From contig NZ_LGUC01000002.1 in the NCBI RefSeq assembly GCF_001307315.1, positions 1 to 64,000 on the forward strand: DNA of 64,000 nt, read 5' to 3'. The position numbers and the translations under genes were made by a program. This document shows, piece after piece, positions 1 to 64,000 of this stretch; positions within the stretch are counted from its first letter, which is position 1; every line of letters starts with the position of its first letter. This stretch comes from Halolamina pelagica (GTDB taxonomy: Archaea; Halobacteriota; Halobacteria; Halobacteriales; Haloferacaceae). The notes below the pieces were generated by a model, which saw nothing but the letters and a program-made list of their open reading frames with translations, did not search any database and was not told the origin of the DNA.

Positions 1-207
1 CGCTTCCGTCGCCGCCGGCGGACCGGACCGACGGACTCGGACCACGCGGCGCCCGTCCTCGTCGTCCTCGTCGCTGTTGCTGTCGCCCGACGACTGGGCG
101 GTGAACCACACGACGGCGATCAGCACGCCGATGAACATGAGCATCCCCATGTTGCCGCCGAACCCGCCCGCCTGTGCAACGGCCGTTCCGAACATGCTTT
201 CCAGCAC
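1..207 (-). CDS. Small membrane protein, 3' end cut by the window edge
   Basis: The reading frame stays open to the window edge. It can start at ATG 195 (MFGTAVAQ) or GTG 207. About 20 residues after the start there is one hydrophobic segment (MGMLMFIGVLIAVVWFTA), followed by an Asp/Glu/Ser-rich stretch and then a basic patch (RRVVRVRRS). This suggests a one-span membrane protein with a charged cytoplasmic tail. I do not recognise the family. The C-terminus lies outside the window, so length and function are open. Confidence 0.5.
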   Translation of the reverse strand, partial: MLESMFGTAVAQAGGFGGNMGMLMFIGVLIAVVWFTAQSSGDSNSDEDDEDGRRVVRVRRSGPPAATEA

Positions 208-328
208 ACCTCACTGTTGTCGTCGGACGAGGACCGCTTGACCGCAAGCGGCGAATCAGCGAAGGATTTTTCTACACCGTTCTCCCGGGAGCAACGCCTA
301 CGTGGTGGTGTCCGTACGGTGGTGTTAG

Positions 329-521
329 ATGGCGGGCGCAGACGGTGACGTAGGGAGCGACTCCCTCGACCACGACGACCTCCTGCAGGCCGTGGACCGG
401 ATGGAGGACCTCAACGCCAACCACACACGAGCGCCGGAACTCATCCCGGAGATCGTCAGGCCCCCTCCGCCCGGAGCTCGACCGGGACTTCGCCGCGGCG
501 GGGCGACTCTTCGGGGTGTAA
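329..521 (+). CDS. Small acidic protein, about 63 aa, one frame change
   Basis: ATG 329 opens a frame beginning MAGADGDVGSDSLDHDD. Around 461-475, where several C runs occur, the frame changes; removing one C gives a protein ending RDFAAAGRLFGV and stopping at TAA 519-521. The product would be a 63-residue acidic, helix-prone protein of unknown function. It converges on the acetyltransferase gene at 545-1132. The corrected frame relies on one inferred extra base, unlike most breaks in this window, which are missing bases. Confidence 0.4.
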
Positions 522-544
522 GTACTCGGGGGATACGCGGGGGT

Positions 545-1132
545 CTACGCCGCCGTCGGCGTCCAGAGATACAGCGCGCCCGAACACGTACACTCGCCGT
601 CACAGTCGGGGCAGTCTCGATCACCGTCGGTTCGCTGTGCGAACTTCGGCACGGTCTCGACCCGGTCGAACCCGAACTTCTCGAACAGGACTGACGAGTC
701 GACACGGTGAGGGCGGAGCCACGCGTTCCCGACCGCAGCGTCGACCTCGTACTGCTCCGGGCCAACGCGAGTCGTGTCCACATCAGCGCGGAGCCGATGC
801 CGCGCCCCTCCCACTGTTCGTCGACGACGCCGGCGTGGAACACTGCGACTTCCTCGCCTAACGGGTAATCCGCCAGCGGGGCCGAGAAGGCGTCGCGGGC
901 ACCCTCGGCAGTGAGCACGAGGACGACCCGCGAACCCGACGATCGTTTCGACGTTGGTCGCGACGAACCCGTGAGCCGCCGTCTCGTCGTCGAAGACGGC
1001 GTCGAGCGTGTTCGTGATCTCGAAGCCGACGCGCCGGCGCCAGAGGCGCTCCATCTCGCGGCGGTCGATCGATTTCGCCGGCCGTAGCTCCACCCGGGAC
1101 GGGAGGGTTGGGACGTCCTGCGCGCAGTTCAT
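545..1132 (-). CDS. GNAT-family N-acetyltransferase, two compensating frame changes
   Basis: The protein starts at ATG 1132 (MNCAQDVPTLPSRVELRPAK). It runs to GFAG near 937, continues in a second frame carrying the acetyl-CoA-binding motif QWEGRGIGSALM, then returns near 768 to the first frame (EQYEVDAAVGNAW). The motif matches the R/Q-x-x-G-x-G/A signature of GNAT motif A. The C-terminus has a Cys cluster (CPDCDGECTC) that could bind metal. Corrected length is about 195 aa, normal for GNAT. Because both outer parts share a frame, one change must be +1 (or -2) and the other -1. Substrate unknown. Confidence 0.7.
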   Translation of the reverse strand: MNCAQDVPTLPSRVELRPAKSIDRREMERLWRRRVGFEITNTLDAVFDDETAAHGFVATNVETIVGFAGRPRAHCRGCPRRLLGPAGGLPVRRGSRSVPRRRRRRTVGGARHRLRADVDTTRVGPEQYEVDAAVGNAWLRPHRVDSSVLFEKFGFDRVETVPKFAQRTDGDRDCPDCDGECTCSGALYLWTPTAA

Positions 1133-1308
1133 CGTGGCCGTACCGTGGGTGTCGACCACCCAGTAGCCTTCTCGACGGTCTGGCGGGGTACCGGGCCTCC
1201 GTGAGCGCGCAAGTCGTACTGTCCGGAGACCGACGGGAGTCGGTCTCGTCTATCGGGACACGCCGTCGCCGGGACAGGACTAACTGGGTCGCCGTCCTGT
1301 CAGCAACT

Positions 1309-1749
1309 ATGGGCGACCCGGAGCGACCAGATCTCCCGGAGACGATCGGGGAAGCCGGACCGATCTTAGAAGACGAATCGTTCTACACGCCAGTTCAGGA
1401 GCTCCCGGACGATCCGGAGCGACTCCGTGACCACATCGAGACGCTCTACGTCCATCTCGCACGGGCGTCGACGGTCATCGGGCACAACGAGCGCGTTCGG
1501 GAAGAGCGCCGTGAACAGGCCCAGGAGGTGGCGACAGCACAGAAGAAGCGAGCCGACGAACTGTCCGAGCGGGTCGCGGCGATCCGTGAGGACATCGTGG
1601 GCAAAACCCCTGATCCCCCGAATCCGATGAGTCGAACTGAGACCCGTAGCAGGGGGCCGTCCCGGTCCGGTCACCGCCCCGGCGACCGGCTGCCGGGCGA
1701 ACGTTTATTAGCTGAACTCCGTACCGGATACTCAGACCGGACAGGGTGA
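1309..1749 (+). CDS. Coiled-coil protein, first gene of the HEAT operon
   Basis: ATG 1309 starts a 146-residue protein (MGDPERPDLPETIGEAG). Residues about 45-105 are rich in Glu, Arg, Gln and Ala with heptad-like spacing (ERVREERREQAQEVATAQ), suggesting a coiled coil for oligomerisation. The C-terminus is Pro/Arg-rich. Its stop overlaps the start of the next gene (TGATG at 1747-1751), so the two are probably co-translated. I do not recognise the family. The basic tail after about residue 115 could be a shifted frame, as many genes here have one-base breaks. Confidence 0.6.
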   Translation: MGDPERPDLPETIGEAGPILEDESFYTPVQELPDDPERLRDHIETLYVHLARASTVIGHNERVREERREQAQEVATAQKKRADELSERVAAIREDIVGKTPDPPNPMSRTETRSRGPSRSGHRPGDRLPGERLLAELRTGYSDRTG

Positions 1750-2668
1750 TGCAGGTATCAACTGCGTTCGGCGACGAGCGGTCGTACGGGGAGGTGGACC
1801 CATGGCGAAGCCTGCTCCGACTCGACCCGCCAAGCGGCGACCAGGCGGCGATGCGGGCGTTCCAGACGTTCAGACTCCCGGCGCTGCTGATGGCCGGCTA
1901 CCGCCAGCAGTTCACCCCGGCCAGAACGGGACGGACGCTCTACCGAAGGGCGACGAACGCGTTGTTCGAGGCCGCGGCCGGCGATACCCCCGTCGCGGAC
2001 GCGGCCGGACGAATCGACGAGGCTGTCGGGGCCGCGCGCACGCTCCACGAGCGGTGGCACCCGGTCGCGACGACGGTCGATCGGTTCTTCGTCTGGACCA
2101 TGGTCGAAGAGGACGGCTACCTCGACCAGATGGCCGCGGTGTTCGGCGCGATGCATCCGGACGTCGACGAAGCGACGGCCAGCGACCAGCTAACCGAACT
2201 CGCCGGGTCGGTGACGCTCTCGGTGCCCCGGGACGACGTGCTCGACCGGCTCACCGCGCTCCGAGAGACGTACGGTCGGGTCCCGGCCGAGGTCGTCGCC
2301 GACGTGGCCCTCGACGCACCGCTCCCCCTGAGCCGGACCGGACGGCCGTGGCGTCGTACGACCCCGCGGAACGGCTCGACTCGGCGGCGGACTCGCTGTC
2401 CCGGGTCGACGACGTTCCGGGACAGGCGTCGCGAGAACTCGCCGAGCGATTGCGGCGTGATCTCGGCGACTCCGCGTCGCCCCAGCGGCCGGAACCGCCG
2501 CTGTTGACCGAACCGGTCGGCGCGACTGACCCGGTACGGTTCCCGACGCCGGATGTCGATCAGGTCCCCTCGCCGCGGCGGCGACCGACCAGACGATATC
2601 GCGAGCCTTCCGACAAGGAGGGTTCGGGGGCGTCGTCTACACTCGATCGGGAGCGACCGATCACTTAG
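1749..2668 (+). CDS. Unknown helical protein, one frameshift near 2331
   Basis: Starts at ATG 1749 (MQVSTAFGDERSYGEVDPW), overlapping the upstream stop. The frame is coherent to APLPLS, then breaks in a C5 run at 2331-2335. Adding one C continues as PPEPDRTAVASYDPAERLD and ends at TAG 2666-2668, giving 306 aa. The first two thirds look alpha-helical and globular; the last third is a disordered Pro/Arg/Ser-rich tail. No known motif was found. Position between a coiled-coil protein and a giant HEAT protein suggests a shared complex, but this is inference from gene order only. Confidence 0.6.
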
Positions 2669-2694
2669 CGAATCCCTTCCTCGGCGGGACCACC

Positions 2695-2913
2695 GTGGAC
2701 GGGGAACGCTACGAGTCGTACTGGGCGCGGGCGTATCTCGGACGGGAGTTGATCGAGCGCCTCTTCGAACTGTCGGCGCCGGCCACGACGATCGAGTGCC
2801 CGCTCTGTCGCGTCTCCGAAAACCGGTGTGGTGGGGAGACGTGCGGAAGCCGGGCGGTAGTTGACCCGGTCGCCGAAATCGCGGATTCGCTGATACCGGA
2901 ACTCGACCGATGA
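2695..2913 (+). CDS. Small Cys-rich protein, 72 aa
   Basis: A GTG start at 2695 gives 72 residues. The middle holds CPLC followed by C-x6-C, a possible four-Cys zinc knuckle (ECPLCRVSENRCGGETCG). The flanks are helical and acidic (RELIERLFEL, AEIADSLIPELD). It lies 26 bp after the preceding gene and 49 bp before the HEAT gene, consistent with one operon. Family not recognised. Four Cys in a haloarchaeal protein this small usually means metal binding. Confidence 0.6.
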   Translation: MDGERYESYWARAYLGRELIERLFELSAPATTIECPLCRVSENRCGGETCGSRAVVDPVAEIADSLIPELDR

Positions 2914-2962
2914 TGACTCAGCAACGTTCTGTCGACACACGACACCCGAGGTGGCGGCACAG

Positions 2963-5900
2963 ATGGTGAACGACGCCGATCCGGACGTGGAAACGGTGGT
3001 GGAGTCGCTCCGGGGCGGGGTCGGCCCCGCGAGGAGTATCGGCCAGCTCGAAGAGTGGCGTCTCACGACCGACGCAGCCACCGAGTACATCCAAGACGAC
3101 CCGACGCCGTTTGTCGAGATCGCCGACGACATCGTCGCGGCGGCCTACCGCGAAGCCCATCGAGAACCCGCTCGTGTGGAAGAGACGACAGGCAAGGAGC
3201 AGCTATCCGTCGAAATCCGGGACAACCTCACGGCGCTGCTCCAGCAGCTCAGCTACAAGGTGCCGGGGGAGCTCGTCGAACATCGTCGCCGGCTGGTCGA
3301 AATCGGGCTCCGGGCGGACAACCAGTCCCAGCGGTGGAACAACCAACACCTGTTCACGAACCTCGCCGCGCACGATGACGAGGTCGGGACTCAGCTGTTC
3401 GACTCCCTGCTCTCGACGTTCACCGACACCGAGGCAGGGGATCGCCGGCCGGTCGCCGGCTACTACGTGCGGTGTCTCGCCAGTGATCACGAGACGATCG
3501 CCGAACGGGGGCTCCCCGAGGTTCGAGAACTCCTGCGAGAGAGCCCGGCCCCGGTGCGTACGGAGGCCGTCAAGTTCGTCAGGAACCTGGTCAACGTGGG
3601 GTTCTTGAGCGACGAAACGCCCTCCGAGGCGGCGCTCGACGCGACTGCCGACGTGCGGCCGTTGCTCGACGCCGAGGAGAGCGAGGTGGCGGAGGCGGCC
3701 GTCGAAGCAGTGTTCGAGATCTCTGAGTACGCGCCCGAACGGCTTCGCGACGAGGTCGAACAGCTGGCCGGGTTCATCGGTCACGAGCAGGTCTCCTACT
3801 CAGCTGCGACCACCATCGAACGTGTCATCGACGCGGAACCGGGGCTGCCGAGGACCTGCCGGAGTCGATCGTGTCGCCGTTCCCCGACGGTGCGCCGACG
3901 GCGCAGGAGCACAGTTTACTCGTCCTCGCTGCGGTGGTCGAAACCGGGCTTGACGGGGACGGGGCGTCCGCACTCGTCAACGAGGTACTTCCGGACGTGA
4001 TCGAGTCGCTGGACGGCGGTTCCGGCGACGTGGCCTCGGAGGCGTCCGAACTGCTCGCGGCGGTGGCAGCGACGGACCCGGACGTACTCGTCCCGTCGGC
4101 GGCCGATATCGTCGCCGGGCTCTCGACCGAACGGGCACAACTCTACACGCGGCGGACCTTGGAACGCCTGTTGGCGCACGACCCGGCGACCTTCGAGACG
4201 GTCATCCCGGAGTGCCGACGGCTGCTCGAAGCCGATTGGACCAATCAGTCGACCAAAGGGTCGGTCGCCGAACTGCTCAGCAACGTTGCGGATCAGTCTC
4301 CCGACAGGCTGGTCGCTCACACGGACGTCCTGGAGACGGCGCTCGATCAGGGCGACGACGCTTCGAACTACGCCTGTACCGCGTTGGGCGAGATAAGCAG
4401 GCAACACCCCGAGGCCGTCGTGGAGCACGCACCCGCCCTCCTCGATGTCGTCGACGAGGAGAACGCGAGCGGACGGTACATGGCCGCGACGGCGCTCGAA
4501 AACGTCGCCGAGGTGGAACCGGACGCCGTTGCGGACGGCGCCGACAGCCTCCTCGAGATGTCGTTCACCGCTTCCGAAAGCATCGACTCGACGAACGCAC
4601 GCAGCGCCTGTATGACCGTGCTCGAAGAACGGCCGGACGTGGCCGAGGACCTCCGCCCGGAGATCCGGGCGGCGCTCGACAGCGACGATCTGGAGACACG
4701 GGTTCGGGCGATACAGTTCACTTCGTCCGCCGTGCTTCGCGACGCGGAGCCGTTCTACGAACTCCGCCCCCGCATCGAGGAAGCGCTGGCGGCGGACGAC
4801 GACCGCCTCACTGAGAGTGCGGCGGAGTGTATGAGCCAGTTCGCCGACAACAGGCCGGACTCCGTGGTCGACGCCGTTCCGACGCTGGGGGAGACGCTCC
4901 GGGAGGGGACCGCAGACATCCGGAAGGAGGCCGCGAGCGCACTGTGGCACGTCGCGACCGACCATCCCGAACCGGTTGCCGGCGTCGTCGACGACCTCGT
5001 CGTCGCCTTCCGGGACTCGTCGGACTACACCAAGGACTCGATCTGTCGCGTGCTGAGCGAAGTCGCCGGGGAGATTGACGCCGTGCCCGAGGGCCTGTTC
5101 GTCGAGTTGGTCGAGTTCGATCTGGCGTACAGCGGGAGCCTCTCCACGTCGAACGCCGTCGAGGCCATCGGCGAACTCTCGGCGTCGCTAGAGGAGTTGG
5201 ATCAGGCGGTGCGGACGGAGCTGCTACAGGCACTCCGGGATGGGTCGACCGATCGGCAGAAGAACGCGGCGGCAATCGCCAGGGTGCTGACGGGGCAGTC
5301 CGCGAAGAACTCGATGTTGAGCGACAACGTCGTCCACGAATCTCCGCCCGCGGGGACCGAGGAGCTGCTTCCGGCGCTCACTGACGCCTTCGACGCGGAC
5401 GACGAAGACGTTCGCAAACACGCGATGTGGGCCGTCTGCGGGCTCTCGCGGACCCGGCCTGCGACGGTCCTTCCGACGGTCGAAGAGATCGATTCGTTAC
5501 TCGATCTGGAGTCGGAGGCGAAGGGGCAGGCGATGTTCCCCGCCGCGGAGGCGCTGTACCACCTCGCCGGCCACGACGCCGAAGCGCTCGTCACCGACGA
5601 GACGGGGCTCGTCGGCCACCTGGTCTGGCTCGGAGCCACGCTAGACCGGCAGTCGTTCGACGAGTCCCCGGCGAGTGACTGTCTCGGCTACACGGTCTAC
5701 ACGACACACGGGGCGAAAGCGCTGGGCCGGGTCGCACAGGCAGCCCCCGATCGTGTCGCAGCCGAACTCGTCGACGACGAGGAGGAGTCACTCGTGGATC
5801 TGTACGAGCGCGCCCACGAAGACGTCCAGGAGCACCTCTTGGGGGTACTCAAGGAAGTGAGCCCGGGCGTCCCCAAATATTCGGCGAGGGGAACGAGGAG

Positions 5901-6233
5901 CTGGCAGCACTGTTCGACAGCGCCCCCGAGGCTCGCGAGGATGTCGCGGAGATATACTGCATCCTGGCCGAGTCCAATCCCGACCAGCTCGTCGAGAGCG
6001 TCCCCGAACTCACGACGGCACTCGAAGCGCGTCCCGGGACACAGACCGAAGCGAACCTCGTCACGGCCATCGCCACCATCGCCGACAGCGAACCGGTCGA
6101 CCTCAGGGCCTACCGGGACACCTTCGTGGACCTGTTCGCGGAGGGATCGCTCGACCTATCGGGGGAGGTCATGCTCGTGGACCTGCTGACACGGATCCCG
6201 TCGACAGTGGATATCGAGTTGCGGCCGGAGTGA
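2963..6233 (+). CDS. Giant HEAT-repeat protein, about 1090 aa, two frameshifts
   Basis: ATG 2963 (MVNDADPDVETVVESLRG) begins a protein built almost wholly of alpha-helical HEAT/ARM-type repeats. Recurrent helix pairs of about 35-40 residues are visible, such as VRKHAMWAVCGLSRTRPATV and SYACTAL-type units with Ala/Leu/Val cores. The frame breaks in a G4 run near 3851 and in a C4 run near 5871; adding one base at each restores a single 1090-residue chain ending at TGA 6231-6233. HEAT solenoids are protein-binding scaffolds. It is the last gene of the 1309-6233 operon and converges on the VWA gene with a 50-bp gap, so the VWA protein is a natural candidate partner. No enzyme domain or membrane segment seen. 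Confidence 0.75.
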
Positions 6234-6282
6234 CCACCCGGATTGCTACCGAGCGGCCGGAAACTGCCCGGGGTGGCGAAAC

Positions 6283-6932
6283 TCACCCCATCGATCCGGA
6301 GCAGTCGAGGTTGAGCGCGTAGTCGACCTCCTTGATCGACGCGCCGACGGAGCGTTTGTGCCCCTCGACTTTCACCACCTTGCCGTTCTTGCGCGATTTG
6401 ACCGCGGCGCGCTCGTCTTTCAGGACGAGTTTCAACAGCAGCCGTTTGAACGTGCTGAACACCTCGTCGATGTCCGACGCCGAGATGTACAGGCCGTAGT
6501 CGTCCCGACACAGCTCCTGCATCTGCGTTTCCGACGCCTCGCCGACGCCGGCGATGATGAAGTAGCAGTTGTTCGACGGGAAGAACTCGAGGTCCCGGAT
6601 CAGCTTCCGGACGTCGCCGACCCCGCGGGTGCTGTTGTTCTCCTTCCCGTCGGTGAACGTCAGGACGGCCATCGGGATACCGTGACGGTCGGCGTCGTAG
6701 TGGGCCTTCGCCAGCGAGCCGATGGAGTGGTACACCGAGTCGTACAGGGCCGTCTGCCCCCGGCCGACAGCTTGCGGATGTCGGACTTCAGGCTGCTCGA
6801 AGACGGCCGGAGCGTGCCGAGCGAGCACGACGAGTCGAAGCTGTTGACCACCCCGTAGTGGCGACCGTCACAGTGGATCTCGTCCACGAACCCCTTCGCC
6901 CGCCGCTTCATCGTGGTGATCTTCTTCGTCAT
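6283..6932 (-). CDS. Von Willebrand A (VWA) protein, apparently circularly permuted
   Basis: ATG 6932 opens with MTKKITTMKRRAKGFVDEI, which matches the first helix of a VWA domain rather than its first strand. Next come YGVVNSF, the MIDAS Thr motif (GGQTALYDSV), and the MIDAS Asp strand (MAVLTFTDGKENN). The missing strand and the DxSxS metal site, ALNLDCSGSMG, are the last residues before TGA 6283-6285. One frameshift in a G5 run near 6762 joins LSAGG to QTALYDS, giving 216 aa. A TATA box at 6996-7004 fits this start, so no earlier DxSxS segment is expected. VWA domains bind protein ligands through the metal. The neighbour is a HEAT scaffold. Confidence 0.75.
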
Positions 6933-6995
6933 GGCGTAGTTCCTCGTCAGAGCGGTACCACGGTGGACCTGACTGAGAACGGGAATCTGCGAAGT

Positions 6996-7004
6996 CTTTA
7001 TAAG
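6996..7004 (-). promoter_or_regulatory. TATA box for the VWA gene
   Basis: On the minus strand the sequence reads CTTATAAAG, a strong archaeal TATA element. Transcription would start about 25 nt downstream near 6972, giving a leader of about 40 nt before ATG 6932. This placement supports the VWA start used here. Confidence 0.6.
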
Positions 7005-7190
7005 TGATTTGCGGCGGCCGGAGGGGCCTGTTTCGAGGTACCGTGGGACCACCGATTCCTCCGGAACGGAGATTCAGTTGGATGTCGACCACGTATGTCG
7101 TCGTCAACGTCGATCGCGCTCCCCGAAGGTGTGCAGACGGGCGCGCCAGCCCGATCGGGATGGGGACGTGCTGGACCCAGCTGGCTCCGC

Positions 7191-7472
7191 TCACTTCGAC
7201 GTGTCTCCCCCAGTGGACTCGGAGCTCGCAACGTCCCAGACCACCTCGACGGTGTGCCTGCCGAACCCCGTGAAGACGCGACGGTCCTTCTCGAACCGGT
7301 CTTCGCTCAGTTGCGTGACCATCTCGCCCTCCTTGACGAGACAGTTCCCCGAATCCGGGAGGAAAATGACGCCGGTCTCCCCGTCACCAAAGATCACCGC
7401 TCCGTGCCCAGTTTCCTCGACCAACTCGAGCGGTTGCCCATCCAGCAGAACGGTCGTGTCGTCTGACATCAT
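7191..7472 (-). CDS. Small acidic protein, 93 aa
   Basis: Two adjacent ATG codons (7472 and 7469) start MMSDDTTVLLDGQPLELVEE. The sequence suggests a small beta-rich fold (GAVIFGDGETGVIFLPDSG) followed by a polar C-terminus (SSESTGGDTSK). No family recognised. It is read in the same direction as the VWA gene and the hyperbasic protein, with gaps of about 190 and 120 bp and its own probable promoter, so it need not share a transcript with them. Confidence 0.55.
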   Translation of the reverse strand: MMSDDTTVLLDGQPLELVEETGHGAVIFGDGETGVIFLPDSGNCLVKEGEMVTQLSEDRFEKDRRVFTGFGRHTVEVVWDVASSESTGGDTSK

Positions 7473-7589
7473 ACGTGTGACTTCGTAACTCGAACGCTCA
7501 GGAGTATTCGGTAATTCACTGTCCGTGGTCGCTTTTCGGAGCAGCCATCTGATCCGGCATCGCGTACCGAAATCGTACTCCCAACTACG

Positions 7590-7751
7590 TTATCGGCGAC
7601 GGATCCGCCGGATCAGGACTTTCCGCTTGACCTTGACGGGCGACTTGATCACTTTGAGTCGGACGATACGACCGTTGCGCCGGTAGACCTTGACCCGGAC
7701 CGTGTGGCCTTTGTAGCGAACCTTCCGGACACGGACGCTCTTGCGTGCCAT
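7590..7751 (-). CDS. Tiny hyperbasic protein, 53 aa
   Basis: ATG 7751 to TAA 7590-7592 encodes MARKSVRVRKVRYKGHTVRV and a continuation of the same character. About 26 of 53 residues are Arg or Lys, there is no Asp or Glu, and Val/Ile alternate with basic residues, suggesting beta strands. A TATA-like ATAAAG lies near 7811 about 60 nt upstream. Such composition is the reverse of the acidic haloarchaeal norm and points to nucleic-acid or ribosome binding. It is not a ribosomal protein I can name. It is too short for usual length cut-offs and could be missed. Confidence 0.6.
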   Translation of the reverse strand: MARKSVRVRKVRYKGHTVRVKVYRRNGRIVRLKVIKSPVKVKRKVLIRRIRRR

Positions 7752-7997
7752 ATCTACAGCGATACGCCGGGGGTACTCGGCAAGTCCCCTGACCGGTGTT
7801 CTGGATTAGCTTTATGAGTGATGAACCGAGGGTGGTGAATCTCACAAATCGATAGGACCCGTCAGGAGTCGGTGTGATCGACACCATGCCTGCTCGAATC
7901 TGCCTCAGAACGTCGGGACTAGAACGGTGGCTCACGCTGATCTTCCCCCTGTTCACAGTGGATAGTACAAACGGAGCAACGCATCGTTCGGCCAGGT

Positions 7998-8441
7998 ATG
8001 GATCGAGCAGAACGGTTCGTGACCGTTTGCCGGCTGATGAACAAGGTGCTGGAACAACGGGGTAACACGCCGGGTGAGATCAGGATAACCGAGGACGAGA
8101 TAGATCAACTGGTGCTGGCACTCGAGTATTTTCGGGACGCGATGGACCCCAGCTCAGGGGACATTCTGACTCGAACGGAGTTCCGCTGTCCGGAGTGTGG
8201 CACCAAGAATGAGTTCCGAGCGCAGGACGGCCAGGTTTCCCTGGTAGAGAACCACCCGGAGGTCGGTGTCGAGGTGGTGAAAGTCCACGGCATCGCCCAG
8301 TGTAGTGAGTGCAAGCGCCAACTGAAGTTGACGCAGTTCGAACCGGTGCAGTTGGCGGGCTTCGACGAGGCCGCTTGGAACGCTCTGTACGAACAGGAGT
8401 ACAAAGCACGCGCGGTCGTGACGAAACTGCAGTCGGAGTGA
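7998..8441 (+). CDS. Zinc-ribbon protein, 147 aa
   Basis: ATG 7998 starts MDRAERFVTVCRLMNKVLEQ. A helical N-terminal half (residues 1-55) is followed by a zinc ribbon: CPECG at about residue 64 and CSECK at about residue 100, giving two CxxC knuckles separated by about 33 residues. The C-terminus is helical. A TATA-like ATAGTACAAA at about 7959 would give a nearly leaderless mRNA. It may act as a nucleic-acid or protein adaptor; family unknown. The frame is intact. Confidence 0.65.
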   Translation: MDRAERFVTVCRLMNKVLEQRGNTPGEIRITEDEIDQLVLALEYFRDAMDPSSGDILTRTEFRCPECGTKNEFRAQDGQVSLVENHPEVGVEVVKVHGIAQCSECKRQLKLTQFEPVQLAGFDEAAWNALYEQEYKARAVVTKLQSE

Positions 8442-8748
8442 CCGAGTCGCTCAAGTCCCGCACGTCGACGCTGCGTCCGCGACAGTCTACGAGGGGCCTC
8501 GACGCTCCCCGGCGCGACGTCGGCTTGGTCATGTGGTCGATCGGCTTCCCCATTAGATATATGAGGGCTGCTACCGATCCTGCGAGTATCTTGTCTCGCC
8601 AAAACGATATAAAAAGATTACCCCAATCGATGCGTCACCATCAGGGCAAGCCACCCCTGGCGCGTAGGGGTCGGATGTCGAGCGGTGCAACGTTTCCCGA
8701 CAGACGCGAACCACCCGAGAACCGAACCGTGCTCTCCCGACACATCCC
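8442..8748. other. Intergenic region with distal promoter and hairpin
   Basis: No gene is seen here. A TATA-like GATATAAAAAG at about 8605-8615 lies 130 nt before ATG 8749, so the next gene may have an unusually long leader of about 105 nt. Within that leader the sequence CACCCCTGGCGCGTAGGGGT at about 8650-8670 can form a short 6-bp stem. No function can be assigned. Confidence 0.35.
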
Positions 8749-9719
8749 ATGAGCCAGCCACAGACAGGTCCGATGTCGCTCGCAGCGTACTGGTCTCGAA
8801 TCAGCCAAGTGTTCGCCGTCCAGCACTCAACCTACCGGAGGCCGGTGCTCGAAACGGTCCTGCAGGCCGATTCGGACGTCTATACGTTTACCGGGCTGAA
8901 GGAGGCAGTCAACGAGTATCTCGAAGCGAACGAACTCGACGACGCTGACAACGAGTGGTCGAACGCGACGCTGACGGACATCCTGCCGTATCTCGAGGAT
9001 ATCGGCGTGATTCAGCGGATCCCAAAAGTCGAGAAGGACTCCGACTACGCGACGTATCGGATCGGCGCGGTCTGTGACTGGCTTCAGCAACAGGATCTCG
9101 ATGCGGGCTCACCCCAGAGTCTCCCCAGCGGTAAAGCCGCCTGCATGGTCGACTACGTCGGCGGCGTGCTCAGTAGACTCGACGCCGGCGAACACACCGC
9201 GGAGCGCGTGGAAGGGTATCCCGAAGAGAAGATCTCGGTGGTTCCCACCGAGGCGTCGATGTCCACTGTCGCCCAGCAGGCAGGCATGTTTCGGGATCCG
9301 AACGTCGAGATCGGGATCGGCAACCTGAGTTCGCTCCGCGGCACAAGCTACGAGGACCTGCTAGCGTCGTTGGAGCTCGGCACCGATCTACCGGCCGCCG
9401 ACGGGGGTGGCAGACTGCCGACGGCGTTCACGATTTCGCCGTCGCAGGCGTCATCACCGGTCTCGTCGGCTGCGACGACGAGCGGCGACTCTCACGACAG
9501 ATACGGTCCTACCTGGGGCTGATCCACGCTGGCGCGTGGAAGCTCAACGCTGCCGCCGACGACGGGTCAGAGCACGGACGGGTCGTGACAGGCGGTGACA
9601 CGGTGCGGGAGCTTCTCGGCAAGGACGGACAGAACGCCTCACTGAAACGAACCGGGTTCGACGTGCAGGTCGCCGACGGGCAGGTACTGTTCGGTTCGTA
9701 CACGCGACGACGCCCCTGA
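8749..9719 (+). CDS. Unknown protein with winged-helix-like N-terminus, one frameshift
   Basis: ATG 8749 (MSQPQTGPMSLAAYWSRISQ). Residues about 28-105 look like a winged helix (TFTGLKEAVNEYLEANE, LTDILPYLEDIGVIQRIPKV then a strand pair DYATYRIG). The frame breaks in a G5 run near 9405; adding one G gives DGGWQTADGVHDFAVAG and an end at TGA 9717-9719, 323 aa in all. The corrected C-terminal part (GRVVTGGDTVRELLGKDG) looks globular. It is followed after 30 bp by the acidic-linker gene, so they are likely one operon. Family not recognised; DNA binding is inference from predicted shape only. Confidence 0.6.
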
Positions 9720-9749
9720 CCACACCGCGAGACAGACACACGACCAACA

Positions 9750-10771
9750 ATGAACGACAACAGGCACACCGACGGTAGCGGGACAGAACCAATCAAAAAC
9801 GCGCGGAGTAGCAAAGAATCAGTCGAAGACGGATGGAAGAGCGAACTCGTCGACGGCGGCGTCGACGAAGCGCGAGCAGAGGACATCGTCTCGATGCTCC
9901 AGTCCTCGACGGAACTCGTTCTCGGAAGTCCGAGCGAGGACGAGGTTGACGAGGCGCTTCGGACCGCGATCGAAGAGACGGATCTCGAGCAGTACGGTGC
10001 CGAGCAACCCCGGCGACTGACCAGCGCGCTCCTCAGAGTCCTCGACGAGTGGCAGGACGGAACTCGGGCCCCACCAGTCGCTGCGGCACCCAGAACGGCG
10101 CCGACTGCCTGGGACGATCGAACCAACGGCGAACCCCAGCGCACAGGCGGGACAGCCCATGCAACCGGTGCCGACGAGACGACTCACGAGGACGGCGCGG
10201 CCGAAACGCCGGACGACCCCGACGCTGAAGAGTCAGTTACGACGGTTCAGGGCGATCCAATCTCGCCGGACCCCGACCTGGAGCCACAGGCAGATCCGGG
10301 TCAAGAAGGTATCGCTGGGGAGCAGGGCCGATCAACGACGAGCAAGGCGTCGTCGAAGACGCAGTGGACGCTACGCGGGACGCCGGGGCACAGGCTTCGG
10401 CGGCTGATGACTCCAGTGCAGCCACGGACACTCCGTCAACGGAGACGGCGCAACCCGAAGGTCAGGCTGACCAGTCTGGCGGGACGGGAGCTGACGACTC
10501 GACGGCGGCCGACCGCCACCAGCAGATAGACCTCGCGAAAACGATCGCACACATCCAGTTCGATCGGAACGAGGACGTCATCAACTCCTGGACGGAGCAG
10601 CCAGCCGAGTTGGTCGAAGACGAGATAACTTCCTTCGCGGTGAGTGCCGTCAATGTGTATCGGGATATGGTGAAAAACACCCTGTTCCCCGAGATGAGCG
10701 ATTCCGAGCAGGAACTCCTCTACGAGAAGCTCGTCGAAGACCGCATCCGGGAGCAGTGGAACAGCGAGTAG
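9750..10771 (+). CDS. Protein with long acidic linker, one frameshift
   Basis: ATG 9750 (MNDNRHTDGSGTEPIKNARS). A helical N-terminal domain (about residues 25-105) and a helical C-terminal domain (about 255-340, KTIAHIQFDRNEDVINSW) are joined by some 150 residues of Asp/Glu/Ala/Pro/Thr-rich linker. The break lies in a G4 run near 10308; one added G restores 340 aa ending at TAG 10769-10771. The acidic linker is common in haloarchaeal multidomain proteins. It ends 10 bp from the convergent orphan gene. Function unknown. Confidence 0.6.
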
Positions 10772-10780
10772 GCGAAGCAG

Positions 10781-12354
10781 CTACAGCTCGCCATACTCGC
10801 CCGACTGGACCCACTCGAGCGCTTCCCCGAGTTCGTTTTCCTCGAACGCCATCTGTCGAAGCGCATCCTGTCGACTCTGGTTCCAGGCTTGCCACGACAG
10901 ATCGCCGTTCTGCTCGTAATCGAAGAACGTCCCGATGTCGCCGGGCGTCGTCGCCCCCGTGCGGGCCAGTTCGAACGGGTTCTCTCCGCGGACGTGGTAC
11001 CGGGCGTAATGGAACGGCTGCTCGTCGACGATCCGGCCGTTCTCCTCGTCTGTGAGTTCCAGTCGCGCGGGCGTGTTCGTCTTCCCGATCATCTCGATGT
11101 CCCACTCTTCCCCGTTTCTCGATAGCGTGCTGTTCGTGAACAACTCCTGGAGGAAGAGCCGGTAGCGGATGTGTTCGATGGAGAACGACGTGTCCGGGCG
11201 GTAGCTGTACCACGTTCGAACGAGTTTGGTCTCGGATAGCCGGATCGATTCGTGAGTCGTGTAGAAGCCACGGTTCCACGGGTTCTCGACCGCGTCCCGT
11301 CGCTGCCGCGCAGTCAGTTCGCTGGCGTCGTCGTACGTGCCACCGCCCGCCCTCGTCTCCCAGTAGCTCCCATCGGTCCGGATATCGTCGACGTCCATCC
11401 CGGTCGCGATATCGTGGAGTAGGTGACAGACCCACTTGTCCGGATGCATCGTCGCCTCCCGGGGAACGTTCAGCGCGTCGAGGGCACGGGGCCGGCCGAC
11501 TTCGTCTTCGAGCCAGTCGATGGTCCGGAGGATCTGGGTGTTCCGGCCGACCGCACTGTAGTCGTCAGGGGCGATATACCACTCGGAGAGCGCACGGACC
11601 GTCTCGTTGAGGACATCTTTATCAGTCTCTTTCAGCCTCTCCCGTTCAGCCGGAGAGACAGAGACGACCGAACAGAGTTCGTCGAACGGCGAGCCCGCCT
11701 CGATCAACTCCGACAGCACCCGTCGTTCTTCCAGAAACGCCGGGAACTCGTGGTACATCGTCGGAAGAGCCCGAGAGAACACTCGGTCCCCCTTCAGGAC
11801 TGCCGGGATCTGTGAGAACGGGAACATGTAGCCGAACGCAGCTACTTCCGGATGGTTGAGCGTCATGAAGTGACCGTTCGGCGAGTCGCTCGACCCGTAC
11901 TCGTGGAACTTCAGTACGTACCGCATCAGGATCGACCGGAGGAGCTGATACCCTGTCGAGGACTCCTGGACGAACTCGTTGTCGTCGATGATGCTGGTGT
12001 CCGGATTGATGAACCGACGTTGGACCGCACTCGCGGAGGGGTATCGGATCGACCGCTGGGCGTCGCCGATCTGCGTCGTGAGGAGTTTGCGGAGCCGCTC
12101 GTCTTTCTCTATGGTCTCTTTGTCGATGTAGTTCCCCGTGTGTGACCCGAACAGGTGGAAGTCCGGCCGCCCACTCGGCTCGAACACGTACCGTGGGTTG
12201 AACCCGCCTTCGGTTTTCGTCGTCGACCCCTCGACGACCACCTGCAGCACTGGCTCGTACCCTTCGACCCCGCTGGGGTGGGCTCTATCACCGGTCGGGT
12301 CCCCTCGTGGCCCATCCGCTTGTTCTCGATAATGTCGACGACATCGGCACCCAT
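10781..12354 (-). CDS. Unrecognised 524 aa protein, one N-terminal frameshift
   Basis: Start ATG 12354 (MGADVVDIIENKRMGHEGTR). The frame breaks in a G4 run near 12270 and continues as VEGYEPVLQVVVEGST to TAG 10781-10783. The protein is soluble and globular with no signal peptide or membrane span. Residues such as HPDKWVCHLLHDIATGMDVD and HEFPAFLEERRVLSELIEAG suggest a mostly helical enzyme or structural protein, but I match it to no family. A TATA-like TTTATG near 12387 fits a nearly leaderless start. It is divergent from the phosphoesterase pair, sharing a 167-bp control region. Confidence 0.6.
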
Positions 12355-12521
12355 GGATACACAAACGGTCTCACACGAATCCGCATAAACGTGACCCCGG
12401 GGCGCGTCGGGGTCGTATACGAGGAGCTGCGTTACCGATGGCTCTAGGAAGCTGGCGGCCAAACCGCTCGCCACTGAATGGCCATGACGAACGTCACGCC
12501 TGGGGAGCGAGCGACGGGCGG

Positions 12522-13333
12522 ATGAGGCTTCTCGTCCTGGGGGACCCACACCTCACGGCGTCGACCGTCCCAGAAGTCACCGTGGCGTCGACGGAGATCG
12601 ACGTCGTGATCGTCGTCGGCGATCTGCTCGATCAGCGATGTCACTCCCCGAGATCGGGGTGGAACTGCTGGAAGACCTCGTCCGGTCGGTCGCCCCCGTC
12701 GGCTACGTTCCCGGCAACCACGACTACCCGTATCGCGATCTGCTCACCGGCGTCGACGGCGTAACTGATCTCACGGCTACCGACGTACGGGATGGGGTTC
12801 GGTTCGTCGGCCTGGGGTGTGACCGCTTCGATGCTGGTACGGAGATCAGGTATCTTGACAGTCCGTTCCAGGGTGATGCCGAGCAGGTCGACGAGTGGCT
12901 GGACGCCTACCGAGCACAGGCGTTCCAGTCGTCTCCGGTGACGGGGCCCGATCCGTCGGCAGTACCAGCCGACGGAATCGAGCGGTACCGGCATCGATTG
13001 CGACACCTCCGGGATGGGTTTGCGAACACCGCCGAAGCCGGGGTGCTCGTCTCACACGTGCCGCCGTTCGACACGCAACTAGACGTGATTCGGGCGGAGC
13101 GCTCACCACTACAAGGTCACCACTGGGGCTCGCTCGCAGTTCGCCACGCACTCCGGGAGTACTCGCCTGCTCTCTGTCTCTGCGGACATATCCACGGGGC
13201 GGCAGGCGTCGTCGACGTTGACGGGACGCGGTGTGTCAACCCTGGCTACCGGTGTGCGAAAACTGTCACAATCGATGGCGACAGCGTGGAAACCGAGGAT
13301 GCCCCCATCGAGTACGGAGGGCAAAGCGTCTGA
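12522..13333 (+). CDS. Calcineurin-like metallophosphoesterase 1, one frameshift
   Basis: ATG 12522 gives MRLLVLGDPHLTAS with the DxH metal motif, then VVIVVGDLLDQ (GD motif). After a break in a C4 run near 12647 the chain continues with YVPGNHDYPY (GNHD), SHVPPFDT and CLCGHIHGAAG (GHxH). All five metallophosphoesterase blocks are present in order, 270 aa corrected. These enzymes hydrolyse phosphomono- or diesters with two metal ions. It is a paralogue of the next gene (shared HVPPF, GH-H and NPGYR/NLGYR), so the pair arose by duplication. Substrate unknown. Confidence 0.8.
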
Positions 13334-13412
13334 CGGCCCTCCCACGACCCACAGTGAGACAGCAACCCACACAACCGCTACTAACTTCTATCTGGGTTCA
13401 AATCTGTAACCG

Positions 13413-14311
13413 ATGCGACTTCTCGTCTACACCGATCTCCACCTCAAACCGGCGGGGAGTGGCTACGACATCGACGCGATGCAGGTCCCCGATGGCATCG
13501 ACGCCGTACTGGTCGTCGGTGACCTGACTCATCGTGCAAATCCGGCCGATATCGAACTCGCCCGGGAGTTCGTCGAGCGGTTCGGCACCGACACGCCGGT
13601 GATCTACGTACCCGGAAATCACGATCACGCGCCGATGCCATCGAACGTGGTCGAACCGTTCAGGGCGTCGTGGTCGGGCCACCGATTCGTCCGTGATTTC
13701 GGCGACCTCACGATCGTCGGCCAGGGGTGTGAACAGCGATCGCTTTCGCCGGCGATCGATCAGTGTGCGTTCCCGGCGCTGGACCCCCGCGACGCCCGAC
13801 AGGGTAACCGCCGATATCTCGCGGACCAGGTCGCGAACGACCTCGAAACGGCCTGTCTCGACGTTGTCCGCGGGACGGAAACGCCGAGGGAAGCAGCCCG
13901 TTCACTCGGCATCGACGACGCCGAACTCCCGGAGTTCACGCGCGGCGTCGAGCGCGTCGAAACCGAGTACGAACAGCTTGCGGAACTGCTCGAACCGCAG
14001 ACGAACGTCCTCCTCGCCACCCACGTCCCGCCGTTCAACACGGCATTCGATCGCCACCACGCCGTCGGGACACGAGAGGCGGATCGAGAGTTCCTCCACT
14101 TCGGATCGATCGCGACCAAACTCGCCATCCGGGAACACGACGTGTTTGCCGCACTCAGCGGCCATTCACACACGCACGGCTACGAACCAGCGGACGGGTC
14201 GGACGGCCACACGTACTGTCTCAACCTCGGCTATCGGGGTATCGGTACGGTGACGCTCGACGCCGAGGCCCGTTCGTTCGGGTTCACGCAAGCCTCCACG
14301 GGGATGTCTAA
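13413..14311 (+). CDS. Calcineurin-like metallophosphoesterase 2, stop hidden by a frameshift
   Basis: ATG 13413 (MRLLVYTDLHLKPAGSG). Motifs in order: DLH, VVGDLTHR, YVPGNHDHAP, THVPPFNTAFD, ALSGHSHTHG. It is about 30 residues longer than its paralogue, with an extra helical insert after residue 120. As printed the frame runs past the next start into nonsense; adding one G to the G4 run at 14300-14303 yields STGDV and TAA 14309-14311, 3 nt before the next ATG. Corrected length 299 aa. Tight spacing to both neighbours indicates an operon. Confidence 0.8.
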
Positions 14312-14313
14312 TC

Positions 14314-15321
14314 ATGCCGGACGGGCCGCTCGAAGACGCCCCGCTCCTGGTCTCCATGACGGTCACCGAACTCTTCCTCGCGGCGACCGGGAGAAACGAG
14401 CGACTGGCCGACTTCGCGACTGTCGTCGCGGAGGCGGCGGATGGCATCGAACTGTTCGTCGAGCCCACGGAGGCCTACATGAGTTCGACCCAGGCCGCCG
14501 TCGGGTACGCTTCGTCGTTCGGGCTGCCGATCCGAACGATCCACACGCCCCCGCTGGGGGTTCACGAGCAGGGGCTCGACGGGAACTGGAACGTCGAGTG
14601 GAACACGCACCTCAAGGAGGTCCTCCTCAACTACGAACAGGACGGCACGCGCCCGGCAGCGGACCAATCCTACCCGGGGCAGCCGGAGATCAATCGCGTT
14701 CCGAAGATGGAGCCAGCAGTCGCAACCACACACCCGCCCCGCTTTCCAACGGACGCCGAGACGCGACTCGCTGAGGCACGGCGCGATCTGGTGGAGACGT
14801 TCCGGGCAACCATCGAACACATCAGGAGCGACCGGTTCCTTGAGGCGCCGCTGGATCTCCCGACGATCGCCGTCGAAAACGTCTGTCCCCGTCCGGGGTT
14901 CGACTACTTGCTGACCAGTCCAGCAGACATCGATCAGCTTCGGGCGGTCGCGGCGAGCCAAGGGGGAGCCGATCTCCTCGCGTTTACCGGTGACGTTGGC
15001 CACACAGCGACGCCGACGGCGATGTTGGAGGCGATGGAGACGCCAGCCAACATCCATCTCCATGGCGTTAGCGACGCCAGTCCTGACGCCATCGTCGATC
15101 GGCTCCCGGGGGACGTCTCGGCCTCCGCACTGACAACCGAACCGCGTGCCGGGACGGTCCAACATCTGCCGCCGAACGCGTTCCCGGACCGGACTGAATC
15201 AGCGCTCAACTGGCTCGCGAACACCGAGCACCGATGCCCGCTGACGATCGAACTGCAGCGAGCTTGCAAAACGCCCGCTGTCGCCCGTGAACTGTTCGAG
15301 TGGTTCGAAGCTGTCGAGTGA
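14314..15321 (+). CDS. Xylose-isomerase-like TIM-barrel protein
   Basis: ATG 14314 (MPDGPLEDAPLLVSMTVTEL), 335 aa, intact frame. Barrel strands end in putative metal ligands typical of the AP-endonuclease-2/sugar isomerase superfamily: IRTIHTPP, IAVENVCP (Glu), LAFTGDVGHT (Asp, His) and NIHLHGVSD (His). It begins 3 nt after the second phosphoesterase and is surely co-transcribed. The superfamily includes endonuclease IV, sugar-phosphate isomerases and hydroxypyruvate isomerase. Pairing with two phosphoesterases suggests a phosphorylated sugar or nucleic-acid substrate, but this is inference. Confidence 0.7.
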   Translation: MPDGPLEDAPLLVSMTVTELFLAATGRNERLADFATVVAEAADGIELFVEPTEAYMSSTQAAVGYASSFGLPIRTIHTPPLGVHEQGLDGNWNVEWNTHLKEVLLNYEQDGTRPAADQSYPGQPEINRVPKMEPAVATTHPPRFPTDAETRLAEARRDLVETFRATIEHIRSDRFLEAPLDLPTIAVENVCPRPGFDYLLTSPADIDQLRAVAASQGGADLLAFTGDVGHTATPTAMLEAMETPANIHLHGVSDASPDAIVDRLPGDVSASALTTEPRAGTVQHLPPNAFPDRTESALNWLANTEHRCPLTIELQRACKTPAVARELFEWFEAVE

Positions 15322-15393
15322 TGTGGGCCGTCGCTCGCTCGTCGCGGAGACAACCAGGGTCTATCTGCTGCCCAGCAGACAACAATCGCCTAG

Positions 15394-15941
15394 TTACAGC
15401 TCGAAGTCCTTTTCGCCGGCTTCGATCCGCACCTCGAACCAGTTCTCCGTCGGCGGAAGCGGGCACTCGTACCGGTCCGAGTAGGCACAGGTCGGGTTGT
15501 ACGCCTCGTTGAAATCGAGGATCCACGCTCCCGCGTCGGTCCGGTGGTGGTCGGGTTCGAGATCGATGTACCGGCCCGCACCGTAGGTTTCCTCGCCGCT
15601 GGTCGCGTCCCGGAACGGCACCCAGAGCCGATCCTCCTCGGGGTCGCCCTTGTAGGCCGTCACCGTGATCGACTCACCGCCGATCTCGACGGTGAACTCC
15701 CCCACGCGAGGTACTCCTGTTCGCCGTCCGTGCTGGTTCCGACGACGACGACCTCGGGCTCGTCGTACACGTCGAGGGCCACCTCGAACCGGTAGTCGGG
15801 GTCGACCGGGTAGTAGTTCAGCCCGTCGAACGCCGCCCGCTGGTCCTCGGGGATCGGCGACCGCGGGTCCTCAGCGAAATACCGGTCTTTCTGGCGTCGC
15901 TGTGCCTCGACGGCGTCCGTCCAGTCCTCAGCTGTTTCCAT
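15394..15941 (-). CDS. DUF1684 family protein, one frameshift
   Basis: ATG 15941 (METAEDWTDAVEAQRRQKDR) runs to EYLAWG, breaks in a G5 run near 15703, and continues EFTVEIGGESITV to TAA 15394-15396. The corrected 182 aa carries the features of DUF1684: the N-terminal helix, GLNYYPVDPDYRFEV, the YGAGRYIDL block, and the C-terminal DFNEAYNPTCAYSDRYECP segment. The family is conserved in bacteria and haloarchaea; its biochemical role is unsettled. Intergenic sequence separates it from the divergent redox enzyme. Confidence 0.8.
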
Positions 15942-16071
15942 AGCCGAAAGTTTGTGCCAGATGGGCAAAAGCGCGTCGCTCGCCACATCGTCCGATGCGG
16001 TATTTCGTCCCCTCCAAGGACCCAAACCCATATTTTGGCCCGATACGCGCTGCAGAGCAAGACCGGTAGGT

Positions 16072-16098
16072 ATTGTGAGTGTAACACAATTCTTTATT
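16072..16098 (+). promoter_or_regulatory. TATA box and adjacent inverted repeat before the CoA-disulfide reductase gene
   Basis: ATTGTG and CACAAT form perfect 6-bp arms at 16072-16090 (spacer AGTGTAA). They abut a TATA-like TTCTTTATTA at 16089-16098, about 28 nt before ATG 16123, so the mRNA is probably leaderless. An operator touching the TATA element would suit repression or activation of this redox gene; the regulator is not identified. Confidence 0.45.
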
Positions 16099-16122
16099 AC
16101 CAGTGCGGTTGTATGTTCAGGT

Positions 16123-17523
16123 ATGTCAGCACCAGTAGTCGTGGTCGGCGGAGACGCAGCGGGGATGAGTGCGGCGAGCAAGCTCAAACGTGACGCCCCC
16201 GACCGAGAGGTCGTCGTGTTCGAGCGCGGCGACTGGGTCTCCTACGGCGCGTGTGGGCTCCCCTACTACGTGAAGGGCGCAGTCGAGACGCTGGAGGACC
16301 TCGTCTCAGTGACCCCCGAGCAGTTCGTCGAGGAGCGCGGCGTCGACCTCCGAACGAACCACGAGGTGACGGCCATCGACCGCGATTCCCGGACCGTGAC
16401 CGTCGACGGTCCGGAGGGCGAGTTCGAGCAGTCCTACAGCGACCTGCTGATCGCGACGGGTGCTCGCGCCGTCGAGCCCCCGCTGGACGGGATGGAGAAG
16501 GAAGGCGTGTTCACGCTCCACAACATGGAGGCAGGAGCCGAGATCAGGCAAGCGCTCGGCGTCGACACGCCGTCAGTTGACTCCGGCGAGGCGGCGGCGG
16601 AGTACACCGACGCCGCGTCCCCCGAATCGGTCGGGATCATCGGCGGCGGCTACGTCGGCATCGAGATGGCCGAGGCGTTCGCCGAGCGCGGCCTCGACGT
16701 GCATCTCTTCGAGATGTTGCCCCACACGCTCCAGCCGTTCGGGGCCGAGGCGGCCGCGACCGTCGAGGACCACCTCCGCGAGCAGGGGATCGACCTCCAT
16801 CTGGACACCGCGGTCGAGGGGATCCGGGGAGACGAGCGCGTGTCCGCCATCGCCGCGGGCGATGCGGAGGTCCCCGTCGACCTCGCGCTTGTCGGCGTCG
16901 GCGTCGCCCCGAACACGGAACTCGCCGAGGACGCGGGCATCGAACTCGGCGACACGGGTGCGATCGCGACCGACGAGTACGGCCGAACCAACGACGAGAA
17001 CGTCTACGCCGCCGGTGACTGCGCCGAGGCGACCCACGTCGTGACCGGCGAGCCCGATCACGTCCCGCTCGCGCTGACCGCCAACCGGGCCGGCCGCGCC
17101 ATCGGCCAGACGCTCGCCGGTGAGCCGACGCCCGTCGGCGAGATCGCCGGCACGGCCGCGGTGAAAGCGTTCGACCTCGAAGTCGCCCGCACTGGATTGG
17201 TCGACGAGGAACAGGCCCGCGAGGCCGGCTTCGATCCCGTCTCCGTGACGATTACGACGCCGTCGCGCGCCCACTACTACCCCGGCGGGTCCGAGATCGA
17301 GATCACGATCCTCGGCGACCGCGAGACCGGTCGGGTCCTCGGGGCGAGCATGGCCGGCCGTGAGGGGGTCGCAAAGCGCATCGACACCGTCGCCACGGCG
17401 CTGCACGCCGAGATGACGGCCCACCAGCTCTCCTACCTCGATCTGGCGTACGCGCCACCGTTCAGCCCGGTGTGGGACCCAGTCCTCACGGCCGCGAAGG
17501 TCTTGGAGGGGAAACTCGATTGA
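16123..17523 (+). CDS. FAD-dependent CoA-disulfide reductase / NADH oxidase family
   Basis: ATG 16123 (MSAPVVVVGGDAAGMSAASK), 466 aa, intact. The N-terminal FAD Rossmann motif VVGGDAAGM is followed by YGACGLPYYVKG, whose single redox Cys is characteristic of CoA-disulfide reductases and related NADH oxidases. A second Rossmann motif (VGIIGGGYVGIEMAEAF) binds NAD(P)H, the FAD-ribityl motif is VYAAGDCAE, and the C-terminal dimerisation domain is complete. The enzyme is a soluble flavoprotein for thiol or oxygen redox balance. The alternative upstream frame from 15952 is not supported because the TATA box lies at 16090. Confidence 0.85.
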   Translation: MSAPVVVVGGDAAGMSAASKLKRDAPDREVVVFERGDWVSYGACGLPYYVKGAVETLEDLVSVTPEQFVEERGVDLRTNHEVTAIDRDSRTVTVDGPEGEFEQSYSDLLIATGARAVEPPLDGMEKEGVFTLHNMEAGAEIRQALGVDTPSVDSGEAAAEYTDAASPESVGIIGGGYVGIEMAEAFAERGLDVHLFEMLPHTLQPFGAEAAATVEDHLREQGIDLHLDTAVEGIRGDERVSAIAAGDAEVPVDLALVGVGVAPNTELAEDAGIELGDTGAIATDEYGRTNDENVYAAGDCAEATHVVTGEPDHVPLALTANRAGRAIGQTLAGEPTPVGEIAGTAAVKAFDLEVARTGLVDEEQAREAGFDPVSVTITTPSRAHYYPGGSEIEITILGDRETGRVLGASMAGREGVAKRIDTVATALHAEMTAHQLSYLDLAYAPPFSPVWDPVLTAAKVLEGKLD

Positions 17524-17604
17524 GCGCCGCACGCTGAATCGACGAGACACACACGCCGCTTCAGCCAAGACAAATTTATGTTGATAGGCGCGGAAGCGCC
17601 AACG

Positions 17605-18057
17605 ATGGTGCAAAACGGTCCCTCCTCCCTCCACGTGACCGAGACGTGGACGTACGCCCTCATCGGCGGTATCGCCTCCCTCCCGTTCACGGTCGGCTCC
17701 TACTGGCTGTCAGGAATGGGCAGTGAGATCTCGCTGAACATGGTGTTCTTCGGTGGCCTCGTGGCTGGCTATCTCGCTAGCGCGGCAGCGACAGAGCCGG
17801 ACGTGTCTCACGTCGGGTTCCGTGCTGGCGTCATCGGTGGCCTGCCGGGATTGTGGCTCCTGGTCGACTTGTTCGTGGCGGCGATCACGTGGGGGAGTCC
17901 GCTTTGGTTCCGTTTCGTTGCGATTCCGCTGTTGGCGGTTGGCTTCACCATAGCGCTACTCGGATTCGCCGGCATCGTGGGGTTTCTCGGCTCGAAAGTC
18001 GGTGGCTGGCTAGCGACCAAAACCGGCGGGAAACGCCCGGCAGCCGTTGGCAACTGA
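17605..18057 (+). CDS. DUF5518-type membrane protein
   Basis: ATG 17605 is preferred (MVQNGPSSLHVTETWTYALI); another in-frame ATG is at 17578. The product of about 150 aa has four hydrophobic segments: ALIGGIASLPFTVGSYWL, MVFFGGLVAGYLAS, GLPGLWLLVDLFVAAI and LAVGFTIALLGFAGIVGFLG. A glycine-rich start to each span is typical of DUF5518, a haloarchaeal integral membrane family of unknown role. It lies 54 bp after the reductase stop. Confidence 0.7.
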   Translation: MVQNGPSSLHVTETWTYALIGGIASLPFTVGSYWLSGMGSEISLNMVFFGGLVAGYLASAAATEPDVSHVGFRAGVIGGLPGLWLLVDLFVAAITWGSPLWFRFVAIPLLAVGFTIALLGFAGIVGFLGSKVGGWLATKTGGKRPAAVGN

Positions 18058-18243
18058 CGATAAGAGCGAGTGGCCCCTGCGGACGGCCGACGACTGAGAC
18101 GGCCAGCTCGGGGCTGGACGGGGCCCAAATCTCTCGCAGACGCACACTGGAGGGTCGGCTGCGCTGGCCCTGATCGGCCCAGCCGCGACCCTGGCCACGT
18201 TTTCGAGGGTGTCACCGCCGCTCGGACACCAGTACCGGAGCCG

Positions 18244-19115
18244 TCACCGCCGTTCGTGGCTGAGCACGGTGGCTGACTCGTCGACGGTGACCGACAGCGT
18301 CTCGCCGTCGATCTCGAACACGAGAGTCAGTTCCAGCGGGTCACGGCGCTCGACGGCCGCTTCGGGGTCCAGCAACGAGTCGAGTTCCCAGACGTAGGTC
18401 TCCCGTCGGTCGATGCCGAGGTCGTGCAGGAACGAGACGACTGCGGGGTGGTCCATCACTACCGCCGACACGTTGAGCCGCGGCGTGGCGCCACACTCCC
18501 GACACGTGAATCGAACGTCCAACGCCGATCGGTGGGTGATCGACTCCACCTCGGACTCGACAGTGAGCGTGGCGTCCACGCGGCCGCGACAGAGCGGGCA
18601 GAACCCGCGGCTCAGGCGGTCAGCTCGTGTCAGTACGTGTTTGTTAAACACCTCCAGAAAGGCGGACGGATCGGTGCTCGCGACGACGACCGGCGGCACG
18701 GACATCTTGATAATCAGCGACGCACACGCCGTACACTCGACGACGACGGCCCCGTCCTCGTACCTCGCCTCTGCGGGGCCGCCACAGTGCATGCAGTTGC
18801 CTGCTGGAAGAGGGCCGACGTCGGTCGCTTCGGCGCCGCTGAACCGGCCGGAGACGACGCTTCCGACGGTCTGGCGCCCGGCGTACGTGAGCGTGTAACA
18901 CTCGCCGTCCTTGGTCACGAACTCGGGGCACAGCTGATCGAGGTGGTAGTTGAACGTGCCCGAGTCCTCGACGCCGACCCGGCCGCGGAGGTCGGAGAAG
19001 GATAGGGACCCGGGGCCGGCGTCCCAGAGGGTGTGGAGGATATCCATCCGAATGTCGTTCGCGAGGAGGGCGAACACGTCTGCCGGGCGCTGCCGGACCT
19101 GTTGTTCGGGGACAT
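18244..19115 (-). CDS. ArsR-like winged-helix regulator with zinc-ribbon C-terminus
   Basis: The clear frame begins at GTG 19077 ([20 protein letters not shown]), lacking the usual N-terminus. A shifted upstream ATG at 19115, joined by one extra C in the run near 19108, gives [18 protein letters not shown] and 290 aa. The N-terminal ArsR-type wing (residues about 10-90) is followed by zinc motifs CMHCGG / CTAC, CPLCRG and CRECG, then a beta-rich tail. This layout is that of haloarchaeal DUF7351-type regulators. It could control the neighbouring PetD-like gene, 287 bp away and divergent, but no operator was seen. Confidence 0.65.
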
Positions 19116-19402
19116 TCCGTCAAGCTTCAAGCGGAGTACCAATCAGTATTCTGGAATCCGACGACGCCAACTGCGGTGGCCCTCCCCGGCACATGTGTGT
19201 CGCGTCTGGCGACGGCTTATCCGATCACCAACAGGAACGCGTTCCTGCGAGCCCTTACGGTCCCCGCGGCTGTACGAGTGAACCGGCCCTCGAACCAAGC
19301 ACACAATTCGGCCCTCCACTCGGTCGATAAGCTCCAGCTGTACGCATAACTCGAGCGCCCGCGAGTGCTGGCGCTCGAACCGCAATCACCACCCCCCAAG
19401 CG

Positions 19403-20182
19403 ATGCCAGAGCCAACAGCAGACGACCAACCCGACACTGAACCACGAACCGACGGCGCCGGAGCGAACATCGTCTCCCCGGACGACGAGACGCCGACGTG
19501 GGGCGAACGCAAGCGCCGACGCGCCGGGCTGCCCCGGTTGACCTACGAGTACTTCGAGCGCGCTCGCCGTGAGGATCAGGATCTCCGCGAGGAGTCGACG
19601 TACGTCGAGCGCGACGTACTCGGCTTCCCGGCCTGGCCGCACGAGCTCGTCCGCAACCTCGCACTGGCGGCGTTTTTCGTCGGCATGCTCCTGTTGCTGG
19701 CGGCGACGCTCCCGCCCCACATCGGCAACCCCGCAAACCGGAGTGTGACCCCCTCGGTCATCCTGCCCGACTGGTACCTCTACTGGTCGTTCGGCCTCCT
19801 GAAACTCGGGCCGCTGAACCCTGATCTGGCCGCCTTAGGTGGCGAGAAAGTCGTCAGCGACAAAACCTACGGCGTGTTGGCGAACGTCGTCGTCGTCGGG
19901 ACGGTCGCGATCGTCCCGTTCCTGAACAAGGGAAGCGCCAGACGCCCGGTCGAACAGCCGTTCTGGGCGTCTATCGGCGTTGGTGGCACCGTGTTCGCGT
20001 TCACGCTCTCGGTGTACTCCGCGAAGAACCTCGTCCCCATGTCGCCGACGCTGCTGTTCGACCTGACGTTCATCCTTCCACCCATCACTGCAGCGGTCGC
20101 CTTCGCGGTCCTCAAGACGATGCGTGAGGGGTACATGTACGACCTCAACCGCCGCTACTACCGGCTGCGGCCACCGAAATAA
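19403..20182 (+). CDS. Cytochrome b C-terminal (PetD-like) subunit
   Basis: ATG 19403 (MPEPTADDQPDTEPRTDGAG), 259 aa. After an acidic 75-residue extension, membrane spans appear at LALAAFFVGMLLLLAATLPP, ANVVVVGTVAIVPFL, SIGVGGTVFAFTLSVYSA and LTFILPPITAAVAFAVL. The block PPHIGNPANRS...ILPDWYLYWSFGLLKL matches the quinol-site PEWY-type region of cytochrome b subunit IV. It would act in a quinol:acceptor complex. No cytochrome b N-terminal subunit or Rieske protein lies nearby, which is unusual; partners must be encoded elsewhere. Confidence 0.8.
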   Translation: MPEPTADDQPDTEPRTDGAGANIVSPDDETPTWGERKRRRAGLPRLTYEYFERARREDQDLREESTYVERDVLGFPAWPHELVRNLALAAFFVGMLLLLAATLPPHIGNPANRSVTPSVILPDWYLYWSFGLLKLGPLNPDLAALGGEKVVSDKTYGVLANVVVVGTVAIVPFLNKGSARRPVEQPFWASIGVGGTVFAFTLSVYSAKNLVPMSPTLLFDLTFILPPITAAVAFAVLKTMREGYMYDLNRRYYRLRPPK

Positions 20183-20357
20183 GCAGTCGGTCCCCCGCGA
20201 CGACAGTTCCGCGGATGCGACGACGTCACCGAGCGCGGTGGCGTCGACGAGCGGTCGCGTTCGAGGCGTCACGCGAACGAATGGGAGGGAAGCGCGAACG
20301 TTCGCGAACAGCTTGGCGGGCTGTGCGAACGTGAGTCCTACCTCCCGAGGTTCGTCG

Positions 20358-20957
20358 CTATCGCGTTTCGGGATACGACTGCGCGCCACCGTGACTGTTG
20401 CGGGCGACGAGTTCGACAGTCGCCGAGAGGTCTTCCTCCCGTCGCTCGCTCGATTCTTCGTAGTAGAGGACGGTCAGATCGAGGCAAGCGCGGAGCAGTT
20501 CGTTCGACGCAAACCGGTGGCGATCGGTACTCGGACCGACCGTCGCTGGCGGCTCCGACCGGAGATGGTGCTGGTAGAACAACAGCCCGTCGGGCCCGAG
20601 TGCCGCCTTGATGTCACTCAGCCGGTCGAGTACCCGGAAGAAGCTGATCGTCACGAGGTCGTATCGGTCCGCCGGATACTCGAACTCCGTTGCGTCTGCC
20701 TGGATCAGATTGATCCGGTCGTCGACGCCACGCGCCGCCGCGGTGGATTCGGTGATACGAAGCCCCTCGATAGATTGATCGACCGCGTCGACCTCGTACC
20801 CCTGTTCGGCGAGAAAAACCGCGTTGCGCCCTGTTCCACAGGCGACATCAAGCGCCCGTCCGTCGGCGGTGTCGTCGACGTACGTGCGTAACACCGAGGA
20901 GGGCTCCGGGTCGGACGGGTACGCACCAGTGCGAAATCGTTCGTCCCAGGAAGTCAT
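20358..20957 (-). CDS. Class I SAM-dependent methyltransferase
   Basis: ATG 20957 (MTSWDERFRTGAYPSDPEPS), 199 aa, intact. The SAM motif I is ALDVACGTGRNAVFLAEQG, the motif II acidic residue is in YEVDAVDQS, and motif III is RINLIQADATEFEYPADRYD. The size and the opening WDERF..G.YP match small tellurite-resistance/TehB-like and thiopurine methyltransferase-type proteins. Substrate not predictable. It reads away from NikR; the promoter region lies in the 250 bp between them. Confidence 0.8.
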   Translation of the reverse strand: MTSWDERFRTGAYPSDPEPSSVLRTYVDDTADGRALDVACGTGRNAVFLAEQGYEVDAVDQSIEGLRITESTAAARGVDDRINLIQADATEFEYPADRYDLVTISFFRVLDRLSDIKAALGPDGLLFYQHHLRSEPPATVGPSTDRHRFASNELLRACLDLTVLYYEESSERREEDLSATVELVARNSHGGAQSYPETR

Positions 20958-21208
20958 ACGGTCACGATGAGGCCCGCTGGCCTTGGTACTGTCTCTCCAG
21001 CGTCCTGGCCGGGGCAATAACGGGGTCAGTCTCACCGACGCGAGGCGACGCCGATGCAGTACCCCCCGCCAGCCGCTCAGTGGTGACAAACCCGACGTAG
21101 CAGAGTCAGCCCGGAAATCGGCGTCGACACAGGGCGCTCAGGGGCGGAATCGGCGTCGCGACAGGGCCGATACCAATATTTAATATTTGAACCCGCCTGA
21201 GTTGCTAT

Positions 21209-21637
21209 ATGAGCGTCGTCAGCGTCTCGATGCCCGAAGAGTTGCTCAATCGAATCGACCAGTTCGCGGACGATCACGGCTACACCGGTCGCAGTGAGGT
21301 AATCCGGGAGGCGAGTCGGAACCTCCTCGGCGAGTTCGAGGACAAGAAACTCGAAGGTCGGGATCTCATGGGCGTCGTGACAGTGGTGTTCGACTACGAA
21401 ACGACGAGCGTCGAGGAGAAGATGATGCACCTCCGTCACGAACACGAGGACATCGTCGCGTCGAACTTCCACAGCCACGTCGGCGGCCATCACTGCATGG
21501 AACTGTTCGTGCTGGAGGGATCGCTCGAAGATATTTCGACGTTCGTCGGTAAGATCCGAGCGACGAAAGACACCCTCACGGTCGACTACTCCGTGCTCCC
21601 GGTGGACGACTTCGGCCCGCTCGCCGATATGGACTAA
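21209..21637 (+). CDS. nikR: Nickel-responsive regulator NikR
   Basis: ATG 21209 ([20 protein letters not shown]), 142 aa. The N-terminal ribbon-helix-helix (residues 1-45) is followed by the ACT-like metal-binding domain with the ligands [14 protein letters not shown], matching the His-x-His...Cys nickel site of NikR. It lies 256 bp upstream of the CbiMNQO genes, which import cobalt or nickel, so it probably represses them when nickel is plentiful. An AT-rich near-palindrome AATATTTAATATT at about 21176-21188 lies just before its own start. Confidence 0.85.
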
Positions 21638-21893
21638 GCCCGGGTTTCGCTCCTCCCTGCGGCCTCGTCGACGCGAGCAACACTGCCGCGCTCGGACTCC
21701 CTCTCCTCGGTTTTCCCCACCCTCAGCAGTCAGCCGTGGACGCGGAGTGCTGCGAGCGGTCGGATCGAGACACTGTACACCGACGGCTGTGTCGACGCGT
21801 CCTCCCAAGACACAGGGGTTCACCCGGTTATTATCTAGTTTCTCTGAATAGGGCAAGATTATTATAATCGTACTCTATATTGTTAACACAGAG
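21638..21893 (+). promoter_or_regulatory. nikR-cbiM intergenic region with promoter
   Basis: There is no gene here. An AT-rich stretch at about 21835-21890 contains ATTATTATAAT and CTATATTG, either of which can serve as the TATA box of cbiM (ATG 21894). No clear dyad matching a known NikR operator could be picked out by eye. Confidence 0.4.
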
Positions 21894-22573
21894 ATGGCAC
21901 ACATACACCTCGGAGAAGGCTCGTTCCCGCTATGGGCACTGATCCTCTGGACGCTGGTCGGTGCCGGACTGATCAGTGCCGTAGTCTACCGCGTCCGGAA
22001 AGGGGGGTCGAGACCAACCAGATCGCGCTCGCGGGCATCGGTGCGGCCGCGAGTTTCGCGATCTTCCAGCTGAACATCCCCGTCTGGGGCGGGATCCACA
22101 TGAACCTCACCGGCCTCGTGGGGATCCTGGCCGGACCACTGCTCGGGGCACTCATCGCTCTGGTCGTGAACATCTTCTCGGCGGCGCTCGGCCACGGGGC
22201 GGTCGGCCTGCTCGGCGCGAACACGCTCGTCAACGCGAGCGAAGCCATCGTGGCCTACTACGCGTTCAAGACGCTGATGGGGATGGACTGGGACGTCTTC
22301 CCCGCGGGCGCCAGTGCCGCGACGGTCGGCCTCTCGGCGGGCGCGTTCCTGATGGGGGCGATCATCGTCATCAGCGGCGTGAACGGAAGCGCGCTGCCGC
22401 GTGGCGACCTGACGATCGCCGTCGCCGGCCTCGTCGGGCTGAACCTCGGCGTCGCCGTCATCGAGGGGCTTCTGACGGGCTTCATCGTGCAGTTCCTGGC
22501 CTCCGTGCGACCCGACCTCGTCGGCCTCACCGATCGTGACGCCCACGAGGAGCCCAGCGAGGTGACCGCCTGA
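21894..22573 (+). CDS. cbiM: Energy-coupling factor substrate-binding membrane protein CbiM, one frameshift
   Basis: ATG 21894 starts MAHIHLGEGSFPLWALILW; the N-terminal His2-x-His4 pattern (MAHIH) is the metal-binding N-terminus of CbiM/NikM. A break in the G6 run at 22000-22005 is repaired by one G, giving RKGGVETNQIALAGIGAAA and 226 aa. Several membrane spans follow, with the conserved GGIHMNLTG and NIFSAALGHGAVGLLGAN blocks. It is the S-component for Co2+ or Ni2+ uptake. The stop overlaps the next start (TGATG). Confidence 0.85.
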
Positions 22574-22902
22574 TGCAGCGCTGGAAGCAGTACGGTGGGC
22601 TGACAGCCCTCTTCGCTTCCTTCCTCGCCGCGGGCTACTGGGGGTTCATCGCGACCGGCGGGGCCGTGCCGTGGGCCAAGCGCTCCGCACAGGCACTCCA
22701 GCGCGGCGTGCAGGAAGGCAGCGGCGCGCTCGTCGACTTCGGCCGCGGCGTCGTCGTCGCCGGCCCGATCCGCAAGGGCGGGCTGCTGGTCGAGTTCGGG
22801 GGGCTCGTCGCCCTGCTCGTCGTGTTCGGCATCGGACTGTACGTCTACGTCGACCGCTACGGCGGCTTCGGGGACGATGACCGCTCGGCTCGATACCCGT
22901 GA
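22573..22902 (+). CDS. Small two-span membrane protein, CbiN-like position
   Basis: ATG 22573 (MQRWKQYGGLTALFASFLAA), 109 aa. Membrane spans lie near each end (LTALFASFLAAGYWGF and GLVALLVVFGIGLYVYV) with an amphipathic middle. The two-span topology and the place between cbiM and cbiQ match CbiN, the small auxiliary subunit, although sequence resemblance is weak. Start overlaps the cbiM stop; end overlaps the cbiQ start. Confidence 0.65.
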   Translation: MQRWKQYGGLTALFASFLAAGYWGFIATGGAVPWAKRSAQALQRGVQEGSGALVDFGRGVVVAGPIRKGGLLVEFGGLVALLVVFGIGLYVYVDRYGGFGDDDRSARYP

Positions 22903-23711
22903 CGGCACTCTCGAATCACGTTCCGGATCCGCGCCTCATCACGGCGTTCGCCGAGCGGCGCGACGGGCCGCTGCACCGCGTCAACCCCTGGACGAAGGTC
23001 GGTATCGCCGGCGCGCTCGTCCTCGGGGTGACGGTGTTCGACCGGCTCGCGCTCCTGGCCGCGCTATACGGGGGCGTCCTCGTCGTCTACGGCGTGGCCG
23101 GACTGCCGTATCGACGGCTTGCCGGCTGGTACACCCTGCCGCTGCTGTTCCTCGTCTCGGTTGCCGTCCCGTTGGCGTTTCTCGAACCCGGGACGCCGGT
23201 CGGAGGGGCGCTCGCGACGCCGGTCGGTGAGCTTTCGGTCACGTGGGCGGGCCTCGTGCTCTTCTTGGAGTTGAGCTGTCGATCGCTCACGGTCGCCACG
23301 TTTGCGCTGACGGCGTCGATGACGACCAAGTACACCCACGTCGCGTACATGCTCGGTCGGTTGCTCCCCCGGCCGATCGACCAGATCGCGTTGCTGACGT
23401 ACCGGTTCACGTTCGTCATGCTCGAGACGCTCGAGGACCTCGTGAAAGCCGCGCTCTCGCGTGGCGCGAACGTCTCGGAGTTCTGGTCGAACAAACGCCT
23501 GTACGCCAGGATCCTCGGCATGACGATGCTGTCGGCGATCGAGCAGTCCGAACGGCTCGTCAAGTCCATGGAGGCCAGGGGGTACGACGGCGACATCACG
23601 CTGTACGGCGCCGTGTCGCGGCCGCCGGCCCACGAACTGGGCATCGTGGCCGGGAGCTACGTGGCTGTCGTCGGCTACGCGGTGGTCGCGGGCTCCGGGG
23701 TGGGGCTGTGA
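22899..23711 (+). CDS. cbiQ: ECF transporter transmembrane (T) component CbiQ
   Basis: GTG 22899 overlaps the upstream stop (GTGA). The 270-residue protein has five or six membrane spans and the cytoplasmic coupling helices with the Ala-Arg-Gly signatures AALSRGANVSEF and KSMEARGYDGDI, diagnostic for ECF T-components. It transmits ATP-driven motion from CbiO to CbiM. It ends overlapping the cbiO start. Confidence 0.85.
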   Translation: MTALSNHVPDPRLITAFAERRDGPLHRVNPWTKVGIAGALVLGVTVFDRLALLAALYGGVLVVYGVAGLPYRRLAGWYTLPLLFLVSVAVPLAFLEPGTPVGGALATPVGELSVTWAGLVLFLELSCRSLTVATFALTASMTTKYTHVAYMLGRLLPRPIDQIALLTYRFTFVMLETLEDLVKAALSRGANVSEFWSNKRLYARILGMTMLSAIEQSERLVKSMEARGYDGDITLYGAVSRPPAHELGIVAGSYVAVVGYAVVAGSGVGL

Positions 23712-24577
23712 GCCGGGACGACTCGCCGCTGGTCGACCTCCAGTGTGAGGCCCACACCTACCCCGACGGCACGGTCGGCATGCACGACGTCGACTTCTCG
23801 GTGTACCGTGACGAAGTCGTCGCCCTCGTCGGCGGCAACGGCGCGGGGAAGTCGACGCTCCTCGAACACCTCAACGCCACGCTCGTGCCCGACGACGGCG
23901 AACTCGTCGTCGACGGCAGGCCGATCACCGACGACACCAAAGCACACGCACGGAAAGAAGTCGGGTTCGTCTTCCAGGACGCCGACACGCAACTCGTCGC
24001 ACCGACGGTCCTCGATGACGTGATGTTCGGCCTCCAGAACTACGGCGTCCCCGGAGACCAAGCGAAAGTGCGCGTCCGTGAGGCGCTCGCTACCGTCGAC
24101 GCGAGCCACCTCGAAGACCGCATCCCCCACTACCTGAGCGGCGGCGAGAAACGCCTCGTCGGCCTCGCCGGCGTACTCGTTCTCGACCCGAGCGTGGTCG
24201 TCCTGGACGAACCGCTCGCGGGGCTCGACCCCGAACGGTCCCAGCTGGTCGCCGACCGGATTCAGCAGGTTCACGAGGAGGGTATCAGCGTCGTCCTCTC
24301 GACACACGACCTCGAGTTCGCGGCCGAAGTCGCCGATCGCGTCTGTGTGATGGCCGACGGGAACGTCGTCGGGAGCGGGACGCCCAGCGAGGTGTTCTAC
24401 GACGACGCGCTGTTGGCACGAGCGAACCTTCACCCGCCGAGTGCCGTTCGGATCGCTCGCGATGCGGGGCTCGCAGCGACGGCCCGACCGGTGACGGAGT
24501 CGGACCTCGTGGCGCTCCTGGCTGACGCCGCCGACCCGGACGCCGTGGCGTCGCCCGACGCCAGGGCCCAGGACTGA
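23708..24577 (+). CDS. cbiO: ECF transporter ATPase CbiO
   Basis: GTG 23708 overlaps the cbiQ stop (GTGA). The 289-residue ATPase has Walker A (VGGNGAGKST), Q-loop (VFQDADTQL), signature (LSGGEKRLVGLAGVL), Walker B (VVVLDEP), D-loop (AGLDP) and H-loop (STHD). The QDADTQL segment is typical of ECF ATPases. Frame intact. Last gene of the cbiM-N-Q-O operon, which would import cobalt or nickel for cobalamin or metalloenzymes. Confidence 0.9.
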   Translation: MSRDDSPLVDLQCEAHTYPDGTVGMHDVDFSVYRDEVVALVGGNGAGKSTLLEHLNATLVPDDGELVVDGRPITDDTKAHARKEVGFVFQDADTQLVAPTVLDDVMFGLQNYGVPGDQAKVRVREALATVDASHLEDRIPHYLSGGEKRLVGLAGVLVLDPSVVVLDEPLAGLDPERSQLVADRIQQVHEEGISVVLSTHDLEFAAEVADRVCVMADGNVVGSGTPSEVFYDDALLARANLHPPSAVRIARDAGLAATARPVTESDLVALLADAADPDAVASPDARAQD

Positions 24578-24621
24578 GAGCCGTTCTCGCAGCCTCCGAC
24601 GGCACCGCCGGTGGGCTCCCC

Positions 24622-26277
24622 TTACTCGCCGAACCGGCGCTCTTCGCGCTCGCGGAGTTCGACCCGGCGGGTCTTCCCGGAGGCCGTCTTCGGGAGTTCG
24701 TCGACGTACTCGATCCGGCGCGGATACTTGTACGGTGCCGTCTGCTCTTTCATGTAGGTCTGCAGCGTGTCGGTGAGGTCGTCGTCGCCCTCGTAGCCGT
24801 CGGCGAGGACGACGTACGCCTTGACGACGTTACCGCGTTCCTCGTGGGGGGAGCCGACGGCGGCAGCCTCGGCGACGGCGTCGTGAGAGACCAGTGCGTC
24901 CTCGACCTCGAAGGGGCCGATCCGGTAGCCCGAGGAGATGATGATGTCGTCGGCGCGCCCCTCGAAGAAGAAGTAGCCGTCCTCGTCCTCACGGGCCAGG
25001 TCGCCGGTCCGGTAGTAGTCGCCGTCGAAGGTCCGTTCGTCGAGGTGGGGTTTCTCGTAGTAGCTGTCGAACGTGCCCGGACAGTCCACGGGTACCGCGA
25101 TCTCGCCGATCTCGCCCTGCTCGACTTCCGTTTCCGCCTGCGTGTCGATGATCGTCGTCCCGAGCCCGGGCGTCGGCTTGCCCATCGAGCCTTCCTTCAC
25201 GTCGATCCCGGGGTAGTTCGTGACGAGTGCGACGGTCTCGGTCTGCCCGTATCCGTCCCGTGGGGTGATGCCGTACGCGTCCTGGATCGCCTCGATCGGC
25301 TCGCGGTTCAGGGGCTCGCCGGCCGAGAGCGCCTCGACGAGATCGAGATCGTACTGGGAGAGGTCGGTCTGGGTGAACATCCGGTACTGGGTCGGGACCG
25401 CACAGAGCCGGGTCACCCCCTCCTCGGCCATCACCGACAGGAACTCGTCGGCGTCGAACTCGCCCTGATAGAGGAGCTGTCGGGCGCCGGTCGTGAGCCC
25501 GACGCCGACGGGCGACCAGAACCACTTCGCCCAGCCGGTTCCGGTGGTGGCCCACAGCAGTTCCTCGTCGAGATCAACGCCGTCCCCTTCGACGCCCGCC
25601 GGCTGCTCGCCGTCGGCACTGACACCCCACCAGTAGGGGGCGTTGATCAGCTCGAACGCCCGGAGCCAGCGGTGCCGGTGGAGCACGGGTTTGGGCTGGC
25701 CGGTCGTCCCCGAAGTGTAGTTGATGCTCATCGGGTCATCGGCGCCGACTGCGGGCCCGTCGTGGTCGATGTCGGCGCCGTCGATCAGGTCGGCGAACGA
25801 CTCCCAGCCGTCGGGGGCCCCGTCGAGCGCGATCGTCGTTTCGAGGGGCGTCTCCTCGAGCACCGGATCGACCATATCGACGAGCGACTCGTGGGCGACG
25901 ACGGTCGTCGCTTCGCAGTCGTTCGCACGGAAGGCGATGTCCTTGGGCTTCAGCATCGCCGAACAGGGGACGAGGAGCGCCCCACGCTTGAGCGCCCCCA
26001 GCTGGATCGCGAAGGCGTCGGGGTGGCGCGGGAACAGGTGCATCACGCGGTCGCCGTCGCCGACGCCCAGCGACGCCAACGCGTTCGCAAAGCGGTTCAT
26101 GTCGTCCCGGATGTCGGCGTACGTCCGCTCGGTTCGCGTGCCCTCCCCGTCGAGGAACGTAACCGCGACGCGGTCCCCGAACGCCTCGGCGTGCTCCTCG
26201 ATCGTCGACGTGATCGAGTAATCGCTCGGGATGTCCCACTCGAACCCCTCGACAGCAGCCGCGTAGTCAACAGACAT
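24622..26277 (-). CDS. AMP-forming acyl-CoA synthetase
   Basis: ATG 26277 (MSVDYAAAVEGFEWDIPSDY), 551 aa, intact. Core motifs: INYTSGTTGQPKP (A3, ATP phosphate loop), GYGQTE (A5), DYYRTGDLAREDEDGYFFFEGR (A7-A8) and the catalytic Lys in PKTASGKTRRVELRERE (A10). This is the acetyl/medium-chain acyl-CoA synthetase family, activating a carboxylate as acyl-AMP and then acyl-CoA. Substrate cannot be fixed from sequence; the WW motif near residue 215 is seen in short- to medium-chain ligases. Confidence 0.85.
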   Translation of the reverse strand: MSVDYAAAVEGFEWDIPSDYSITSTIEEHAEAFGDRVAVTFLDGEGTRTERTYADIRDDMNRFANALASLGVGDGDRVMHLFPRHPDAFAIQLGALKRGALLVPCSAMLKPKDIAFRANDCEATTVVAHESLVDMVDPVLEETPLETTIALDGAPDGWESFADLIDGADIDHDGPAVGADDPMSINYTSGTTGQPKPVLHRHRWLRAFELINAPYWWGVSADGEQPAGVEGDGVDLDEELLWATTGTGWAKWFWSPVGVGLTTGARQLLYQGEFDADEFLSVMAEEGVTRLCAVPTQYRMFTQTDLSQYDLDLVEALSAGEPLNREPIEAIQDAYGITPRDGYGQTETVALVTNYPGIDVKEGSMGKPTPGLGTTIIDTQAETEVEQGEIGEIAVPVDCPGTFDSYYEKPHLDERTFDGDYYRTGDLAREDEDGYFFFEGRADDIIISSGYRIGPFEVEDALVSHDAVAEAAAVGSPHEERGNVVKAYVVLADGYEGDDDLTDTLQTYMKEQTAPYKYPRRIEYVDELPKTASGKTRRVELREREERRFGE

Positions 26278-26448
26278 ACGTGTCAGATGCGACGGTCAAC
26301 GTGATATAGTTCACGACGACTGCGACGGGGTGCACTGCACCCGCCTCACGGAGTGACACACGGAACCATGCGTTCAGCAGTGGAGTTCCCGGTTGGAACA
26401 GTCGCTGCCGACCACCTCCTGCCTGCGAGCGGCCCCAGGGCCGGGTAC

Positions 26449-26456
26449 GCTTATAC
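26449..26456 (+). promoter_or_regulatory. TATA box for the split-barrel gene
   Basis: The sequence GCTTATACTG lies 23-30 nt before ATG 26479, the classic spacing for a leaderless haloarchaeal mRNA. It decides in favour of 26479 over the upstream in-frame ATG at 26368. Confidence 0.6.
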
Positions 26457-26478
26457 TGGGTGTCCGTGTAACAACACT

Positions 26479-26940
26479 ATGGAACACGTCGAATACGCGT
26501 ACACCAACGGGATGGACGACGCCGAAGTCGCCGAGCGATTGCGGACGGCCGAGACCGGAGTGCTCTCCCTCTCGAACGACGGTGACGCGTACGCGGTCCC
26601 GCTGGCGCACGTCTACGACGACGGGAGGCTGTACTTCCGCGTCGGGGGGACCGACGACAGCAAGAAACAGACGTTCCTGGAAACGACGGAGACGGCCTGT
26701 TACGTGCTGTACGGCACCGAACCGACCGAGGACCCGAACGAACTCGAGTCCTGGAGCGTCATCGTCACCGGCCAGCTGAGCGAGCTCCCCGAGTCGGAAC
26801 ACGGCCGGTTCGATACAGCGGCCATCAACCGCGAGTTCACCCCCATTCGCGTGTTCGACGAGGGGATCGACGAGCTCGACATCTCGATCCTCGAACTCGA
26901 GATCGACACGGTCACGGGGCGATCGACGTCGTCTGCGTGA
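26479..26940 (+). CDS. Pyridoxamine 5'-phosphate oxidase-like FMN-binding split-barrel protein
   Basis: ATG 26479 (MEHVEYAYTNGMDDAEVAER), 153 aa. The split-barrel strands TGVLSLSNDGDAYAVPLAHV, GRLYFRVGG and ETACYVLYG and the tail IRVFDEGIDELDISILELEI match the haloarchaeal PPOX/nitroimidazole-resistance-type flavin proteins. FMN binding is expected. The role may be general flavin or F420-type redox or heme handling; it is not specific from sequence. Confidence 0.75.
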   Translation: MEHVEYAYTNGMDDAEVAERLRTAETGVLSLSNDGDAYAVPLAHVYDDGRLYFRVGGTDDSKKQTFLETTETACYVLYGTEPTEDPNELESWSVIVTGQLSELPESEHGRFDTAAINREFTPIRVFDEGIDELDISILELEIDTVTGRSTSSA

Positions 26941-27003
26941 CGGTCCCGGGAGATCGGGGACGGGTCATTTTTTCACGCAGGTCGTCCCAATGGTGAACGC
27001 ACG

Positions 27004-27723
27004 ATGGTCCCCTTGACACGCCGTACCCTCCTCTCCAGCGTCGCCGGAGTGTCTGCCGCGCTCGCTGGCTGTAGCGGGATCGGTGAGAGCGACGGCGGAT
27101 CGACACGAACAGCACCGCGCGACGACAGCCCGGACGGGCCGATGTCCGGGTCGACGACGGAGCCGGAAACGCTGCTGCTGCGGATGAACGCCGATCGCCC
27201 GCCGATCTGGCTCGCAGAGCCCGGCGAGGACGACGGGCGGCCGACAGTCCGCCAGCAAAATCGGTGGCGCAACCACGTCATCGTCGACGAGGCGTCCCGG
27301 GCCGACCGGGTCACTGTCGCCGAGGCCGCGGACCGCGAGGCAGTCGACGAGTTCCTCGCGGCGACGGAGTTCGGCGACGAGACCGTCTACATCGAGATGG
27401 GTGAAGTCCGAGAGTGCTTCCGGCTCGAACTCTGCCACGTCAGCTGGTCGGCGAGTGAGATCTCGACGGACTACACCCGCAAGACTCGTCCGTACACGGA
27501 CCACTGCGAGGTCGACGAGTCGGTCATCGAGGCGCGGCTGATCCGGATCCCGAGCCCGCTCGACGACGACGAGGTGAACGGGTTCTCTTCCTCGATCGGC
27601 ACCGGCGCGTGCGACCGCCACCGGACAACGGTGGACGGGGAGGGCGGCGCCAGTCCGACGATCCCGAGGGAGAACTCGACGGCGACCGAGACGCCCACGG
27701 CCGACTCCGGGGGTGAGCAGTGA
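27004..27723 (+). CDS. Tat-exported lipoprotein A
   Basis: ATG 27004 (MVPLTRRTLLSSVAGVSAAL) has a twin-arginine signal and the lipobox LAGC at residue about 22, so it is probably exported folded and lipid-anchored. The mature part has a Ser/Thr/Gly linker, a domain with several Cys (ECFRLELCHVSW, DHCEVDES, GACDRH) that may form disulfides, and a Thr/Ser-rich tail suited to glycosylation. Family not recognised. Its stop overlaps the next start, so both lipoproteins form one operon. Confidence 0.65.
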   Translation: MVPLTRRTLLSSVAGVSAALAGCSGIGESDGGSTRTAPRDDSPDGPMSGSTTEPETLLLRMNADRPPIWLAEPGEDDGRPTVRQQNRWRNHVIVDEASRADRVTVAEAADREAVDEFLAATEFGDETVYIEMGEVRECFRLELCHVSWSASEISTDYTRKTRPYTDHCEVDESVIEARLIRIPSPLDDDEVNGFSSSIGTGACDRHRTTVDGEGGASPTIPRENSTATETPTADSGGEQ

Positions 27724-29030
27724 TGGACGAAGATCGATCCACCGCGTCGGCGGGCAGTCGGTTGACCCGACGCGGACTGCTGGCCGCGGCTGGCGCGAGT
27801 GCGCTGGCCGGGTGTAGCGGCCTCCCCGAGTTCGGCGAGTCCTCGGAGCCGACGATCCGTGCCTACGACCTGCCGAACATCGATCGCCGGGAGCACCCGG
27901 AGCCAGTCGTCCCCGAATCCGTTCCCGTCGACGTTGCGCCGGCGTACTTCGACGCGACCCGGGACAGGGTCACGACGCTCCTCGCGGAGATCCCGACCCC
28001 GCTCGGGCCCGAAGAGATCCCGAACGGGTACATCCGTGAACGACTCGTCGACGCCGCGAGCGACGCCGCCGACAGGCTCAGCGAGGCACAGGGCGCGCCG
28101 ACGCAGTTCGCCGCGCTCACGGCGCTCCATCGGGCGCGTGCCGAAGCCCGGTACGCCGCCGCCGGGTGGGCGGTCGTCGCGGAGGATCGCTCGGCGGAGA
28201 CGCTCGCGGAAGCGCATCAGCAGGTTGTCGCTGACGCCCAGTCCGCCAGAACCGACCACGAGTACGTCGGCAGCGACCCAGTCCGGGCGGCGCTCGTCCA
28301 CCACCGGATCGAGAACCTGCTGCAGCGGGCGATCGACAGCGACGAGCCGCGGCGGGAGGACAGTCGGCTGCTCCACGTCGCGGAGTGGGGAGAAACAGTC
28401 GAGTCCGCCCGAGCGTACCGCGACGACGCCGATCACCTCGACGAGCAGTTCAGGGCGTCGCTCCCGGCCGACGCGGGGACGGTCGAAGCGACGCTCTCCG
28501 GCGCTACCGAGACGCTGTTCGCCGATGTGCACTCCCAGCAGTCGGACGTTCCGCCGGAGCCGACCGCCGAGGACTGGGGCCTGCACGAACTCGTGATCGA
28601 CGAACTCCGCCAGCGGGTCAAGATCGGGCCGGTTCAGGCTGCGGACGCGGACGGGCCAGCCAGTGGCGTCGTCGAGGCGAACCGACAGCTCACGCGGTTT
28701 GCGGCGCTCGATCGGCTGCAAGAGCGCATCGACAGTGGCGAGCTGTCCCGCCCGGAGAGTGCCGCGGCAGTCCGGGAGGTGCGCTCGGCGGCCTACGACG
28801 CACTCGAGACCGCACTCGCGGAGAGTGACGCGCCGGAGCTCACGCGAACGGCGATCACGAACGCCGGCTGGCGCGTGGCCCACGCCGACTGGGAGCTGGC
28901 CCGGTACGAGGGCGAGTTCCCCGTCTCGCGTCTCGATCGCACGATCGCCGAGTACGCCGTCGGGACGGCGGTCGCACGGGTTGCGCCGGGCGTCGCCGAA
29001 TCGACGGTCGAGACGCTCGAACGGGCCTGA
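27723..29030 (+). CDS. Tat-exported lipoprotein B
   Basis: ATG 27723 (GTG 27720 also possible) overlaps the upstream stop. The signal SRLTRRGLLAAAGASALAGC has the twin Arg and lipobox. The mature protein of about 400 residues is almost wholly alpha-helical with many Ala/Arg/Glu residues, resembling a helical-bundle extracytoplasmic domain. No catalytic motif found. Functions as a surface-anchored partner of lipoprotein A, by inference from the operon only. Confidence 0.65.
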   Translation: MDEDRSTASAGSRLTRRGLLAAAGASALAGCSGLPEFGESSEPTIRAYDLPNIDRREHPEPVVPESVPVDVAPAYFDATRDRVTTLLAEIPTPLGPEEIPNGYIRERLVDAASDAADRLSEAQGAPTQFAALTALHRARAEARYAAAGWAVVAEDRSAETLAEAHQQVVADAQSARTDHEYVGSDPVRAALVHHRIENLLQRAIDSDEPRREDSRLLHVAEWGETVESARAYRDDADHLDEQFRASLPADAGTVEATLSGATETLFADVHSQQSDVPPEPTAEDWGLHELVIDELRQRVKIGPVQAADADGPASGVVEANRQLTRFAALDRLQERIDSGELSRPESAAAVREVRSAAYDALETALAESDAPELTRTAITNAGWRVAHADWELARYEGEFPVSRLDRTIAEYAVGTAVARVAPGVAESTVETLERA

Positions 29031-29051
29031 GCGGCCGGGGCCGACGGCTGA

Positions 29052-31231
29052 CTACTGCCGATCGAGCAGTCGGACGGGGTGTGCGGGCCGGCGTGTGAGC
29101 AGCGCGTCGAGCTGTTCGAGACAGGAGGTGCCGCTGGCGACGACGGTGCGGTCGGCGGCGTCGTCCGCCCTGAACTGGTCGGCGAGGCTCTCCCCAACGT
29201 CGACGCTGAGCTCGTAGTACTCGGCCTTGTAGCCGAAGCTCCCGGCCATCCCGCAGCACTCCACGTCCGAGGTCGTCACGTCGAAGCCGCAGTCCTCGAG
29301 CACCGCCACCGTGTACGGCTCGAGATCGAGCGTCCGCTGCTGGCAGTGGCTGTGGTAGGCGACCCGCTCGTCGTCGCCGTCGGCGAGCGCGTCGACGCTC
29401 GCGCCGTTCTCGAGCAGGCCGTAGACGTACTCGAGCAACTCGTAGCTGTGCTCGTTCAGTGCGGTGTAGTCGTCCGTCGGGAGGAGGCGTTCGTACTCCC
29501 GGTGGAACATCGCCAGGTCCGACGGCTCGATCACGACGACGTCGTGTCCGGCAGCGACTGCGGGTGCGAGTGCGTCGAAGACGGCTTCGGCGTTCGACCG
29601 GGCGGTCGCCACCATCCCCTGTGACAGCGGCGCGCGGCCGCTCTCGCCGGCGGCCGGGACGGTGACCCGGACGTCGAGCGCTTCGAGCACCCGGACCGCG
29701 GCTTTCCCGCGTTCGGTGCGGACGTAGTTCGTGTACGCGTCCGGATAGAGCGCGACCTGTCGGCGGGCCGCGTCGCGGCCCACGCGGGGGCCGCGCCGCT
29801 CGAACCACTCGACGAGCGTCTCGCGCTCGAACTCGGGGAGCTCACGGCGCCGATCGACGCCCAGCGTTCGCTCCAGCAGCGCCCCGGCGGTGTCGGTTCG
29901 GGCGACCCAGTTCGACACCGGCGCGAACGCCGACCCGAGCTTCGCGAGCGCCTCGAAGTTGCCGAACAGCCGCTTCTGGGGGTCGACGCCGCCGGGCTCC
30001 GAATCCGGCGTGAGTCCCTCGACGAGGAAGTCGAAGTCGCCGTCGCTCCCGCGGTTGATCCGGTCGCGAACGACGGTGTTGATCCACGGGATGTCGATGT
30101 TCACCGGACACTGGTTCACACAGCGGCTGCAGCCCGTACAGAGGTCGTTGAACTCGGCGGCGCTGTCCTGGCCGTGGACGCCGGCCTCCCAACCGGTGGC
30201 GATCCCCCGGAGTACGTCTCCCCGCCGAACGCGTGGCCGCCGACGTGCTGGAAGTTCGCACAGGAGTTGGCACACGCCGAGCAGCGGATGCAGTACAGCG
30301 TCTCCCGGAGCTGGTCGTCCTCGCGCATCGCCATCCGCCCGTTGTCGATCAGCACGAGGTGGAACTCGCGGTCGTCGCCGGGCTCGAGCCCGTCGTCGCC
30401 GAACGTCGGCGAGTCGACCGGCGGCGTCAGCAGCGAGACGTAGGCGGTGATGTCCTGGCCGGTGCCCGAGCGGCCGATGAGTTCCACGAACGGCTGCAGG
30501 TCCTCGACGCTCGGCACGAGCTTTTCGACGCCCGCGACCGCGACGTGGGTGTCCGTCGCCTGCACACATTTCCGGGCGTTGCCCTCGCTCGTGACGAGCG
30601 CGAGGCTGCCGGTGTCGGCGGTGATGAAGTTCGCCCCCGTCATCCCGACCTCGGCGTCGCGGATCTTCTCGCCGAGGTACTCGCGGGCGAAGCGCGTGAG
30701 CTCCTCCGCGGTCGAAAGCGGCTCCTCGGGTTCGAACACCTCGTTGAACAGGGTCGCGATCTCCTCGCGGGACTTGTGGATCGCCGGCGCGACGATGTGG
30801 GAGGGCGCCTCGTCGGCGACCTGGAGGACGAACTCCGCGAGGTCGGTCTCCCAGACCTCGGCGCCGCTTCCCTCCAGGGACTCGTTCACGTCGATCTCCT
30901 CGCTGGTCATCGACTTCGACTTCACCACGCTCCGGCCGTCGACGACCTCCCGGACGTACCGGTTCGCGTCTTCGGCGTCGTCGGCGACGTAGACGGTGCC
31001 GCCGTTGGCCTCGACGGCCGCGGTCACGTCGTCGATCAGTTCGGGGAGCCGCTCGATGGCGTCCTCCTTGATCGCTCGGGCCTCGTCTTTGAGCGCCTCG
31101 TAGTCGTCGAGGTCGCCGGTGGACTCGTAGCGCCCCTCGTTGAACACCTGCGTGTTCGCGTGGACGGCGTCGCCCTCGGTGTCGAGCAGGTGGCGGATGC
31201 GTTCGGCCTTCCGCCGGCGGTCGGCGCTCAT
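29052..31231 (-). CDS. LutB-LutA fusion: iron-sulfur lactate-oxidation protein, one frameshift
   Basis: ATG 31231 (MSADRRRKAERIRHLLDTEG). The N-terminal LUD domain (residues about 60-300) is followed by two 4Fe-4S motifs, CIRCSACANSC and CTGCSRCVNQCP, and a C-terminal CCG-type domain (DVECCGMAGSFGYK). A break in the C5 run near 30206 (plus strand) is repaired by one base, joining ETYSGG to IATGWEAGVHGQ; 726 aa in all. Separate LutB and LutA proteins of bacterial lactate utilisation are thus one chain here, as often in haloarchaea. It passes electrons from lactate to the quinone pool. The ATG abuts the lutC stop. Confidence 0.8.
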
Positions 31232-31738
31232 CTACGCGCCCTCCAGCAGCACGACGGTCACGGCCATCGGGCCGTGGGCGCCCTGCACGAGCGCGCCCAT
31301 GTCCGCGGTGGCGCTCGGTCCTGTGGCGACGATGGACTGTCTGGTGCCGCTTCGCACGTCCGCGGCGAGCCGATCGAACGCCGCGTCCATGTCCGGGAGC
31401 ACGTCGCTCTCGGCGACGACGGCGACGTGCTCGTCGGCGTAGAGGCTCACCGGCTCCGCGCCCTCGGCGCCGCCCTGGACGACCACCGAGCCGTAGTCGG
31501 CGATGCCGTAGCCGGCGGCGGTGACGCCGGTCGCCGCCGCGTCGAGTTGCTCGATCGTCGGGTCGGTCTCGACGGGTTCGGGCAGCGAGACGCCATCGAA
31601 CGGGAGCGGGGCGCCGACCGCGGGCGCGTCGAGCAGCGGTTCGAGCGTCGACGCGAACTCGCCGGCCGTGGTCCGGACGAGGTCGACGCCGAGATCGTCG
31701 AGCGAGGACTCGAAAGTCGCGATATGCGGGGCCGACAT
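31232..31738 (-). CDS. LutC/YkgG-type LUD-domain protein
   Basis: ATG 31738 (MSAPHIATFESSLDDLGVDL), 168 aa, intact. The LUD fold strands are visible: GYGIADYGSVVVQGG, PVSLYADEHVAVVAESDVLP and SIVATGPSATADMGALVQG, the last being the conserved G-P-S-x-T-A-D motif. It is the third Lut component and precedes the LutBA fusion with no gap. Sequence directly upstream (31740-31800) runs into a truncated regulator, so the natural promoter may be partly lost. Confidence 0.8.
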   Translation of the reverse strand: MSAPHIATFESSLDDLGVDLVRTTAGEFASTLEPLLDAPAVGAPLPFDGVSLPEPVETDPTIEQLDAAATGVTAAGYGIADYGSVVVQGGAEGAEPVSLYADEHVAVVAESDVLPDMDAAFDRLAADVRSGTRQSIVATGPSATADMGALVQGAHGPMAVTVVLLEGA

Positions 31739-31800
31739 TGGTTGCGTCTTTCGGGAACAGGCTCTTGGGTGTTTTCCTCCCTGCAGGCACCGGCGAGGGC

Positions 31801-32631
31801 CTCTTGGTGGGACCGATCACGTACCTCGTCGAGAAGGGGCTCGTCTACACGGAACGCGACGGGCGGCGAAAACGAGTCGTCCCGTCGGATGCTCGCGCCG
31901 TCGAGCTCTATCAGGACCTCGTCCGCCAGCACTCCCACATTGACTTCCCCGAGCTGCTGACCGGCAAGGCACTCGAGGTGCTGTACTACCTTGACCAGCC
32001 GCGAACCGTCTCCGAGATCGCCGACCGGAGCGACAACTACCGCAACACGGTCAACCGCATCCTCAAGCGGTTTCGCGATCGTGGGCTTGTCGGGACCGTC
32101 GACGGCCACTACGAGTTCAACGCCGACTTCGACCGCCTCCACGAGTTCGCCCGTGAACTCGCACATCATCTACATCGCCAGCGCCTCGAAGCCGTCGCCC
32201 CGAAGGGCACGACTCTCTGGGAGGACTACGACGAATTCCTCGCCCAGGCCGAGACGGAGATCGATGCGGCGGCGTTCCACGAAACCGGCCTTGCTCGGTT
32301 CGCAGCCTTTGACCTCCAGTTCCTGCTCACCGGCCATCGCTACTACGTCTACTCCGAGGATCTCGACGCAGTCTCGCCGGCGGAGCTCTGCTGTCACACG
32401 CTGCTGGTCGATGACGGCAGCCGCCACCGCTCGTACTGTCTCCTCCTACTCAGCCGCGTCGACGTCGACGAGGCGGACCTCCGAGAGCAGGCGGCGAAGT
32501 ATGGCCTCGAAGACGAAATCGACGCCTTGCTCCGCTACCTCGAGACGCACGGCGAGGTCGACGACGACCGGCTCCCGGAGTGGGACGAGTTTCAGAAACT
32601 GGCGGCTGACTACGAGGTACGACTATCCTGA
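31801..32631 (+). pseudogene. Helix-turn-helix regulator lacking its N-terminus
   Basis: The open frame has no good start. The coherent part begins near 31801 inside a winged helix (ITYLVEKGLVYTERDGRRKR), where the recognition helix should already have passed. A second wHTH follows (TVSEIADRSDNYRNTVNRIL) and then a C-terminal domain resembling a sensor (FDLQFLLTGHRYYVYSED). The natural gene would have some 30-60 more N-terminal residues. The truncation sits at the junction between the Lut genes and the accessory region, pointing to a recombination joint near 31.78-31.80 kb. Confidence 0.6.
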
Positions 32632-32668
32632 GACCGGACGTTGTCGGCAGCCGTAGCGTCAGCCGGCG

Positions 32669-33103
32669 TCAGTTCGGGTCGTAGGGGTTCGTTGCTGTAT
32701 CGAGCCGATAGACATCCTCGATGGCGTCAAAATCGTCGTCAAACGCATACAGGTAGCCGAGCCCCTCGGTTTGCATATACGCGATAATGCAGGCGTCGAC
32801 GAAGGAGAGCGGTTCGTGTTGGCGAAAGAGGGCCTTCCCGGTCGCGAGGGCGTCGGTGGTGAGTGAATCGATGTGGAAGCGGGCGTTTTCTTCGATTCGA
32901 TCGAGGAGATCGACGGCTGCGTCGTGGCCGGCGTGGGTCGTGAGGCCGTTGAGCGTTTCCGCGAGGACGTAGTCGAGGACGACTGCCTCCGGGAGCGTTC
33001 CATCGTCGATGCCATGGAGCACGGGAAGCGCGGCATCGTGGGATCCATCCCGCCGGTATGCGGCGGCAAAGACGACTGTCGTATCGATGAGTGCCCGCGG
33101 CAT
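32669..33103 (-). CDS. vapC: VapC-type PIN-domain toxin
   Basis: ATG 33103 (MPRALIDTTVVFAAAYRRDG), 144 aa. PIN-domain acids are in place: Asp in ALIDTT, Glu in YVLAETLNGL, Asp in LSFVDACIIAYMQ and Asp in LYAFDDDFDAI. VapC proteins are Mg-dependent RNases targeting tRNA or rRNA. The start follows the antitoxin stop directly, so both are made from one mRNA. Confidence 0.85.
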   Translation of the reverse strand: MPRALIDTTVVFAAAYRRDGSHDAALPVLHGIDDGTLPEAVVLDYVLAETLNGLTTHAGHDAAVDLLDRIEENARFHIDSLTTDALATGKALFRQHEPLSFVDACIIAYMQTEGLGYLYAFDDDFDAIEDVYRLDTATNPYDPN

Positions 33104-33412
33104 TTACTCGACGTCGACGTCACCAGAACGCTCAGCGTTCTGGTTGGCAGACGAGAGCCGTCGGCTCTCGTCGACGCCCCAGGCGTCGTGATCGCTCGTG
33201 ACATCGGTCGGCTCCTCACCAGCGTAGCCGTCGAAGTCGGCGAACGTGCCCGTTTGCTGTTGGATCACGTGGACCCGAATGCTCCCGTCGTCCTCGAGCT
33301 GCCAACGGAGCTGATCGCCATCGTCGATATTGAGTTCACGCCGAATCCGGGCGGGGATGTTTGCCTGGTTTCCAGACACCTTGCTTTCGGCGTCAATTCT
33401 GTCGCTGCTCAT
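33104..33412 (-). CDS. vapB: AbrB/SpoVT-type antitoxin VapB
   Basis: ATG 33412 (MSSDRIDAESKVSGNQANIP) is preceded by GGGAGGT, a strong ribosome-binding site, 2 nt away. The swapped-hairpin AbrB domain is ESKVSGNQANIPARIRRELN then DGDQLRWQLEDDGSIRVHV. The acidic C-terminus (about residues 60-102) would wrap the toxin. The frame could extend upstream to 33460, but the ribosome-binding site fixes 33412. Confidence 0.8.
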   Translation of the reverse strand: MSSDRIDAESKVSGNQANIPARIRRELNIDDGDQLRWQLEDDGSIRVHVIQQQTGTFADFDGYAGEEPTDVTSDHDAWGVDESRRLSSANQNAERSGDVDVE

Positions 33413-33540
33413 ACCTCCCGATATGTGACGGGCCGTGAAAAACTTAGTGTGCCGCCACACTACCCTGTGCCAGAAGAGCGATTCCGACGAAGAGGATGGT
33501 GTTCTACCCTGGGGTCGTTGGGAGCCGACCGTCTGGTGGA

Positions 33541-33583
33541 ATTAACCAACGCAAGAGGGAAATCCGGGCAACTGTTGGTTAAT
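33541..33583. repeat. Long inverted repeat, copy 1 (ATTAACCAAC / GTTGGTTAAT)
   Basis: Perfect 10-bp arms separated by 23 nt lie 5 nt past the 3' end of the ArdC-like gene. The same arms with a 24-nt spacer recur at 39061-39102 and 62110-62152, each just past a minus-strand stop codon. Possible roles are a transcription terminator/processing site or a recombination site of the mobile element. Confidence 0.75.
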
Positions 33584-33587
33584 CAGT

Positions 33588-34526
33588 TTAGGGAGCAGGC
33601 GTCTCTTCGAGCACGTCGATGAGTTCCTCTGCCGTCCGACTGATACGCCCGAGCCGTTCGCGAACAACCCCAGGATCGTCCGACTCCCACGCAGCGAGGT
33701 AGAACGCCGACCCACTGGTGTCGAGCCCGCAGTAGCGCCCGACGACGTACGCGACTGCTTCGGCCTCGACTTCGCGTTTCGCCCGTTCGGTGTCGTCGTC
33801 GACGTCGAAGTGGAGCAGGGCGTGCGCGTATTCGTGAATCAGCGTCCGTGCGAGGTCGGCTTCGTTCTCCCGATCACGTATCTCGACGAGCGGCTGCATG
33901 TCGAGGAGGCTCAGTTGCTCGCAAATGCCCTTCGCCTCGCCGTGCGTCCACTCGGCCTCCGGAACGATTCGCACCGTCACGCCGAGCTCGTCAGCGGCGT
34001 CGGTGAGTCGCGTGACGAGGTCACCAGCCTCCCCGGTCGCTTCCGTGTCGAGGTCGGGAAGTGGCTCGCCCTCGGTCTGGGAGACGTCGAATACCGGGGC
34101 AGGCTTGAATCCGACGAGGCCCTCAGACCACGCCTCGGGCGGCGTCTCGTCGTACTCACAGTCGCTGTCCTCGTGGTAGCTCGGCGAGTTTTCACACTCC
34201 GGGCACTGCGTGGTGATGATCGGCGCCCAGATCCAGATGGCCAACTCCCCCTCCGTGACGTGGCGGTCGAACTCTTCCTGCCACGTCCGGTAGCCCGCAA
34301 CCCGGCTCGCCTCGGGACACTGCCGCTTGATGAGGAGCGTGTTCCGATACGAGTAGTCGTGGAAGCGGCTCTGGACGTCCAGCCACTCCTGGAACTCCTC
34401 ACTAGTCTGCGCGTCGTCGACGCCGGCGACGAGGTCGTCGATCCACTGTTCGATCGTACTGTTCATCTCGTCGGATCGTGTGTCGGTCTGGTCGAAGGAG
34501 ACCGACGAGTCTCTGGTCGTAGACAT
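33588..34526 (-). CDS. ArdC-like antirestriction/zincin protein
   Basis: ATG 34526 (MSTTRDSSVSFDQTDTRSDE), 312 aa. The N-terminal region (SRFHDYSYRNTLLIKRQCPE, RVAGYRTWQEEFDRHV) matches the ArdC ssDNA-binding domain; residues about 105-125 hold Cys pairs (CPECENSPS, DCEY); the C-terminal domain has the metalloprotease motif TLIHEYAHALLHF with downstream Glu residues (EVEAEAVAYVV). ArdC-type proteins protect incoming plasmid DNA from restriction. Its leader carries the shared hairpin at 34575-34605 and a GGTGA ribosome-binding site. It indicates a conjugative or plasmid origin for this region. Confidence 0.75.
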   Translation of the reverse strand: MSTTRDSSVSFDQTDTRSDEMNSTIEQWIDDLVAGVDDAQTSEEFQEWLDVQSRFHDYSYRNTLLIKRQCPEASRVAGYRTWQEEFDRHVTEGELAIWIWAPIITTQCPECENSPSYHEDSDCEYDETPPEAWSEGLVGFKPAPVFDVSQTEGEPLPDLDTEATGEAGDLVTRLTDAADELGVTVRIVPEAEWTHGEAKGICEQLSLLDMQPLVEIRDRENEADLARTLIHEYAHALLHFDVDDDTERAKREVEAEAVAYVVGRYCGLDTSGSAFYLAAWESDDPGVVRERLGRISRTAEELIDVLEETPAP

Positions 34527-34574
34527 CGTGATCACCGAATCAAGGTCACGGCGACTGCGTCTGTTCAGACCGCG

Positions 34575-34605
34575 CCGCACCCCTCAGGGGCGTTCAAAAA
34601 ACCGA
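34575..34605 (-). promoter_or_regulatory. Shared hairpin leader element, copy 1
   Basis: In gene sense: T6, then GAACGCCCC-TGA-GGGGTGCGG. The CCCCTGAGGGG core is a perfect stem. It ends 48 nt before the ArdC-like ATG. Related elements precede at least six other minus-strand genes in this window. Confidence 0.7.
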
Positions 34606-34614
34606 GTCTGTCAG

Positions 34615-34962
34615 TCAGCGGATTTCGTGGCGTTCGTCGGCGAAGCCGACCGTAACGAGGTACTCGAGGAACTCGTCGAACTGCTCAACGTCGCTGGGCG
34701 TGTCGGTCGCAAGGTGACGTGTCCACTCGATGGCCCACTGGAAGGCGGGATCTGTCCCGCCCTTGCCGTGTAGATACCACCACCGGGCCGCTTTGAGAAC
34801 CACTATGGGATTCGTCGGCGGCTGCTCACCGGCGAGCCCACGGGTGATGGACTCGATTTCGTCGGGGACATCGGCGGGATCGATCTCCGCTGATTGCGTG
34901 TTGTCGATATCGACCGGGATATCGTCGATTGAGACGTTGTCGGGACTCTGTTGTTGACTCAC
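34615..34962 (-). CDS. Accessory-region protein, 115 aa
   Basis: GTG 34962 (MSQQQSPDNVSIDDIPVDID), preceded by the ribosome-binding site AGAGGTGACTTCCA. The N-terminal third is acidic and disordered. The C-terminal part is helical with aromatic residues (VLKAARWWYLHGKGG, FDEFLEYLVTVGFAD). No known family. The hairpin leader at 34993-35022 lies 31 nt upstream and marks it as part of the mobile gene set. Confidence 0.6.
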   Translation of the reverse strand: MSQQQSPDNVSIDDIPVDIDNTQSAEIDPADVPDEIESITRGLAGEQPPTNPIVVLKAARWWYLHGKGGTDPAFQWAIEWTRHLATDTPSDVEQFDEFLEYLVTVGFADERHEIR

Positions 34963-34992
34963 TGGAAGTCACCTCTGAGAGCTTTCGAAGGA

Positions 34993-35022
34993 GCCCTCGC
35001 CCTCTCTGGGGGCACGAAAAAC
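34993..35022 (-). promoter_or_regulatory. Shared hairpin leader element, copy 2
   Basis: In gene sense: T5, CGTGCCCCC-AGA-GAGGGCGAGGGC. The stem is imperfect but the layout (T run, GCCCC, short loop, GGGG-type arm, GC-rich end) equals the other copies. It ends 31 nt before GTG 34962. Confidence 0.65.
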
Positions 35023-35126
35023 AGATCGCGAAGTCACGCTGGCGGGAGGTAGACGCTCTGCTCACCGGCGATACATCTTGAGCAGCTCATTGTGATCTGA
35101 TCAATATTTGTTAAATTTCAACAACT

Positions 35127-35146
35127 TTGCTGTATACAGAGGCCGT
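35127..35146 (+). repeat. Possible insertion-sequence end remnant, left copy
   Basis: TTGCTGTATACAGAGGCCG resembles, with about 15 of 20 bases matching, the reverse complement of two near-identical 20-bp sequences at 37589-37608 and 49794-49813. The homology continues a little into ACTCAG. It lies in a 200-bp gene-free AT-richer stretch with TTGTTAAATTTCAACAA just before. It may be the trace of a lost insertion element. Confidence 0.3.
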
Positions 35147-35265
35147 ACTCAGCATCCGCTTTTGAAAACCATTCTGGAATTAAGATGTGTCCGTATGGAG
35201 ACAGCGAGACGGTCTTCGGAGGACCGCATTCAACTTCTGGGGATGGTATCTTTCAGAAGGACTCG

Positions 35266-36659
35266 TTATTGTCCATCCAAGGCCAGACGGACGAAGTCCT
35301 GGAATTCGGCAGTTCGCATGGCGCGCAACGTCACCCCGAAGTGGCCACAATCCCATTCAAGTCGATTCTCCTGTGGGACATTCCACTTGTCGAGGGTTTC
35401 CCGTAACGTTTCGTACTTCGTCATATCGTCGATTAATCCACCAACCGGATAGATCTCATCGGAGGCAATCCCTGACGTTGAGGGCGCAGTGAGCACATTG
35501 TCGAGGTTGGCCATCTTCCCCCTGTCCCACCCGGCTCGGAGCAGTGCATCCGTCACACCGAGAATCTCTGTCAGCGAACTCTCGAACAATAATTCCGAGA
35601 CATCTGCGGAGGCTGCCACAGGGAGTGCAAAGTCGGGCTGCATCAGTTCGGGCCACGTGTCTGCGTGACCCGCCACGAACATCGCCACGATTCCGCCCAT
35701 GCTAATGCCGCCAACCCCAACACGGGAAGCGTTGTGGTCGCGGGCCCACCTCGTCAACAGGGCGATTTCTTTGGTCTGCGCTTCGTACAGTTCAACCGCA
35801 CTTACTGGCATTCTGGCGAGATACGGCTCGCCAGTGTAGAACCCAGTTTGCTCACGACGCCCGTGCCAAGGCGGAATCGGGAGGATAACCCGATATCCCT
35901 GCGGAGCCAATTGACGGCCCACGTATTCCTCTTCGGTCCAGTATTCCATGACGTCACACGCCATCGCTAGCCCGGTTCCGAAGATGATGGTCGGAAGTGG
36001 CTCGTCTCCTGGGGCGTCCCAAGGCTCGTATACGCGCGCGTAAGCCTCGTCGTCGATGAAATTCGACGGTGAAGGAAACCGAAGAAGATATTCCCTTGTT
36101 CCAGGGCCTTGCATGGTCTCCGACACCTGAATATCGGGACTCGACTCAGGCGGCCCGTACACGGTCTCGGGGACAGCTCGCTCCATTCCTCGACGGTTGA
36201 CGAAGGATCTGGTATTGCGAAGTCAACGATATCGACCCATTTGGTCTTGCTGAGGAATTTGAACGGCTTCTGCGGGGAGACCCAGTCGCCACCTGCGTCC
36301 CGCCGCTTCGTTTCGAGTTCGTTTCGTTCTTCGATGGTAGACACCTGGCCATTCCAGAAGAGCTGATTCCATTCATCCGAAAGGCGTTCGAATCGATTTC
36401 GGGCCTGTTGGTGGCTGGTTAACGCATGTTCGATCGATTCCAGTAGGTCTTCGTCCACGGTGTCTGGCGCGTCGAGTTCCTGCAGGAATTGTTCTACGTC
36501 TGTTCCTGCGACGTCTGCTGCAGCCCGAGCTCGTAGGACTGTGAACTCTCGATCTACAGACGCGATCTTGAATCGTTCGAACAGACGTGAGTGGAAAAGA
36601 CGCCCAACCGGTGACGCGATCACTTTGTGAATCCGAGGGGTCTGAAGTTGATTGTTCAT
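35266..36659 (-). CDS. Alpha/beta hydrolase, ABHD18-like (DUF2048), one frameshift
   Basis: ATG 36659 (MNNQLQTPRIHKVIASPVGR). The frame runs to EEWSELSP and breaks in a C4 run near 36169; one added C joins it to ETVYGPPESSPDIQVSE, giving 464 aa. The hydrolase core has TIIFGTGLAMA (oxyanion region), the nucleophile elbow GVGGISMGGIVAMF, an acid region and the His in WDCGHFGVTLRAM. The family is poorly known; ABHD18-type proteins are predicted lipases or esterases. GC content is lower than around it. The divergent TetR gene and two operators between them indicate repression relieved by a small ligand. Confidence 0.75.
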
Positions 36660-36680
36660 ACTACCCGATTCGACAGGCCA

Positions 36681-36714
36681 CTATATGAATATTTCTGCCT
36701 ATCTATTCATATAG
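36681..36714. promoter_or_regulatory. Operator 1 for the TetR regulator
   Basis: Perfect palindrome CTATATGAAT - 14 nt - ATTCATATAG. It lies 22 nt before the hydrolase ATG (36659) and overlaps its TATA element (TATATG/CATATA), so bound protein would block transcription. Half-site spacing (22 bp centre to centre) places both on one face of the helix. Confidence 0.7.
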
Positions 36715-36777
36715 GTTGCAAGAGACCGACGAACCTCGGTCTTGAGGACGGACATCCGGCTTCAAAGACGAAATTTT

Positions 36778-36807
36778 ATATGAATAGGAACGTATTACAA
36801 TTCATCT
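36778..36807. promoter_or_regulatory. Operator 2 for the TetR regulator
   Basis: ATATGAAT - 14 nt - ATTCATCT, with the same half-sites and exactly the same 14-nt spacing as operator 1. The left arm is part of TTTTATATG, a likely TATA box for the TetR gene (ATG 36876), implying autorepression. Confidence 0.65.
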
Positions 36808-36875
36808 AGTAGAGTGTGAATCGCTATCGTGGGTTCTGCCTGTGATGGCGATTCCCACCTCATGAGGGACGAGCA

Positions 36876-37475
36876 ATGCCAAGATTTACTGACGAACGGC
36901 GAGAGGAAGTCAGAGAATCGTTACTTCAAGCGGGACGTGAACTCTTCGAGAAACATGGATTGGAGGGAACGTCCATTGCAGAATTGACCGATGATGCTGA
37001 CATCGCCACTGGAACGTTTTATTCGTTTTTCGAATCGAAAGAGGGGTTGCTCGCAAGGATTCTCCAGCATGAAGCAGAAGCGGTCTACGTGGAACTCCAG
37101 GAGACGCTTCGTCATCATGAAGACGACCCCGCAACAGGGCTCCGAGAGTTCCTAGATATTGCCAGCGACTCTCTCGTATCGAATCCACTGTTTCGTGGAA
37201 CGATAGCACGTGATGAACGTGAACGCCTTCGAGACGAACTTGATGAGGAGACACTCCACTCGACGCGACTAGAAAAGCTATCGGTGCTGATTCCACAACT
37301 CAAGGATTGGCAGCGACGTGGACTAATCATCCAGGAAGACGCGGAAATTATTGCATTGGCCCTGATCTACGTGTCTTATCTTCCGCTCCATCGAGACGAA
37401 TTCAGAAAAGGCCAGTATACGATGGTCCGCGATTTTCTCTTCGATTTGGTGGTCTCAAGTATCGTAATCGAATAG
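36876..37475 (+). CDS. TetR-family transcriptional regulator
   Basis: ATG 36876 (MPRFTDERREEVRESLLQAG), 199 aa, intact. The HTH is TSIAELTDDADIATGTFYSF followed by FESKEGLLARILQ, the hallmark of TetR proteins. The C-terminal helical domain would bind a ligand. It is divergent from the ABHD18-like hydrolase with a 216-bp shared control region holding two identical-architecture operators, so it most likely represses both genes. Confidence 0.85.
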   Translation: MPRFTDERREEVRESLLQAGRELFEKHGLEGTSIAELTDDADIATGTFYSFFESKEGLLARILQHEAEAVYVELQETLRHHEDDPATGLREFLDIASDSLVSNPLFRGTIARDERERLRDELDEETLHSTRLEKLSVLIPQLKDWQRRGLIIQEDAEIIALALIYVSYLPLHRDEFRKGQYTMVRDFLFDLVVSSIVIE

Positions 37476-37588
37476 TCGAACCTACACCGTCCGCGAAAAC
37501 GACGTATCGTCGGGCGTTGTACGCATTCTCAACAGTACTCAGCTGATTAGCGAATCAGTCAGTAGCGGACCAGACGATTCTACTCATA

Positions 37589-37608
37589 CGCGCTGTGTAT
37601 TCAGCACG
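37589..37608 (-). repeat. 20-bp repeat, possible insertion-sequence remnant
   Basis: CGCGCTGTGTATTCAGCACG differs by one base from 49794-49813. With the weaker inverted copy at 35127 it brackets the hydrolase/TetR cassette. The 37476-37668 region contains no gene. Confidence 0.4.
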
Positions 37609-37668
37609 CGACTGCTGTCAGTTACTAATAATATCACGAGCGACTGGCCCGAATCTGTGTTCGTCTGA

Positions 37669-38886
37669 TCACCCAACTACTGGCTGAACTGGCATTCGTT
37701 CGAGACGCCGATGACAAGGAATACAGAGTGTCAGTAGATTGCTCGGAATATCTGCATCGTCGACTGACCGATCTGGATCGTTGTAGAACCGACGTCGTGG
37801 AATCCGGTGATGTACCGGGAGATCACGGCCGAATTTCTCGCGGTGAGCTTCGCGGCCCATACCGCAGCGCAGACAGGACTCGTTGTCCCGGGTGATGATT
37901 TCCTCACGAATCTGTGGCCAGTTCGAGCCGAACGGCACTGTCTCGGTATTTGACTGACGGTACTTTTCCAGATAGTCCGGATCGGCCGCCTGTAGGGCTG
38001 TTCGCCATGATCCGAATACGCGCTGATACGGCTGGGTCGTGAATTTCCCGTGTTCAAGCATCTCACTCGTTGTCGGCGGGTGGCCCAACTCGTCTGCGAG
38101 TTCTCGCAACTCTGTCAACAAATCCTCCTGCGGAATTCGCCACCGCTCGTTCGGCTCGAAGCCAGCGGCTGTCAGGGCTTCGTTCCAGGAACCGAACCGC
38201 TTTTGATAGATCGACCCGCTCCATTTTCCCTGATCCCGCATCTCACTCTTACGGGGAACGTGTCCCAACTCTTCGTTGAGCCTTTTGAGTTCGGCTATCA
38301 GATCTTCCTCGCTCACACCCCACGCAGAGTGGACTCCCAGTCCAGCTTGCTCAAGAGCTCGATTCCACGTTCCGAATACTCGCTTGTATGGGCCCGCTGT
38401 GTATGGACCATTCTGGTCCATCTCATCCGATGTCGGTGCTCTACCCAGATCCTCAGAAAACTTCTGTAGAGCAGTAATAAGCGTCTCTTCGGAGAGGTTG
38501 ATTTCAACGTTCGGTTCAAAACCAGCCGCCTGTAGCGCCGAATTCCACCCCCTGAACCGCTTGTAGTATGTTTTCACCGAATACTCCCCGTGCTGTCTGT
38601 AGGTTCGCTCTGATGGAGCCTCCCCGACAATTTCGGCAACCGCCTTGAGGTCCGCAAGGAGATCCTCCTTTGGGGTCGGTGGTCGCCCATCCGGTTCGTT
38701 TGTGCCCGTCTCCAGTCCTGCAGTCTTGAGTGTTTCATTCCACGACCCGAACCGGGCAGCGTAGGTTGCTGCAGCATGAGGTCCAGAGTCGTTCATCTCA
38801 TTCTGAGACGGAGGTCGTCCGAGTTCCGCAGCGAACTCCTGGAGGCGGTTGAGGAGTTCTTCGTCTGAGTACAGCTTCTTGCCCAT
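37669..38886 (-). CDS. HNH endonuclease with five homing-endonuclease-type repeats
   Basis: ATG 38886 (MGKKLYSDEELLNRLQEFAA), 405 aa, intact. Five tandem repeats of about 55 residues (starting near 6, 70, 130, 186 and 242) share the pattern ELGxxPxxxEM....Y..xFGSWNxALxAAG, the DNA-binding repeats seen in homing endonucleases. The C-terminal nuclease has the zinc pair CLRCG and CIPCHRRLE around VHHRIPRRRF and NLLTLC. It would cut DNA at a long site. It is free-standing, not in an intron or intein that I can see. A TATA-like TTCAAATACC near 38927 serves it. Confidence 0.85.
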   Translation of the reverse strand: MGKKLYSDEELLNRLQEFAAELGRPPSQNEMNDSGPHAAATYAARFGSWNETLKTAGLETGTNEPDGRPPTPKEDLLADLKAVAEIVGEAPSERTYRQHGEYSVKTYYKRFRGWNSALQAAGFEPNVEINLSEETLITALQKFSEDLGRAPTSDEMDQNGPYTAGPYKRVFGTWNRALEQAGLGVHSAWGVSEEDLIAELKRLNEELGHVPRKSEMRDQGKWSGSIYQKRFGSWNEALTAAGFEPNERWRIPQEDLLTELRELADELGHPPTTSEMLEHGKFTTQPYQRVFGSWRTALQAADPDYLEKYRQSNTETVPFGSNWPQIREEIITRDNESCLRCGMGREAHREKFGRDLPVHHRIPRRRFYNDPDRSVDDADIPSNLLTLCIPCHRRLERMPVQPVVG

Positions 38887-39014
38887 AATTAGCGATGTGA
38901 ATGAATCACTCAGTTTGGTCCCGGCTTGGTATTTGAATGTTTGTCCCGGCGTCTGTTCCCTGTCGATCTATCGCAGGCGTCTATAACCACTGAACTCGCG
39001 AGGCCGCTGCTGGC

Positions 39015-39048
39015 TGCCCCGCACCCTTTCAGGGGCCCGAAAAACCGA
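39015..39048 (-). promoter_or_regulatory. Shared hairpin leader element, copy 3 (detached)
   Basis: In gene sense: T5, CGGGCCCC-TGAA-AGGGTGCGGGGC. No gene starts within 100 nt; the next minus-strand gene is the HNH nuclease at 38886. The element may have lost its gene when the HNH gene inserted. Confidence 0.6.
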
Positions 39049-39060
39049 GGCACAGCCTGT

Positions 39061-39102
39061 TAACCAACAAAAGGGGGACCTACGCAGGGTGTGTTGGTTA
39101 AG
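39061..39102. repeat. Long inverted repeat, copy 2 (TTAACCAAC / GTTGGTTAA)
   Basis: Perfect 9-bp arms, 24-nt spacer, 9 nt past the stop codon of the small gene at 39111-39332. Same arms as at 33541 and 62110. Confidence 0.75.
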
Positions 39103-39110
39103 AATAGAGC

Positions 39111-39332
39111 TTACTCTTCGTCCTCACGCAGCTCTTCAGCCTTCCACTTGAGCCGGCGCAGAATTTGCGTTCGATTCTGGTGGGCGTTCTCGTAGGCAAC
39201 GCACTCCTGGAGGGTTTCCATATCCGGAATCGTCGCGATCCCTGCCTTGATCAGACGCGTGTTCGGTGCCTCAAGCCGCTTTTCAGGCGGAAATTCGTCT
39301 GACGCCTCTGAGTCGTCTGTAGAAGTACCCAT
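39111..39332 (-). CDS. Small accessory protein, 73 aa
   Basis: ATG 39332 (MGTSTDDSEASDEFPPEKRL) is taken as the start; an upstream in-frame ATG at 39347 adds five residues. The N-terminus is acidic and the rest helical (PDMETLQECVAYENAHQNRT, QILRRLKWKAEELREDEE). It may be a small DNA- or protein-binding factor. A degenerate form of the hairpin leader (GTGCCCTCGATAGGTGGAGG) lies at about 39341-39365. Confidence 0.55.
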   Translation of the reverse strand: MGTSTDDSEASDEFPPEKRLEAPNTRLIKAGIATIPDMETLQECVAYENAHQNRTQILRRLKWKAEELREDEE

Positions 39333-39471
39333 AACGGATGCCTCCACCTATCGAGGGCACGAGCAACAGCAGAGAATTGAAGCAGTAGATCTTGGGAAGG
39401 TGCACCCACTGCGAATGAGACCATCAAAATAGAGGCCTTCACGACAGGATTCGAGCTGTCTCGAAGCCCAA

Positions 39472-39783
39472 TCAGGCTTCCGAGGATTCGAGCAAAACGA
39501 GGTTCTGAACAGGGTATGGGTTATTCTCGCCGGCGAACTCGTCCTCAGGGACGTAATGCCAGAGGTGGCCGTCTACCTGGTAGAGAAACGACTCGCCGCC
39601 TTCTGCTTCAACTCGTACCCGCTTCCCGACATTATCGTCTTCTTCCCAACCGATCACGGTCAACGGCTCGACGGGCCATTCAAAGAATTTGACCGAGTCA
39701 CCACGCTCCAACTCTTCAAAAGTCTCTATATCCCCCTGCTGTGGCTCTCGCGCGTCGAGAGTCGGATTATGCTCAATAGACAT
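39472..39783 (-). CDS. Small beta-rich protein, 103 aa
   Basis: ATG 39783 (MSIEHNPTLDAREPQQGDIE). Predicted beta strands SVKFFEWPVEPLTVIGWEED, KRVRVEAEGGESFLYQVDG and HLWHYVPEDEF suggest a small barrel (SH3- or Tudor-like). No hairpin leader is present; a TATA-like TATTAAGT lies about 27 nt upstream. Typical of haloarchaeal plasmid-borne hypotheticals. Confidence 0.55.
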   Translation of the reverse strand: MSIEHNPTLDAREPQQGDIETFEELERGDSVKFFEWPVEPLTVIGWEEDDNVGKRVRVEAEGGESFLYQVDGHLWHYVPEDEFAGENNPYPVQNLVLLESSEA

Positions 39784-39880
39784 GGTCTCTGGGTACGCCC
39801 CTACTCACTTAATACTGTCAGCAGTGGATTCCAGCCGCTAGAACGGAAGCACGCCTGGCGAATTTTCTCTTCAACTGGTC

Positions 39881-41041
39881 TTAGCCCATCGCCTCTTGGA
39901 ACCGCTCACGAAGCGCGTCCTCACGCTCCTCGAACTGGTCGACCTTCTCCTGTAGATCGTCGCTGACGCGCTCGATGCTCGCGAGCGCCCGCTCGCCGGC
40001 GAGCGACGCCTGCGACCCGTCGTCGCCGTCCGCCTCCAGCTCCTCCTCGTAGGCTCGCTCGACCCGCTCGATGGTACCCTCGGGGTTGAACAGGATGTCG
40101 TTGGCCGTGCGAACGTAGCCGTCCAGCGACGCGCCTTCCTTGCCCTGGAAGAAGTGAGTGAGCGCGTACGTCGCGCCGGAATGCAGCGTCCACATATCGA
40201 TCTCGACGGGTGAGGCCGCGTTGGCCTCGGCATCGCTCGCAGCGCGCTCGGCCAGGTAGTCCGGGAAGCCCAGCAGACTGTAGAACTCCGTGACGGTGAA
40301 CGGGAGCTCCGAGAAGTCGAGGTCGATGTCCTGGGCGTCCCGGATGAACTCGAAGAGATCGTCGGCGACGAGTTCGACCTGTGCGAGGAGTTCCTCCCAC
40401 CAGGTGCGGAAGTTCCGGACGTCGCCAACGTGCTTGATAACCTCCTTGTCGGTGAGCGAGCGCATCGTGTTCGAGCAGTAGCCGTCTTGGGCAAACCCTT
40501 CCACGTAGACGGCGTGCTCGCCGAAGAAGTCGTAGCCCGACGTGACGCCCATCGTGATCGGATCCGACCGGCCAGGAAGGCGCACCTCGAGACCATCGAA
40601 CATGATGTCCATGTGGACCTCGCCGCCTCCCCGGTAGCGCCGAATCTCGCCGAACATCACCTCGCCCAGCGGGGTCCCGTCGATGGTCTCCTCGCGGAGG
40701 ACCTCCTCCAGCGGCCCGTAGACGTCGACCGTGTTGATGATCGAGTAGCTGTCAGTGGGAACGTGGAACAACGGGTCCGTGTCTGCGTCCTCATCTCGGG
40801 CCTGCTCCCGAGCTCGGCTCGGTTCGACGAGCGCGTTGAACCGCTCCGTCTCGACCCACTCGTCGGTGTAGGGATTCTGGTACGCCACGGTCGTCTCGAC
40901 GGCCTGCGGAAGATCACGGACCGCCTCGGCGAAGGTCACAGGGTCTGCATCTCCATGCCGCTCTCGGTACCACTCGGGTAGTTCGGTGTCGGTACGTCCA
41001 TCGACGCCAGCGAAGATGGTTCTGGACTCTGGATCTTTCAT
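39881..41041 (-). CDS. DUF932-like plasmid/phage protein
   Basis: Start ATG 41041 (MKDPESRTIFAGVDGRTDTE) is preferred over 41086 because GAGGTGACTGAG precedes it and the distance to the hairpin leader then matches other copies. The 386-residue protein has the DUF932 layout: TTVAYQNPYTDEWVETERFN, SYSIINTVDVYGPLEEVL, MDIMFDGLEVRLPGRSDPI, GCNSMRSL-type CSNTMRSLTDKE, then a helical C-terminus with WTLHSGATYALTHFFQGKEG and a terminal coiled coil. DUF932 proteins are common on plasmids and phages and often near ArdC or replication genes; function unknown. Confidence 0.7.
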   Translation of the reverse strand: MKDPESRTIFAGVDGRTDTELPEWYRERHGDADPVTFAEAVRDLPQAVETTVAYQNPYTDEWVETERFNALVEPSRAREQARDEDADTDPLFHVPTDSYSIINTVDVYGPLEEVLREETIDGTPLGEVMFGEIRRYRGGGEVHMDIMFDGLEVRLPGRSDPITMGVTSGYDFFGEHAVYVEGFAQDGYCSNTMRSLTDKEVIKHVGDVRNFRTWWEELLAQVELVADDLFEFIRDAQDIDLDFSELPFTVTEFYSLLGFPDYLAERAASDAEANAASPVEIDMWTLHSGATYALTHFFQGKEGASLDGYVRTANDILFNPEGTIERVERAYEEELEADGDDGSQASLAGERALASIERVSDDLQEKVDQFEEREDALRERFQEAMG

Positions 41042-41436
41042 CTCAGTCACCTCACTTGAGGAATCCTCGTCGACGTGCGACTGCATCGTCTCGCGCCCTG
41101 CGCCCCTCTCCCGGGCGCAAAAACAACGTCTCACGAACTGCCATTCGACCTAGAGAGTGTACTCCCCAACCTGACTGTTTGACGTTTCTACAAGCGAAGC
41201 GAGGGGTCACCGGCGGTTCACGGGACCGACGAGATCGTGAGAACGAAACTGGAGAATTCCTTAATGCTGGAGATAACCCACAGCTGCGTCGCACGGATGA
41301 GTAACGGCTTTTTGCAATAGCCCGAAGTCTTCCAGTTTGAGTGCGAGGATGCTCATTCCAAATGGGAGAATTGGGGGTGTGTAAACTCTAATATCCCACC
41401 TTTTGGGATTCCATGGGCCTTAGCTGGAGAAGAGAA
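41042..41436. other. Gene-free stretch at the edge of the low-GC cassette
   Basis: Apart from the hairpin leader at 41094-41126 I see no gene or RNA. GC content falls from about 41.25 kb rightward, marking the left border of the low-GC segment that runs to about 43.6 kb. Confidence 0.4.
41094..41126 (-). promoter_or_regulatory. Shared hairpin leader element, copy 4
   Basis: In gene sense: T5, GCGCCCGGG-AGA-GGGGCGCAGGGC, with a strong stem GCGCCC/GGGGCGC. It ends 53 nt before ATG 41041 of the DUF932-like gene, close to the 48-nt distance at the ArdC-like gene. Confidence 0.65.
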
Positions 41437-42117
41437 TCAATCACTCTGTTCCACATTGATCGAACACTCTCCCAAGTGACGAACAACGATATCTCCCCGA
41501 ACAGGTATCACGTCCGCTCCGCTACTTTCCGACACCAAATCAGCGGTTTCAGTATCCAGACCGCCTCTGTAGAAATTGAACCGCTTTTCCTCACCATTTG
41601 GAACAGTCATTTTATCCCCATTGTACTGAACAGTCACCTCGTCTGCAGTTGAGCGATGTCCTGTGACAGCAGCAAGTTTTGGCGTCGAATTTACTATGAC
41701 GTTGTCCATGGGAGCGCCATTGGAACTCAGAGAGACGGGAACATTCCCATTGAGCCCAGGATTGATCTTACGACCCCCAAACTCTCTCGTTGTATTAGAG
41801 GTCATCACTACACGTTCACTATCGATGATTGATGTTGCCTCATCGTCATTGCAATAATCATGTAAGTCAATTCGCTGTTCGTCTGCCAGAACAGATACTC
41901 CCCGAAGTCTATCCTCGGACATAACCATTACCTCTCTTTGATAAATCTCTCCATCAAATTCAAACTGGGGGGCGATTTGTGTTACAATAGTGGTGGTTTC
42001 TTCCTCAACCGGAGTTGCTGCGGCGTGGCCACTTGCGAATGCTGAAACAGTTGCCCCTGTCCCGACTGCTTGGAGAACACCTCTTCGAGTCGAGTTAATT
42101 TTGCTTTCTTCCGACAT
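41437..42117 (-). CDS. Tat-exported protein, 226 aa
   Basis: ATG 42117 (MSEESKINSTRRGVLQAVGT) has a twin-arginine motif (STRRGVLQ), a hydrophobic core and the cleavage-like AGHAAATP site near residue 35. The mature protein is polar and beta-rich (EIYQREVMVMSEDRLRG, KMTVPNGEEKRFNFYRGG). GC is well below the window average. It is divergent from a metallopeptidase-like gene with about 97 bp between. No family recognised. Confidence 0.65.
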   Translation of the reverse strand: MSEESKINSTRRGVLQAVGTGATVSAFASGHAAATPVEEETTTIVTQIAPQFEFDGEIYQREVMVMSEDRLRGVSVLADEQRIDLHDYCNDDEATSIIDSERVVMTSNTTREFGGRKINPGLNGNVPVSLSSNGAPMDNVIVNSTPKLAAVTGHRSTADEVTVQYNGDKMTVPNGEEKRFNFYRGGLDTETADLVSESSGADVIPVRGDIVVRHLGECSINVEQSD

Positions 42118-42214
42118 ACTCTCTATTCTGAATCCCTTATTTGTATATTTTTCTTCCCAAGTCTATCTCTAAATAGAAAGGAATTTATGATTGGTAGATT
42201 GTATTTCAGACAGA

Positions 42215-42913
42215 ATGGGTCACAAGGTTCATTCAACTCCTGCCGAGGATATCGTCGCGGGCGATAGGAGTAGTAACCAATGTCTGAACGTTAATGTCTG
42301 CAAGGCGAGCGGTCAAACTGCAGATGATCGCAATGACGCTGCATCTGCTATTGAAGAGGGCCTCTCCGAGCTCTATGTGAAGAATACAATCGATGGGTAT
42401 GTCATTCGACAGTGGGATGTGGAACATTCAGCGAACTCCAACTCAAATGTGTTGGAGGAGTGGGCCAATTGGCTGAATAACAACCACAAACCAACTAACG
42501 GAACATGGCTACTCGTCCACGGTATCGCCGGGGGCGGTAGCGGAAGTGGTTGGAATGCCGCCGTATTGGGGCCGAGCGCGTTTGACCAAGCAGTCCCTGC
42601 AACGGTGAGCACAACTAGAGTAACTAACCGGTCTATGTTCAAGAGCTTAGCTCTTCACGAGGTTCTTCACACTACCATTGATAATAGTGATGGGGACATC
42701 AAGGAGATGACTGAGGGGGAGGGAAACCACCACTACCTTGGTAAAGACTTTTACAAAAACGGTAAGGACTATCGAACTCCTATGTCAGTAGGCCATGGCA
42801 CAGCCTCCGAGAAGGGTACATGTTCAGAATACCGTGCCCTCGGGGTAAGTTACACTCGCAGCCCTTCCAGTTGTACTATTGACGCGGTCAATGCCTCAGC
42901 TAACAACATCTAA
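42215..42913 (+). CDS. Zincin-type metallopeptidase-like protein
   Basis: ATG 42215 (MGHKVHSTPAEDIVAGDRSS), 232 aa. A TATA-like AATTTATG lies about 28 nt upstream, so this start gives a leaderless mRNA. The motif LALHEVLHTTI (HExxH, near residue 148) and later GNHH (near 175) are probable zinc ligands and catalytic Glu. There are four Cys. No signal peptide is evident. Low GC. Its placement between a Tat-exported protein and a lipoprotein suggests an exported or surface system; toxin-like or maturation protease roles are possible but unproven. Confidence 0.65.
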   Translation: MGHKVHSTPAEDIVAGDRSSNQCLNVNVCKASGQTADDRNDAASAIEEGLSELYVKNTIDGYVIRQWDVEHSANSNSNVLEEWANWLNNNHKPTNGTWLLVHGIAGGGSGSGWNAAVLGPSAFDQAVPATVSTTRVTNRSMFKSLALHEVLHTTIDNSDGDIKEMTEGEGNHHYLGKDFYKNGKDYRTPMSVGHGTASEKGTCSEYRALGVSYTRSPSSCTIDAVNASANNI

Positions 42914-42956
42914 CGTCCCTCTCAACAAACCGAATAACTAAATAACTTTTTAGAAT

Positions 42957-43322
42957 ATGCATCGTAGACAGTTCATAGCTGGCGTACTTGCCGTCCCATC
43001 AATCTCTGGGTGTTCGAAACTGGTAAAAAACCCACTGGAAGTATGGGCGAATAATTTTTACGAAGATCCTGTACAGCTTGATGTCTCTGTTGTATCCGAA
43101 TCTGACCAATCAGTCCTTTTTGAGGATTCCTATCAGGTAGCGGGTTCCAACACAAAAACATTAATTGATGGGTTGAAAATCCAAAATCGGTCGCAGTACA
43201 AGTTGGTATGCGAACTTGATAGTGAAATTCGCAAGGAGCGTCCGATAAAGGACGAAACAGACGAGATGGTGCTCTTCATTTCGTCGGAAAAGGAGCTAAC
43301 CATCTCTGTCGTCACAAGTTAA
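42957..43322 (+). CDS. Lipoprotein, 121 aa
   Basis: ATG 42957 (MHRRQFIAGVLAVPSISGCS): short twin-arginine signal and lipobox SISGC at residue 19. The mature 100 residues look like an Ig-like beta sandwich (PVQLDVSVVSESDQSVLFED, YKLVCELDSEIRKERPI). It starts 44 bp after the metallopeptidase-like gene and shares its low GC. Could be an immunity-like or adhesion factor; no evidence beyond context. Confidence 0.65.
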   Translation: MHRRQFIAGVLAVPSISGCSKLVKNPLEVWANNFYEDPVQLDVSVVSESDQSVLFEDSYQVAGSNTKTLIDGLKIQNRSQYKLVCELDSEIRKERPIKDETDEMVLFISSEKELTISVVTS

Positions 43323-43580
43323 GCCGCCGTTTATCGAAGTCAGTTTACAAATTGTTACAAACTGGTTATCGATAGGTGAGCACACCTGCTACCGGCGTTC
43401 CACAGCTTCGGATGTGGAACGTATAACAGTCGCTTGCTGACTGCATCTTCAATATTCAGCAGCTCTCTTCTGACAAATGCTGACCAGACCATTTTCCAGA
43501 CTGTTCCAGGTCCTTCTATCCCGACTAATTTCCCGGCTCCAGTGCGGGAACTGTTGTGCAACCGCGTTTCACGTAAGTCG
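43323..43580. other. Degenerate intergenic stretch, right border of the low-GC cassette
   Basis: No convincing gene. The minus-strand frame 43355-43561 (GPGTVWKMVWSAFVRRELLN) could be a fragment of a lost gene or transposase but has no start or flank support. GC rises again after about 43.6 kb. Confidence 0.3.
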
Positions 43581-43778
43581 CTATAGGCGGCCAGCTAGAC
43601 TGTGGTTGACGAGGTCCAGACTGCGCTCGAGGGAGAGTCGCCGATGCTCCGAGAGGTTCAGCACGACGGCTTGGCCGTCGACGCGGAAGCCGACGTATTC
43701 GACTGCGTCTCGGTGAGCCTGACCGGGCGATGCGACTGGAACCGATTCCGATCTGGCTACAGGTATATTCCCGTTCAT
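43581..43778 (-). CDS. Small accessory protein, 65 aa
   Basis: ATG 43778 (MNGNIPVARSESVPVASPGQ). The chain EYVGFRVDGQAVVLNLSEHR reads like a compact beta-beta-alpha protein. It is chosen over the overlapping plus-strand frame because the hairpin leader (43803-43838) lies 25 nt upstream in the right orientation, as for other genes here. Function unknown. Confidence 0.45.
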   Translation of the reverse strand: MNGNIPVARSESVPVASPGQAHRDAVEYVGFRVDGQAVVLNLSEHRRLSLERSLDLVNHSLAGRL

Positions 43779-43802
43779 TCGTTGCTCGCGGGCGGTTCGG
43801 TG

Positions 43803-43838
43803 ACCCCCGCACCCTTCTCAGGGGTTCAACAAACAGGA
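43803..43838 (-). promoter_or_regulatory. Shared hairpin leader element, copy 5
   Basis: In gene sense: TTTGTTGAACCCCTGAGAAGGGTGCGGGGG, with the CCC(C)T-GAG-AAGGG stem and the shared GGGTGCGGGG end. It lies 25 nt before ATG 43778. Confidence 0.6.
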
Positions 43839-43896
43839 CGGCGTAGCGTTCGGCAACGTATTTGGCAGTTGCAACGTACTATCCACATAATTGAGG

Positions 43897-45260
43897 ATGG
43901 CTGTACTGGACGATCTCTCGGGGTTCGAGTTCGAGGACGTGATGGAGGACGTGTTCCGGAACCTCGGCTACGAGAACGTCCGCCAGGCCGACCGCACGGC
44001 TGACGAGGGGCGCGACGTCATCATGGAGGAGGTCGTCGACGGTACGCGGCGTGCGATTATCGTCGAGTGCAAGCACACGGGGACGGTCGGGCGGCCGGTC
44101 GTCCAGAAGCTCCACTCCGCCATCGCGACCTTCGACTTCGACGGCCCGAAACGCGGGATGGTCGTCACAACTGGCCGGTTCACGAATCCCGCTCAGGAGT
44201 ACGCCGACCGCCTCCAGCAGAATGACGACCCGCACCCGATCGAGCTGCTCGATGGCGAGGACCTCCGGGAGATCGCCGACGAGATCGGCCTCGACCTCTA
44301 CAATGGGCGCATCGAGATTCTCTGCGACGAGACACTCCGCCCGTACGACCCTGCCGCAGACGTCGACGCGCCGGTCACGGAGGCGTTCCGCGACATCGAG
44401 AACATCGAGGCTGCCGACCTGCCAGAACCGCATTCGGCGGTGACGTTCCGCCCGGTGGTCGCGGTTACCGCGGACACGAACGCCGTCTTCGAGACGTCGG
44501 TGGGCGTCATCCACCAGATCAACGACCGGACACGATTCGTTGCCCACGCCGAGCGCGGGCAGCCACAGGTCGTCGACGAAGACGTCGCGACGCTGGTCAC
44601 TGAGAACCTCCACGCGACGGTTGACCTCGACGCCGAGCAGTTCGGCGAGGTGTTCGACGACGTTGAGGAGCGCCGGTTCGGCCAGACCCAAACGGAGTAC
44701 AAGGAGTGGGCTGTTGACCGCCTCCAGGATTACCACACGACGACGGTGACCTACACCGGCGACAATAACGTCACGTACAACAAGACGTGTGAGCCGAACC
44801 GCTCGGACATCTCCATCCAGTCGATCGAACCAGTGTACCTCCCGGAAGTTCGGCACACCACCGACATCCAGGAGTACACCTACCCCTATGAGTACTACGC
44901 GGCAGGCCCGTCACGAGTGACCGCCGAGGACGGCATCCATCGGTGCGTCCACTGTGACGCGAGCGGCGGCGACGAGACGTACACATACTGTCCGAACTGC
45001 GGGGCAATCGCTTGCTCCAGCCACATCAAAACGGAGCGGCTGGAAGGCGAGCCGATCTGTAAGGGCTGTGCAGTCACCGAGCGGTTCGCGCTGAAGACGA
45101 AGTACTTCTACGACGAACAGAATCTCGAGGCGTTCCGCGAGGAGTACGCCGCGATGCCGCTTCACGAGAAGGCGATGGAGAACAAGTGGCTGGCCGGGGG
45201 AGCGTGGTCGCGACGCTGCTGCTCGTCGTCGGACTCCTCGTCATCGGCGGCATCATCTGA
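43897..45260 (+). CDS. Mrr-like restriction endonuclease with zinc ribbon and C-terminal membrane anchor, one frameshift
   Basis: ATG 43897 (MAVLDDLSGFEFEDVMEDVF). The N-terminal PD-(D/E)xK nuclease has the Mrr pattern: LSGFEFEDVMEDVFRNLGY, ADEGRDVIM (Asp) and AIIVECKH (ExK) with the following Gln in PVVQKLHSA. A long middle region is of unknown fold. Near residue 350 a double zinc ribbon appears (CVHCDASGG, CPNCGAIACSSH, CKGC). A break in the G5 run near 45199 is repaired to KWLAGGSVVATLLLVVGLLV, a membrane helix, ending at TGA 45258-45260; 454 aa. Mrr nucleases cut modified foreign DNA; membrane tethering suggests action at DNA entry. Confidence 0.75.
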
Positions 45261-45273
45261 GCGGGCTCGGTGT

Positions 45274-45846
45274 TCACGCCGGCACAGCGACCATCTCTTC
45301 GAGTGCGTGCTCAAGCGGGCCGTTGAACTGCCAGCTAGCCCGCTCGAAGGCCTCGTCGGTCGGCCCATCCCACCGGGGGAAAGCGGAGTGACCACTCACC
45401 TTGACGGTCCACTCGGACGGCTCCTCGAACGGGTTCCGGGTCGGGAGCTCGACGACGTAGAGGTACTCCTCGTCGCCGTGAATGCCGTCGGCTGGGTTCT
45501 CGACGCCGTGTCCGAGCAGGAACATCGGCTGGTCGAGGTGCTCCATATTGTCCGGCTCGAGGAGATCCGCTGGCTGTGTTGCGTCGATTGTTCGATCTGC
45601 GTCACCATCCAGATACAGGTCGACTGTCGAGAGCTTGTCGAGGAACACGAACGACGCTGCCGTATAACCCGGTCCTCGCTCGGCACGGGTCGCGTCGAGA
45701 AGTTCCTTCAACTGCGCAAGATCGCGAAGCACGCTCTCCGGGTAGCCGTCCGAATGTCGGTACACTTGCGCGACGCGGTCGTTATCGGTTTGTTCGCCGT
45801 CCTGGTCCACTCGTTCGACGAATCTGAGTTGACTCCGTATCGACAT
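45274..45846 (-). CDS. Accessory-region protein, 190 aa
   Basis: ATG 45846 (MSIRSQLRFVERVDQDGEQT). The protein is soluble and mixed alpha/beta (SFVFLDKLSTVDLYLDGDAD, EYLYVVELPTRNPFEEPSEW). It converges on the Mrr-like gene with a 13-bp gap and carries the shared hairpin leader upstream. Family unknown. Confidence 0.6.
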   Translation of the reverse strand: MSIRSQLRFVERVDQDGEQTDNDRVAQVYRHSDGYPESVLRDLAQLKELLDATRAERGPGYTAASFVFLDKLSTVDLYLDGDADRTIDATQPADLLEPDNMEHLDQPMFLLGHGVENPADGIHGDEEYLYVVELPTRNPFEEPSEWTVKVSGHSAFPRWDGPTDEAFERASWQFNGPLEHALEEMVAVPA

Positions 45847-45867
45847 CGATCATCGCCGGCACGTGTG

Positions 45868-45898
45868 CGCCGGCACCCATCGCCGGCGCTCGAAAAAC
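45868..45898 (-). promoter_or_regulatory. Shared hairpin leader element, copy 6
   Basis: In gene sense: T5, CGAGCGCCGGC-GATGGGT-GCCGGCGC. The stem GCGCCGGC/GCCGGCGC is perfect but its bases differ from other copies while the layout is kept, which looks like compensatory change. It ends 21 nt before ATG 45846. Confidence 0.7.
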
Positions 45899-45919
45899 TC
45901 TCCTCGTGACGGCGGATTC

Positions 45920-46342
45920 TCAGGCCTCGTCCGCTCGTTCGACAGTGATGGTCAGGTCACCGGTTTCGTAGTCAGCCTCGAAATCGACCGAGAGTACTTC
46001 CGACTCAAAGGCCGCATGGTAGGCGCGATGCCGTTTGAGCGACCCGGTCGCCTTGAAGTGGAAGAACGCGGCTGCCGTGTACGGTTTGCTCGCGGTGTCG
46101 ATCTGCGATTCGACCGACGCTTGTAGCGCGATCTGCGGGGTGTCGCTGTCGATCCCGGCTACAAAGGTCTGGGCCTCACCCACGCTCACTTGCGAAAGCT
46201 CGGGCGTCTCGCCGGTCAGGACGTTCATGGGCGTTTCCGTCTCATCGGTGAACAGGACATCATCGAAGGTTCGCGTCCCGAGGATCGCGTCGGGGCCTAG
46301 CTCACAGTCCTCGAATGGGTCGTTTGATGATTGCTCGGACAT
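45920..46342 (-). CDS. Accessory-region protein, 140 aa
   Basis: ATG 46342 (MSEQSSNDPFEDCELGPDAI). Resembles its neighbour at 45274-45846 in composition; strands near the C-terminus (SEVLSVDFEADYETGDLTIT) end in an acidic tail. No motif recognised. The hairpin at 46351-46374 lies 8 nt upstream. Both belong to the same plasmid-type gene string. Confidence 0.55.
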   Translation of the reverse strand: MSEQSSNDPFEDCELGPDAILGTRTFDDVLFTDETETPMNVLTGETPELSQVSVGEAQTFVAGIDSDTPQIALQASVESQIDTASKPYTAAAFFHFKATGSLKRHRAYHAAFESEVLSVDFEADYETGDLTITVERADEA

Positions 46343-46350
46343 GGAATCAC

Positions 46351-46374
46351 GAAGCCCCAGTGGGGGCTCAAGCC
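46351..46374 (-). promoter_or_regulatory. Shared hairpin leader element, copy 7 (short)
   Basis: In gene sense: GGCTTGAGCCCCCACTGGGGCTTC; stem AGCCCC/GGGGCT. The T run is reduced. It is 8 nt from ATG 46342, nearer than the other copies. Confidence 0.5.
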
Positions 46375-46426
46375 ATCAGCCCCCGATAAACGGCTCCCCT
46401 TCACCCGACAGGTGACTGATCAACAG

Positions 46427-46625
46427 TTACTCGTCGATCGGTTCGAGCCCGCTAAGATCGGCATGGAGGACTTCGCTATCGCGAACGACGTACCGCTTTG
46501 CGAGGACCGGGAATCGACACTTCGTATACCCGGCCGTTTGGATGTCGAATTCCTCGTCGCCGTCGATGTACTCGGCGAGCTGTCTGATAGGGAACAGCTT
46601 TTCACGTCGCCCGATGGAAATTCCG
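46427..46625 (-). pseudogene. 3' fragment of an accessory gene
   Basis: The frame (GRREKLFPIRQLAEYIDGDE ... DLSGLEPIDE, stop TAA region at 46427) reads like a genuine protein C-terminus of about 65 residues. Upstream it runs into the start of the oppositely oriented membrane gene at 46628, so its 5' part is gone. It marks a recombination joint near 46.62 kb. Confidence 0.5.
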
Positions 46626-46627
46626 AT

Positions 46628-47425
46628 ATGGCTGTCCTGAATGCCCTCCGCCGGACGCCGAGTGCTCTCCGCCGAAATCCGGTTGTGCTCGTCCCGATAC
46701 TCGTGATATCGCTGTTCCAACTCCCACAGTTAGCCTTGCAGGCGGTCAACCCACTGCTCAGCAGCGTCGTCTCGCTCGGAGTGTCGCTCGTATTCCTCGT
46801 CGTTATGCCATTCTTCCAAGGCGGATTGATCGCGATGGCCGACGAAGCCCTCGATGGACGAACAGCACTGCAGACGTTCGTCGACGACGGGAAAGCCAAC
46901 TACGTCTCCATCCTCGTCGCGTATCTCGCCCTGGTGGCGGTCAACTTTGCGCTCGGGATGGTCGCGTTCTTCGTCGCGCTATTCGGCGGCATCTTCGTCA
47001 TCGGAAGCGGTGGTCTCGAATCAGCCAGCATCGCTGTTCTCGCCGTCATCGGAATCGTTGTCGCCATCGTCGTCCTTCTGTATCTCCTAGCGCTCTTTTT
47101 CGTCCAATTCTACGGCCAGGCGATCGTGCTCGAAGATATGGGCGCGGTCGACGGGCTCAAACGCAGCGTGTCGGTCGTTCGTGAGCACCTGGTGAGTACG
47201 CTCGGCTACTCGATCCTCGTCGGAGTCCTCGGTGGGGTGTTCGGTGGTGTGTTCGGCGTGCTCTCGCTGTTGCTGTCACCGCAATCGGCAGCGGCGCTTC
47301 ATCTCCCGGAGCTGTCACTCCCGCTCGTGGCCGTCGTCGGCCTCCTCGTCCTCGTGGTCGGGACGCTGTTCGGTGGCTTCTTCGGAGTGTACTCCGTGTC
47401 GTTCTATCGAGAGCTCACAACGTAA
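46628..47425 (+). CDS. Polytopic membrane protein (DUF7847-type)
   Basis: ATG 46628 (MAVLNALRRTPSALRRNPVV), 265 aa. Six hydrophobic spans are clear, for example PILVISLFQLPQLAL, ILVAYLALVAVNFALGMVAF and LPLVAVVGLLVLVVGTLFGG. The short cytoplasmic opening with RRTPSALRRNP and the amphipathic VLEDMGAVDGLKRSVSVVRE between spans 4 and 5 are typical of glycerophosphodiester-phosphodiesterase membrane-domain relatives (DUF7847). Role unknown. First of four consecutive membrane genes. Confidence 0.7.
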   Translation: MAVLNALRRTPSALRRNPVVLVPILVISLFQLPQLALQAVNPLLSSVVSLGVSLVFLVVMPFFQGGLIAMADEALDGRTALQTFVDDGKANYVSILVAYLALVAVNFALGMVAFFVALFGGIFVIGSGGLESASIAVLAVIGIVVAIVVLLYLLALFFVQFYGQAIVLEDMGAVDGLKRSVSVVREHLVSTLGYSILVGVLGGVFGGVFGVLSLLLSPQSAAALHLPELSLPLVAVVGLLVLVVGTLFGGFFGVYSVSFYRELTT

Positions 47426-47434
47426 TCAGTCAGC

Positions 47435-48183
47435 ATGGTCTTCGGACTCTCCGGAAGTCAACTGTTCGGCGTCGGCCTCGCCGTGGTCGGGACGATCGTC
47501 CTCGCGTTCAGTGGGCGGTACGTCTGGCGTGCTACCAGCATCTACCGGGCTGAGGTCGTCTCGATGCTCGGTGAGACGACTCCTAGGGCGCTCGTTCGTG
47601 TCTCCGGGACGGCCCAGCAGGGCGACGCCGACCTCCTGAGCGCGCCTTTCAGCGGGAACGACTGTCTTGCCCTCCGATACGCCGTCGAAGAACGCCGCTT
47701 GAGTCCGTTCTTGCTCCCCTGGTTCGTGACGATCCACGAATTGGCGGGTTCGGATGCGTTCCGTGTGCGCACAGCCGAAGCCGATGTCGATATCGTCGAG
47801 CCGGCACGCACCGTGACACTCGAACGCGAAATCGTCGCGACCGTCCCGCCGAGCGACGAGCCCCCGAGCGCATCGCACGGTTCGAGCGGACCACTGACGC
47901 CGTCCCAGTGACGACGTACTGGCGATCCCCTCCATCGCTCGTCCGACCGCTCACGAGGCGTCTCTCGCTCGGGACTCGCCGCTACAGCGAACAGCGTGCG
48001 ATGCCCGGCGATGAGGTCACTGTCGTTGGCCGTGTCACCGAGACTGGCGACGGCATCGACCCACTCGTCGTCTCCGATCGTCCGCCCAGCCAGACGCTCG
48101 TCCGGATGGCCAAGACGTCACTCGTCGGGGTCTGTCTCGGTGTGTTCAATGTCGCGCTGGGCCTCGTGCTCGTTTTACTCTGA
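47435..48183 (+). CDS. GIDE-domain membrane protein, one frameshift
   Basis: ATG 47435 (MVFGLSGSQLFGVGLAVVGT). An N-terminal span is followed by a GIDE/BAM-like domain: PRALVRVSGTAQQGDADLLS, APFSGNDCLALRYAVEERR and FRVRTAEADVDIVEPARTV. The frame breaks in a C5 run near 47862; one C joins DEPP to ERIARFERTTDAVPV and a C-terminal span VGVCLGVFNVALGLVLVLL, 249 aa. The domain occurs in eukaryotic mitochondrial ligase MUL1, but no RING finger is present here. The function of the archaeal form is not known. Confidence 0.65.
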
Positions 48184-48224
48184 ACGACTCGATAACAGAA
48201 CATCTACACCGACGGTTCGTCCAC

Positions 48225-48868
48225 ATGCTATCGATGCCCTCCACCACGAACCCTGTCGATGTCGCTCAGCGATACCAGCGACTCGAACGGCCGCTCAGCT
48301 ATGTGGTTGCGCTTCTCGTGGGGCTCGTCGTCGGCGCTGCATTCTTCCTGTTCTCACTGCTACAGGCAGTTCTCGTCGGGCTGGCCCTCGGCGCGCTGGT
48401 CCGTATTCCGGTGTTTCGGACCAGCGGCACCGCTCGACTGATTACAGACGCCGACCCCGAAACAGTCCGGGCCGACTTTACGGGGGCAACCCCGCCCCAC
48501 TCGCTTTTCAGTGGGGGATCGCCGACGCTGTACACACGACCGATGACGGCGCGACCTACGAGTTCTCGTACCTACTCGGCCTACGTTCTACCGAGATGAC
48601 TGTCGAGACGCGCTCGAACGCTCCCGATGGGGATCCAAATGGTGATATCGAACTGCTCGTGACCGCCGGCGGTCGGCCGTGGGGAACGTACACCGCCTCG
48701 ATCAGACAGGACGACGACCACACAGTCGTCGACGTCGACTGGACCTCGGATCGTCGGTTCGGCCTTCGACGGCTCCCACAGCAGTTCGTCGCCGAACGAT
48801 ACCGGGCTGACGCACTCGCTGCACAGGGCTATACGGTTGCCGAACGTGAGACCTCACTCCTGTTCTGA
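48225..48868 (+). CDS. Two-span membrane protein, one frameshift
   Basis: ATG 48225 (MLSMPSTTNPVDVAQRYQRL); ATG 48234 is an alternative. Spans lie at LSYVVALLVGLVVGAAFFLF and LLQAVLVGLALGALVRIPVF. A break in a C4 run near 48496 is repaired to GATPPPLAFQWGIADAVHTT; a soluble beta-rich domain follows (YEFSYLLGLRSTEMTVETRS) to TGA 48866-48868, 214 aa. Likely part of the same membrane group as its neighbours. Confidence 0.55.
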
Positions 48869-48923
48869 CGTGTTGAAGATCGATCGGCGGTTGGTCGTGG
48901 TGCCCCGACATCGAGAGTTCCTG

Positions 48924-49426
48924 TCACCCCGTGTCGAATCCGCGCTCGCCGAAGGCGTCGAGTGCACGTTCGTACGCCGCCTCCCCGTCGGCCGTATAGA
49001 GTGTCGGCAGATTCACCCGGCGCTTGTAGGTCGACTCATCGTCCAGGTACGTGATAACGAGTCGTGGTCGTGTCAGTCCCTTCTCACCGCGTGTTGTCGA
49101 GACATCCTCGATATCGTCGAGCGGAATGCGATTAGGAGACCGGAATCCTCGAGCGTAGTTCACTCCAACGAGGATAGTGAGAATGCCGAGCAGTCCTGCG
49201 AGAAGCAGTCTGTCTCCAGTGCGAATCGCACTCACGAGCCAACTGATGGCAAACAGCAGTCCAGATACGTACCCGAGGAAAATCGCCTTGCGCCATCGCT
49301 CCTCGCTTTGCCAGTACCCCGATAGAGCGAGCGGGCATACCCGACGGCAGACTCATCGAAGTGGACGGCATCGTCTGTGAGGCGTGCGACTCCGCGCTTC
49401 GTTCTGAACGACTCGATGGAGGGCAC
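48924..49426 (-). CDS. PH-like membrane protein, one frameshift
   Basis: ATG 49426 (MPSIESFRTKRGVARLTDDA). One added G in the run near 49318 joins SLYRG to YWQSEERWRKAIFLG, followed by spans LLFAISWLV and LLLAGLLGILTILVGVNYA and a C-terminal domain RIPLDDIEDVSTTRGEKG / RPRLVITYLDDESTYKRRVN, resembling bacterial PH-domain (bPH) proteins. Length 167 aa. Convergent with the preceding gene. Confidence 0.6.
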
Positions 49427-49526
49427 GAGAGACTATCGATGCCGAACCGTAGTGTGTGATATATTGGATTGAGTGAGTTCTTAGAATTTGACACGGGTCG
49501 TCTGATGAATATAGAGGATGTATCGT

Positions 49527-49721
49527 TTACGCCGGACTCTCGGTTGAAGCAAGTATCTGCTGGCTTCCGATGTAGAAAATAGCACTTAATATAGCGGTCA
49601 GAACGACTCCCATGGCCATTGGGAGAACACCTGTTGGGTCAGGAGACACGACGAATGAAACGCTGAATCCGACAAAGAGAGCCACCGAGACCGATGTCAG
49701 CATGAGGACGATTGATTTCAC
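49527..49721 (-). CDS. Small two-span membrane protein, 64 aa
   Basis: ATG 49721 (MKSIVLMLTSVSVALFVGFS). Two hydrophobic spans (SVSVALFVGFSVSFVV and MAMGVVLTAILSAIFYIGSQ) with a short Pro-rich turn. Lower GC than its left neighbours. Could be a small transporter-like or holin-like protein, but nothing specific can be said. Confidence 0.5.
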   Translation of the reverse strand: MKSIVLMLTSVSVALFVGFSVSFVVSPDPTGVLPMAMGVVLTAILSAIFYIGSQQILASTESPA

Positions 49722-49793
49722 ACTCTAGTGAGACAGTGTGAATCTAATAAGAGTGGTGTCCCTTGTTGCTCTCCAAGCGGACCATGACTGAGT

Positions 49794-49813
49794 CGCGCTC
49801 TGTATTCAGCACG
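49794..49813 (-). repeat. 20-bp repeat, possible insertion-sequence remnant, second copy
   Basis: CGCGCTCTGTATTCAGCACG matches 37589-37608 at 19 of 20 bases. It lies in a gene-free gap next to a gene fragment and at a fall in GC content. Confidence 0.4.
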
Positions 49814-49856
49814 ACCTCAGCAAACTATCAGCGGATGAAGGTTTCAACAGATCGAA

Positions 49857-50285
49857 CTAGGAGTGGTTGAGGCTCGCCTTCTCGAAGGGTGATTCCCCGG
49901 TCGGAATGAGCAGCTCCTGTCGGTCTCCGACTCGCTCGGCCAGCTTCCGTTTCAGGTATTGTCTCGCCGTCGACGGCGTGAAGACGCCCTTGTCGATCAT
50001 GTCGCCGACGACGTCTTTGAGGGCCGCGAACTGGCCCTGCAGGTGGCCGTCGCCGACCGGCTCGCCGTCGTACCAGCGCACCGTCGCGAGCGCGCCGTTC
50101 CCGACGGTCTCTCCCTGTTCGACCGTCTCCGAGTCGTACTGGAGCCCGAACCACAGCGTCCGGTAGGCGGTCACCTCGAACCTCGTCGACACCACGAAGA
50201 ACGCCTCGTGGTGGAGGTAGTCGAGATGGTCCGCGACGATCTCGTCGAGGGTGAGCCCGGTGGCGCGGAGCTTCAACTCGACGCT
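49857..50285 (-). pseudogene. 5'-truncated gene fragment
   Basis: The frame (TGLTLDEIVADHLDYLHHEA, AYRTLWFGLQYDSETVEQGE, FTPSTARQYLKRKLAERVGD) is well-formed, high-GC and coding-like but has no ATG or GTG; only a TTG at 50276 is available. Its upstream end collides with the 3' end of the low-GC Lrp gene. The sharp change of composition at about 50.29 kb indicates that its 5' part was replaced when the Lrp/DMT block arrived. Original function unknown. Confidence 0.5.
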
Positions 50286-50290
50286 GATTG

Positions 50291-50822
50291 CTAGTCGGTG
50301 CTGAGAGTGCCCAATGTCTTTAGGAGACAGATTCTGAGGGACTTAATCTGCAAATTCATTAATAAGTGTATTTTTATTGTATTGTTGAAGGGGTAGTGAC
50401 TGTCAAGTTCTCTTTCGATTACAAACGTTGAATCGGTACGGGCCACCTCATCGAGGGCTTCAAAATCAGAAATTAATCGCTCTACGCTGTCACTATCCGG
50501 TAGTCGTGCTAATGCGATAAAATCGGTACCCCCATGGTAAAGAAGACCTTTGTTACCCTTCAATATCTGAAATAACTTGTCCACTCTCTGTGTGGGATTG
50601 GTCATCTTTTGTGAATACCTCAACAAGAATTGTCACTCCTAGCCCGAATTCACTCAAATCGAGGTCAAGACGCTCATTTGTAATGATACCCTCGTTACGG
50701 AGATTATTGAGTCGATAGTGAATCGTGGAGAGGGGAATCCCAGTTAATTCGCTTACTGCTTCGGTACTTGTCGTCTCAAGTTCTTCTAGTGATTTTAATA
50801 TCTGAATATCCTTCTCATCCAT
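50291..50822 (-). CDS. Lrp/AsnC-family transcriptional regulator, one frameshift
   Basis: ATG 50822 (MDEKDIQILKSLEELETTST). The N-terminal HTH is AVSELTGIPLSTIHYRLNNL; the effector domain follows (LTILVEVFTK). Unlike most breaks here, removal of one A from the A4 run near 50608 is needed, joining FTK to MTNPTQRVDKLFQILKGNKG and giving 176 aa with the RAM-type DFIALARLPDSDSVERLISD. The last 20 residues look unusual for the family and may be altered by the joint with the gene fragment. Divergent from the DMT exporter, which it probably controls. Confidence 0.7.
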
Positions 50823-50979
50823 AGGTTCGACATGTAGCTATCATTCGAAGCTACTTCAACCCACAACCTATATCTAACCTTTTCTTCGAAGTGAATGCAG
50901 GATTGCTACAGTTAGCCCGAAGTAATGCCGTGTTCCTTCTCTTATTATCAATTCGGGGTCTATCGAGAGACAACAGAAT

Positions 50980-51953
50980 ATGGGAGCACAAAGTGCGCCT
51001 CGATTTCACGTTCCGGCCGGAATCGCCATCATTGGATTGGGACTTCTCTGGGGGGCAGGATTCCCGGCTATTGATGTCGTCGTTTCAGAGCTCCCACCAC
51101 TGGGCGCTGCAGGGATTCGATATGCCGTCTCTGGTTGTATCGTCCTTGGCTATGCACGGGTGACCACGGATCGGCTACGGCCACAGACTCTTCGAGAACT
51201 CATGGGCATCCTGATCGTTGGCGGGTTCATGTTTGGTGGGTATCAAGCGGGCCTCTACATGGGAACGCAGCACATCACGGGGGCAGTTGCATCAGTTGTC
51301 ACTACCATGTCTCCTGTTATTGCAGCGCTCGTCGCAGTTCCAATCTTGGGGAATCCCGTGGTATCCCTGATGTGATCGGGTTCTGTTTGGGTATTAGTGG
51401 TGTCTTGGTCCTTTCACAACCATCAGTCGGCACAGCATCGTTGTCCTCAACAGCACTCGGTGTCGGATTGGTTTTCCTCGGAACGATACTGTTTGCCGTT
51501 GGCTCGGTGACAATCCAACTATTCGACGAAGGACTCCCAATGGAGGCACTCCAGGGGTGGGCGATGCTGGTCGGAGCAACACTTCTATTCTGTGGCGGCT
51601 TCCTTCGAGGCGAATCGATTCCGGATGTACAGTCGCTTTCGCCGGTAGCTCTCGCCTCGTTACTGTATATCACTCTCATCGCTGGGGCCGGAGGATACCT
51701 GTTGTACTTCCGTCTCGTACGACAGGTTGGGGCGACGGAAACAACACTTGTCGCGTACTTGGAACCTGTGGCAGCGACGCTTGTGTCTGTTCTCTTCCTC
51801 AACCAAACAATTAGTACAACGACAATTATCGGGTTTTTCGCAATCGCAACAGGATTCTCACTCGTCAGTCGAGACACAATGCGGCAAGCGATTGCTAGTT
51901 TTAGAGCGACGGATTCATCGAGTCACCGTGACTCCAATGTTCGGGGTGACTGA
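50980..51953 (+). CDS. EamA/RhaT-family (DMT) transporter, one frameshift
   Basis: ATG 50980 (MGAQSAPRFHVPAGIAIIGL). Ten membrane spans in two EamA halves. A break in the G4 run near 51352 is repaired to VPILGESRGIPDVIGFCLGI; 324 aa. The second half ends ATETTLVAYLEPVAATLVSV, the EamA repeat signature. DMT proteins export or import small metabolites. Its stop overlaps the next start (TGATG at 51951-51955), so both membrane genes are one operon behind the Lrp regulator. Confidence 0.75.
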
Positions 51954-52503
51954 TGCTCGATAACGCATTGTTCTGGGTTGCTAATGCCGTCGGCTTAGTC
52001 GCCTTCGCACTCGTTGGTGCTAGCAAAGCTATTCATGAGGGATTCGATCCATTCGGGGTTACTGTGGTTGGCCTCGTGACTGCGTTTGGGGAGGTACCAC
52101 TCGGGATCTCTTGGTCCTGCGGATACCACTCTCGCTCCAGACTGTTTCAAATATTGCGTTTGGATTGTTTGGGGTGGTTTTAGCAGTAGCACTCTCTGTA
52201 CTGCTCGATGAACCTCATCGACACCCGTACTCGATTACTGCTGATGCAATCGGGCTCGGAGCATTTGCGACCACTGGGGCTATCGTAGCAACCCATGCTG
52301 GGGTCTCCCCTTTTGGAGTGGTTGCAGTTGCAACCATCAACGCTGTTGGAGGTGGGGCATTCGCGGATATCCTACTTGACCGGCCTCCGTTTATTTTGCT
52401 ACAAGACTTTTATGCAAGCTGCTCAGTACTCGGGGGTGTGTTTATTGGCTACTCTCGAATAGCTTTGAAGCCGGTGTTCTCGCAGCCGGCGGATGTGCTG
52501 TGA
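51953..52503 (+). CDS. TRIC-channel (UPF0126) family membrane protein, one frameshift
   Basis: ATG 51953 (MLDNALFWVANAVGLVAFAL). Adding one G to the G4 run near 52089 gives TAFGGGTTRDLLVLRIPL, the conserved GGGxxRD motif of TRIC domains. The second repeat has AVGGGAFADILLDRPPFIL. Seven spans, 183 aa. TRIC proteins form trimeric cation channels; prokaryotic forms are potassium-permeable or implicated in amino-acid movement. Confidence 0.8.
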
Positions 52504-52810
52504 TGACAGTAGGGTCAAGGCTAATGGCAGTCCGATTTGGTTGGGAATTGCCAAATATTCGTGACTACACAATCGAAAAAGCCAATTAAATTTGACCCCT
52601 GGATGCTGTCCGTCGACCCGTAACAGCAATCTGAAACCCGTATCAAGTTAGTAGTCACGATACTTTCACTATACGACGACCAAACAATGCTCTGACGCTA
52701 TCTCCGTTCTACCATCTAGGTGTTGAGATTGATCACCCAGATGTACAGAATCGATATTAGGTTGTTGGACCAATCAGACCACATCAGCTTTCCCTTCCAT
52801 CACTACTGTC
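52504..52810. other. Gene-free region
   Basis: Moderate GC, no frame above background on either strand, no repeat or RNA-like structure that I can see. It separates convergent gene ends (TRIC, stop 52503; TrmB, stop 52811). Confidence 0.4.
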
Positions 52811-53599
52811 TCACTCGAGGAGAGGAACAGCATCGGCCCACAGTCGTTGGAAGTACTGCTCAAACTCGGAGACCACTTGCGAATCTTTGATCCCGATCAC
52901 ACCGACCCTATCTTCACCAGATACTGGATGTAGCACATCAATCGTCGTCTCCACATTGTCCACGATATCAAACGAAAGCGCAATCTCGGGAGTCGTTCTG
53001 ACAGTTATGTCTGCGGGCTGGTTTTCAATTAGATGTGGGAATCGGTCGGGGAGTACGGTAACTGCTTTTTCACTGAAGAGGAGGTCAACAGACAAATCCG
53101 TATTAGCACCCTCGAAAAAGCCTTCCACTTCAGATTGGAGTGTCTCCCACGTCGCATCCTCGTAGGGAGGCCCGACAGTTGCTTTGACAACGTTCTCCGC
53201 GGTTCGCATATGCTGCTGGAGTGCTGTACTCATTTCGTCACTCCCGAGCGATCCAAGCCAGAAACTACTCTCTGTTGGTGGTGTCGGCAAAAGGTTCGAA
53301 CGAACTGTTTCTGCTTTCTCGCGGTACCGGTCCCACTCTTGTTTCAGTTCATACGCTCGTTCAGCCAGAAGCCTATCGACGACGGTTTCTGGCTGTACGG
53401 CGACGTACCGATTTGGATCGCTTGACTGTCTCCAGATCAGCTTGCGAGCTTCAAGACCGTTTAGTACGTCGTAGATACGGCCTTTTGGAACCCCACTAGT
53501 ATCAGAGAGTTCAGCTGCCGTCACTGCTCCTGTTACGAGAAGGGTTCGATAGGCCTTCTCCTCGTAACTTGAGAGTCCAAGCTCGCCCAATTCCGTCAT
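52811..53599 (-). CDS. TrmB-family transcriptional regulator
   Basis: ATG 53599 (MTELGELGLSSYEEKAYRTL), 262 aa, intact. The TrmB winged helix is TAAELSDTSGVPKGRIYDVL followed by EARKLIWRQSSDPNRYVAVQ, then the linker coiled coil and a C-terminal effector domain (VGVIGIKDSQVVSEFEQYFQ). TATA-like TTACAATTTG lies about 25 nt upstream, so the mRNA is leaderless. It shares an 83-bp promoter region with the divergent SMR exporter, its likely target. Confidence 0.8.
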   Translation of the reverse strand: MTELGELGLSSYEEKAYRTLLVTGAVTAAELSDTSGVPKGRIYDVLNGLEARKLIWRQSSDPNRYVAVQPETVVDRLLAERAYELKQEWDRYREKAETVRSNLLPTPPTESSFWLGSLGSDEMSTALQQHMRTAENVVKATVGPPYEDATWETLQSEVEGFFEGANTDLSVDLLFSEKAVTVLPDRFPHLIENQPADITVRTTPEIALSFDIVDNVETTIDVLHPVSGEDRVGVIGIKDSQVVSEFEQYFQRLWADAVPLLE

Positions 53600-53682
53600 G
53601 CTTTGTCATTGTGCCTCCAAACAAATTGTAAGTGCTGTTTTGTTTCAGTAGTCGTATATCGGGGGCTTCGAGACCTAACGAC

Positions 53683-54015
53683 ATGTATCCGTACGTACTG
53701 CTCGCTGGTGCAATACTCTCCGAATTATTCGGGACGACTGCCCTCAAACTCTCCGATGGATTTTCACAACCAGTTCCCAGTATTGGGGTTGTCCTCGGAT
53801 ATGGGGCAGCGTTCTATCTACTCTCCCTGACGTTAGAGGAATTACCGATGGGTGTCGTCTATGGGACATGGGCAGCATTGGGTATTGTCGGTGTGGCAGG
53901 TATCGGGGCCGTTGTTTTTGATGAACCAGTTGATCTGGCAGGCCTTCTCGGAATTGGCCTTATTATCGGTGGCGTCTACTTCGTCAACGTGGTGTCACAG
54001 ATGTCTGCCCACTAA
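53683..54015 (+). CDS. Small multidrug resistance (SMR) exporter
   Basis: ATG 53683 (MYPYVLLAGAILSELFGTTA), 110 aa, four membrane spans. The essential Glu of the SMR family is in AILSELFGTTALK, and the signature VVYGTWAALGIVGVA is present. A GTATATC TATA-like element lies 23-29 nt upstream. The family exports quaternary ammonium compounds or guanidinium. A remnant of a second SMR gene lies at 57065-57190. Confidence 0.8.
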   Translation: MYPYVLLAGAILSELFGTTALKLSDGFSQPVPSIGVVLGYGAAFYLLSLTLEELPMGVVYGTWAALGIVGVAGIGAVVFDEPVDLAGLLGIGLIIGGVYFVNVVSQMSAH

Positions 54016-54109
54016 GTTGGTGGGCACCGGGCCTGTGTAGAAACAACCGAAAAGTGGCACTGTGTTCCAACATCTTGTTCGTCCGCTCTTGAGTAGTTGT
54101 TCTCCAACG

Positions 54110-55356
54110 ATGTCAAACAGGTATGATGTAATCATCGCTGGGGCAGGTCCAGCGGGAGCGCAGTGTGCACGAGATCTAGCTGACCGTGGGTACGATGTTG
54201 TCGTCCTAGAAATCGAAGTAGAAGATGAGTTCCCAGCTCAAAGTAACAAATCTACCGGCGGAACGTTTGCGTCAATGATGACCTCCTTCGGCATCCCGGA
54301 CGACGTCGTTATGCACGCGACTGAATCAGTCGTTCTTGAATCTCCAAATGAACACTTTATCCAGGAGCAGCCGGGCTTTGTCTTGGACTTCGAGGCGTTC
54401 AAGAAGTTCCTTGTCGAGGATGGTCGTCACAAGGGTGCTGAGTATCGGTTTGATGCTCGTGTTCGTGACCCGATCGTCGAAGATGGTGATCTCGTTGGTG
54501 TCCGTTATAACCGTGACCAGGAGGTCTTTGGCGAAATCGTTATTGATGCTACGGGTCCGGCTGCGCCACTGGCTAAAGATCTGGGGATAGCCAATCTTGA
54601 GCGGGAGAACCACGCAATTGGTATTGAATACTTATTTGAAGGCGTCGATCTCAATCATCCCGAGTTTGCTGATCTCACTGACGCGATGATGTTACGGTTG
54701 GACCACGAGTACGCCCCTGGAGGTTATTCGTGGATCTTCCATACGGGTGACGACACAGCAAAAGTCGGTATCTGTTACATCCAGAATGAACGCTATCAAG
54801 AAAACGCCCTTCACGATCGCACCGTCGACGGGTATCTCGAACATTGGCTTGATACTGACCCACGGTTCGAGAACGCCAGACAAATCGCAGAGAGTCCAGT
54901 TCGGGGATCAGCACATGTACAGCCCCCGGATCGATGAGTACTGATTCGTTTATGGCGATCGGTGATACTGTCCCGTCGGTTGATCCTGTCTGGGGAGAGG
55001 GAATCTACAAGTGTATGAAATCAGCTCGAGCAGCTGCAATGACAGCCGACCGCTGTCTGACGAGGAGGAAAAACACCTCTGCTGAGGAGATGGGAGTCTA
55101 CGACGACCTATGGAACGAGCAAGTTGGCCCCAGACAAGACCGTCGATTGATGATGACGAGGTTGCTATACCTTGCACCAAACGAACGGTACGACCGACTC
55201 ATGCAAGATCTGAACAAGCTTTCTCGAGATACCCTTTCAGATATTAACGATGGAAGAAAGTGGAAAATTATGAAGCTGTTGTATCCTAGTGATTTATCTC
55301 TCCTCTTGAACTATTGGCGAGAAACAAAGTCCGAAATTGCCGCTTATCTCAACTAA
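54110..55356 (+). CDS. Geranylgeranyl-reductase-family flavoprotein, one frameshift
   Basis: ATG 54110 (MSNRYDVIIAGAGPAGAQCA). FAD Rossmann motif VIIAGAGPAGAQ, the middle GGR block GEIVIDATGPAAPLAKDLGI, and, after repair of the C5 run near 54924, PPGSMSTDSFMAIGDTVPSV, the GD FAD-binding motif. 415 aa. The family saturates archaeal isoprenoid lipids or quinone tails; this copy differs from housekeeping forms in its low GC and location beside thiC, so its substrate is uncertain. Confidence 0.7.
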
Positions 55357-55463
55357 CCACAACCCTTGTATTGATGAAACTAGCCCCTATCAAATCCGGA
55401 CTAACTGATCTCTCGGGAGACTTCACCCAAAATATATCAGCTAGTGGTACCACCCGGGAATTA

Positions 55464-56911
<1,448 letters not shown>

Positions 56912-57064
56912 TCTTTTGTAGCGCTACTGAAATCATATTGGTCAAATTCCCGGGCGGCTACCGGTCCCGGGAGGCTGCGCGCTCCGGGACATCTCCCCGA
57001 CGTTACTGTCGCTCATCGGCGTGGAGAAACCCGCGGTGATGACGGGGAAGTCCCTGCTCGACGG
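56912..57064. other. Composition break between thiC and the nad block
   Basis: GC content rises sharply near 56.95 kb. The stretch includes overlapping palindromes (TTCCCGGG, CCGGTCCCGGGAG). No gene is seen. The joint between two DNA segments lies here. Confidence 0.4.
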
Positions 57065-57190
57065 CTAGTGCGCCGATGCGTCGGAGACGGCGTTCAGGAC
57101 GACGATGCCAGCGACGACGAGCGCCATTCCGAGGACGCCTGCGGGATTCAGCGATTCGTTGACGGCGATGGCGCCGACAAGCACCGTGGG
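57065..57190 (-). pseudogene. C-terminal remnant of an SMR exporter
   Basis: Stop TAG 57065-57067. The frame encodes VPTVLVGAIAVNESLNPAGV and VLGMALVVAGIVVLNAVSDA, matching the third and fourth spans of SMR proteins. Nothing upstream of about 57190 continues it, so only the last 40 residues survive. It resembles but is not a copy of the intact SMR gene at 53683. Confidence 0.6.
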
Positions 57191-57253
57191 AACAGTACGA
57201 ACCGGAACTAGCGGCGTTCAGAGGAACGCTGCCGAGCAACATCCACGTACGGA

Positions 57254-57484
57254 TGCTCGTCGCCGCCGGAACCGGTCCGCGAAGCGTACGCGGGCCGTGA
57301 GGTCATCGCCGTCCGGGTGACGGCTGGCCTCGCGACCACCTTCGATGCGGTGGACGGCGAGCGCCTCGGCGCGGTCAAACTCCGTAAGGACGCGCCACTC
57401 GACCGGCCCCGCGGACTGTTCGAGCGCGAGTGGGAGCAGGCCGACCCGCTGGACAGTCACGCGACCGACGTGGAGAACGAGTAG
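57254..57484 (+). pseudogene. Possible C-terminal gene remnant
   Basis: The frame PVREAYAGREVIAVRVTAGL / ATTFDAVDGERLGAVKLRKD ends at TAG 57482-57484 and looks coding (acidic, globular), but has no start and overlaps the 3' end of nadC by 28 nt. It may be the tail of a gene lost on recombination. Low confidence, since the opposite strand is also open. Confidence 0.3.
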
Positions 57485-58272
57485 TCGAGACTGGGCGCGG
57501 AGTGCGTCAGCGATCCCATCGAGATGACGTCCACGCCCGTCGCGGCGTACGCGGGGACGTCCTCGACGGTGATGCTGCCACTGGCTTCCGCGAGCGCGGC
57601 GCCGTCCAGCAGGTTGACCGCGCGCTTGGTCTCGGCGGGGGTCATGTTGTCCAGTAGGACGATGTCCGCGCCGGCGTCGGCAGCCTGGGTGGCGTCCACG
57701 GGCGATTCGACTTCGACTTCGAGTTTCGTGGCGAACGATTTTCGCTCGCGGAAATGCCGAATCGCCGATTCGAGTCCCATCTCGGCAACGTGGTTGTCCT
57801 TGACCATGACCATGTGCGAGAGGTCGAGGCGGTGGGTGTCGCCGCCGCCCGCGACTACCGCACGCTTCTCGACGCCGCGCAGGCCGGGCGTCGTCTTCCG
57901 GGTGGCCGCGATTTCAACCGCGTCGCTGACTTCGCGGGCGGCGTCCACGGCGCGCCGCGTCTTCGTCGCCACGCCGGACGCGTGCCCCGCGACGTTGACC
58001 GCGACGCGCTCCGCGCGCAGGACGCTCTGTGCGTCGCCTGTGGCTCGGAGGGCTGCGTCCCCGGGTTCGACGCGGTCGCCGGAGCTCACCACCGCGTCCG
58101 CGTCGCAGCCGAGGTAATCGAACACTGCGACTGCGGCGTCGAGACCGGCCGCGACGCCTGCCTCCTTCGCGATGAGGCGGCCCTCGGTGCTGCCGGGCAC
58201 GTCGTTGGTCACGTCGTGGTGGCCGAGGTCCTCGCGGAGCCAGCGCTCCACGTCCGCGTCAGTGACCGGCAT
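57457..58272 (-). CDS. nadC: Nicotinate-nucleotide pyrophosphorylase (carboxylating) NadC
   Basis: ATG 58272 (MPVTDADVERWLREDLGHHD), 271 aa, overlapping the nadB end by 14 nt. Signatures: EIAATRKTTPGLRGVEKRAV (QPRTase Arg/Lys/His), GGGDTHRLDLSHMVMVKDNH, VEVESPVDATQAADAGADIV and VDVISMGSLTHSAPSLDYSF. It converts quinolinate and PRPP to nicotinate mononucleotide, the last step of the de novo NAD pathway encoded by this operon. Frame intact. Confidence 0.9.
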   Translation of the reverse strand: MPVTDADVERWLREDLGHHDVTNDVPGSTEGRLIAKEAGVAAGLDAAVAVFDYLGCDADAVVSSGDRVEPGDAALRATGDAQSVLRAERVAVNVAGHASGVATKTRRAVDAAREVSDAVEIAATRKTTPGLRGVEKRAVVAGGGDTHRLDLSHMVMVKDNHVAEMGLESAIRHFRERKSFATKLEVEVESPVDATQAADAGADIVLLDNMTPAETKRAVNLLDGAALAEASGSITVEDVPAYAATGVDVISMGSLTHSAPSLDYSFSTSVA

Positions 58273-59839
58273 CCGGGGTCTCCGTGAGGTGGTGGCAGCC
58301 GACGCTCTCGGTGTGCTCCCGGGCCTGTCGCACAATCAGCAGTCCGACAACGGCGGCGTTCCGCAGTTCGTAGAGGTCGCGGGCAGTGCGCGTGCGAACG
58401 TACGCATCGACCTCTCCCTTCAGCCGGCGGAGCACGCCCTGCGCGCGTTCCAGGTCGTTGTGGGTGCGGCGCAAGCCGACATACTCGTCCATCACGCGGC
58501 GCAGCCGCCGGAACTTGTCGTCGGCAAACCCGGCGGGCAGGTCGGGGTCGCGATCAAGCAGTTCAGGCGGCTCGATTTCCACCGGATCCATGCCGACCGC
58601 AGCTTCGCCCGCACGCCGCCCCCAGACGAGGCCTTCGAGGAGGCTCGTGGACGCGAGCCGATTGGCGCCGTGGACGCCGGTATGGGCGCACTCGCCGACC
58701 GCGAACAGCCGGTCGAGGCTCGCGCGCCCCTCGGTGTCGACTGTGACGCCCCCGCAGAGGAAGTGCTCGCAGGGCGCAACTGGGATCCCGGCCTCCCAGT
58801 CAACGCTGCGCTCCTCACACGTGGTGGCGAGGTCCGGGAACTCACTCGCGAAGTCCAGCGGCGATACGTCGAGGACCACCTCATCAGTCTCCTCGCGTTC
58901 GGCTTCAACGGCGCGCGCGACAACGTCGCGGGGCGCGAGTTCGGCGTCCTCGTGGTAGTCGGGCATGAAGCGCTCGCCGTCCGCGTTCCGCAGGACTGCA
59001 CCCTCACCCCGCACTGCTTCGGAGACGAGGAACGGGTCCTCGTCGTCGTACGCGGTCGGGTGGAACTGCACGTACTCCATGTCGGTCACGTCGGCGCCGG
59101 CGAGGGCGGCCATCGCGATACCGTCCCCGGTAGAGCCGGCGGGGTTCGTGGAGCGACGGAAGAGGCTGCCGACGCCGCCCGTCGCGAGGACGGTCGTACC
59201 CGCGAACACGGGGGTGCCAGTCGTCGACTCCTCGCCAGTCTCGGGGTCGCGGTCGAGCAGCGCGCCCGCCACGAGCCCCTCGTCGGTAATCAAATCGAGC
59301 GCGGCGGTGTCCTCCAGAATCTCGACCTGGTCGTGGTCGTCGAGGTGTGCGAGGAACGGCCGGAGGATGTGCTGGCCGGTGCTGGCGTCCACGTGCAGGA
59401 TGCGGTCCTCCGAGTGCGCGGCCTCCTGCGCGTAGTCGAAGCCGTCGCCGTCCTCGTCGAAGGGTACGTCGAGCGTGTCCACGAGCACGTCCTCGATTGC
59501 CTCGGCGGCGTCGTTCACGAGTACGTCCACGGCCTCGGGGTCGGCTTCGCCGGCGCTCGCATCGAGGATATCCTGCTTGAGTTGGTCGGGGCCGCCTCGG
59601 GTGGTAGCGATGCCGCCCTGCGCCCAGTCTGAACTCGCGTGCTCGGGGCGCTCGGCCTTCGTCGCGACGAGCACGTCGGCGCCCTCGTGGGCGGCGGCAA
59701 GTGCCGCGGCGCAGCCAGCGATGCCGGAGCCGACGACGAGCACGTCGGCGCCCTCGTGGGCGGCGGCAAGTGCCGCGGCGCAGCCAGCGATGCCGGAGCC
59801 GACGACGAGCACGTCTGGGGTCTGGTGCTCCATCGTCAT
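58259..59839 (-). CDS. nadB: L-aspartate oxidase NadB, with an internal 23-residue duplication
   Basis: ATG 59839 overlaps the nadA stop (ATGA). MTMEHQTPDVLVVGSGIAGC opens the FAD Rossmann fold; DVLVVGSGIAGCAAALAAAH plus EGA is then repeated exactly (residues about 9-54). Without the duplicate the protein is 503 aa, normal for NadB. Downstream motifs are complete: SSDWAQGGIATTRGG, TTVLATGGVGSLFRRSTNPA, EYVQFHPTAY, GVHGANRLASTSLLEGLVWG. NadB oxidises aspartate to iminoaspartate. The second copy would insert an extra beta-alpha unit beside the FAD site, so function depends on whether the duplication is real. Confidence 0.85.
   Translation of the reverse strand: MTMEHQTPDVLVVGSGIAGCAAALAAAHEGADVLVVGSGIAGCAAALAAAHEGADVLVATKAERPEHASSDWAQGGIATTRGGPDQLKQDILDASAGEADPEAVDVLVNDAAEAIEDVLVDTLDVPFDEDGDGFDYAQEAAHSEDRILHVDASTGQHILRPFLAHLDDHDQVEILEDTAALDLITDEGLVAGALLDRDPETGEESTTGTPVFAGTTVLATGGVGSLFRRSTNPAGSTGDGIAMAALAGADVTDMEYVQFHPTAYDDEDPFLVSEAVRGEGAVLRNADGERFMPDYHEDAELAPRDVVARAVEAEREETDEVVLDVSPLDFASEFPDLATTCEERSVDWEAGIPVAPCEHFLCGGVTVDTEGRASLDRLFAVGECAHTGVHGANRLASTSLLEGLVWGRRAGEAAVGMDPVEIEPPELLDRDPDLPAGFADDKFRRLRRVMDEYVGLRRTHNDLERAQGVLRRLKGEVDAYVRTRTARDLYELRNAAVVGLLIVRQAREHTESVGCHHLTETPDAGH
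59669..59806. repeat. Perfect 69-bp tandem duplication inside nadB
   Basis: 59669-59737 is repeated base for base at 59738-59806, and the match runs 4 nt further left and 9 nt further right. The unit is 23 codons and keeps the frame. It spans the GxGxxG FAD-binding loop. Confidence 0.9.
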
Positions 59840-60959
59840 ACTTCCAGCATGCGGTCGAGCGCGACCTGCGCGAGTTCCTTCTCCTCGGGCGCCACCTCGA
59901 TGACGTTCCGCTCGCGGCCCGCGACCAGTTCTTCGAGCACCCACGTCAGGTAGTTCGGGTCGATCTGCCGCATCGCGTTGCAGTCCATGCAGGCGTCGCC
60001 GCAGAGTGGTAACACCTCCACCTCGGGTGCCAGCGGTCGAGGTGCTTCGCGAGGTGGATTTCGGTGCCAATGGCCCACGTTTCGCCGGGCTCGGCGTCCT
60101 CGACGGTCTGCGTGATAGTGGACGTGGACCCGACCACATCGGCGGCCTCGACGACCTCACGGCGGCACTCGGGGTGGACGACGACGTTCGCGTCAGGCCG
60201 GCGCTCGCGGAGATCGGCGACGTGCTCGGCGGTGAAGCGCTCGTGGACTTGGCAGTAGCCGTCCCAGAGGATAATGTCGGCGTCTGCGACCTCGTCAGCG
60301 TCCTTCCCCTCGGGGTCCCACGGGTCCCACTCGGCCGTCGAGTCTGCCAACCCGAGGCGGTGGGCGGTATTCTCGCCGAGGTGCTTGTCCGGCAGGAACA
60401 GCACCTTGTCGCCGCGCTCGAACGCCCACTCGAACGCGTCGGCGGCGTTCGAGGACGTGCACACCAGCCCGCCCTGCTCGGCGCAGAACGCCTTCAGGTC
60501 GGCGTAGCTGTTCATGTACGTGATGGGGATGATGGTCTGGTCGGGCGCGGCGGCCGTAATCTCGGTCCACGCCGCGTCCACTTGCAGGGCTTCGGCCATC
60601 CCCGCCATCGGGCACGAGGCCTCCATTGAGGGCAGGATGACGGACTGGCTGTCGTCCGTGATGATGTCCGCGCTCTCGGCCATGAACGTTACGCCCCCGA
60701 AGACCACGTAGTCGGCGTCGGCGTTCGCGGCCTCCTTCGAGAGCTGGTAGGAGTCCCCGACGAAGTCGGCGTGTTCGACGATTTCGCGGCGCTGGTAGTT
60801 GTGGCCGAGGACCACCACGTCGTCGCCGAGTGCCTCGCGCGCGGCCTCAATGCGCGCCGTCCGCTCGTCCTCGTCCAAGTCCCGGTACTCGGACGGGAGC
60901 TGTTCCAGATTGTCGTACTTGAAGAGACTCAGGTCCGTCTCGAACGACGCGGTATCCAT
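59836..60959 (-). CDS. nadA: Quinolinate synthase NadA, one frameshift
   Basis: ATG 60959 (MDTASFETDLSLFKYDNLEQ) is preferred to the upstream ATG 61007. A missing base near 60024 joins KHLDRWHP to EVEVLPLCGDACMDCNAM; 374 aa. The three 4Fe-4S cysteines are in PSMEASCPMAGM, GGLVCTSSNA and ACMDCNAM, with the dihydroxyacetone-phosphate site VVLGHNYQRREIV. It condenses iminoaspartate with DHAP to quinolinate. First gene of nadA-nadB-nadC, whose overlaps indicate tight coupling. Confidence 0.88.
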
Positions 60960-61073
60960 TTCTGTCACGTTGAGGTCACCGTAGTATTCCAGGATTCGGA
61001 TAGGCATTATGAAAAGATTTTGTGTTCAACACGGCTCGCCAGCGAGTTATAGTCTCTATACCGGTGGATTGCA

Positions 61074-61753
61074 TTAGTCCATCGCCACGGTGCTGTCGGC
61101 GGCCGGCTCCCTGGGTTGGTGAGCGCGGATATCGAGGCCCGCCAACGCGATCAGGCCGCCGACGAGTGCGACCGCCGCCAGCGGCTACGTCGCGTCCGCC
61201 ACCACCCCGACGCCGACCTTGGCCGGCATGCGTGCCTGCACCAGCACCAACGCCACCGCCGACAACACGGTCGCGCGCCCGGCGGTCTCTGCGCGCTCGT
61301 TCACGTACGTGTCCGGAAGAAGCTGGTCGAGCCGAGGCCGGCGCGGCGCGTGAAGCATGCCGGGACCGCCAGCAGCGGGACAGGAACGACAGTGCGTACA
61401 CCGCGCCGAGGCCGACCGGCGCGTGTCCGGTGTATCCAGCGCTCCGCCCCCACCTGCTCCCGGATGGCGCCGGACTTGTACGTCACGACGGTTGATACCG
61501 CTGTGAACCCAGCGTACAGCACGCCGTGCAGGGGCGTCACCTGCCCCCGCAGGAGGTCCGCGGACGCCGGCTGGATGTACACGCTGACGGTCCACCCGAG
61601 CGCGACCAGGGCGCCGGTCGCGAGGACGAACCTCTTGAGCGCCGGATGGTCGGCGGCGTCCCGGACCACTCCCAGGGCCTCCGGGGGCGTCAGGGCGTCG
61701 GTCGCCTCGCAGGTCTCGCTCGCGGGGATCATCGCAGCATGCAGTGTCGCCAT
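61074..61753 (-). pseudogene. MFS transporter, N-terminal half missing, several frame breaks
   Basis: The frame from ATG 61753 begins in the central loop of a 12-span MFS protein (PPEALGVVRDAADHPALKRF) and continues with spans RFVLATGALVALGWTVSVYI and LHGVLYAGFTAVSTVV. It then changes frame at least three times (YTGHAPVGLGAVYALSFLS, TYVNERAETAGRATVLSAVA, LAAVALVGGLIALAGLDIRA) to TAA 61074-61076. Spans 1-6 are absent. The hairpin leader sits 18 nt upstream, so the joint has placed a mobile-element leader before half a transporter. Confidence 0.6.
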
Positions 61754-61771
61754 GTCTGGACTTCACGGGGT

Positions 61772-61803
61772 CGCCCCCGCACCCCTGTCGGGGCGATAAA
61801 CCG
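61772..61803 (-). promoter_or_regulatory. Shared hairpin leader element, copy 8
   Basis: In gene sense: CGGTTTATCGCCCC-GACA-GGGGTGCGGGGGCG; stem CGCCCC/GGGGTG. It lies 18 nt before ATG 61753 of the broken MFS gene. Confidence 0.65.
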
Positions 61804-61843
61804 ACGCGAGAGGTGTCTCCCGAGGCGTGGCCGGCGACGCCAG

Positions 61844-62074
61844 TTAGGAGTCTGCGTGGGCGTCCGCCCCGGCTCCGTCGCCCGGCCGCGTGAGAAGGCT
61901 CACCTCTTCCAGGAGGTCTCTCGCGGTCTCGACTCGCTCTCGATCCGCGTCGTCCAATCGGTCGACGTCGAGTCGGTTGAGATTGCTGAGTATACGATGC
62001 ATCCGGTAGCCCTGTTTGAACTCTTGCTCCATCGGAAGCGCCTCGCCGCTCGCCGGCGCGGACAGACTCGCCAT
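61844..62074 (-). CDS. Small acidic helical protein, 76 aa
   Basis: ATG 62074 (MASLSAPASGEALPMEQEFK) or ATG 62032 (MEQEFKQGYRMHRILSNLNR). The core RLDDADRERVETARDLLEEV is a charged helix. It resembles small haloarchaeal DUF8103-type proteins from memory, without certainty. It reads toward the hairpin leader. Confidence 0.45.
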   Translation of the reverse strand: MASLSAPASGEALPMEQEFKQGYRMHRILSNLNRLDVDRLDDADRERVETARDLLEEVSLLTRPGDGAGADAHADS

Positions 62075-62109
62075 CGAGACTGGCGTCGGGCTTGCAGGAG
62101 CTGGCGGCC

Positions 62110-62152
62110 TTAACCAACGAACCTCGACGGTACTCGCAAGCTGTTGGTTAAT
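62110..62152. repeat. Long inverted repeat, copy 3 (TTAACCAAC / GTTGGTTAA)
   Basis: Arms 62110-62118 and 62143-62151, 24-nt spacer, 18 nt past the stop codon of the zinc-ribbon gene at 62171. Same element as at 33541 and 39061, about 23-29 kb away. Confidence 0.75.
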
Positions 62153-62170
62153 CGACGCCCAGCACTGGGG

Positions 62171-63132
62171 CTACTCGAGACTGGGTCCATAGCGAGCCGA
62201 GCCACACACCCGACACTCCCAGATCGGTTGCCCCGTCCACGCTTCATCCGGGACCGACTCGTGGGTCTTGAACCGATGGTCGGTCGCCCGTCCACAGTCT
62301 TGACAGTCGAGTTCCTGCGTCGTCGGTATCGACGACTCTTGCCGATCAGCCCCAGTTTCGCCGGCGGATTCGGTCAGCGCTATCGCTGGAACCAGCCACA
62401 CCGCGTCGTCGGCGTCGTCGAGGACCGCGTCGAGACGCGACGCGTCGCGGATGCCGTCCCCACGCTGGTCGTAGATCCGTGTCGGGCCCTGCTCCGGATC
62501 CTCCGACGCTTCCTGTCCGTGCCACCCAGTCCGGTCACGGGCGGCACTGAGAAGCCGCTCTCCCTCCGCTGAGGACACCTGTACCGCGTCGGGAAGTGAG
62601 GGCCATTGTTCGGCCAGCTGGCGCGCCGGCGCCTCGTCGAGGTCGTAGATGAGTGTGTGGTCATCGACGGCCGGCTCCGCCTCGTTAGCGGAGAGGAGGT
62701 TCGCCGCGGCGCCGCCCTTCGCGACGGCGCCGTAGAACGTGGTCGACTCGACGACCAGGTGGATGATGCCGAGGCACGTCGTCGACGCTGCCTCGTCCGT
62801 GCGAGTGGCGTCACTCCCGAGATGGTTAGTGAGACAGAACCGGCATTTCGTCTGGCCGTCTGGGACTGACGCCCCACAGGACCGGCACTCGCCATCGGCG
62901 GCCGTCGGCGCATCAGGGTAGCCACCAGCGCTCGTCGCGACGCGTTGCCGCCGGGGGCACCCTCACAGCCGTCGTCCAGCCTCGTGTCCGGAATGTGGGA
63001 CGCCTCGCCAGTCGGCCGCAGTTCCGCAAAGTCAGAATATCGACCATGCATCGGTTGGTGTGGTTTGTCCCGGATTCGTATTTCAACGTCAGGGCCAGTG
63101 TCCGCTCTGTCTCCCGTTTGAGTATGGGACAT
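62171..63132 (-). CDS. Double zinc-ribbon accessory protein, one frameshift
   Basis: ATG 63132 (MSHTQTGDRADTGPDVEIRI) with a GGTATAAG TATA box about 25 nt upstream. A break in the C5 run near 62955 is repaired to RRQRVATSAGGYPDAPTAAD; 320 aa. First zinc ribbon: GECRSCGASVPDGQTKCRFC (near residue 95). A central alpha/beta domain follows (CLGIIHLVVESTTFYGAVAK), then a C-terminal ribbon DCQDCGRATD ... WECRVCGSARYGP. Such proteins are frequent on haloarchaeal plasmids; role unknown. Confidence 0.6.
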
Positions 63133-63198
63133 GAACTATCTCATTCGAACATCTTATACCTCATGAGCAAGTAGATGGGAGTAGCAACTGGGGTCCCT

Positions 63199-63510
63199 AT
63201 GAGCAGTAACGACACCAAGCACGTGCAAACTGAACTGAACGAGGACGAATACGAACGCTTCCAAGAGTTCGCGCGAGAACACGGCCTCTCGCTCAAGGAA
63301 GCCGGCCACGAGGCGCTTATCGAGTGGATCGAACGCCAGCAGCAGGCTGACCCGAACGACCCGGCGTTCACAGTCCTCGACGACCTCGAGGACGAATCCC
63401 TCCCAGCGTCGGCGGCGACGGATGCCCGCGAGGAAGACGATCTCGTCGAGGAGTGGGACGACAGCGACGAATCGTTCACGCTCGCCGACGACCCGTCTGC
63501 GCAATCCTGA
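63199..63510 (+). CDS. Antitoxin partner of the PIN toxin
   Basis: ATG 63199 (MSSNDTKHVQTELNEDEYER), 103 aa. The N-terminal strand and helices (QTELNEDEYERFQEFAREHG, LSLKEAGHEALIEWIERQQQ) form a ribbon-helix-helix-like DNA-binding unit; the long acidic tail (EEDDLVEEWDDSDESFTLAD) would bind and mask the toxin. It precedes the toxin by 6 nt. Divergent from the zinc-ribbon gene over a shared TATA-containing region at about 63155-63165. Confidence 0.7.
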   Translation: MSSNDTKHVQTELNEDEYERFQEFAREHGLSLKEAGHEALIEWIERQQQADPNDPAFTVLDDLEDESLPASAATDAREEDDLVEEWDDSDESFTLADDPSAQS

Positions 63511-63516
63511 ATCCGG

Positions 63517-64000
63517 ATGGCTGAACCAGTCGAAACCCCGATTGGGACGATCACGCCCGAGCATTTTCGCCCGGGGCACGTCCGCCATCAGGTCGTCGTC
63601 GGGCCGAAGTTCCTGTACGCATTATTCAACCCACAAGATCAGATGCACGCAGTCTCGCGGGCGTTCATGACCTTTGTCCGCGACGGTGACCTCCCTATCG
63701 TCGCCTCATCGTCAACGATCACATCGTCGACGAGGCTGCCACACGGCTGAAAAAGCAAGCGTCGATGCGGAACGCTGCGTCGTTCCTGACGACGCTCGAC
63801 GAGAGCACGCTCTATCAGTTCGAATCCGTCTCCGAGGACGTTTTCGATGACGCCAAAGCAACGTTCGTCGAGTGGACGGATCTGGATGCGTCACTCACCG
63901 ATTTCACTGTTGCAGCCCATATGGACGCCTTAGGGGTCGATCACGTCCTCACGTACGACCGGCACTACGATGCGTTCGACGTGACAACGCTTCCGTATCG
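63517..64000 (+). CDS. PIN-domain toxin, one frameshift, cut by the window edge
   Basis: ATG 63517 (MAEPVETPIGTITPEHFRPG). One C missing near 63688 (CTCCTAT) joins DGDLPYRRLIVND to HIVDEAATRLKKQASMRNAA. PIN acids: Glu in IVDEAATRL, Asp in DASLTDFTVAAHM and Asp in VLTYDRHYDAF. The first catalytic position, usually Asp-Thr-Asn before FLYALF, reads VVGPKFLYALF, so the first Asp is absent. The C-terminus lies beyond 64000, with few residues likely missing (ends DVTTLPYR). Confidence 0.7.

Follow-up and report, generated by a model that had tools for sequence, protein, structure and literature searches.

A C-terminal MIDAS strand conserved in haloarchaeal VWA proteins points to a natural circular permutation

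VWA domains are found throughout the domains of life, and an N-terminal DxSxS motif serves to recognise them. In the canonical domain, the start of strand beta1 and the end of the last helix lie on the same face, an arrangement that lets I domains be inserted into loops. The canonical MIDAS-VWAs of haloarchaea and phages (for example L002/L003 and the viral L044-L123; PHROG 7371; PF00092/PF13519) follow the pattern FVLDSSGSM...GGQTALYDAI...LTDGKENAS. Circular permutation is known from the P-loop GTPases of the YRG/YlqF family and cpRAS, in which a Rossmann-like alpha/beta domain is permuted and its functional loop motifs are reordered; cpRAS proteins also carry a separate VWA domain, which is not described as permuted (PMC2430557). 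In the open-access full-text literature and in family libraries, we found no description of a circularly permuted VWA domain, in agreement with the preliminary description of this locus, which could point to no named family arranged in this way; publications joining both terms concerned the cpRAS GTPases with their separate VWA, a halovirus with permuted genome ends, or unrelated domains.

The gene, its reading frame and its surroundings

The window, a stretch of 64,000 nucleotides of Halolamina pelagica DNA, carries a minus-strand coding sequence running from an ATG at 6932-6930 to a stop at 6285-6283, whose intact form encodes 216 aa (Table 1). The frame of the window copy is broken by a 1-base deletion in a C/G homopolymer. 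A second copy of the gene, near the far end of the same contig (C2:329265-329912, locus L001), reads uninterrupted in one frame between ATG and TGA, and its translation is exactly the 216-aa protein inferred in the preliminary description, which had called for correction of a G5 run near 6762. The window forms the start of this 338,773-bp contig, and its positions 1-15819 are repeated at the opposite end (L006:2977-18774) with 99.75% identity, 0 mismatches and differences by indels only, many of them within homopolymers. Because the contig end repeats the window start with nothing but indels, the contig is a circular replicon of ~323 kb with an unresolved 15.8-kb overlap and indel errors; its DNA is similar to haloarchaeal megaplasmids. 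As the copy at the other end is intact, the frameshift in the window is an assembly or sequencing error at one replicon end and not biology, and the indel-only differences between the end copies make frameshifts elsewhere in the window suspect as well.

Table 1. Positions of the VWA gene and its elements in the window (residues numbered on the intact protein)
Feature	Position	Strand	Remarks
Permuted VWA CDS, 216 aa	6283..6932	-	Frameshifted here by a base missing from homopolymer 6757-6761; intact in L001:1498-2148(-)
C-terminal beta1 and DxSxS MIDAS loop (VDYALNLDCSGSMG), D210, S212, S214	6286..6327	-	Conserved at 5/5 homologous loci; strand 214-220 in homologue model
Linker of ~35 residues, last VWA helix to relocated beta1	6328..6432	-	Poorly conserved; two short helices in homologue model
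MIDAS Asp D95, LTFTDGKEN	6649..6651	-	Invariant in the three intact proteins; at least 90% conserved with canonical VWAs
MIDAS Thr T61, GGQTALYDS	6751..6753	-	Invariant in the three intact proteins; at least 90% conserved with canonical VWAs
N-terminus equivalent to VWA helix alpha1 (MTKKITTMKRRAKGFVDEIHCD), beta1/DxSxS absent before it	6867..6932	-	Sequence; helix 13-31 in homologue model
Putative archaeal TATA-box-like element (CTTATAAAG, minus-strand reading)	6996..7004	-	~65 nt before ATG; consensus match only

The protein begins with helix alpha1, in the N-terminal segment MTKKITTMKRRAKGFVDEI, continues with the central motifs GGQTALYDS and LTFTDGKENN, and ends with strand beta1 and the MIDAS DxSxS motif in the C-terminal segment VDYALNLDCSGSMG, directly followed by the stop (YALNLDCSGSMG), exactly as the preliminary description had read it. 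That description had further claimed that joining the C- to the N-terminus would rebuild a canonical domain with no gap; the join is indeed seamless in the window protein, with the qualification that a linker of ~35 residues has been added between the last VWA helix and beta1 and that relatives carry 9-10 extra residues at the N-terminus. Upstream of the gene, the TATA-like element CTTATAAAG, ~65 nt from the ATG, suggests a short leader of ~40 nt and, if functional, would keep any DxSxS segment further upstream out of the gene's transcript. Extending the frame beyond the ATG, up to a GTG, adds no DxSxS, and neither an upstream DxSxS segment nor a longer C-terminal domain, the two observations that the preliminary description had named as contrary to its reading, occurs in any intact copy.

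Neighbouring genes are unlike between the loci and form no shared operon, the homologues being judged from ORF listings, which fits the expectation for a mobile, solitary gene. No MoxR AAA+ ATPase or TerY-type kinase/phosphatase was recognised among the neighbours in the window or in the homologue ORF listings, and the VWA protein has no PADLOC match that would assign it to a defence system. Convergent with the VWA gene lies a long HEAT/ARM-repeat protein (2951-6230, plus strand) split over several frames, probably by sequencing errors, as the overlapping copy has an indel near 5841. Further along the window, two adjoining calcineurin-like phosphoesterase genes (12638-14270, plus strand), each matching the PADLOC candidate family PDC-S10, lie beside the gene of a divergent 527-aa protein that fits no known family (10781-12364, minus strand).

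Homologues and sequence constraint

A single-sequence first scan of genome contigs returned no relatives. A six-frame search of 392 genomes of the taxonomic order recovered, along with ordinary VWA proteins, three full-length relatives with 35-41% identity, in Halorussus ruber YC25, Halorubrum distributum JCM 10118 and Haloarculaceae archaeon H-GB1-1. A fifth locus, on a Haloarcula marina plasmid, is a remnant with a 5' truncation that shares the C-terminal end. Homologues with the permuted arrangement were what the preliminary description had looked to for support. The H-GB1-1 copy (L043:7968-8645) contains one in-frame TGA, and the H. marina copy (L032:7944-8384) lacks its 5' half and is fused to unrelated sequence; in both, the C-terminal D-x-S-x-S-M is intact.

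All five loci end in ...Y-x-L-N-[IL]-D-x-S-x-S-M, at most 4 residues before the stop, an ending found in no other protein across all compared loci. Instead of the canonical order of beta1-DxSxS, then Thr, then Asp, the DxSxS motif is C-terminal in all five, which makes this a permuted VWA variant. The five MIDAS residues (D210, S212, S214, T61 and D95) are invariant in the three intact proteins and kept in H-GB1-1. Since the rearranged order has been kept in several distant salt-loving archaea, it represents a real natural circular permutation, apparently undescribed so far.

The known intact copies number only three. Additional genomes sampled from the taxonomic family, from the families of two homologues, from the class and from the phylum added no permuted relatives, and the permuted group is therefore rare and patchy. 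Protein, alignment and DNA-pattern searches of phage records and viral contigs found no permuted relatives either, and none of the pattern matches in viral contigs was C-terminal.

The H. ruber and H. distributum genes have diverged to saturation at synonymous sites (pS 0.8-0.9), and the proteins are identical at 13/15 positions of the tail, 100/163 of the core and 21/38 of the linker. The corresponding counts between H. distributum and the window protein are 8/12, 71/162 and 5/36. Constraint is thus strongest on the relocated MIDAS strand and weakest on the linker.

Profile and structure tests of the relocated strand

To compare native and rotated orders, we aligned a profile of four permuted proteins with a profile of 87 canonical haloarchaeal and viral VWAs using hhalign. 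In native order, the alignment scored 85.9 and spanned template columns 39-202, leaving beta1 and the first MIDAS loop uncovered. With the last 16 columns put in front, the score rose to 109.3, the match spanned columns 19-202 with beta1 and the MIDAS recovered, and the profile-profile E went from 6e-13 to 9e-17; relocating at least 16 C-terminal columns stretched the match from template columns 17-19 through 202 (score 109). The rotated score was matched by none of 100 column-shuffled tails (maximum 97.8) and by none of 98 relocations of other segments of the same protein (maximum 90.1). Being kept in every homologue, best conserved, and the sole segment that restores a full VWA alignment, the tail is a feature beyond chance. 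The hhalign test supersedes a rotation scan by HMM, in which a narrow profile of canonical haloarchaeal VWAs had gained little (from 26.6 to 28.8 bits).

Homology to the VWA superfamily (Pfam PF00092/PF13519) is also seen in family searches, in which two homologues (L041/L042) match Pfam VWA (PF00092) above the cut-off, with E values of 8e-8 and 1.5e-9. In native order, neither Pfam nor NCBIfam recognises the window protein; rotated, it matches VWA_2 with E=0.001, below the curated cut-off.

The extra N-terminal stretch of the relatives, LFGSSGSSK (L041:7971-8010), LFGSSGPSK (L042:510-545) or LFTSSSDPSK (L043:7968-8003), lies roughly at the position of the canonical FVLDSSGSM and is possibly a decayed original beta1 that lacks its Asp. 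The positional fit to a degenerate beta1-DSSGSM is rough, and the stretch adds nothing to the profile score (85.8 with it and 85.7 without; its removal lifts the rotated score to 112.6), so we keep this identification as a suggestion only.

AlphaFold2 was run on the H. ruber protein (L041), with all canonical alignment rows starting only after DxSxSM so that they gave no beta1 information. The resulting model (pLDDT 80.8, pTM 0.80) shows a Rossmann-like fold around a central parallel sheet, comprising alpha1 (13-31), beta2 (35-41), beta4 (97-102), beta5 (132-138), beta6 (157-160) and alpha6 (165-180), followed by two helices within the linker and, at the end, a strand at 214-220 (LPMEYMLNID stretch) with pLDDT ~85; the N-terminal 12 residues are unstructured, the first ten at ~51. 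From the model, the final strand would sit between beta2 and beta4. In a Foldseek search of the PDB, the top 22 matches were all VWA/I domains, including Rpn10, CD11b, TFIIH subunits, ITIH1, vWF A1, NorD, CLCA1 and RGLG1, with a best E of 2e-4 in a comparison that depends on sequence order and misses beta1. A first model from 5 sequences only, an alignment too shallow, had reached pTM 0.65 with no significant PDB match. Rotation test and structure model together back the permuted fold that the preliminary description had proposed.

Readings of the C-terminal strand and comparison with known domains

We consider it probable that the gene encodes a stand-alone, naturally circularly permuted MIDAS-VWA (integrin I-like) domain. 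The chain would run from alpha1 through beta2-beta3-alpha2-alpha3-beta4-alpha4-beta5-alpha5-beta6-alpha6 into the flexible linker of ~35 residues. Because the termini of a canonical VWA share one face, this linker could bring the chain back and let the last residues form beta1 mid-sheet, in its canonical slot, where the chain would stop in the metal loop. There, D210, S212 and S214 would meet the GGxTAL Thr (T61) and the TDG Asp (D95) to build one MIDAS from one chain. As in other MIDAS-VWA domains, such a single-chain MIDAS would be expected to bind Mg2+/Mn2+ and, via the metal, an acidic ligand on a partner. Its most likely origin would be a canonical haloarchaeal/phage-type VWA in which the domain, or beta1, was duplicated and the original beta1 then lost.

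A free C-terminal strand on a ~35-residue linker would also permit exchange between subunits, the second option of the preliminary description, in which beta1 fills in the sheet and MIDAS of an adjacent subunit and an interface metal site is made or broken by association. We regard this as unlikely: the monomer model of the homologue folds the C-terminal strand confidently, the linker has the length to reach within its own chain, and no feature specifically demands exchange. The monomer is accordingly favoured, and a VWA family with a detachable C-terminal MIDAS arm, swapped between subunits such that oligomer assembly switches metal and ligand binding on, appears doubtful. It is very improbable that the segment instead acts in trans, as a donor or decoy strand completing another VWA fold or a partner while its host VWA stays incomplete. 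The LFGSSGxSK-like stretch of the three relatives could lie close to the former position of beta1 in such an arrangement, but the window protein has no N-terminal beta1 substitute, and its own sheet therefore needs the C-terminal strand; moreover, the stretch leaves the profile match unchanged, and no conserved neighbour gene was seen as a possible acceptor.

The rarity and scatter of the family, the in-frame TGA in H-GB1-1, the 5' truncation in H. marina and the frameshifted window copy might suggest a decaying, functionless fragment of a tandem VWA fusion. This is scarcely credible in view of the strong amino-acid constraint, strongest in the tail, between divergent intact genes with saturated synonymous sites, and the break in the window copy stems from assembly or sequencing.

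If the protein is a circularly permuted domain, as we think probable, its conservation means that the two opposite ends of a chain can together build a MIDAS, and that permuted members escape profile searches, as the window protein did in native order. Such a domain would offer a natural test system for the coupling of beta1 insertion to MIDAS assembly and a template for engineered I-domain switches. It may also preserve a stage of permutation by duplication, as relatives retain a short N-terminal extension at the old beta1 site.

A conserved, naturally circularly permuted MIDAS-VWA appears to be new among VWAs. The permuted cpRAS/YRG/YlqF GTPases belong to another superfamily and have no sequence relationship to it, serving as a precedent only. 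The integrin I domain, vWF A1 and Rpn10 match its predicted fold in the PDB and differ in the sequence order of beta1, with no close sequence relationship. Closest are the canonical haloarchaeal and phage MIDAS-VWAs, which share the alpha1-beta6 core order, the GGxTALxD and TDGkEN motifs and the MIDAS residues and give a profile match of E ~1e-16 after rotation; whereas they start with beta1-DxSGSM, the permuted protein carries that element as its last 14-18 residues, after the extra linker.
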